Notes under the pieces: model-generated | The model's database searches: none | What the model saw: only the letters and a program-made list of their open reading frames with translations | What the model was told of the DNA's origin: nothing | Position numbers and translations under genes: made by a program | In this document: one piece after another, positions 1 to 28,653 of the stretch | How positions within the stretch are numbered: position 1 is the first letter of the stretch | How the letters are laid out: the number at the start of each line of letters is the position of its first letter | Virus record (IMG/VR): IMGVR_UViG_3300020439_001943 | Span: 1-28,653 of that record | From: a virus | Strand: one strand, 5' to 3' | Length of the DNA stretch: 28,653 bases

Positions 1-62
1 TTGCCATACTTCTTAACAATTTCTTTTACAAATGCTGGATCAGCCTTCTTTGTTTTTGCCAT
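1..62 (-). CDS. Partial CDS, N-terminus of unknown small basic protein
   Basis: Only the first 20 or so codons are inside the window; the gene runs off the left edge. It starts MAKTKKADPAFVKEIVKKYG. A GAGG Shine-Dalgarno sequence sits about nine bases before the ATG. It overlaps the end of the upstream gene by 23 bases, as is common in this operon. The visible part is lysine-rich and has no recognisable motif, so no function can be given. Confidence 0.6.
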   Translation of the reverse strand, partial: MAKTKKADPAFVKEIVKKYG

Positions 63-495
63 TTGAATTCCTCAATTTAGAAAAGAGCGATTTGTTACCA
101 AAGCTCTTCATTGGTTTTACATTTACATTATCTTCTTCTACTTCAATAATATCAACCTCTTTGGGTTTTGGCCTTGAATCTAGAAGTTTTTTGTGTTTTT
201 TGACTTCATCTTTTACCCACTTGGGTAATGCAGAGTAAACTCGTTTGTTTTTATTTATGATATAGTCATAGACAGCATCTTCGCCAAATTCAGAAATCAT
301 TTTATAGACTTCTTGAACCTGACGTTGATACTGTTTTTTACGAGTTTTATTCCAGAACTTGTAGGGCAAAGAGCCTTTGTTTTCTCTCTCTGCTCTACGT
401 TGCACCAATATCTCAGCTATGTATTGGCCTGTAGTACAGTAATCACCCGTTGAGGGTGACTTGAACCTGCTCGTTTTGCTTCTTCGTTTCGCCAT
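40..495 (-). CDS. Hypothetical basic phage protein (151 aa)
   Basis: I do not recognise this protein. It is strongly basic, with Arg/Lys-rich ends (start MAKRRSKTSRFKSP) and a middle helical stretch rich in Arg, Lys, Gln and Glu (residues about 25-75). An acidic run, DIIEVEEDN, follows near residue 115. There is no signal peptide or membrane segment. The composition would suit a nucleic-acid-binding or packaging-associated protein, but that is only inference. It overlaps the upstream gene by 53 bases and the downstream one by 23, so it is translated as part of the same run of genes. Confidence 0.7.
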   Translation of the reverse strand: MAKRRSKTSRFKSPSTGDYCTTGQYIAEILVQRRAERENKGSLPYKFWNKTRKKQYQRQVQEVYKMISEFGEDAVYDYIINKNKRVYSALPKWVKDEVKKHKKLLDSRPKPKEVDIIEVEEDNVNVKPMKSFGNKSLFSKLRNSNGKNKEG

Positions 496-949
496 CTTTC
501 CAAATCATCCAAGATAGATTTTCTTGAGTAATCATTCTCTTCTGTGTAAATTCCATAAAGTCGCACTCTGGCCAACTATACTTCTTCACTTCTACTTCAA
601 GATCATCATTTAATAAACCAAATGTCATGTGCTGGTAGGACGGGCCATCTCCAGTCACCATATCAATATCTTTTGAAAAACCTCTAGCGATGAAAAACCC
701 ATCAAGGCCATCTTCGTTTTCAAAAACAACTTCTTCTGGCGCGCCCATCACAATTACTTGTGCCTTAGCTACACATCTACCATTTTCTTCACAGTATCTC
801 TGCAATCTAAGCCAAGGGCTTTCAGGTACTCCGGGACGCTCATAGTCGCCCCATACAATTGTACCATCATCTAACGTGCACTTCCAAGTCATGGAAACAT
901 CTTCCATAATCAGTTTACGGATATGTTCATCTCTGACAGTACAAATCAT
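443..949 (-). CDS. Hypothetical phage protein (168 aa)
   Basis: The start is placed at the ATG at 949 (MICTVRDEHIRKLI). A GGGAG ribosome binding site overlaps the stop codon of the preceding gene and lies at good spacing; extending further upstream would run into that gene. The protein is acidic and soluble, with many Trp and Met residues and a segment reading WKCTLDDGTIVWGDYERPG (about residues 22-40). No known domain is recognised. Its place among small unknown genes downstream of the FmdB gene suggests an accessory or takeover role, but nothing in the sequence settles it. Confidence 0.75.
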   Translation of the reverse strand: MICTVRDEHIRKLIMEDVSMTWKCTLDDGTIVWGDYERPGVPESPWLRLQRYCEENGRCVAKAQVIVMGAPEEVVFENEDGLDGFFIARGFSKDIDMVTGDGPSYQHMTFGLLNDDLEVEVKKYSWPECDFMEFTQKRMITQENLSWMIWKDGETKKQNEQVQVTLNG

Positions 950-950
950 G

Positions 951-1343
951 TTAGTCTCCCTTAATCTTATGGATAGCACCTCTGTGGCGACGAGCGACAT
1001 TAATCTTGTCAGGAAGTCTTTCTTCCTTAGTTCCGTCTCCAGCCATAGAAGCCTGTTCAGTCATGATAACTGTTCCGTAGCGATTGTTTCTAGCCATTAG
1101 TTCACCAGCTTTAGGCATTTCAGGCTCTTCTTCTTCAGGCTCACTGCCTGTAATAGTAGCAGAAACTGCTGGCTTTTCTTCTGCTGAATCGTGCAGTAGT
1201 TCTTCTTCGCCTAATTTTGTAAGATACTTGTCTACAGATTTCTCAGACCTGTCAAGCTCTTCTGCAATTTCACCCACAGGCAACTCTCGATTGTCCTCAA
1301 TATACTGTTTTTCGCTTTTTGAAAGCGGGCCTTTCTTAGTCAT
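951..1343 (-). CDS. Small protein with N-terminal helix-turn-helix-like segment (130 aa)
   Basis: Residues about 8-42 (LSKSEKQYIEDN...VGEIAEELDRSEKSVDKYL) have the pattern of a helix-turn-helix of the kind that follows an 'EIA' helix in sigma-4-like and phage DNA-binding proteins. A Glu/Pro-rich linker follows (about 60-75). The basic C-terminus, around VARRHRGAIHKIKGD, could contact nucleic acid or polymerase. A perfect GGAGG site lies before the ATG. A transcriptional role is plausible from the motif, but the target and partner are unknown. It sits in the small-gene operon next to the FmdB zinc ribbon, another possible regulator. Confidence 0.75.
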   Translation of the reverse strand: MTKKGPLSKSEKQYIEDNRELPVGEIAEELDRSEKSVDKYLTKLGEEELLHDSAEEKPAVSATITGSEPEEEEPEMPKAGELMARNNRYGTVIMTEQASMAGDGTKEERLPDKINVARRHRGAIHKIKGD

Positions 1344-1344
1344 T

Positions 1345-1677
1345 TTAAACCTCCATAAGTGATCTTCTTGCTCGTGTCAAAAAGATTCTATCTCTATTTG
1401 TTAAATATTCTATATAGTAATTGTATACGTTTTCTTTAACTTTCCTGAAGTCAAAGTATGGTCTATTATGCATGTTTCTATCTGCACCAAAAGGGTCGAA
1501 CAAATCACCTCTACCATATTTGATATAATGAGTTTTGTATTCGCCATTCACCACAACTTTAGCAAATGCGTCTCTCTCTTTGACTTCTTCGCCTTTGGCT
1601 CCAATAAAGGTTGTAACCTTAGTCGGAACTTCTGGTAAGTTCAGATGAGAAATATCATCATTTTCGCCTCTAGCCAT
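1345..1677 (-). CDS. Hypothetical phage protein (110 aa)
   Basis: Not recognised. The protein is soluble and charged, with aromatic-rich segments such as YGRGDLFDPFG and RPYFDFRKVKENVYNYYIEYL in its C-terminal half. It begins with an ATG preceded by GGAGAAATTAG and overlaps the gene before it by eight bases, so translation is probably coupled. It has no signal peptide, transmembrane helix or cysteine motif. Length and context fit the many small conserved unknown proteins of large phages. Confidence 0.7.
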   Translation of the reverse strand: MARGENDDISHLNLPEVPTKVTTFIGAKGEEVKERDAFAKVVVNGEYKTHYIKYGRGDLFDPFGADRNMHNRPYFDFRKVKENVYNYYIEYLTNRDRIFLTRARRSLMEV

Positions 1678-1888
1678 CTAATTTCTCCAATAACTCTTTG
1701 ATTTTTTTAATACAATCTGCTCTGTCAAAGCCGTCTATAGCTATCTTAGCTTGACGACCAATATCATATCTTGCAAGTTCTTCTTCACTAGCCGGAATAG
1801 GATCTAGATCTCCATTCCTAAGAACTTCATGCACAGCAATACCGATATGTATAATTGCTTTGTGCGGTAAGTTAGCTCTATCAACCAT
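1670..1888 (-). CDS. Hypothetical small protein (72 aa)
   Basis: An upstream in-frame GTG at 1891 is possible. The ATG at 1888 is preferred because it forms a TGATG junction with the stop of the FmdB gene and follows AAGGTGAG. The product (MVDRANLPHKAIIHIGIAVHEVL...) looks like a compact alpha-helical soluble protein ending in a charged helix (CIKKIKELLEKLDG). No family is recognised. Tight coupling to fmdB suggests co-expression only. Confidence 0.7.
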   Translation of the reverse strand: MVDRANLPHKAIIHIGIAVHEVLRNGDLDPIPASEEELARYDIGRQAKIAIDGFDRADCIKKIKELLEKLDG

Positions 1889-2229
1889 CACTCACCTTTC
1901 TCTATGTATTTAATTTTTTCAGCAGTAGACATCTTGTTGATTTTGTTCCTGCGTTGATTGACCTCTCGGTCTTTTTTAACTTTGTCCATATTATCAGCCT
2001 GCATCTTGTCTTGCAGTTCATAGCTTCCCATCTTCTGTGTGTTCCTATCAGCTAGGTGTCTTACTGTTGTAGGCTCACCTTTTACGGACACATGAGGAGC
2101 ATCTAGTATAACTCTTCTAAATTTATGTTTCTTGCATGACGGACATCTCACCAAAGGTTTCTCCGAGAATCTTTGGAATACCTCTTTGTAATATCCGCAC
2201 TCACTACACTCGTAATCGTAGGTTGGCAT
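1888..2229 (-). CDS. FmdB-family zinc ribbon protein (113 aa)
   Basis: The N-terminus MPTYDYECSECGYYKEVFQRF followed by VRCPSCKKHKFRRVI is the classic FmdB zinc ribbon (Pfam Zn-ribbon_8). It has two CxxC knuckles (about residues 8-11 and 29-32) and the typical MPxYxY start. The family is named for a putative regulator of a formylmethanofuran dehydrogenase operon, but its biochemical role is not established. Similar genes are common in large marine phages. The C-terminal half is a basic helical tail (QADNMDKVKKDREVNQRRNK) not found in the shortest members. An AAGGA site precedes the ATG, and it lies 10 bases after the ColD-like gene. Confidence 0.85.
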   Translation of the reverse strand: MPTYDYECSECGYYKEVFQRFSEKPLVRCPSCKKHKFRRVILDAPHVSVKGEPTTVRHLADRNTQKMGSYELQDKMQADNMDKVKKDREVNQRRNKINKMSTAEKIKYIEKGE

Positions 2230-2238
2230 TTTGAATCC

Positions 2239-3390
2239 TTAATACAGATTGTTTATAACTTGACAAACTTTTTCTATATCTTTTATATCCATGTCGTGGT
2301 GATTTGGCACATACATTCCGTTAGAATCTACTAAACAAGAGTTTTTATGACCAACTTTGCCAAATAATTTTTGCCAAACTGGTTGCATACCAATACTGCC
2401 AGCTATGAGAGGTCTACATTCAATACCGTTGTCATTGAGAGATTCTGCAAGCTTTTCTCTATCTCTAACAATTATTGGATAGCCCATGTTTGATACGAGG
2501 TTTTGGCACGAAGAAGGCTGTGGTTTCCAGATTGTATCTTTGATTAGTTCGTCATAAACCAAGAAATTTTCATGACGCTTACTTGCAATATTGTCTATCT
2601 TATCGACCTGTCTCAGACCAATAAACGCTTGTAAATCTGTAGACCTTAAGTTAAATCCAGCAAAGTAAAATTTATAAAGAGCATTGAACTCGTCTACATT
2701 ATACTGGTTTCTATACTTTTTCTTAGAATCTTCAGATATGTCTCTATCCCACCCATGACTACGAATCATGCGAAGAATTTCTGCAAGCTCATCATCATCC
2801 GTGCAAATCATGCCGCCTTCGATGGTGGATATGTGATGCCCAAAATAAAACGAGAACGAACTCATGTCACCAAAAGTTCCTAGCTTCTTGCCATGCACTT
2901 CTGATCCAAGACTTTCGCAAGTATCTTCTATTAGCAGAACAGAGTATTTGTCACAAAGGGCTTTGACTTCTTGTATATTACAGTCGAATCCTAACACATG
3001 CACCAATATAAGGGCAGCAGGATTTTCAGTTTGAAATATATTCTCAAGGTGACCAAGATCCAGTCCTAAATTTTGCATATTACAGTCACAAAGTATAGGC
3101 TGAAGCCCAAACTGTATGATAGGAAATACGGTAGTAGACCAAGAAACTTGAGGGGCTACCACTTTATTATTCTTCATTTTACCTGATTGAGCTAAGGCAG
3201 AAAAAGCTAGCAGATTCGCCGAAGATCCAGAGTTACAAAAGACTGAGTGCTTCACTCCTAGTTTTGCAGAGAATTTCTCTTCAAACTCTACAGTTAGCTT
3301 GTTCTTCGTTAAGATAGGTTTTGTTTTCAACCACTCAATCAAAGAGTCAATATCTGCATCATCTATGATTTCTGCACAAAGTTTTATCAT
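2239..3390 (-). CDS. ColD-like nucleotide-sugar 3-dehydratase (DegT fold, His in place of catalytic Lys)
   Basis: This is a full-length (383 aa) member of the PLP-dependent DegT/DnrJ/EryC1/StrS fold. Visible landmarks are SGSSANLL (about 54-61), VSWSTT (82-87), the cofactor aspartate region LLIEDTCESLGS (152-163) and ECRPLIAG near the C-terminus. Sugar aminotransferases carry a PLP-binding lysine in SFxxxKxxxxEGG; here the motif reads SFYFGHHISTIEGG, placing His185 at the lysine position. A histidine there is the signature of GDP-4-keto-6-deoxymannose 3-dehydratase (ColD, colitose pathway) and of RfbH-type enzymes. The length and lack of a cysteine cluster favour ColD over the iron-sulfur RfbH type. 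It overlaps the GT10 gene by ATGA, suggesting that a 3,6-dideoxysugar nucleotide is made and used together. The actual sugar substrate is inferred. Confidence 0.82.
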   Translation of the reverse strand: MIKLCAEIIDDADIDSLIEWLKTKPILTKNKLTVEFEEKFSAKLGVKHSVFCNSGSSANLLAFSALAQSGKMKNNKVVAPQVSWSTTVFPIIQFGLQPILCDCNMQNLGLDLGHLENIFQTENPAALILVHVLGFDCNIQEVKALCDKYSVLLIEDTCESLGSEVHGKKLGTFGDMSSFSFYFGHHISTIEGGMICTDDDELAEILRMIRSHGWDRDISEDSKKKYRNQYNVDEFNALYKFYFAGFNLRSTDLQAFIGLRQVDKIDNIASKRHENFLVYDELIKDTIWKPQPSSCQNLVSNMGYPIIVRDREKLAESLNDNGIECRPLIAGSIGMQPVWQKLFGKVGHKNSCLVDSNGMYVPNHHDMDIKDIEKVCQVINNLY

Positions 3391-4319
3391 GCTTCTACAA
3401 TTCCTTTAAGCTGTTCCAGCAAAAATTCTTGGTTTACACATTCCGGTATTTTATTGTTAGGGAAACAGGGTAGTGTTTGTATTTTTTTATATTCAATAGT
3501 ATTATAACAAAGCTCAAGAACTTTTTCATGTAGATGTTCTAAATTTTCAAAGTTTCTGACATGTAGAAATGCTTCTTCGTTGAACTCTTCTGCAACATCT
3601 TTGCATCCCCAATAAATGGGTATTGACCCTACATACTTGGGATGAATTATTTTTTCTGTGATCCAACCATCTGATTCTCCGTTATCAAAACAAAGATTAA
3701 ACTTGAAGTCAGACAGATATTCGAGCTTGTGTTTTTCATCTCCGCCAATCGACGGCATGTTAGTAAATGCTCTACCTCTACTCTCTACAAGAAGTCCATT
3801 ATCAATACCAAAGTTTATAAACTTAGGATACGCTTCTTTTCTGTAACCCATATCATTGTTAGTTAATATAGAACAGAATTTACTCTTTTGTGAAACATTA
3901 ACTTGATTCGTTAGCTTTTTTGCTGACAAGAGAAACGCTTGATTTCTGCCCTCTACATAGCTTTCTTGCTGATCCCCAAACCAGTTTACATACATAGCCC
4001 ACAGAGGTATTCTGACATTTCTATCATCTTCAAATTTACAAGACGAAATAGAAAAGTCACACTTGCTATAGTCGGGATCTCCTGTTCTGTCTATGGATTC
4101 TACTAACCAATGAACTATCTTGGAGCTGGTAAATCCTGATGTAAACCTTTCGGGAGGTGGAGCTTGATGACTAGCCGGTGAAACCTGACAGATTACAATG
4201 TCTGGATTACTGTCTGTTATTGTAACGTCGTACTCTTTTCTAAGAGTGTTTGTTATAATGTTGTCGTGCTCAAAGAAGCCGCCCCACATATTATAAAATT
4301 TTAAAGATATGTTTTTCAT
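3387..4319 (-). CDS. GT10-type fucosyltransferase-like glycosyltransferase (310 aa)
   Basis: The C-terminal half carries the donor-binding signature of GT10 alpha-1,3/4-fucosyltransferases: KLEYLSDFKFNLCFDNGESD (about 198-217), then GWITEKIIHPKYVGSIPIYWG (218-238), matching the family pattern F..(F)(E/D)N(S/G)...TEK......G.(V/I)P(V/I).(W)G. The N-terminal half is a variable acceptor-binding domain. GT10 enzymes use GDP-fucose; next to a ColD-like gene, GDP-colitose or another GDP-deoxysugar is a reasonable alternative donor. There is no signal peptide, so it should act in the cytoplasm. A GAGG site precedes the ATG. An AT-rich gap of 36 bases separates it from the gene before, and it overlaps the ColD-like gene by four bases. 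Confidence 0.85.
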   Translation of the reverse strand: MKNISLKFYNMWGGFFEHDNIITNTLRKEYDVTITDSNPDIVICQVSPASHQAPPPERFTSGFTSSKIVHWLVESIDRTGDPDYSKCDFSISSCKFEDDRNVRIPLWAMYVNWFGDQQESYVEGRNQAFLLSAKKLTNQVNVSQKSKFCSILTNNDMGYRKEAYPKFINFGIDNGLLVESRGRAFTNMPSIGGDEKHKLEYLSDFKFNLCFDNGESDGWITEKIIHPKYVGSIPIYWGCKDVAEEFNEEAFLHVRNFENLEHLHEKVLELCYNTIEYKKIQTLPCFPNNKIPECVNQEFLLEQLKGIVEA

Positions 4320-4355
4320 TTGTACCTCATATAAATAGTCTAATACATTATAGAG

Positions 4356-4691
4356 CTACTTATCGAGTTGTACATCTATTTTCTTTAAATTTTCTGAGAA
4401 TTGTTTTAGCGTGCTTACTGTTGTTTCTCTGGCAACTCTTTCTGCGGTCTCAGCGGCATAAGCTTGGACTTCTGTTGGGAGTTCATTAGAAAGCGCCTGA
4501 AGAAACGTCTCAAACTTCATGGCTGTATCATCTGACACTGCTGAGTTATAATAAATGCCTTCTTCTAAAATACTGAGTCTTTTCTCTAATTGAGCGTTAT
4601 TGTATTCAGCTCTAACGCCTATAAGAACAACAGCAGTTAGAAAGACTCCCCTAAAAATACTTAACTGGTTCACCTTCATCTTCATTTTCAT
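4356..4691 (-). CDS. Small membrane-anchored protein overlapping phoH (111 aa)
   Basis: The reading frame begins inside the acidic 3' end of phoH, with three ATGs close together (4691, 4685, 4679); the first follows an AAGAAG purine run. A single hydrophobic segment (IFRGVFLTAVVLIGVRA, about residues 12-28) acts as a signal anchor. A predicted coiled-coil-like region (YNNAQLEKRLSILEEG) and a charged helical tail follow. The likely topology is N-in with the tail in the periplasm. No family is recognised. The 41-base overlap with phoH indicates coupled translation. Confidence 0.65.
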   Translation of the reverse strand: MKMKMKVNQLSIFRGVFLTAVVLIGVRAEYNNAQLEKRLSILEEGIYYNSAVSDDTAMKFETFLQALSNELPTEVQAYAAETAERVARETTVSTLKQFSENLKKIDVQLDK

Positions 4692-5361
4692 CTTCTTCTT
4701 TGTTGAGTGTCATTAATATCTTGGACACGATACCACTACGAACAATATCGCTATAATCCAGTTTGCAAACACCAACACCAGAAACTTCGGAAAGCTTATC
4801 CATACAAGTCTTAAGACCGCCTTGATGTTTACCTAAGTCGGACTGTCTTAGGTCTCCGTTTATCACAGCCTTAGAATCTTTTCCAATTCTAGTAATAAAC
4901 ATTTTGATTTGTTCAAACGTAGCGTTCTGCGCTTCGTCTAAGATCATAAAACAATTATGAAAGTTTCGCCCTCTCATATATTCCAGTGGGCATAACTCAA
5001 TAATGTCTCTACTCCTATAAGTTTCTACCGTATTCTTTGTGAGATATTGGTTCATCTCTTCTAGAATAGGTATTAAATAAGGATTAATTTTTTCTACTAA
5101 TGTGCCGGGCAAGTGACCCAAACCACGACCCGACTCTACAACAGGTCGAGTAATAATAATTTTGTCTACTTTCTTTTCGATCAAGTATTCACACGCCATT
5201 CCGACAGAGACGCTAGTCTTTCCTGATCCAGCAGGCCCAGAGCAGAAAGTAACATCAGACTTGTTTATACTCTGCATGTAAGTTTCTTGATTGCGTGTTT
5301 TAGGCCGTAATATTTTTCTTCTCTGTCTTGTTGTCTTTGGTTTTTTTGATTGTCTTGCCAT
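4651..5361 (-). CDS. phoH: PhoH-like P-loop ATPase
   Basis: This is a 236-residue PhoH-family protein, the compact form common in marine and T4-like phages. It has a Walker A motif GPAGSGKT (42-49), TRPVVESGRGLGHLPGT (about 85-101), Walker B ILDEAQN (about 139-145) and NGDLRQSD (sensor region, about 168-175). The short basic N-terminus (ARQSKKPKTTRQRRK) is followed directly by the ATPase core. An acidic tail (KEEDENEDEGEP) overlaps the next gene. PhoH proteins are ATPases, some linked to an RNA-processing (PhoH2) role; the function in phages is not settled. The start forms a TAATG junction with the previous gene. Confidence 0.95.
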   Translation of the reverse strand: MARQSKKPKTTRQRRKILRPKTRNQETYMQSINKSDVTFCSGPAGSGKTSVSVGMACEYLIEKKVDKIIITRPVVESGRGLGHLPGTLVEKINPYLIPILEEMNQYLTKNTVETYRSRDIIELCPLEYMRGRNFHNCFMILDEAQNATFEQIKMFITRIGKDSKAVINGDLRQSDLGKHQGGLKTCMDKLSEVSGVGVCKLDYSDIVRSGIVSKILMTLNKEEDENEDEGEPVKYF

Positions 5362-5657
5362 TAATTATTCTCTACTGTTATAGTTTTAATTTCTGAATCC
5401 TGACACATTGGACATATCGGCTGAGAGCCGGGCTTATGTATACCAAGTTGGTGATGGGTCATAAGGATTGCTTGAATTATCTGTGATTCTCTAAGCCTTG
5501 AATGTAAGGGTAATTCTCTTAGTTCTTTTTCTATGGGAATTTTAACTTCTATTGCTGGCTCCTTATTCATTATATGTTTGAACATATAGAAAGAGCCCGC
5601 TAAATTCAGTAAAGATAGTGAAAAAAGTACATAAACTGCGTTCTTAAAAAATTTCAT
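5361..5657 (-). CDS. Small signal-anchored protein with CPMC motif (98 aa)
   Basis: One N-terminal hydrophobic helix (about residues 5-24) after a basic start, MKFFKN, suggests a signal anchor with a periplasmic domain. The C-terminal region contains HKPGSQPICPMCQDSE, a CxxC pair that could be redox-active or bind metal. It sits between the first DUF1501 gene and phoH, with TAATG junctions on both sides. No family is recognised. Its place at the end of the DUF1501 block, with other exported small proteins, hints that it may work with them at the membrane. Confidence 0.7.
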   Translation of the reverse strand: MKFFKNAVYVLFSLSLLNLAGSFYMFKHIMNKEPAIEVKIPIEKELRELPLHSRLRESQIIQAILMTHHQLGIHKPGSQPICPMCQDSEIKTITVENN

Positions 5658-6868
5658 TAGAATAATTCTTTTATAATCTTACCAGAGTTGGCGATCTTCA
5701 TAGGTCTGCCGTTATTACTGGTAAATGTGGTTGTTAGTGAAATGTCAAGAGCTTTGCACACTGAAGCCATCACATCTTGAGAAGTGTAAGGTTCTGTATC
5801 GACGCGCGTACCATCTGAATTAGTAGCACCAACAGCAATACCTCCATTTATTCCACCTCCACCAACGACAACGCTCCAACTTCGTGCCCAATGGTCACGA
5901 CCTGCGTTCTGGTTGATTCGAGGAGTTCTACTAAACTCTCCCATCCAAATAATTACTGTGTCTTGTAAAAGTTCTCTCTGTTCTAGATCTTCAAATAGCG
6001 CACTCATACCTTGATCTAACATAGGAAGTTTGTTATCTCTTAATGTAGCATGAATATTCTGATGATTGTCCCATCCTCCAAGATTAACTTCTATAAACGG
6101 CACACCAGCTTCTACTAGCCGTCTAGCCATCAGACAACCTTTACCAAAGTTGTTGTTGCCGTATCTTTCTTTTACATTTTCTGGTTCGCCTGCAACTTTC
6201 AAAGCATCCATCTGCGAGCTTGTCAGTACATTAAATGCTCCCTTTAGAACTGATTGATGTTCTTTTGCTAGTGAACCTCGTCTTTGGTTTATGAAATTAC
6301 TTTCAATTGCATCCAAAGCGTAAGCTCTCTGATAAAATCTCTGATCTACTTTTACATCTAGATTTCTAATTCTACCATCGCTATTCACGCTAAATGGAGC
6401 ATATTTAGAACCAAGAAAACCAGCGCCTATACTTCCTCCACCCACAGAAATAAACTTGGGTATAGAAAGATCTGGTCTTGGCGACTGATGTGAGATTACT
6501 GAACCATAACTAGGATGATCTATGCTTGGGTTCGGAACATATCCAGTATGCATGTAATAGCGACCACGCATATGGTCAGCTTCACGAGTACTCATACTTC
6601 TAATAATAGCAGCGTTATGCATCTGTTTTGCCATGAGAGGCATATGTTCGCATATCTGCACATCTCCAGAGGTATTGATGGGACGGAAAGGGCCTCCTGT
6701 AGGCGCTCCGGGTTTTAAATCCCAGATGTCCATAGTTGAAGGGCCACCGCCCATCCACAGAAGAATAGCGGACTTTCCTTTCTTTTTAAGTTCATCTTCG
6801 TTAGCTTTAACAGTTTCTGCTAATGATAGCGCACTAAAAACAGATGTTAGAAAGGTACGTCTTTGCAT
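5657..6868 (-). CDS. DUF1501 family protein, copy A (403 aa), Tat-exported
   Basis: This is a full-length DUF1501 (PF07394) protein. It opens with a twin-arginine leader (MQRRTFLTSVFSALSLAETV), implying export as a folded protein. Family motifs are present in order: MGGGPSTMDIWDLKP (39-53), HTGY (107-110), GGWDNH (264-269), GEFSRTPRINQNAGRDHW (310-327) and VGGGGINGG. DUF1501 belongs to the alkaline-phosphatase/sulfatase-like superfamily and is abundant in Planctomycetes; its activity is not established. This copy keeps the Asp-rich first motif, so it is a candidate for an active metal site. An AGAGGTGA site precedes the ATG. It is the last of four paralogues in the operon. Confidence 0.9.
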   Translation of the reverse strand: MQRRTFLTSVFSALSLAETVKANEDELKKKGKSAILLWMGGGPSTMDIWDLKPGAPTGGPFRPINTSGDVQICEHMPLMAKQMHNAAIIRSMSTREADHMRGRYYMHTGYVPNPSIDHPSYGSVISHQSPRPDLSIPKFISVGGGSIGAGFLGSKYAPFSVNSDGRIRNLDVKVDQRFYQRAYALDAIESNFINQRRGSLAKEHQSVLKGAFNVLTSSQMDALKVAGEPENVKERYGNNNFGKGCLMARRLVEAGVPFIEVNLGGWDNHQNIHATLRDNKLPMLDQGMSALFEDLEQRELLQDTVIIWMGEFSRTPRINQNAGRDHWARSWSVVVGGGGINGGIAVGATNSDGTRVDTEPYTSQDVMASVCKALDISLTTTFTSNNGRPMKIANSGKIIKELF

Positions 6869-6879
6869 GTCTTCACCTC

Positions 6880-7068
6880 TTAAATTATAGCATGTTGATC
6901 TGAATCAGAGTTTTGAAACTTAGCATAATTTCTATGCCAATCATATTGATGATCTTGGTACGGTGTAGGCTCATCATTATTATCATTGTAGGCATAACCG
7001 AAATCTTGCTTGAGTGAAGCAGAGCTTCCGCTACCTATGCCCATTGTTAATAAGTCTCCCATAAACAT
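6880..7068 (-). CDS. Small hypothetical protein (62 aa)
   Basis: Not recognised. It starts MFMGDLLTMGIGSGSSAS and becomes polar and rich in Asp, Asn, Tyr and His (AYNDNNDEPTPYQDHQYDWH). An AAGGA site lies nine bases before the ATG; a second ATG two codons in is possible. It fits neatly in the 200-base gap between the proline-rich protein and DUF1501 copy A. There is no clear signal peptide. It may be a small virion or accessory protein, but nothing shows this directly. Confidence 0.6.
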   Translation of the reverse strand: MFMGDLLTMGIGSGSSASLKQDFGYAYNDNNDEPTPYQDHQYDWHRNYAKFQNSDSDQHAII

Positions 7069-7089
7069 AATATTATTTCCTTGTTATAG

Positions 7090-7473
7090 TTACCATCTAA
7101 ATTGAAAAAAGAACCCATGAAAAGGTGCTGGATAAATTGGTTGTGGCTGAATGACTACAGGTGGCTGAATAATAACAGGTGGCCTGTATGCAGGCACTCT
7201 GTAGTATCTATTAAAGTAAGGGTTAGGAGCGTAATAATAGTTATAAAAACCAAAACTATGTTTAGTTTCCACCCTTGGCTGTTGGGGTTGGGTTTGTGGC
7301 TTCTGCCATTGTTGCTTTCCGGGAATTGTAGGTCTTGCCGTAGGAGGTCTTGTAAACTCTCTAGGTTGACTCCTAGTAACCTGTGGAGGTTTAACAACCT
7401 TACGCTCTGGCTGATCTGCACTTGCAGATAAAGGCACAAATAATAAGCATAATAGTGAGGCTAAATATTTCAT
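7090..7473 (-). CDS. Secreted proline-rich protein (127 aa)
   Basis: A clear Sec signal peptide (MKYLASLLCLLFVPLSASA, likely cut before DQPERK) leads into a low-complexity mature region. This is rich in Pro, Gln, Arg and Thr (about residues 25-70), then in Tyr, Asn and Pro (NYYYAPNPYFNRYYRVPAYR), and ends with VIIQPPVVIQPQPIYPAP and HGFFFQFRW. Such proline/tyrosine-rich exported proteins are typical of planctomycete secretomes and unusual for phages. An AAAGGAG site precedes the ATG. It overlaps the stop of DUF1501 copy B, so the two are translationally coupled. The function is unknown; a cell-wall or surface-binding role is a guess. Confidence 0.75.
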   Translation of the reverse strand: MKYLASLLCLLFVPLSASADQPERKVVKPPQVTRSQPREFTRPPTARPTIPGKQQWQKPQTQPQQPRVETKHSFGFYNYYYAPNPYFNRYYRVPAYRPPVIIQPPVVIQPQPIYPAPFHGFFFQFRW

Positions 7474-8756
7474 TATATTAACTCCTTTAATGGTTCTCTG
7501 TGATCTAGAAGATATTGAGGTCTTCCAGTATTATCTAATAAGGTTGTAGACATTGTATCAATACCTAAACCTCTATACATTGTAGCGCATATTTCTTGAA
7601 TATGTACTGGTCTAGATTCAGGAATTTCGCCAAGTCTATTTGTTTCTCCTACAGTTTGTCCGTGATTAAATCCTCCTCCTGCGAGCAAAGCACAAGAAAC
7701 TTGAGGCCAGTGATCACGACCACCCTTTGGATTAATCTTAGGCGTTCTACCAAACTCTCCCCACACTACAACAAGTGTATCATCAAGCATGCCACGTTGG
7801 TCAAGGTCTCGAACAAGTGCTGACACGCACTGGTCAAGCTTTGCACCATGGTCTCTAACCAAGTCGAAGTTAGAGCCATGACTATCCCAGCGACCATAAG
7901 AAAGAGTAACAGAACGAGCTCCAGCTTCAACAAGCCTTCGCGCCATGAGAACATGTTCATTAACAGTCGGTGCTCCATCATATTGGAATTTAAAGGGTTT
8001 ACCGTCTCCATACATTTCTCTAATCTTTGGGTCTTCCTTTGACAAATCCAAAGCGTTTACCAAAGAGCTTGATGTCAAAACACCAAAGGCTTCTTCAGTA
8101 AAAGTATCTACATTAACAGCTTTGTCTATAGTTCTATTTAGTTCTGCAAATCCTGTTAATAGGTCTTTGCGATTCTTGAATCTCTCAACTTCCATATTAA
8201 GTTTGAGATCCTTCATCATCTCACCATTTGGCTTAAATGGCTTGTGTGTATCTCCAAGATAGCCAGCTCCTCCAGCCTCTGACCAAGGGTTGTGCTGTGT
8301 AGGTTCTGCCAATCCTACCGCAACTGGTACGGCAGGATCAACAGATCCCAAAATTTTAGAAGCGCACGCTCCGATGGCAGGATAGTTGACTCCAGATACC
8401 ATGTCTTTCCGGCTCCATCCGGTGACACATTGGTATCCGTCATGAGAACCATCCGAACCGACAACGGAACGAATCGCAGTAAATTTATCAAACATAGAGG
8501 CGATTTGCGGAAAACACTCTCCGATGTATACTCCCGCCACATTGGTCGAGATCGGTTTGAATGGGCCACGGATTTCCGATGGTGCTTCAGTCTTAATATC
8601 CCACATGTCTTGGTGCGGTGGGCCACCGCCAAGAAATATATTGATAACTGCCTTATGAGACGTTCCACTTTCCTCTTGGGCACGCAACACTTGTGGCATA
8701 GAAAGAATACCGAGACCACCTACGGACAAAAAACTTCTACGTGATAAATTAAGCAT
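7473..8756 (-). CDS. DUF1501 family protein, copy B (427 aa), Tat-exported
   Basis: This is a full-length DUF1501 paralogue with a textbook Tat leader: SRRSFLSVGGLGILSM (5-20), with a likely signal peptidase site after LRAQ. Motifs are GGGPPHQDMWDIKTEAP (43-59), CVTGWSRKD in place of the usual TGY segment (110-118), GRWDSH (288-293; the first Gly of the usual GGWD is kept but Trp is preceded by Arg), GEFGRTPKIN (333-342), GGRDHW (345-350) and LAGGGFNHG. It retains His and Asp in the first motif, so a metal-dependent hydrolase site is plausible. An AGAGGTG site precedes the ATG. A cysteine-rich small gene lies just upstream and a secreted Pro-rich gene just downstream. Confidence 0.9.
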   Translation of the reverse strand: MLNLSRRSFLSVGGLGILSMPQVLRAQEESGTSHKAVINIFLGGGPPHQDMWDIKTEAPSEIRGPFKPISTNVAGVYIGECFPQIASMFDKFTAIRSVVGSDGSHDGYQCVTGWSRKDMVSGVNYPAIGACASKILGSVDPAVPVAVGLAEPTQHNPWSEAGGAGYLGDTHKPFKPNGEMMKDLKLNMEVERFKNRKDLLTGFAELNRTIDKAVNVDTFTEEAFGVLTSSSLVNALDLSKEDPKIREMYGDGKPFKFQYDGAPTVNEHVLMARRLVEAGARSVTLSYGRWDSHGSNFDLVRDHGAKLDQCVSALVRDLDQRGMLDDTLVVVWGEFGRTPKINPKGGRDHWPQVSCALLAGGGFNHGQTVGETNRLGEIPESRPVHIQEICATMYRGLGIDTMSTTLLDNTGRPQYLLDHREPLKELI

Positions 8757-8772
8757 AATACACCTCTAATTT

Positions 8773-8967
8773 TTAACTAATGCATTTGGGGCATTTACAT
8801 ACCTCTGCCTTACAAATGCAGCTTGTTTCTGGACACGGACATTCATTTACACATGTTTCACAAATCATTGGTTGGTCGCTATTAAACATCTCCTTTATCT
8901 CCTCTTTGTTAATTAAGCATAACGCCGCAACTATAATAATTGCTACTAGCGGAAGTTTGATCTTCAT
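8773..8967 (-). CDS. Membrane-anchored cysteine-rich small protein (64 aa)
   Basis: A hydrophobic N-terminal helix (KLPLVAIIIVAALCLI, about 4-19) is followed by a short acidic linker. The 29-residue tail holds nine cysteines in CxxC, CPC, CIC, CKC and CPKC spacings (about residues 36-62). This resembles metallothionein-like or zinc/iron-binding clusters; which metal, if any, is unknown. The sequence before the first tail cysteine is not a lipobox. A strong GGGGGTGA site precedes the ATG. It sits between DUF1501 copies C and B, so a role in metal supply or redox near the exported DUF1501 proteins is possible but speculative. Confidence 0.7.
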   Translation of the reverse strand: MKIKLPLVAIIIVAALCLINKEEIKEMFNSDQPMICETCVNECPCPETSCICKAEVCKCPKCIS

Positions 8968-8985
8968 ATTGCGATCACCCCCTCT

Positions 8986-10284
8986 CTAAATAATAAGGTC
9001 TTGTCGAACTGTACCACCGTCCACAATTTCTATAGGACGGTCACCCGGAGCCATAAGCTCCTTATCGGAAACGATTCCGATTCTATTGTATATTGTTGCT
9101 GCCCAATCTTCTACTGTCATTGGGTTATCTTCTGGCTCGCTTGCAGTAGCATTAGAGCTACCATAAACCATTCCGTTTTTAATGCCGCCTCCAGCCATAA
9201 CTACACTGAAAACCTTTGGCCAGTGGTCACGACCAGCGGTAGCATTAATCTTTGGTGTACGACCAAACTCGGAAGCTAAACAAACTAACGTGGAGTCAAG
9301 CATACCTCTATCGCTAAGATCTTCAATAAGAGCCGCAAGCCCTTGATCTAGTGCTGGTACTTGTCCACGAATACCATTTTCTATATTGTTATGCATATCC
9401 CATCCACCATAGGTGAGTGTGACAAAGCGAGTTCCAGCTTCTACTAAACGGCGAGCTAATAACATGCGAGCGCCAGCAGTATTTCTGCCATACTTATCTC
9501 GCATCGCATCACTTTCCTTATTAATGTCAAAAGCATCTCTGGCTTTTTCACTGCTAATCAAACTGTAAGCACGATCATAAAAGCTGTCTACGGCATCCAG
9601 AGAGTCTGACTTTTCTTTGGTAGCAAAGTAATCGTTGACTGCACTAAGCATTTTTCTTCTTGTTCCAAACCTACCATCGTTTACTCCGTTTGGCAGTTTC
9701 AAATCTCGAACTTGGAAGTTGCCACTTGCCGGATCAGCTCCTAGACTAAAGCCTGAGAAGGAACTACTTAAATATCCAGTACCTGCATATTCATTAGGTT
9801 GGTTTGGGATGCAGACATATGGAGGAAGGTTTTGACGAGGCCCAAACTCATGTGCAACCACTGAACCCATTGATGGATACTGAAGGGCTGGGCTAGGTCT
9901 ATAGCCAGTAAACATATTATGTGTGCCTCGTTCATGAGCTGCTTCTCCATGAGTCATACTGCGGATGATTGTCATCTTGTCTGTGACTTTAGATGTTTTG
10001 ACCATCATCTCATTTAATCTAGTTCCGGGAACTATGGTTTCAATGCTAGACATTGGCCCTCTGTACTCAAGAGGGGCAAAAGGTTTAGGATCAAATGTTT
10101 CTTGATGAGCCGAACCTCCCGGCAAATATATATAAATAACAGACTTTGCTGGGCCTTCAATGCTTTCATAAAACTTCTGGTCAGCTTGAGCTTGCTCCAT
10201 GCGGAAATAATCCGATAGACTCAAGCCCAAACCACCCAAAAAACCAACTTGCAGAAAAGATCTGCGATTACTTTTGCAATTCAT
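8986..10284 (-). CDS. DUF1501 family protein, copy C (432 aa), Tat-exported
   Basis: The start is set at the ATG at 10284 (MNCKSNRRSFLQVGFLGG). It has an AAAGGA site, and the Tat motif NRRSFLQVG falls where expected. The longer reading frame upstream only overlaps the preceding gene in another frame. DUF1501 motifs: YLPGGSAHQETFDPKP (53-68; Gly-Gly-Gly-Pro is changed and the first Asp is Glu), TGYRPSPALQYPSMGS, GGWDMH, SEFGRTPKIN, TAGRDHWPKV and MAGGGIKNG. The altered first motif suggests a different specificity from copies A and B. It is full length for the family and exported as a folded protein if the Tat leader works in the host. Confidence 0.9.
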   Translation of the reverse strand: MNCKSNRRSFLQVGFLGGLGLSLSDYFRMEQAQADQKFYESIEGPAKSVIYIYLPGGSAHQETFDPKPFAPLEYRGPMSSIETIVPGTRLNEMMVKTSKVTDKMTIIRSMTHGEAAHERGTHNMFTGYRPSPALQYPSMGSVVAHEFGPRQNLPPYVCIPNQPNEYAGTGYLSSSFSGFSLGADPASGNFQVRDLKLPNGVNDGRFGTRRKMLSAVNDYFATKEKSDSLDAVDSFYDRAYSLISSEKARDAFDINKESDAMRDKYGRNTAGARMLLARRLVEAGTRFVTLTYGGWDMHNNIENGIRGQVPALDQGLAALIEDLSDRGMLDSTLVCLASEFGRTPKINATAGRDHWPKVFSVVMAGGGIKNGMVYGSSNATASEPEDNPMTVEDWAATIYNRIGIVSDKELMAPGDRPIEIVDGGTVRQDLII

Positions 10285-10294
10285 AAAATTTCCT

Positions 10295-11206
10295 TTACCA
10301 CATTTTGCAAGACCAGTACCGAGCTTTCCATTTTGGGCCCGGAGCTGTATCACATTTGTGTCTTGCTCTAAAACTTCTTCTTCTTTCAGGGTTATCCCTT
10401 TTAATTTCCATATTAGGATCGCCAAATCTAACAATAACAACTTTACCAGATCCATTCTTAGTATAAACTGCAAATTTCTTTGGCCCATCAGGGGTTCTAA
10501 AAGGCTTATTTAAGGTAACTTTTCTACCTTGATATTCTGCCGCCTTAGACTTTCTTGGATGTCCCTTTGGGAGAAGGTCATTATCCTGCGTATATCCAGA
10601 ATTAGAAGGCTTACCAGTTCTAAGTAATGTCAAAAAGGCATTTACTCTAGCCATAGCCCATCCATCTCTAGACATTTTTGGCGCATGACTTGTTGAATAG
10701 GCTCCAGCTCCTCTGCGGTACACAGCTTTGAGCATACCAAGAGTTGCTTTTGAGCCTTTGCCTTTAGCGTTATGTTCTTTCACTTTCTTAGACAGTCTTT
10801 CGGTAGTCTTTTTACTAAAAGTGATTTTACCACTTGGGTTCTTTGCGCTATCAGGCTTGTTTCTTTTTGAACCTTTCTTCTGATCTTTTTTTGGTGCGGG
10901 AGTTCTACGAGGATCTCTAGGGCCCGGTTTGTCAGACTGAGCTTTCTTAAGCTCTTCTTGACTAGGACGACCTTCTTTTTCAGTGCGAGCAGGACGATAA
11001 CTATCACCTTCTCTCTGCTTTTTCCTCCTAATATTTTCCCAAAGTCCGGGCTTAGCTTCTGCAACATCCCATTCTTCAGTATCTTCACCAAAGTCTACAT
11101 ACTCAGCTTCAGCAGGAATATAAAAGTTTTCCTCTGTAACATCTTCTGTATATCCAGTTTCATTTAAGTATTCATTAAATGCGCTTGCGTAATCTTCTTT
11201 TTTCAT
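10295..11206 (-). CDS. DUF5824-like phage protein (303 aa)
   Basis: The protein has an acidic N-terminus (NEYLNETGYTEDVTEENFY), then a long Lys/Arg/Pro-rich disordered section (about residues 60-135). A central segment (LGMLKAVYRRGAGAYSTSH, MSRDGWAMARVNAFL, YTQDNDLLPKGH, about 155-220) matches what I recall of the DUF5824 family of large phages. The C-terminal module VRFGDPNMEIKRDNPERR and ARHKCDTAPGPKWKARYWSC (about 260-301) also recurs in large-phage proteins, sometimes attached to capsid-related ones. The role is unknown. There is no leader peptide. It sits between DUF1501 copies D and C, which anchors the DUF1501 genes in phage rather than host DNA. Confidence 0.8.
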   Translation of the reverse strand: MKKEDYASAFNEYLNETGYTEDVTEENFYIPAEAEYVDFGEDTEEWDVAEAKPGLWENIRRKKQREGDSYRPARTEKEGRPSQEELKKAQSDKPGPRDPRRTPAPKKDQKKGSKRNKPDSAKNPSGKITFSKKTTERLSKKVKEHNAKGKGSKATLGMLKAVYRRGAGAYSTSHAPKMSRDGWAMARVNAFLTLLRTGKPSNSGYTQDNDLLPKGHPRKSKAAEYQGRKVTLNKPFRTPDGPKKFAVYTKNGSGKVVIVRFGDPNMEIKRDNPERRRSFRARHKCDTAPGPKWKARYWSCKMW

Positions 11207-12462
11207 TATAATATTACCTTTCCTTCACCTTCTAGGAGGTATCTTGGTCTGCCAGAGTTATCAACTCTCTGTGTGCCTTTATCTATTCCAAAATGATCAA
11301 ATAGGGTTGCTTGTAAATCCAAAGGCCCAACAGGTCTTTCCGTAGGACTGTAAGATCTATCAGCCTCTCCGATGGTTCTTCCTGTTGGATACTCTCCACC
11401 GAACATAAACATCGGTGTGATTGATGGCCAGTGGTCACGACCGGCATTTGCATTAATTTTAGTTCTTCCAAATTCGCCAGTTACTACCAATAATACTTTA
11501 TCATCTAAGCCTCTATCGCACACATCCTGCATAAAGCCTGCAATAGCTTTATCGACAGGAGGTACTCTTGTCTTTAGAGCATTTGATACATTGCTATGCA
11601 TATCCCATCCGCCATAATGAAGCGTAACAAATCTTGTTCCGTATTCTACAAGACGACGAGCAAGAAGAAGTTGTTCACCAATATCTTTTGCTTTGGTTGA
11701 CCCATAAAGAGCTTTTGTTTTTTCATTTTCTTTTTCTACTGCAAATGCATCTTTTGCAGAACCCAATATTACATCGTATGCTTGCCCCTTGTAGAAGTCT
11801 ACTGAGTTGGCGCTTCTGCTTGCGACTGCGGCGGCATCAAGTCCTTTGAGCAGGTCTTTTCTTGTAGAGAATCTATCAAGTTCAACTCTCGGGGTAAGGT
11901 TGTCTTTATTGGATGGATCGAAAGGTTTATATGCTCCACCGAGCCAAGCACCTTCATCACCTTCGATTTTACCTTGTTTAACATATGTTGGTACTCCATT
12001 TTCTTCGTTGTTAGCTCCATAACATGCAGATACAATAGATCCGAATGAAGGATACTTTGCCATAGAAGTGGTGGTTCTTTCTGGGTTATACTGTCCCGTC
12101 ATCATAAAATGAGTCCCTTGTCTATGAGAAGAATCTCTATGACTAAAGGAATTCACCACATTCATTTTGCTAGTATGTTTAGCCAGCTCTGTCCAGTCAG
12201 CGCCTAAATTTATATTCGTTTTAGCATCATAAATAGAACCGTTTACTGGTTGCCATTCGGTAGGCACAGTGTCTGTAGGAGCGTGAAATGTTTCAAACTG
12301 TGTTGGCCCTCCTCCAAGCCATAACCAAACAACTGCTTTATCTTCATATGCATCAAAACCTTCTTGAGCAAACGCTTTATCGGAAAGTCCGATAGAACTC
12401 ATAGCTGCGCTGATGCCACCTACCCTTAAAAAGTTTCTTCGATTGAAAATAAAGTCTAACAT
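11206..12462 (-). CDS. DUF1501 family protein, copy D (418 aa), Tat-exported
   Basis: This is the first DUF1501 gene in transcription order, directly after the tail-tube-like gene (10-base gap, AAGGAGA site). The Tat leader is FNRRNFLRVGGISAAMSSIG (6-25), with a likely cleavage at AFAQ. Motifs: LGGGPTQFETFHAPT (49-63), where both usual Asp positions are replaced (Glu and His); TGQYNPERTT; GGWDMH; GEFGRTKINANAGRDHW, one residue shorter than the usual GRTPKIN; and FGGEYPTG. The GRDHW core is kept. It is full length but the most diverged copy, so it may be catalytically altered. The 3' end meets the DUF5824-like gene at a TAATG-type junction. Confidence 0.9.
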   Translation of the reverse strand: MLDFIFNRRNFLRVGGISAAMSSIGLSDKAFAQEGFDAYEDKAVVWLWLGGGPTQFETFHAPTDTVPTEWQPVNGSIYDAKTNINLGADWTELAKHTSKMNVVNSFSHRDSSHRQGTHFMMTGQYNPERTTTSMAKYPSFGSIVSACYGANNEENGVPTYVKQGKIEGDEGAWLGGAYKPFDPSNKDNLTPRVELDRFSTRKDLLKGLDAAAVASRSANSVDFYKGQAYDVILGSAKDAFAVEKENEKTKALYGSTKAKDIGEQLLLARRLVEYGTRFVTLHYGGWDMHSNVSNALKTRVPPVDKAIAGFMQDVCDRGLDDKVLLVVTGEFGRTKINANAGRDHWPSITPMFMFGGEYPTGRTIGEADRSYSPTERPVGPLDLQATLFDHFGIDKGTQRVDNSGRPRYLLEGEGKVIL

Positions 12463-12472
12463 TTTGGTCTCC

Positions 12473-13501
12473 TTAATAAATTGTTGATTGTGTTTTTGTG
12501 ACTATTGATGCATTTGTATACGGCATGTAGTCATTGTTGTCATTTGTATAAGAGAAAGACATTTCTACATTGCCTCCTCCTGTATCTCCACCCGAAAATC
12601 CAACGCCTGTACAATAATTCTTTGACCCCAAATCAAAAATTATATTATCAAATTTCAGGACTATTTGCCGATCAGGAGTTGGAAATGTGCCCATAAAAAT
12701 ATTGTTGTTGTCTGATATTAGTATATCTTGTTGGACTGACTTTCTAGCTATTGCGCTGATTTCACAAGTAACTTCAACAGGCGTTTCTACGTACTTATAT
12801 TTGTTTTGCTCGCTTGGATTGGTGCCCTGATTTGAACCTCTCCAAAAACCCGTATCGGCAAGTTCAGAGTAGCTGACCGAAAGGTTAATTGCTATTGACT
12901 GTATAACCCTAATTTTTGTACCATCATCGGCTGTTGTTAATATGGCCGCATCAACCTCAGTTGGAAATATGCTGTTTTGTGTGTCGAAGTTTTGCTTTCT
13001 CATAAGAGTTCCAGTCTCTCCAAGAGCAGGAATAGAACCGGCAGACTGCTTCGTCAGGTTATTGGTAACGAGGGTAATACTTTCAGTAAATATACCATCA
13101 ACAGAGAAGTTATACGAAATCTCTGTAACCAAACAATATTCAAACTTTACTGAATCGACAGAACCACTTATGGTCGTATCATCACCATAAGTCAAACCAA
13201 TTTCATATTCTTTTAATCCAGTCCAGCCAGCTATACCCAGATTGGAATTTTTTAGAAGATAAGAGTCTTCATAACTGCCAGTTCCTATAGTATAGAAAGG
13301 TGTATCACCAGATCTTAGATGTCGCTCAATTGTTATTGTTACTTCTGGCTTGTTATATCTATCACCAAAGACCTGAGATCTTCCAGTATCAGCTATGGAT
13401 TCAGCGTCAGCGCTATAGTCAACGCCAACGCTTTGGACGTTCTTTAAATACGTGCCATCAACGAAGACCGCCTGACACGCATAAAAAACTCTGTTACCCA
13501 T
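12473..13501 (-). CDS. Probable tail-tube-like virion protein (342 aa)
   Basis: The protein is beta-rich, with no signal peptide and few charged helices. Its N-terminal segment (QSVGVDYSADAESIADTG, then NKPEVTITIERHL, about 24-62) resembles the opening of phage tail-tube proteins. A second similar half (VIQSIAINLSVSYSELADTG, VEVTCEISAIARK, about 203-260) suggests a duplicated tube domain, as in some large phages. The alternation of short beta stretches with Gly/Asn turns continues to the end. AAAGGTAC precedes the ATG. It lies between nrdB and the DUF1501 block. The assignment rests on sequence character and is moderate; another virion protein is possible. Confidence 0.6.
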   Translation of the reverse strand: MGNRVFYACQAVFVDGTYLKNVQSVGVDYSADAESIADTGRSQVFGDRYNKPEVTITIERHLRSGDTPFYTIGTGSYEDSYLLKNSNLGIAGWTGLKEYEIGLTYGDDTTISGSVDSVKFEYCLVTEISYNFSVDGIFTESITLVTNNLTKQSAGSIPALGETGTLMRKQNFDTQNSIFPTEVDAAILTTADDGTKIRVIQSIAINLSVSYSELADTGFWRGSNQGTNPSEQNKYKYVETPVEVTCEISAIARKSVQQDILISDNNNIFMGTFPTPDRQIVLKFDNIIFDLGSKNYCTGVGFSGGDTGGGNVEMSFSYTNDNNDYMPYTNASIVTKTQSTIY

Positions 13502-13515
13502 AGTAAGTACCTTTA

Positions 13516-14523
13516 TTAAAAGTCGTCAACTAAATTTCCTACAGAATACTCAGTGACTCTAGTCTCGAAAAAGTTCTTGCATTTTTCCAGATCAATGATT
13601 TCGCTCATCCAAGGAAATGGGTTCTGTGCATTTCCATAGGGTGATGGTAAATTTAAATTGGTTAATCTTCTATCAGCAATAAACTGAACATAATCAATAA
13701 ACATATCTGCGTTTAGACCTAAGATACCATTTGGTAGAACATCTCTAGCATATGCTAACTCTAGCTCCATAGCTGTATCAATATGCTCAATGGTTTCTTT
13801 TTCCATTGCTTTTGTCCAGATCTTAGGATTGTCTTCTCTCAATCTATTAATAAGAGTTGTCCCAAAGTTGATGTGGATACTCTCATCACGAAGTGTGTAT
13901 TGAATCTGCTCGCCAATTCCCGGCAACTTGTTTTGTCTGTTGAATGAGAGGAGCATAGCAAAACCAGAGAAGAAGAAAATCCCTTCACAGATAACGTAAT
14001 AAGTAATAATATTACGAAGGAATTCTCTTTTCCCCTCCAGCGTATTTATATTAAAATCAGGGCGATTGATGTCAGTTGTAATGTTCATCAAGAACTCGTC
14101 TTTGGCCTTGATACTCGGAATTGAATTATATGCCTGATAAACTTCATCAATATCTAAGTTCAAAGAGTCACAAACATAAACCACAGTAAGGTTGTGGAGG
14201 CTTTCCTCATATGCTTGACGCAGAATATATTGGCGACATTCTGGATCTGTTACAAACTTGAATACACTGAGAAGCAAGTTATTGGCAACCAAAGATTCTG
14301 ATCCAGCAAAGAACCCTAAGCATCTCTTCACAACTAATCTTTCATCTTCGGATAGAGAGTTAGATTTCCACTGTTCAATGTCTTTTGCCATAGAGACCTC
14401 TGTAGGCATCCAATTGTTAGCGGCTCCGTCGATGAATAAATCCCATGCCCATTTGTTTGTATGTGGCAAGATTTGATTCACAGTGGCTACTTTATCTGAT
14501 ATAATTTCTTTACTTTTTTTCAT
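13516..14523 (-). CDS. nrdB: Ribonucleotide reductase class I small subunit, radical-Tyr-less (class Ic-like), 335 aa
   Basis: R2 subunit of class I RNR; it houses the dimetal site that starts the radical for dNTP synthesis by NrdA. The ATG at 14523 forms a TAATG junction with nrdA; an upstream TTG at 14532 is less likely. Metal ligands are visible: Glu76 (FFAGSESL), Glu107 and His110 (YEESLH), Glu180 (ICEGIFF), Glu214 and His217 (RDESIH). The first ligand is Glu, not Asp. At the position of the radical tyrosine of E. coli (seven after the second ligand Glu) there is Val114, with Tyr two residues later. Chlamydia R2 has Phe there and uses a Mn/Fe site; related proteins with Val or Leu are known. 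A C-terminal Tyr in VTEYSVGNL fits the radical transfer path. Confidence 0.95.
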   Translation of the reverse strand: MKKSKEIISDKVATVNQILPHTNKWAWDLFIDGAANNWMPTEVSMAKDIEQWKSNSLSEDERLVVKRCLGFFAGSESLVANNLLLSVFKFVTDPECRQYILRQAYEESLHNLTVVYVCDSLNLDIDEVYQAYNSIPSIKAKDEFLMNITTDINRPDFNINTLEGKREFLRNIITYYVICEGIFFFSGFAMLLSFNRQNKLPGIGEQIQYTLRDESIHINFGTTLINRLREDNPKIWTKAMEKETIEHIDTAMELELAYARDVLPNGILGLNADMFIDYVQFIADRRLTNLNLPSPYGNAQNPFPWMSEIIDLEKCKNFFETRVTEYSVGNLVDDF

Positions 14524-16973
14524 TATTGACAACTCTCACATCCGGGATCTAAAATAGAACATGCCTTAATTTCTTCTGCTTCTGGCTCTTCGGTTGACTT
14601 AAAACTAACAGTTGATTTCTCAACACGAGTGGCGGCTTTGCCTCTCAGGTAATATGTAGTTTTTAATCCGTTTTCCCAAGCACAAAAATATAAGTCATTC
14701 AAAAACTTAAGGCTATCATGTTTGTTGTAAAGATTCAGTGACTGTCCCATATCAATCCACTTCTGTCTTTCAGCCGCAGCCTTAATTAAAATTTCTGGTT
14801 CAATATCAAAAGCAGTAATAAACTCTCTCTGAATATCTTCATCCAGATCAACCGCCATAACGTCTCCGTCAGCAGTTTTTAGAGCATCTACTAGCTCTTG
14901 ACACCAAATACCCTTCTTCTTAGCCATTGCAACAAAATGTTCATTGACCATAGTAAACTCTCCACTAAGTGTTGAGTACACATAAAGAACCGAGTAATCT
15001 GGCTCAATAGACTGCGAACAACCCTGAATATATGAGATGGTTGCGGTAGGAGCGATTGCCATGACATTACTATTACGCATACCATGTTTCCTCACTAATT
15101 CCCTAACCTCGTCCCATTCTTCTACAAAGTTCTCGAAGTCCTCTTTCTTATACACATTATCTGACCTGTGAGACTCTCTCTGATTCATTAAATCACAATA
15201 AGTATCTATAGGAAAATTACCTTTATCCCATTCGGAACCCTCAAAAGAGGGGTATGCGCCTTTTTCCTTAGCTAATAATGCTGACGTTTTGATCGCATGT
15301 AAAGAAATAAATTCTTGTATTTTCCCGCACAGTATGACTGCATCTTGAGAATTATACGGTATCCCTAGCTTGTGTAACACGTCATGAGTACCCATAATAC
15401 CAAGCCCTACAGGTCTGTGTTTCAGGTTTGATTTTTTGGCTTCTTTTGTAGGGTAGAAGTTTAGATTTACAACATTGTCTAAGCCTCTAACTGCCACCTC
15501 TACAGTTTTCTGTAGCTTTTTCCAATCAATGGTTCTAACTTTTAAGTGCGATGATAGATTGATACTGGCGAGATTACAGACTGCCGTTTCACCTACCTCG
15601 ACAATTTCACCTTCTTCATAAACCGTAGGCTTGGTGTGCAATAAAATTTCAGTACACAGATTAGAAGAATGGACTACACCCTCATGTTTATTAGAATATC
15701 TTATATTAGATGGGTCTTTAAAGGTGATCCAAGGATGTCCAGTTTCATAAAGCGCAGTAAGAACTTTCTTCCAAAGGTCTTTAGCATTAATAGTTCTATA
15801 ATTATTTATTTCTCCATTGTCTGCGGCTTTCTTATATTTTCTATAAACCTTAGTAAACTCTTTGCCGTAGGTATCGTGTAATTCTGGACATTCTGCTGGA
15901 TCAAACAAATACCAATCTTGGTTTTTTGTGACAGCTACCATAAAGTCATCTGGAATCCATAAGGCAGTATTCATGTCGTGACAACGACGGCGATCATCTC
16001 CAGTATTTTTTCTAAGGTCTAAGAAGTCTTCAATGTCTAAATGCCAAGGTTCAATATAAGAACATCCAGCACCTTTTCTTTTTCCTCCTTGATTGACCGC
16101 CACTAATAAATCATTGAATATTTTTAGCCAAGGAACAAGACCTGTAGATTTTCCATTTGTGCCTTTTATATAGCCACCTGTAGCTCTTACACTAGACCAA
16201 TCAACACCAAGCCCTCCAGCGTATTTCGACAATCTAGACTGTCCATGTAGCGTACCAAAGATGCCATCAATTGAATCTCCCACTGTACTCAAATAGCAAG
16301 AAGAAAGCTGAGACCGTTTTGTCCCACTGTTAAACAGTGTAGGAGTAGATGGAGAATATCTAAACTCTGACATCATATTATATATTTCGAGAGCCTTCTC
16401 TTCTTTATTATCCCCCTCTGCAAGACATAGACCCATAGCTACTCGCATATAAAATGCTTGAGGGGTTTCCATTCTCTGTTCATTTAGGTGGATAAAATAG
16501 CGATCATAGAGGGTTTGGATACCCAAGTACTTGAATAGTTTGTCCCTTGATGGAACCATATTCTCAGCTAGGTAATCAAGATCATAAGAAAGGAGTCTAT
16601 CGCTGAGCCTCTCTTCTTTTACTAGCCTTTTGATATTTTTGACAAAAGCCTTTTTGTATTGCTCTTCAAAATTTTCACTGCCCACATCTTCGCCAAACAC
16701 TTCTTTATAAAGGTTGTTAAGTAGCATCCTCGCAGCTACATAAGCATAGTTTGGTTCTTTTTCTATCTTAGAGCGAGCAGATAATATCAGCGCCTTGTTT
16801 ATTTCTGATGTTGGTATCTTATTGTAGAGTTGCAAACTAGCATCAAGAACTACTTCGCTCACAGAAACATCTTCAAGTTCATTACAAGCCCTTTCAACGC
16901 ACTCGTTTATCTTATCTAAACAAACATCTTCTAGTCTACCGTTGCGTTTTTTAATTTTTATATCTTGGCTCAT
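14523..16973 (-). CDS. nrdA: Ribonucleoside-diphosphate reductase large subunit (816 aa)
   Basis: R1 catalytic subunit, reducing ribonucleotides with NrdB. An N-terminal ATP-cone (IKKRNGRLEDVCLDKINEC through NYAYVAARML, about residues 6-84) indicates dATP/ATP activity control. Catalytic features are present: SQLSSCYL (redox Cys226), SNLCTEI (radical Cys with the Asn and Glu partners), AVCNLASINL (second redox Cys) and a C-terminal CESC pair that regenerates the active site. PTATISYIQGCSQSIEPDYS is the conserved phosphate/effector region. The start at 16973 (ATG, MSQDIKIKKRNG) with GTGAGA upstream is preferred to the TTG at 16991. It is preceded by a structured leader with its own promoter and is translationally coupled to nrdB. 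Confidence 0.96.
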   Translation of the reverse strand: MSQDIKIKKRNGRLEDVCLDKINECVERACNELEDVSVSEVVLDASLQLYNKIPTSEINKALILSARSKIEKEPNYAYVAARMLLNNLYKEVFGEDVGSENFEEQYKKAFVKNIKRLVKEERLSDRLLSYDLDYLAENMVPSRDKLFKYLGIQTLYDRYFIHLNEQRMETPQAFYMRVAMGLCLAEGDNKEEKALEIYNMMSEFRYSPSTPTLFNSGTKRSQLSSCYLSTVGDSIDGIFGTLHGQSRLSKYAGGLGVDWSSVRATGGYIKGTNGKSTGLVPWLKIFNDLLVAVNQGGKRKGAGCSYIEPWHLDIEDFLDLRKNTGDDRRRCHDMNTALWIPDDFMVAVTKNQDWYLFDPAECPELHDTYGKEFTKVYRKYKKAADNGEINNYRTINAKDLWKKVLTALYETGHPWITFKDPSNIRYSNKHEGVVHSSNLCTEILLHTKPTVYEEGEIVEVGETAVCNLASINLSSHLKVRTIDWKKLQKTVEVAVRGLDNVVNLNFYPTKEAKKSNLKHRPVGLGIMGTHDVLHKLGIPYNSQDAVILCGKIQEFISLHAIKTSALLAKEKGAYPSFEGSEWDKGNFPIDTYCDLMNQRESHRSDNVYKKEDFENFVEEWDEVRELVRKHGMRNSNVMAIAPTATISYIQGCSQSIEPDYSVLYVYSTLSGEFTMVNEHFVAMAKKKGIWCQELVDALKTADGDVMAVDLDEDIQREFITAFDIEPEILIKAAAERQKWIDMGQSLNLYNKHDSLKFLNDLYFCAWENGLKTTYYLRGKAATRVEKSTVSFKSTEEPEAEEIKACSILDPGCESCQ

Positions 16974-17009
16974 AAGTCTCACTGGAATCAAAGGTTAGTG
17001 TAAGTGTAT

Positions 17010-17102
17010 AAAAAAAACGACACTTATAACATACAGAGATAGGAACTTGTCTACTCTAAGTTTATCCCTGTGCCTTTCGGCTTGTCGGGGTAAGTGTCGT
17101 TT
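17010..17102 (-). terminator. Intrinsic terminator with 64-base structured loop before nrdA
   Basis: The 12-bp stem AAACGACACTTA / TAAGTGTCGTTT (17091-17102 with 17015-17026) is directly followed by U residues on the minus strand (17017-17010). GTCGTT at 17136-17141 can pair instead with AACGAC (17096-17101), and GTTGGGG (17132-17138) with CCCCGAC (17084-17090). The first would break the terminator stem directly. This is the layout of an attenuator. Confidence 0.6.
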
Positions 17103-17141
17103 AGCCTGTTTTCCAAAACTGGCTTTTTATTCCCCAACGAC
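17011..17141 (-). ncRNA. Structured leader or small RNA upstream of nrdA
   Basis: The transcript expected from the promoter at 17148-17176 would start near 17141 and run about 130 bases to an eight-U tract at 17010-17017. Elements: a hairpin at 17104-17123 (GCC, A/A mismatch, GTTTT stem); a GCC-GAAA-GGC tetraloop hairpin within a CCC/GGG stem; and two mutually exclusive stems in the middle (AACTT/AAGTT and AGAGTAG/CTATCTCT). A 12-bp closing stem pairs 17091-17102 with 17015-17026. It matches no riboswitch class I can name. It is either a regulatory leader of nrdAB or an independent small RNA. Confidence 0.6.
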
Positions 17142-17147
17142 TGTTAA

Positions 17148-17176
17148 ATTATAGTGTTCGTTGAGCGGATTTGCAA
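17148..17176 (-). promoter_or_regulatory. Sigma70-type promoter for nrdA leader
   Basis: The minus strand shows TTGCAA (17171-17176), a 17-base spacer and a perfect TATAAT (17148-17153). It lies just after the stop of the gene ending at 17191 and points into the nrdA leader. The expected start site is near 17141. It is the best match to a housekeeping promoter in the window. Confidence 0.75.
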
Positions 17177-17190
17177 GATCTAATTAATGA

Positions 17191-17394
17191 CTAACCGCCA
17201 AAAAATGATCTTTTTTCGTCGTCACCATCTTCGTCTTCCGAGACTGGCTCTGGAGCCGGAGCTGGTGCTGGTACTGGGTCTTTTTTAACACCCAAAGCTT
17301 CCGCCATAGCGGTAAATACTTCAACAAGCTGTTCATGGTTCTGAGTGCCAAGAATAACCTTGTCTAACATATCTTTGATTACAACTTTGTCCAT
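17191..17394 (-). CDS. Small acidic-tailed protein (67 aa)
   Basis: Not recognised. A short helical N-terminal part (MDKVVIKDMLDKVILGTQNH to EALGVKK, about 1-38) is joined by a Pro/Ala linker (DPVPAPAPAPEP) to a highly acidic stretch (SEDEDGDDEKR), and it ends SFFGG. There is no membrane segment. A GGAG site lies ahead of the ATG. It is the last gene before the nrdA promoter. The shape, a small domain with a flexible linker and charged tail, suggests a binding or adaptor protein, but no function is supported. Confidence 0.65.
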   Translation of the reverse strand: MDKVVIKDMLDKVILGTQNHEQLVEVFTAMAEALGVKKDPVPAPAPAPEPVSEDEDGDDEKRSFFGG

Positions 17395-17406
17395 TTCTAA
17401 AATCTC

Positions 17407-17697
17407 CTATTTACAATTATGAATGGCTTCTATTATCTTTTCTGTTACAGACAATTGTGTCTGATGAATAGATTCTTCTAACTTGTCCATCTTATTATCA
17501 ATCTTAGTCTCCAATCCGTCAACCTTATTCTCTAAAGAATCCAATCTTCTTGATATAGAATCATTGACTTTTTCTTCTAACATTGCTAACTTACCCCCAT
17601 GCTTGACTATAGTTCTAAGAACCCAAGCAATAAGAGGTAATGCGACCATGCCGAAAAACTGCGTAATTTCTTTTACTAACTCCCATGTATCTTCCAT
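17407..17697 (-). CDS. Membrane-anchored coiled-coil protein (96 aa)
   Basis: The ATG at 17697 (MEDTWELVKE) with AGAGGTGA six bases upstream is chosen over the in-frame GTG at 17706. One transmembrane helix (FFGMVALPLIAWVLRTIV, about 11-28) is followed by a long heptad-patterned region (LEEKVNDSISRRLDSLENKV and onward to the end). One membrane helix plus coiled coil resembles small phage lysis or membrane-organising proteins (for example spanin-like or XhlA-like), though the order does not match XhlA. It lies just past the strong terminator of the virion-protein gene, so it depends on read-through. Confidence 0.7.
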   Translation of the reverse strand: MEDTWELVKEITQFFGMVALPLIAWVLRTIVKHGGKLAMLEEKVNDSISRRLDSLENKVDGLETKIDNKMDKLEESIHQTQLSVTEKIIEAIHNCK

Positions 17698-17710
17698 AGC
17701 GATCACCTCT

Positions 17711-17743
17711 AAAAAAAATAAGGGGAGGGAAACCCCTCCCCTT
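17711..17743 (-). terminator. Strong intrinsic terminator
   Basis: On the minus strand, AAGGGGAGGG pairs with CCCTCCCCTT around a four-base GTTT loop (17720-17743) and is followed by A and eight T (17711-17718). It sits 20 bases after the stop of the probable virion-protein gene, so it would cap a highly expressed transcript while allowing some read-through to the next two genes. Confidence 0.9.
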
Positions 17744-17762
17744 GTAAAACTCTAAATTATTA

Positions 17763-18437
17763 TTACATACCAGTGATGGCTTTGTAATCGAAGAAGTCTC
17801 CGCCACTGCTTACGCTTAGTGTTACGAAGTCTACTTTCATTACTAATTCACCCGGAATTGCACGAGTTGGGTTACCAGCATTGTCTGCTGTTCCCTGTAC
17901 ATCGCTTCCTGTTGTTGCGCCAGCCATAGCAGTACCATCTAGCTCTGCTGGAGATGCTGCTGCGGTGCCGGAAGAATTCAACCAGTTAATACGCATGTTG
18001 GTGATCGTAGCGCCACTGTCAAGAGTACCAGTCCAGCTGAACTGATTTTGTCTCCAGCCAGTAAGTAGCTTGGCTCCGTAATCGCCTTGGAATGTAGCAA
18101 TAGACTTTCTGTTGTCCCCTCTGCCCATAGTGAGTAGCTGAGTTTTAGATACGCCAGAAAGAGTTGAAGAAGATCTAGCAATAACGTATTTGCCCTCTTC
18201 GCTGTAACCAAAAGTACCAGCAGATAAAGCTTTTTGTACGTTGTAAATACCGCTAGCTGTGACGCTTGGTAGCATGTTGCTATCTGGAGCTACTGCTACG
18301 CCGTCTAAAAGAGTAAGACTTTTTGTTATAACGCCATCAGTGTTGTCGTTACCTAGAATTGTACCACCCTGTGTTTGCGAAACAAAAGTCCCGCCAGTTG
18401 TGTTCTTTAGGTGGCTGTTGTTGCTTGGAACTGCCAT
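17763..18437 (-). CDS. Probable virion structural protein (224 aa)
   Basis: Not matched to a named family. It is rich in Ser, Thr, Gly and Ala with few charges, has no signal peptide, and shows alternating beta-like stretches (VITKSLTLLDGVAVAP, ITNMRINWLN, ELVMKVDFVTLSVSS). This composition is typical of capsid-decoration, fibre or tail proteins. It has an isolated unit: an AGGAGT site about nine bases from the ATG, about 70 bases of AT-rich upstream DNA that may hold a phage promoter, and a strong terminator just after the stop. That arrangement is usual for an abundant late protein. The structural role is inferred. Confidence 0.6.
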   Translation of the reverse strand: MAVPSNNSHLKNTTGGTFVSQTQGGTILGNDNTDGVITKSLTLLDGVAVAPDSNMLPSVTASGIYNVQKALSAGTFGYSEEGKYVIARSSSTLSGVSKTQLLTMGRGDNRKSIATFQGDYGAKLLTGWRQNQFSWTGTLDSGATITNMRINWLNSSGTAAASPAELDGTAMAGATTGSDVQGTADNAGNPTRAIPGELVMKVDFVTLSVSSGGDFFDYKAITGM

Positions 18438-18508
18438 TATACATGACTCCTATAAAAAAATAAAGATATTTTATTCCCACATTTGTCCGTATAATAATCC
18501 AAGTCCTA

Positions 18509-19147
18509 TTATATATTACACAAATTGTCCAGTATTTTATATGATTTTATTCTGATTCCATAGATATTTGATTTATAAAAAATATCGTAATGATCTTGGC
18601 TTAGTATTGGAGAACAACTAACGACAGGCATATCTATCTGATCTTCTATTGTCTTGCAACATATTATATTATCTACAATGTCATCTACCATTGTTCCTGT
18701 TCCAATAACTATCTCGGAAGAATTGTTGGATTTCAGGCAATAACACAAGTCCATTACAAATGACCAGTCAGAAACCCTGTATTCTATTACAGGACGAAGA
18801 GAGATGTCATATTCACTACAGGCAGAGGCACAAGACTTGAAGTCTTTTCTTATGCTGGCTAAATTAGATGCCTCTAAATCATTTCTATTTATAACTAAGT
18901 CAATGCTTTTGGCACCTCTCCTTTTTGCTAATATTATATCGTGTATTCTCACATTTGTGTCGGATATACCGTATGGGTAATCCACAATAGCAGAAAAGTT
19001 TAGATGCTCCTTTATTAGCGACTCATCAATTCTAGATAGTAGTCCTGAAGGAGTGCAGATCGTATCTACTTTACTATTTGCAGAATTAAATATGCACTCC
19101 AGAACGGAGCTGTAATTAGCTTCGTTACACAAGACTTCTAATTTCAT
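18509..19147 (-). CDS. DeoC-fold (deoxyribose-phosphate aldolase-like) protein lacking Schiff-base Lys (212 aa)
   Basis: The middle shows DeoC/aldolase TIM-barrel landmarks in order: SAIVDYPYGISDTNVRIHD (52-70), LAKRRGAKSIDLVINRNDLE (73-92) with the conserved IDLVIN aspartate (Asp83), LRPVIEYRVSD (117-127) and EIVIGTGTMVDD (145-156). In DeoC the last motif is (V/I)KTSTG, whose lysine forms the Schiff base; here it is Ile148 in VIGTG. The second lysine region (KPAGG) is not evident either. The fold is probable, but DeoC aldolase chemistry is not. It might be a regulatory or re-purposed barrel in nucleotide metabolism. It is coupled (TAATG) to the sigma factor gene. It is shorter than E. coli DeoC (259 aa). 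Confidence 0.7.
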   Translation of the reverse strand: MKLEVLCNEANYSSVLECIFNSANSKVDTICTPSGLLSRIDESLIKEHLNFSAIVDYPYGISDTNVRIHDIILAKRRGAKSIDLVINRNDLEASNLASIRKDFKSCASACSEYDISLRPVIEYRVSDWSFVMDLCYCLKSNNSSEIVIGTGTMVDDIVDNIICCKTIEDQIDMPVVSCSPILSQDHYDIFYKSNIYGIRIKSYKILDNLCNI

Positions 19148-19617
19148 TAGTCATTATCCTCAAATATTGCTAGTGCGCTATTGACGGCTCTACGCGCAGT
19201 CTCTCTACTGTAACCGTTCTTCTGTCCAATCTCGACCATAGTCATTCTGTCGAGGTAGCGTTGCTTTAGAATCTTCTTCTGATCTTCATTGAGGTCTGAG
19301 AGCAGGACTTCAATGTTTTCTTTTGGGGTGTGACAGATGTCAAACGGTATGCCATTCTTCTCTCTCCTTCTAATTCTAAGCTGGTTCATCATGGCATAGT
19401 TTAGTTGTTGATATAGAAATGTTGTAAACTTAACACCTCTGGTTTCATCAAAAGAGTTCAGGCACTTCCACAATACTTCTAGCCTTAAAGATGAGATGTC
19501 ATCTGGGTCAACACTTTTACAATATTTTGCGCAAACAGAATCCATAATTTTTTTGTAATCAATATTTTCTAAAGCTTCGTTTAGATCTCTAGTCTTCAAT
19601 TTAAGATACTTCTTCAT
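19147..19617 (-). CDS. Phage sigma factor, sigma70-like regions 2 and 4 (156 aa)
   Basis: A minimal sigma factor. Region 2 is visible as DPDDISSLRLEVLWKCLNSF, then DETRGVKFTTFLYQQLNYAM and MNQLRIRRREKNG (about 37-88), containing the core-binding and -10 recognition helices. Region 4 follows after a short linker: LSDLNEDQKKILKQRYLDRM, then TMVEIGQKNGYSRETARRAV (about 106-147), a helix-turn-helix. Regions 1 and 3 are absent, as in T4 gp55-type late sigma factors. It should bind host RNA polymerase core and direct it to phage, probably late, promoters. It overlaps the preceding gene by 17 bases and the DeoC-like gene by one. Confidence 0.88.
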   Translation of the reverse strand: MKKYLKLKTRDLNEALENIDYKKIMDSVCAKYCKSVDPDDISSLRLEVLWKCLNSFDETRGVKFTTFLYQQLNYAMMNQLRIRRREKNGIPFDICHTPKENIEVLLSDLNEDQKKILKQRYLDRMTMVEIGQKNGYSRETARRAVNSALAIFEDND

Positions 19618-20227
19618 TCTTGCTCCTTAATATGGTTCCACCAATTTTATCACGTAAGTTTTCAAATTTATTTAAATCATTCAAATACTCATCGTTTAGT
19701 GTATCTGACATGATATACTCAATTTCTGCCGTTGGACTAATGAAGATAGCCCAGTAAGGCTTTTCAGAGACTTGATTTTTTACCATCTCAATAGTTTCTT
19801 CTACTTCGAGAATGATGTCATCTCTTCCTGATATTGTATCTTCTATATCGAGTTTTACAAGTGTAGAATTGAAAAGTTTTCCAATTCCAATAAACATTGT
19901 GTATCTCGATAATACTTTTATCGCCTCAACCCCTTGAATTTCTTCAATCTTTTTTACCATATTTTTAGTAATATCAAAAGAAGTATAGCAGAACCAGCAG
20001 TCCCATCTATTAGAAGGCTTTAACATTGATTCTGCGGCGAACAGGCCATAAGGAGTATATAGCACTTTAGGTTGTGGAGGTTCAACTGGAGCATACTTTA
20101 GCATATTTTCCATCATCTCTAACTCTTCTTCTGTTAGGTGATCTACAAAATTTATTGGTTCTTCAGAAAGAATTTCATCAACTATAGCGTTCCAGCTTTC
20201 CCAAGCTATCGTGGCTTTTTTAGACAT
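19601..20227 (-). CDS. Hypothetical phage protein (208 aa)
   Basis: Not recognised. It is an acidic soluble protein with a Glu-rich N-terminal helix (TEEELEMMENMLKYAP), a Trp/Cys-containing segment (NRWDCWFCYTSFDITKN, about 73-89) and alternating strand/helix patterns to the end. There is no membrane segment. A GTGGAGT site precedes the ATG, with 52 AT-rich bases upstream in which I see only weak promoter-like hexamers. It overlaps the sigma gene by 17 bases, so it may be co-regulated with it or even act with it; no direct evidence. Confidence 0.75.
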   Translation of the reverse strand: MSKKATIAWESWNAIVDEILSEEPINFVDHLTEEELEMMENMLKYAPVEPPQPKVLYTPYGLFAAESMLKPSNRWDCWFCYTSFDITKNMVKKIEEIQGVEAIKVLSRYTMFIGIGKLFNSTLVKLDIEDTISGRDDIILEVEETIEMVKNQVSEKPYWAIFISPTAEIEYIMSDTLNDEYLNDLNKFENLRDKIGGTILRSKNEEVS

Positions 20228-20279
20228 TTTTTGTACTCCACGTTTACTGTTTGAACTTTAGTCTTATATATAATACACA

Positions 20280-20615
20280 TTATTCAAACTTAACAGCGCT
20301 AGGTCTTACAACCAAATCGCAGTTTTTTGATTCTTCCTTGAAGGAGTCATAATAAGTAAGGAACGCTAAAAATTGATCTTCTCCACCACCATTGTCGGCA
20401 GAGCATTGTCTCTCAATCTCTTTTAGTATTTCCGTTTCATACTCTCCAGAATTGACTTTATATAATAAACTAGCAAAAGCTGAGATGTCTTCTAGAGAGT
20501 TTCCCCATCCGCATTTAAAATATATATCATAAGTTTCCGGTTCTACGAATACGGTAAAATAAGAACTGCTAGAAACAGAATCTTGTTGTGGTAAATCTGG
20601 ATATTGATCTGACAT
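20280..20615 (-). CDS. Hypothetical phage protein (111 aa)
   Basis: The ATG at 20615 (MSDQYPDLPQQDSV) with GGAG six bases upstream is preferred to the TTG at 20627. It overlaps the preceding gene by 47 bases. The protein is soluble and acidic, with VFVEPETYDIYFKCGWGNSL and a helical section (ISAFASLLYKVNSGEYETEI). It resembles small conserved proteins of marine phages in style, but I cannot name a family. No function. Confidence 0.65.
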   Translation of the reverse strand: MSDQYPDLPQQDSVSSSSYFTVFVEPETYDIYFKCGWGNSLEDISAFASLLYKVNSGEYETEILKEIERQCSADNGGGEDQFLAFLTYYDSFKEESKNCDLVVRPSAVKFE

Positions 20616-20955
20616 ACCTTTCTCCAATTTTGTTTAAGTTGTCGGTGTTATTAAGATTCAGCATTTTACCTTTTATGCTAAACCCTGCAACATATGGAAA
20701 ATGACAGTAGTATACAACCTCAAACTCGTCTTCTGAAACTCTACAAAAGTCAGCTAGCTGATAGTCAAGCCATTCTGTATCATACTTAATATATTCAGAT
20801 GATAGTTTGCCTAAACATTCTGGAACATCTTCATTATAAAAGTATCGGTTTATAACATTGCCATCTTGATCCAAAAGTAAACTATTTCTAGTTGCATCTG
20901 CTATGTTTTTTGAATTATCAAAAGTCACTGGCAAAATCGACAACTTAATCTTCAT
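20569..20955 (-). CDS. Hypothetical phage protein (128 aa)
   Basis: Not recognised. It is a soluble protein with mixed strand/helix pattern. Distinct parts are LLLDQDGNVINRYFYNED, WLDYQLADFCRVSEDEFEVV and YYCHFPYVAGFSIKGKML. It starts 11 bases inside the end of the preceding gene and its last 47 bases overlap the next. These long overlaps suggest a coupled block of three small genes ahead of the sigma factor. There is no transmembrane segment or signal. Confidence 0.65.
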   Translation of the reverse strand: MKIKLSILPVTFDNSKNIADATRNSLLLDQDGNVINRYFYNEDVPECLGKLSSEYIKYDTEWLDYQLADFCRVSEDEFEVVYYCHFPYVAGFSIKGKMLNLNNTDNLNKIGERYVRSISRFTTTRFCF

Positions 20956-21193
20956 TGTTGCTTTCTTCCGCTTCTTGTGAAGCTTTTAAGTATTGAGCTT
21001 TTAGTTCTTGAACAAACTGAAAATTACCTCTAGCGTCATTATAATCTTCTAGAGCATTTCTGAATTCCTCAAAGATTTGAGGGTGTTCACCAATACCGGC
21101 AGGATTTGACATGTATACTTTCATTGTTAAACCGGCTTCGTCCATCTTGGCTTTGTAATGAGATTCTGCTGCAGATATAAAATCAATGTTCAT
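20945..21193 (-). CDS. Hypothetical small phage protein (82 aa)
   Basis: A mostly helical small protein with a conserved-looking MSNPAGIGEHPQIFEEF segment (about 28-44) of a type I recall in small proteins of T4-like marine phages. It is followed by a charged helix and an acidic tail. An AAGGGA site precedes the ATG. It is the first gene after the terminator at 21213-21243. The function is unknown. Confidence 0.7.
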   Translation of the reverse strand: MNIDFISAAESHYKAKMDEAGLTMKVYMSNPAGIGEHPQIFEEFRNALEDYNDARGNFQFVQELKAQYLKASQEAEESNNED

Positions 21194-21212
21194 TTTGTGT
21201 CCCTTACTTATT

Positions 21213-21243
21213 AAAAGAGCCTAGCGCATCATGCGCTAGACTC
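21213..21243 (-). terminator. Intrinsic terminator after holin-like gene
   Basis: The minus strand forms GAG-T-CTAGCGCA, loop TGA, TGCGCTAG-G-CTC, then TTTT: a near-perfect 12-position stem (21217-21243) followed by four T. It lies 25 bases beyond the stop of the holin-like gene and 20 bases before the next ATG. Confidence 0.85.
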
Positions 21244-21267
21244 AGAATCATGATTCTCAAATGTGTA

Positions 21268-21441
21268 TTATTCCGTTGTACGAAGAGAATCACCAACAAT
21301 CCATGCGATAGCAACTGCTACAATGCTAGTCGCTGTTTCCTCTGGAATACCGATGACATCCTGTAAAGCTACGGTAACAACAGTACCGATAGCAGTCCAA
21401 AATCGTCTCGACTTTACCAGACTCTTAATTTTATCTACCAT
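21268..21441 (-). CDS. Holin-like small membrane protein (57 aa)
   Basis: This is a short frame, read directly from the minus strand: it begins MVDKIKSLVKSRRFWTAIGT and continues with two hydrophobic helices (FWTAIGTVVTVALQDVIG, about 14-31, and SIVAVAIAWIVGDSL, 39-53) separated by PEETAT. The basic N-terminus, the FWTA entry to helix one and the small size match the small holin-like membrane proteins of marine tailed phages. A holin would form membrane lesions timing lysis. A TAGGAGA site precedes the ATG. It stands alone between a sigma70-type promoter and an intrinsic terminator. No endolysin gene is adjacent, so the lysis role stays tentative. Confidence 0.7.
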   Translation of the reverse strand: MVDKIKSLVKSRRFWTAIGTVVTVALQDVIGIPEETATSIVAVAIAWIVGDSLRTTE

Positions 21442-21479
21442 TTTCTATCTCCTATAAAAGATTACTGGTTGACTAAAAC

Positions 21480-21508
21480 ATTGTAACATACTTCTACACA
21501 ATAGGCAA
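21480..21508 (-). promoter_or_regulatory. Sigma70-type promoter for holin-like gene
   Basis: TTGCCT (21503-21508), a 17-base spacer and TACAAT (21480-21485) on the minus strand, in the gap between the GT4 stop and the holin-like ATG. It matches the consensus at 4 of 6 and 5 of 6 positions with ideal spacing. Confidence 0.65.
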
Positions 21509-21510
21509 GA

Positions 21511-22551
21511 TTATTCTAAGCCTTTTATGAATTTTTTAGCCGAGTTCTCCCAAGAAAATTCTTTAGCTGTGTAAATACCGTCAATATTTGTTTCCAGATT
21601 TCCTTCTTGTTTTAGTGTGTGTATCGCCCTCATGTAGGTAACAACTTGTTCTAGCTGGTTACTACCCAAAGAAGCCCATGAGCCTTGACCATGAAACCAA
21701 ACTCCATCTTGAGCCGGTTCAAGATTGTCTATCGAAACCAAGTGACAATTCTTTGCATTGCAAAACTCCGTGTGTGCTGAATATTCGGTAGCTATAACAT
21801 GTTTGCCACACGCCATCATTTCCAAAAGTTCCAGATTCCAGCCTTCAGCTCTAGCAGGAAAAACTCCACAATCAGCTTGCTTCATAACATTGTAAACATC
21901 TCTGTGTGTGTTCTGTCTCGGTATAATCCTAATCTTATCGCCAAGAGGAGAATCTTTATAAAGCTTTTCCCATTGTGATTGTTGTTCAGGTGAATAGAAG
22001 GGATTGCTACACATCATCCACAATTCAACCTCATCCGAGTGGTCAAATGCAGCGTTAAAACAATTTACTAGTATATCATGACCCTTTCTGACTTCCCATT
22101 TTCCGCAGTTGAAGAATACCGTTTTTGGTCTAGTAGAATCGTGAGGTTTGAAAATTTGCGTATCTACACCAAGAGGCACCACTTTAGTTTCAACTCCGGT
22201 TTGTTGTTCTACTATTTCTTTTGCCCATTTTGAGCAGGTGAAAATTCTGTCATTATATTTTATGCTTTGTTTTTCCAGCTCGTTAAATCTTTCAAGCTCG
22301 AATATAGGAAAACCAACGTGCATACCTTTTCCGACGTGTCCATGTAATTCATGTTGATGCCATATTTTGACAGAAGGATTCTTTTCATGACATTCTTGCA
22401 TGGTGATCTTTTGTATAAACGGATCTGACATCTCCGGTTTGCCAATCGGAAGATAGTTTACCTGATTGCCCTGCGACAATAAATTCTTAATTATATTATA
22501 ACTTGCGATACCATATCCGAGATTGTTTATAGGCGCTGTAATATTAATCAT
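21511..22551 (-). CDS. GT4-family glycosyltransferase (346 aa)
   Basis: A GT-B fold glycosyltransferase of family 4. The N-terminal domain begins MINITAPINNLGYGIASYNI with a glycine-rich loop. A SKWAKEIVEQQTGVETKVVP hinge-adjacent segment (about 110-129) and PLGVDTQIFKP follow. The C-terminal donor domain has FFNCGKWEVRKGHDILVN and the family signature FPARAEGWNLELLEMMACGK (about 234-253) with the E-x7-E type glutamates. It probably transfers a sugar from an NDP donor to a glycan on the cytoplasmic face. It overlaps the radical SAM gene by eight bases and ends the glycan cassette. Confidence 0.9.
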   Translation of the reverse strand: MINITAPINNLGYGIASYNIIKNLLSQGNQVNYLPIGKPEMSDPFIQKITMQECHEKNPSVKIWHQHELHGHVGKGMHVGFPIFELERFNELEKQSIKYNDRIFTCSKWAKEIVEQQTGVETKVVPLGVDTQIFKPHDSTRPKTVFFNCGKWEVRKGHDILVNCFNAAFDHSDEVELWMMCSNPFYSPEQQSQWEKLYKDSPLGDKIRIIPRQNTHRDVYNVMKQADCGVFPARAEGWNLELLEMMACGKHVIATEYSAHTEFCNAKNCHLVSIDNLEPAQDGVWFHGQGSWASLGSNQLEQVVTYMRAIHTLKQEGNLETNIDGIYTAKEFSWENSAKKFIKGLE

Positions 22552-24982
22552 TTTGACCTCTAGCTATTTTGTAATAATGATAAACATTTCCAAGATCAAC
22601 CTTAGAACTATCAAAAATGTCGTTATCTAAAACATTTAGGAAATCTTTGTGTAGTTTATTGTTTTCCATCCATACGGCATGGTCTTCAAAGACTTCGCGC
22701 TTCCAAGTTCCCCAGTCTGTTATAATTGAAAAATTCATCTTGTCTACACCGTCCAATGAATTAGCCAACTCAACACATGCAGGCATCTCTTTATAGTTGT
22801 TCTTTTGTACTACTGAGTCAATCCTAAGTATGTTAATTTTACCTTCAACTCTCAATCTTGACAACATTTCTATGTTCTTCATCAGCAAGTCCCAATCGCC
22901 ACCTACACGTATCTTATCATAAGTTTCTTTAGTGGCAGCGTCGATAGACACAATTACCTGATTGATATTGTCATGGCATTTGTGTAGCATGTTCCACATT
23001 TTTTCAGTAAGCATGACTCCGTTTGTTTGTAGGTTTATCATTATTTCTGGGTGCTGTTTCCCATCAAAATTTATCAAGAAGTCCCTGAAAACTTTTGAGC
23101 CGAACGGATCGCCAGAGCCAGTGATGTTTAGCGAAGTATGACCTTTTGGTTGCTCGTTTAGAACAAAATCCATTATCTTGTTTTGTATCGCAACAGCATC
23201 ATCATATTTCTTTCCCGAAGTATGAAGTATCGAACTTATCCTACAGCTAGGACATTTTAGATTGCAAGAATCGTCCCACAAAAAGTTGACATGTTTAATT
23301 CTATCCATGTCAGTAATATTGTTTTCTATTATATGCTTATGTCTTTCTTGTGTGACATCTTCTCTCTTAGGCAGCGCATCAACATTTTGTAATCTCGGAC
23401 ATGTCTTTTTGTTGCAGTAACTGAATGAGCCGTCTAAAATCGAAGCTCTAATATTTTTTGCTTTATCAGAATTGAGTATCTCTGTTATTGATGACTCGTG
23501 TATATTTCCGATGCTTTCATCCATCCAGTAGGAACAGCAGGTTCTAACATTCCCATGCTCATCAACTTCAAAATTATCGAAGGGTTGTTCGCAGAAAAGC
23601 GTTGAAGTGTCTACGATTGGAAGAGAACTATTATCAGCATCTTCGTATATGTCACTTATTTTAGTTTTTTTTTGATCGTTGAATGGGTCATAGGTCTCAA
23701 AGTCAACCCATTTCTCTCCATTCCATATGATATTTAGCCTGTCGGTTATGACAGCATCAGTCCCGTACATTGTTTTAATGAAATTAGAATCTATGAAGCG
23801 CAGTTTGCCATCATAGAAAACTTCTTTGTATCCATACTTTTCAAGGTTATCATCTAGTTGTGATATATCTACATCATTTAAAAGGTTAAATAACCCGCCC
23901 AAGTTGACATGCATCATTTCTGAATTATGCACTAGATGCGCTCTAACATGTTTATTCAATTCAGGGTCAAAAACAATATCAAGCAACTCTTGGTGTCTTG
24001 GGTGTTTCTTCTCTTGAACTGCTCGGTAAAACCAAGTCTCAAAGAAATCTGGTGAACCTATCAGGAAGTCAGGCTCATAGGTTTGAAACTGAACACATTT
24101 CACATCATACTTTTTACAAAGATCGACAAACTGTAACACTTCAGAAAGATTATCATTCTGCACAACAAAACTTGTATTGAAAGTTAGTATCTGACCAGTA
24201 GCCTGAAGGTGCTGTGCGAATTCCAAATTTTCTAAAAGCATATTCCAGTCGCCACCTTTTCTGACAACCTTATATGTTTCTTCGGTTGCGGCATCAATTG
24301 ATATAGAAATGTGCTTTATCTTTTCTTTTGAATAGTCACTTAGAGAGTCCCAATACTTCTTCATCAGAAGCCCATTTGTCAATATTTGAATTGTCTCTAG
24401 ATTTGGAGCGTCTTCTTCTTTCAGTGTGCGGAGGAGGTCTCTGAATACAGGACTAGCAAAAGCATCTCCAGAGCCTGTAATACAAAAAGATTTTGCATTA
24501 TGGAAGGCTTCTTTCTTTAACTTGTCTTGTATATTTAGAATCTGCTCGCGCTTTTTACCAGACTCCATAATTAGCTCTAGCCTACAAGATGGACATTCAA
24601 GATTACACGATCTATCATATCCAAAGTTTATGTCTAACGGCGTATGATCTAGTTTTGTTTTACCCTCAACAATGTCGTCATGTATAAGATCCCAGCCTCT
24701 GTGGCTATTAGTATTTCCTATCTGGTAAAGAGTCTGAACGCAGTGAGTCTTCGTTTCTAAGTGCGGGCATACTTCTCTGTTGCAATACCTGTAGGAGCCA
24801 TCAAGAATTGATCTTCTCAGCTCTTGAGCCTCTTCACTGTTCCATACTTCTTCTACTGACTTGTCTTTTATATTGCCAATTTCATAATTATTGATCCAAG
24901 ACGGACAACAGCAACTAACTCTACCGTCGTCGTACACTTCAAAAAATTCAAAAGGTCTTGTGCAATAATGTTTTTCATTCAT
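22544..24982 (-). CDS. Tandem SPASM/radical SAM protein (812 aa)
   Basis: Two homologous halves lie in one chain. Each half opens with a SPASM-like cysteine region: CTRPFEFFEVYDDGRVSCCC (7-26) to YCNREVCP (66-73), and CEQPFDNFEVDEHGNVRTCC (464-483) to YCNKKTCP (522-529). A radical SAM core follows, with the CX3CX2C 4Fe-4S motif at Cys126/130/133 and Cys573/577/580 (both SCNLxCPSCR). Each core then shows ITGSGD(A/P)F, LTNG or QTNG, and SIDAATxETYxxxRxGGDW. SAM cleavage to a 5'-deoxyadenosyl radical is expected at both sites. About 130 residues between the halves have no known domain. SPASM enzymes modify peptides, proteins or sugars; within a glycosyltransferase cassette, a sugar or glycoprotein substrate is likely but unproven. 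ATGA overlap with the sulfotransferase gene. Confidence 0.92.
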   Translation of the reverse strand: MNEKHYCTRPFEFFEVYDDGRVSCCCPSWINNYEIGNIKDKSVEEVWNSEEAQELRRSILDGSYRYCNREVCPHLETKTHCVQTLYQIGNTNSHRGWDLIHDDIVEGKTKLDHTPLDINFGYDRSCNLECPSCRLELIMESGKKREQILNIQDKLKKEAFHNAKSFCITGSGDAFASPVFRDLLRTLKEEDAPNLETIQILTNGLLMKKYWDSLSDYSKEKIKHISISIDAATEETYKVVRKGGDWNMLLENLEFAQHLQATGQILTFNTSFVVQNDNLSEVLQFVDLCKKYDVKCVQFQTYEPDFLIGSPDFFETWFYRAVQEKKHPRHQELLDIVFDPELNKHVRAHLVHNSEMMHVNLGGLFNLLNDVDISQLDDNLEKYGYKEVFYDGKLRFIDSNFIKTMYGTDAVITDRLNIIWNGEKWVDFETYDPFNDQKKTKISDIYEDADNSSLPIVDTSTLFCEQPFDNFEVDEHGNVRTCCSYWMDESIGNIHESSITEILNSDKAKNIRASILDGSFSYCNKKTCPRLQNVDALPKREDVTQERHKHIIENNITDMDRIKHVNFLWDDSCNLKCPSCRISSILHTSGKKYDDAVAIQNKIMDFVLNEQPKGHTSLNITGSGDPFGSKVFRDFLINFDGKQHPEIMINLQTNGVMLTEKMWNMLHKCHDNINQVIVSIDAATKETYDKIRVGGDWDLLMKNIEMLSRLRVEGKINILRIDSVVQKNNYKEMPACVELANSLDGVDKMNFSIITDWGTWKREVFEDHAVWMENNKLHKDFLNVLDNDIFDSSKVDLGNVYHYYKIARGQND

Positions 24983-25572
24983 TTTTCATAACCAAAATTA
25001 ACAAAGTCATATTTATACATGCTATATATTATATCTTTGGACTGCTCATTGTACACATCCAAATAGTTAGGCTTATTTGATTTATTATAATGGAAGGGCA
25101 TCCGTATTTCAAGTTCTTTTTCTAACTTTTCCAGATTTTCATATCTGTATATTTTTATGTCTTGAAAAGGCTTATACCAAGAATCACATACCCAGTTTGA
25201 CTGAGGTAAAAAATGACACGTAGTCTTCATATTTGTATCGTATGTATCTACAACTTGACATGGAGGTGTCTGCTGAAATGATAAATAGTTTATAACAAAT
25301 TCGTTAAAGTCCGCAAACTGCTTTACCTGCTTTGAAAATTCTACATCTTCAGGATAATAAAGGTTATTATTGATAATAAACCAGTATGCCGAAAAAATTC
25401 TGTCGTAAGGATTTCTGCAAACACAGAACTTTTGGTAGTCTGACTCTGAGAAATCAATATAGGCTTTATGGTGGTAAACAGGATGTTCTGTTTCCTGAAG
25501 TGCAGCGGCAATTGACAGCGACGCATTTTTTGGTATTGCTATAAAAGCGAGTTGTCTTTTATAGTCTAGCAT
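24979..25572 (-). CDS. Sulfotransferase family protein (197 aa)
   Basis: A compact PAPS-dependent sulfotransferase of the carbohydrate type. The 5'-phosphosulfate binding loop is FIAIPKNASLSIAAALQE (about 10-27), matching the PK.(A/G).(S/T) pattern. The 3'-phosphate motif is CVCRNPYDRIFSAYWFI (about 51-67), with the RNPYDR-S arrangement typical of Sulfotransfer_2. The rest is Tyr/Asn-rich and ends in a short helix. At 197 residues it is near the lower limit for the family. It should move a sulfo group from PAPS to a glycan. Its overlaps with the GT gene before and the radical SAM gene after place it in one glycan-modification operon. Confidence 0.85.
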   Translation of the reverse strand: MLDYKRQLAFIAIPKNASLSIAAALQETEHPVYHHKAYIDFSESDYQKFCVCRNPYDRIFSAYWFIINNNLYYPEDVEFSKQVKQFADFNEFVINYLSFQQTPPCQVVDTYDTNMKTTCHFLPQSNWVCDSWYKPFQDIKIYRYENLEKLEKELEIRMPFHYNKSNKPNYLDVYNEQSKDIIYSMYKYDFVNFGYEK

Positions 25573-26531
25573 AATATGTTTTCTAATTTTGTAGTCAGGT
25601 CATTAGCAAAGTAACTGCCATTGATCCATCGTTTGTCCATGTTTTTGAAATGCTCGTGAGCTGCGAATATCTTATCAAAATCACAGATTAATTCATAGGC
25701 ATGATCCAAACTGTCAAAATACAGAGGGTAATCCTCACCGCAATATTCTATCACTGCTGGATGCCTGTTCACCAAAAGTGGAGTATTCCTAGCAATACAT
25801 TCAATCACAGCATTATTGGCAGATGAATCGTACAGGTCAAGAAATGCAACACAACTTGTTAGCATGTCATCAAACTCTTCATTGCTAACACGTTGAAGCA
25901 TCTCAACTCCAGACCATCTAGACTTATTTGCAAATGGATGTTTCAGGCTTCTTTTTTCTACGCTCAATAATTTGTTTGCATAATCATAGTCGCTAGGTAG
26001 CCACTTCTTAAAAAATGGATACGGAACATTTACCTCACATATGGAAAACATTCTACGTAACCAATATCCTATTTGTAATAAAATCGGCCTTTCCTTATGT
26101 AGAAACTTTTCCGGTTCCCATTTTAGTATATTTGTAGCGGTAGGATGTTTAACTGTTATAACTGGGACATCACATTTGTCTCTAACCCACTCCGCAAGAT
26201 ACTCAGAAAGAGACACTAGCGCACGACAACTTTCGAGCGACTTGCGAAAAACATCTCTAGTAAAAATGGCGTCAGGACTATTATATGTATCAAACCAATC
26301 AGGCGGGTTTGGTGGATTATGGACAAATCCTATCCAATCTCTAGTATAGGGAATTTTTGAATTTTTACTATCATAGTAATCTTCCATCTTCCAAGAAAAT
26401 CTATCTTCTATAAAACCATCAACATAGATTCCATGCTTAGAATGAAATGGCAGTAAGGAACTTATACAATACTTCCACCCACTTCTATGAATACCAAATC
26501 CGCCACAGCCTGAAATATCTAAAGAGATCAT
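25566..26531 (-). CDS. GT-B glycosyltransferase (321 aa)
   Basis: This looks like a GT4-related enzyme with a shortened N-terminal domain (MISLDISGCGGFGIHRSGWK, then WIGFVHNPPNPPDWF). The middle has LVSLSEYLAEWVRDKCDVPV (about 110-129) and VKHPT, and RPILLQIGYWLRRM (about 149-162) marks the donor domain. The C-terminal site reads VAFLDLYDSSANNAVIECIA, then RNTPLLVNRHPAVIEYCGEDYP (about 228-270), the usual place for nucleotide-sugar binding. Similar genes occur in large viruses. The donor is unknown. It starts at a TAATG junction with the gene before and overlaps the sulfotransferase gene by seven bases. Confidence 0.82.
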   Translation of the reverse strand: MISLDISGCGGFGIHRSGWKYCISSLLPFHSKHGIYVDGFIEDRFSWKMEDYYDSKNSKIPYTRDWIGFVHNPPNPPDWFDTYNSPDAIFTRDVFRKSLESCRALVSLSEYLAEWVRDKCDVPVITVKHPTATNILKWEPEKFLHKERPILLQIGYWLRRMFSICEVNVPYPFFKKWLPSDYDYANKLLSVEKRSLKHPFANKSRWSGVEMLQRVSNEEFDDMLTSCVAFLDLYDSSANNAVIECIARNTPLLVNRHPAVIEYCGEDYPLYFDSLDHAYELICDFDKIFAAHEHFKNMDKRWINGSYFANDLTTKLENILC

Positions 26532-27373
26532 TATACAGTAATTCCAGAAAGCCCTTCAAACAATCCTGATTGGTAAGAACATTTTATCATAGCTATTTTT
26601 TCTGCAAACACTTTACTCTGTTCTGTTCCATTCGATAGTGTGAATGTTAGTCTACCTAAAACTTTGTGATCCAGAGATTCTGGAGTTTCGACAAACTGTT
26701 TCCAAATTCTTTCAAAGTGTGGCATCTTTTTGAACTTTATATTCATCGCAGCCAAAAAACCCTGTCGGTAAAAGTAATCAGATATTGATTTCAAAGACAG
26801 GTCTTGTTCAGAGAGTTTTATTGAACTAGATAGAAAGCTACAGTGAATTATTTTTCCTAAGTTAGATGACGAAAGCACAAAGCCTCTATCATCAACTATA
26901 AACCCTTTGCTATAACTTATAGGAGCTATTCCACCATTTTCATTGTATATAGTAGAATTTATAGCTATATTATAAGAAGGAGGAAAGTTGTCAGGTTCTG
27001 ATGTTATATCACACATTAAATTTTTTGAATACTTGCTTAGCTTATAAGAGTGACAGTATTTCATTATGCTGCTTGTGAATTGGTCTTGAGACATCATAGA
27101 ATATGCAGGACTGATGTCTCCACATAAAATCGAAAAGTCTTTTACTAAAGACGCTAGGCATAAAAGATCTGTTATGTATGTTTTAGATACAGAAGAGTTT
27201 TCTAGCAAGACTAAGGTTATAGACGAATCGCTTGAAGAAGGCAATTCAGTAGAAGCATACCTTTTTATAGAATAAGATAAACCATTCTTCTTAAACTGAT
27301 TTCGTAAATCTGATTCTAAATTTGAGTCTTGACTCGTTTCGCTTTTTATCAAAAAAACATTTATGTCTTTCAT
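26531..27373 (-). CDS. Unknown protein of the glycan cassette (280 aa)
   Basis: I do not recognise this protein. It is Ser-rich (STELPSSSDSSITLVLLENS), with an N-terminal alpha/beta pattern (INVFLIKSETS, ITLVLLENSS), a middle segment NIAINSTIYNENGG...DDRGFVL and a C-terminal helical part. The early part could be a diverged nucleotide-binding or GT-A-like fold, but no DxD triad can be placed with confidence. GAGAGAAG precedes the ATG, directly after the U tract of the terminator at 27386-27430, so expression may depend on read-through. Its location between glycosyltransferases suggests a glycan role. Confidence 0.7.
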   Translation of the reverse strand: MKDINVFLIKSETSQDSNLESDLRNQFKKNGLSYSIKRYASTELPSSSDSSITLVLLENSSVSKTYITDLLCLASLVKDFSILCGDISPAYSMMSQDQFTSSIMKYCHSYKLSKYSKNLMCDITSEPDNFPPSYNIAINSTIYNENGGIAPISYSKGFIVDDRGFVLSSSNLGKIIHCSFLSSSIKLSEQDLSLKSISDYFYRQGFLAAMNIKFKKMPHFERIWKQFVETPESLDHKVLGRLTFTLSNGTEQSKVFAEKIAMIKCSYQSGLFEGLSGITV

Positions 27374-27385
27374 TCAACTTCTCTC

Positions 27386-27430
27386 AAAAAAAATGCGCCA
27401 CCTTAACTATAGGGGAAATTAAGATGGCGC
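27386..27430 (-). terminator. Intrinsic terminator / possible attenuator before glycan operon
   Basis: On the minus strand GCGCCATCTTAA (27419-27430) pairs with TTAAGGTGGCGC (27395-27406) as an unbroken 12-bp stem (one G-U), followed by A and eight T (27386-27393). The T tract ends only 12 bases before the next ATG and abuts its ribosome binding site. Confidence 0.85.
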
Positions 27431-27438
27431 TAAAGTGA

Positions 27439-27463
27439 GGATACTGCTGGGGGAGCAATACCC
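27439..27463 (-). promoter_or_regulatory. Leader hairpin with CCCCC loop
   Basis: GGGTATTGCT / AGCAGTATCC forms a continuous 10-bp stem with two G-U pairs and a CCCCC loop, just downstream of a TATAAT box and just upstream of the terminator stem. The five-C loop is unusually exposed for pairing with another RNA segment or a protein. Confidence 0.55.
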
Positions 27464-27481
27464 AAAACAAATTCAGGAACC

Positions 27482-27510
27482 ATTATACTATAACTTTGTC
27501 TGGGCAAAAC
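27482..27510 (-). promoter_or_regulatory. Possible promoter (TATAAT, weak -35)
   Basis: A perfect TATAAT at 27482-27487 on the minus strand follows the GT11 stop. The -35 position (GTTTTG or TTTTGC at 27504-27510) is poor and lies in a TGGGCA/TGCCCA inverted repeat (27501-27516), which could instead be an operator-like site. Transcription would begin near 27475 and enter the hairpin/terminator leader. Confidence 0.4.
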
Positions 27511-27532
27511 TGCCCAAAAAAATTCGCCGTCG

Positions 27533-27568
27533 CAAAAACCATTGTCAGGCTAGTTGCGGTAGTACACA
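27533..27568. repeat. Direct repeat copy 1 (3' end of GT11-like gene)
   Basis: This shares 16 then 10 consecutive identical bases with the copy at 28316-28351, interrupted by few mismatches. The copy covers the last codons (YYRN-stop on the minus strand) and first downstream bases of the GT11-like gene. Confidence 0.75.
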
Positions 27569-28287
27569 GGTTTCCATCCATCAACTTCATAAAACGTAGG
27601 GTCATGCCAAGTTTTGTCTTCATAAAACGCTGGATATACTATATTATTTTTACAGCCTAGCGCGCCAATAAACCAACTGTAAGACCCGTGACTTAATATT
27701 TTGTTCGTAAATCTCGAACCAAATTTTAATGTTTCTTCTTTTCCAGCATCATATATTTCAAAGTCAAATTGTTTGGCAAAATTTTTAACTGTGTCGCTGT
27801 GAACTTCATTTGATGTAACATACTTCTTAAAGGGGGTAATCTTAGGACGGTCAGACATGGCAATTTCCGAGTATACTTTCCTAAGAGCAGACTCATAATA
27901 ATCCATCCCAAGCTGAAACTGTGAGCCGAGATCGCCAAGTCTCATATGAACAAAAATGCCCTCTATGGGTTCTTGATTAATTACTTCTTCCTTGAAAACC
28001 AAATCTAAATTATCTACAACAAAGTTGGCTGCGTTTTTACATTGTAGATATTCATTATTTGAACAGCTAAGGCTCATAATTTCTGGATATATACTATATT
28101 TGTCATCTTCTACATCAACAATTTTTAATTTGTTTTGATCTAAGAACTGAAAGATAGAAGCCGAGTAATCTCCTCCGTATCTTGCAAAAGATATTTCTCT
28201 GTTTTGTTTAGCCGAAAAAATAGAATAGATACTACAAATAAAAAGTTTGTTGCAAAACAAACCGGCATTAACTGGAACTACAAACAT
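27550..28287 (-). CDS. GT11-like alpha-1,2-fucosyltransferase-family protein (245 aa)
   Basis: The N-terminus VPVNAGLFCNKLFICSIYSI matches the GLGNQLF-type opening of GT11/fucosyltransferase GT-B enzymes. GIFVHMRLGDLG (110-121) is the GDP-fucose-binding H.R.GD motif. Near the C-terminus LSHGSYSWFIGALGCKNNIV corresponds to the S.FSWW.A.L segment of the family. At 245 aa it is a little shorter than usual (about 280-300). The donor is likely GDP-fucose or a related GDP-deoxysugar, which fits the ColD-like and GT10 genes at the other end of the window. A TTTGAGGG site precedes the ATG. It follows the tmRNA by 66 bases with no clear promoter between. Confidence 0.75.
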   Translation of the reverse strand: MFVVPVNAGLFCNKLFICSIYSIFSAKQNREISFARYGGDYSASIFQFLDQNKLKIVDVEDDKYSIYPEIMSLSCSNNEYLQCKNAANFVVDNLDLVFKEEVINQEPIEGIFVHMRLGDLGSQFQLGMDYYESALRKVYSEIAMSDRPKITPFKKYVTSNEVHSDTVKNFAKQFDFEIYDAGKEETLKFGSRFTNKILSHGSYSWFIGALGCKNNIVYPAFYEDKTWHDPTFYEVDGWKPVYYRN

Positions 28288-28315
28288 GATTCCCTCAAAA
28301 CAAAATCCAAGCTCC

Positions 28316-28351
28316 CAAAAACCATTGTCAGCTTAGTTGCGGTTGTACAAA
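28316..28351. repeat. Direct repeat copy 2 (remnant 3' end downstream of tmRNA)
   Basis: This matches 27533-27568. On the minus strand it reads as the end of a coding frame (LYNRN-stop), followed by the same CTGACAATGGTTTTTG flank, but no gene body lies upstream, only the tmRNA. It looks like the leftover tail of a lost paralogous gene. Confidence 0.75.
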
Positions 28352-28353
28352 AG

Positions 28354-28653
28354 TGGAGGTGGCGGGAATTGAACCCGCGTGCCACATAATATTATTATTA
28401 ACTTCTACATGTTTAGTATAATTATTATCGTCCATCATACTAGACTATCCAAGTTATCGGAGTCAAACAAATTATTGTTATCATATATATTTAGTTCAAG
28501 TATATAAACTCTAGCAAAATTATCTGCGTCATCACTATTTGGTTTGCGGGGCTGTGATACCCGTGCCGCTAGGCGGCGAGTGCGAAATTCTCTTCTACAC
28601 TTAAAAAAATGAGAACGATTTTTTAAGTAGCCATTCGTTCAACTACTACATGC
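28354..28653 (-). ncRNA. ssrA: tmRNA (5' end outside window)
   Basis: Transfer-messenger RNA for rescue of stalled ribosomes. The 3' tRNA-like part is clear: CATGTAGAAG, T-arm GCGGG-TTCAATT-CCCGC (28362-28378) and acceptor strand CACCTCC with discriminator A at 28354. CCA is not encoded. The tag frame on the minus strand (28598 to 28572) is VEENFALAA, stop TAG at 28569-28571 in a GCCGC/GCGGC hairpin. The pseudoknot before the tag is visible: AGTAG (28643-28647) with CTACT (28626-28630), and GAACGA (28635-28640) with TCGTTC (28613-28618). The right edge begins at GCATG, so about the first 50 bases, including the 5' acceptor strand, are missing. As I recall, planctomycete tags read AEENFALAA; here the first residue is Val. 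Confidence 0.92.

Follow-up and report, generated by a model that had tools for sequence, protein, structure and literature searches.

Does the end of the virus record IMGVR_UViG_3300020439_001943 carry a working tmRNA gene, and if so, from which host was it taken and what might it do during infection? The window (the whole stretch of DNA analyzed, 28,653 bases) is the entire virus record, and its edge is the edge of the record. Phage tmRNAs have been described before, as has the use of GUA (Val) as resume codon. A survey reports tmRNAs in 402 of 18,146 phage genomes, with 53 of 133 unique structures in two pieces, mostly from marine or aquatic sources (PMC9004378), and a 2025 tmRNA database is described as holding 79 phage sequences and as naming three main permuted clades, those of the alphaproteobacteria, the betaproteobacteria, and the cyanobacteria (PMC11915505). 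Among the titles listed in literature searches, none was on the phage tmRNA lineage described here, although members of it may be in the supplement of the 2025 database. From its sequence and those of its relatives, the window gene is probably a working, phage-borne ssrA of planctomycete origin.

A one-piece tmRNA gene at the edge of the record

Scanning the window with cmscan gave a match to RF00023 at positions 28351 to 28653 on the minus strand (68.4 bits, E value = 7.2e-25, gathering score 47, truncated at the 5′ end), and alignment with complete homologues placed a one-piece tmRNA gene (ssrA) at 28354 to 28653 (minus strand). The gene is not permuted. At its resume site lies an open tag frame (28569 to 28598, minus strand) that starts with the resume codon GTA (Val), reads VEENFALAA, ends in a proteolysis signal, and is followed by the stop codon TAG (codons from 28598 to 28569: GTA GAA GAG AAT TTC GCA CTC GCC GCC TAG), which places it among the RF00023 tmRNAs. 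The model match and the frame read directly from the sequence thus confirmed the original prediction of a tmRNA with this tag, and ARAGORN made no tmRNA call on the window. Because the record ends there, about 40 nt of the 5′ end of the tmRNA lie outside the window. The T arm and the 3′ acceptor strand CACCUCC occupy 28354 to 28385 (minus strand; sequence and Rfam alignment), and since CTTTT follows the discriminator A at 28354, CCA is not encoded, as had been predicted. Pseudoknots 2 to 4, in the middle of the tmRNA, aligned poorly to the Rfam model. Where it overlaps the complete gene of viral contig L001 in the alignment, the window gene shows two substitutions and one indel. DNA searches of a phage collection gave no match to the window end and none to the tmRNA of the related contig L004, and with that of L007 as query most matches were short (35 bases or fewer).

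We evaluated pseudoknot 1, which had been predicted to be intact, across 30 sequences (10 one-piece phage genes including that of the window, 8 permuted phage genes, and 12 planctomycete genes). In the window, helix S1 pairs 28643 to 28647 with 28626 to 28630 (span 28626 to 28647, minus strand), and helix S2 pairs 28635 to 28640 with 28613 to 28618 (span 28613 to 28640, minus strand). Pairing was found in 150 of 150 cells for S1 and 179 of 180 for S2, and several pairs had changed in both partners; a manual shift of one gap had put the helix into register, which biases the alignment towards structure; controls with slid partners paired in 18 to 85 of 150 cells (S1) and 20 to 71 of 180 (S2). 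The pseudoknot is thus intact and covarying. The predicted 5′ end, GGAGGTG, proved wrong: in the nine complete one-piece relatives measured, it reads GGGGGTG or GGGGGCG. Each of 17 phage genes (9 one-piece, 8 permuted) has all seven acceptor stem pairs, with G-U at 3-70. The G3-U70 pair is the identity mark for alanine; it was present in all nine complete one-piece relatives, while the window's own 5′ strand is outside the record.

Gene content of the record and its phage relatives

The window encodes PhoH, a class I ribonucleotide reductase, a sigma-like protein, a glycosyltransferase, and a radical SAM protein. An 812-aa protein at 22544 to 24982 (minus strand) has two radical SAM and two SPASM stretches and adjoins the glycosyltransferase. 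Directly downstream of the tmRNA, a 245-aa ORF (27550 to 28287, minus strand) with no Pfam match and no PHROG match is kept beside the tmRNA in relatives (cluster c14). No structural phage gene was identified within the window, and a weak match to phrog_2 falls in the PhoH gene. This gene content, together with a planctomycete-like tmRNA and genes for DUF1501 proteins, could suggest that the record is a piece of planctomycete chromosome and the tmRNA the cell's own, a reading that we consider highly unlikely. The window's PhoH and ribonucleotide reductase match PHROGs, and the flank of its tmRNA is common to the record of L004 (G327, 145 kb), with which it shares six proteins at a mean identity of 86% and which encodes a terminase (match at about 1e-24). 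A terminase match of the same order was found in the record of L011 (G334, 139 kb), and contigs L008, L014, and L016, like L004, have proteins around the tmRNA in common with the window. The terminase-bearing record with the common flank supports the claim that the tmRNA is phage encoded.

Tags of the one-piece relatives

The exact DNA of the tag occurred in 5 viral contigs and a degenerate version of it in 16, of which 12 have one-piece genes (L001 to L006, L008, L009, L011, L012, L014, and L016, of which L009 is truncated on the 3′ side) and 4 have permuted genes (L007, L010, L013, and L015). Relatives gave full-length tmRNA matches above the gathering score, and ARAGORN called the tag VEENFALAA in nine complete one-piece relatives. 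With the resume codon left free in the tag pattern, 21 contigs matched; the 5 extra ones (L018 to L022) contain ANEENFALAA frames, and all 5 match the permuted model, 3 of them also the betaproteobacterial model. A tag-free search with the pseudoknot 1 pattern yielded 13 one-piece genes. Related phages with a disrupted tag frame would have spoken against the prediction, and none were found: the frame was open in 13 of 13, with V as first residue in 10 and A in 3. The three with Ala are AEENFSLAA in L319 and L320 and AEKNFSLAA in L321, and since these are close phage relatives, the first tag residue is labile. The single-residue difference from AEENFALAA, put forward as a marker, is therefore not fixed.

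We rejected the idea that the Val resume codon is fixed in these phages, given the Ala in L319, L320, and L321, and the idea that it is a new feature. The tmRNA of Helicobacter pylori is reported to use GUA for valine at the same point (PMC2862035), although that RNA is chromosomal, has another tag, and belongs to another lineage. CCA is encoded in the one-piece genes of L319 and L320 and absent in all nine other one-piece relatives measured.

A nonfunctional piece of host ssrA, captured by chance, could also leave a tmRNA-like sequence in a phage, for example through integration at ssrA, which is described as a prophage integration site (PMC9004378), and the window copy is indeed incomplete. 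This explanation seems distinctly unlikely: the truncation coincides with the record end, and complete homologues, conserved neighbors, and compensating base changes are found across diverged phages.

Evidence for a planctomycete host

The tag had also been offered as a host marker, with AEENFALAA given as the planctomycete type. When we scanned a genome collection (one genome per species, 84,980 species), VEENFALAA occurred in one contig, SKZY01000144.1 of a Planctomycetaceae metagenome-assembled genome (G001), which has bacterial-looking ORFs and a full tmRNA match (157.7 bits). Among 294 genomes sampled from its phylum, counting G001 itself, V- or A-EENFALAA was found only in G001. AEENFALAA as a general planctomycete tag was rejected accordingly (0 of the 293 other genomes). 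At 129 planctomycete tmRNA loci, 8 without an ARAGORN tag and 121 tagged, the first tag residue was A in 108, G in 6, V in 5, and D in 2. As a lead, the marker claim was supported, by evidence other than that first offered: AEENFALAA as a general tag failed, whereas the tag of G001, the nesting in the tree, and the DUF1501 genes point to planctomycetes.

The planctomycete tmRNA family of SKZY01000144.1 has the same one-piece form, pseudoknot 1 helices, GGGGG start, and T arm as the phage genes. Its tags AEENLVLAA, AEDNLALAA, and VEDNLVLAA resemble the phage tag, and all 28 family rows, like the window gene, lack an encoded CCA. The window tmRNA differs in being phage borne, and cells of the family seldom have a Val resume codon (2 of 25 tags sampled, besides G001). 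In a reduced tree (96 rows), the phage genes formed a clade (98/96) inside the rows of G001's family and were thus nested among planctomycete tmRNAs; in the full tree (139 rows), some long permuted rows fell among the phage genes. The rows included 45 of 96 other planctomycete rows, randomly chosen, and 47 other permuted rows, all in the full tree and 6 in the reduced one. Of the relatives then known, 9 of 12 with one-piece genes and 8 of 9 with permuted genes were also used, after removal of near-duplicates or cut genes; L021 and L022 (wrongly cut) and L319 to L324 (later finds) were not in the trees. Because the tree holds few one-piece tmRNAs from outside the planctomycetes, a nearer source in another phylum may exist.

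Clustered DUF1501 (PF07394) paralogues lie at 5660 to 6775, 7476 to 8654, 8995 to 10149, and 11209 to 12339 (all minus strand). The domain was found in 13 of 22 viral records searched, window included (four matches in the window); of 40 genomes sampled from the phylum, 23 had it (two with 35 matches), versus 2 of 14 named controls; one member searched by tblastn had no match in the phage collection (50,697 records). Taken together, the tag, the tree, and DUF1501 indicate a likely planctomycete host, and the phage most likely took its tmRNA gene from such a host.

Permuted relatives, some at the same locus

Eleven viral records (L007, L010, L013, L015, L029, L032, L251, L267, L269, L323, and L324) match RF04321 above the gathering score, with the acceptor half upstream of the coding half, which is the gene form of RF04321 and the clade models RF01849, RF01850, and RF01851. 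The acceptor half ends 12 to 13 nt before the coding half. Their tags are VEENFALAA (4 records), VEKNFALAA (2), AEENFALVA, GVENYAMAA, ADESLALAA, and ANESLALAA (2).

Short intervening segments do not set this group apart, since at least 122 short-junction loci were found, most of them of other types. Short-junction permuted tmRNAs of many kinds (L172 to L287) are common in viral contigs, and some have long tags like that of cyanophage S-CAM1. In L322, near many tRNA genes, a coding half at about 4675 (minus strand; AGRNVAMAA) has no acceptor half directly upstream and no RF04321 match.

The two gene forms share a locus. Before a dCMP deaminase gene (cluster c12; PF00383, phrog_174; 62% identity over 168 aa between L011 and L029), the tmRNA is one-piece in L011 and L012 and permuted in L013, L015, L029, L032, L269, and L323 and L324 (the last two read from sequence), which suggests permutation within this phage lineage. 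For both pieces of all eight permuted phage genes measured, profiles of the one-piece phage and planctomycete family genes outscored that of the other permuted set, whose scores are lowered by the diversity of that set. Seven of these eight genes keep TAARCATGTAGA, a 3′ motif similar to the one in the one-piece phage genes, and none of the eight encodes CCA, whereas 39 of the 47 other permuted rows do. Permuted tmRNAs were not found in planctomycete cells of the phylum sample (0 of 119), and 199 genomes of the family gave three matches below the cutoff, two of them one-piece genes and the third overlapping a one-piece gene (G320).

These profile scores, the synteny, the lack of CCA, and the lack of a permuted planctomycete gene favor a new permutation in the phage lineage. 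However, approximately unbiased (AU) tests (167 to 168 columns) did not reject a single clade of all permuted rows (P value = 0.181 with all rows and 0.499 with the reduced set), and the P value for one clade of phage one-piece and permuted rows was 0.33 (full set). Gene replacement at one locus may also explain the two forms. On balance, we lean towards a host-derived, planctomycete-type one-piece ssrA that was newly permuted at the same locus in this phage lineage, where both forms persist.

Proposed role during infection

From these features, the phage tmRNA would be made during infection, receive its CCA from the host enzyme, and be charged with alanine by host AlaRS through G3-U70. No phage SmpB gene was found in 19 records searched, most of them fragments, and the partner of the RNA is presumed to be host SmpB, to which it would bind. 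It would then enter ribosomes stalled on broken mRNA, as in ordinary trans-translation, and Ala-VEENFALAA would be added to the stalled peptides, the ALAA ending directing them to destruction by host ClpXP-type proteases. A GUA resume codon is reported to work in Escherichia coli, where the tag often breaks after the GUA-encoded Val (PMC2862035). Such a cycle may serve to free ribosomes and recycle amino acids during the destruction of host RNA, and it is plausible that the phage tmRNA keeps translation going while host mRNA is destroyed.

Alternatively, the phage RNA might be a decoy that titrates SmpB or blocks host trans-translation, like the tag-less, tRNA-like RNA of mycobacteriophage DS6A, a type of phage RNA reported as a tmRNA inhibitor (PMC4131195; PMC11915505). 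We regard this as unlikely, because a decoy needs no tag and open frames with a small hydrophobic end were found in 13 of 13 tag-free one-piece hits and in the 11 permuted records. Like the window gene, the ssrA of the Methylophilales phage Melnitz is a tmRNA gene in a large marine tailed phage, but its RNA is a two-piece alpha type with the tag ANDNYVPVDYALAA, whereas that of the window is one-piece and of the planctomycete type.

This lineage adds planctomycete-linked phages to those with their own ribosome-rescue RNA, and a phage tmRNA can serve as a host clue for contigs without a near isolate. If the new permutation is true, permuted tmRNA would have one more origin, in addition to the alphaproteobacterial, betaproteobacterial, and cyanobacterial clades. 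Moreover, if the permuted relatives arose in place, these phages would offer a natural series of one-piece and two-piece genes at one locus, in which the transition between the two forms could be studied directly.
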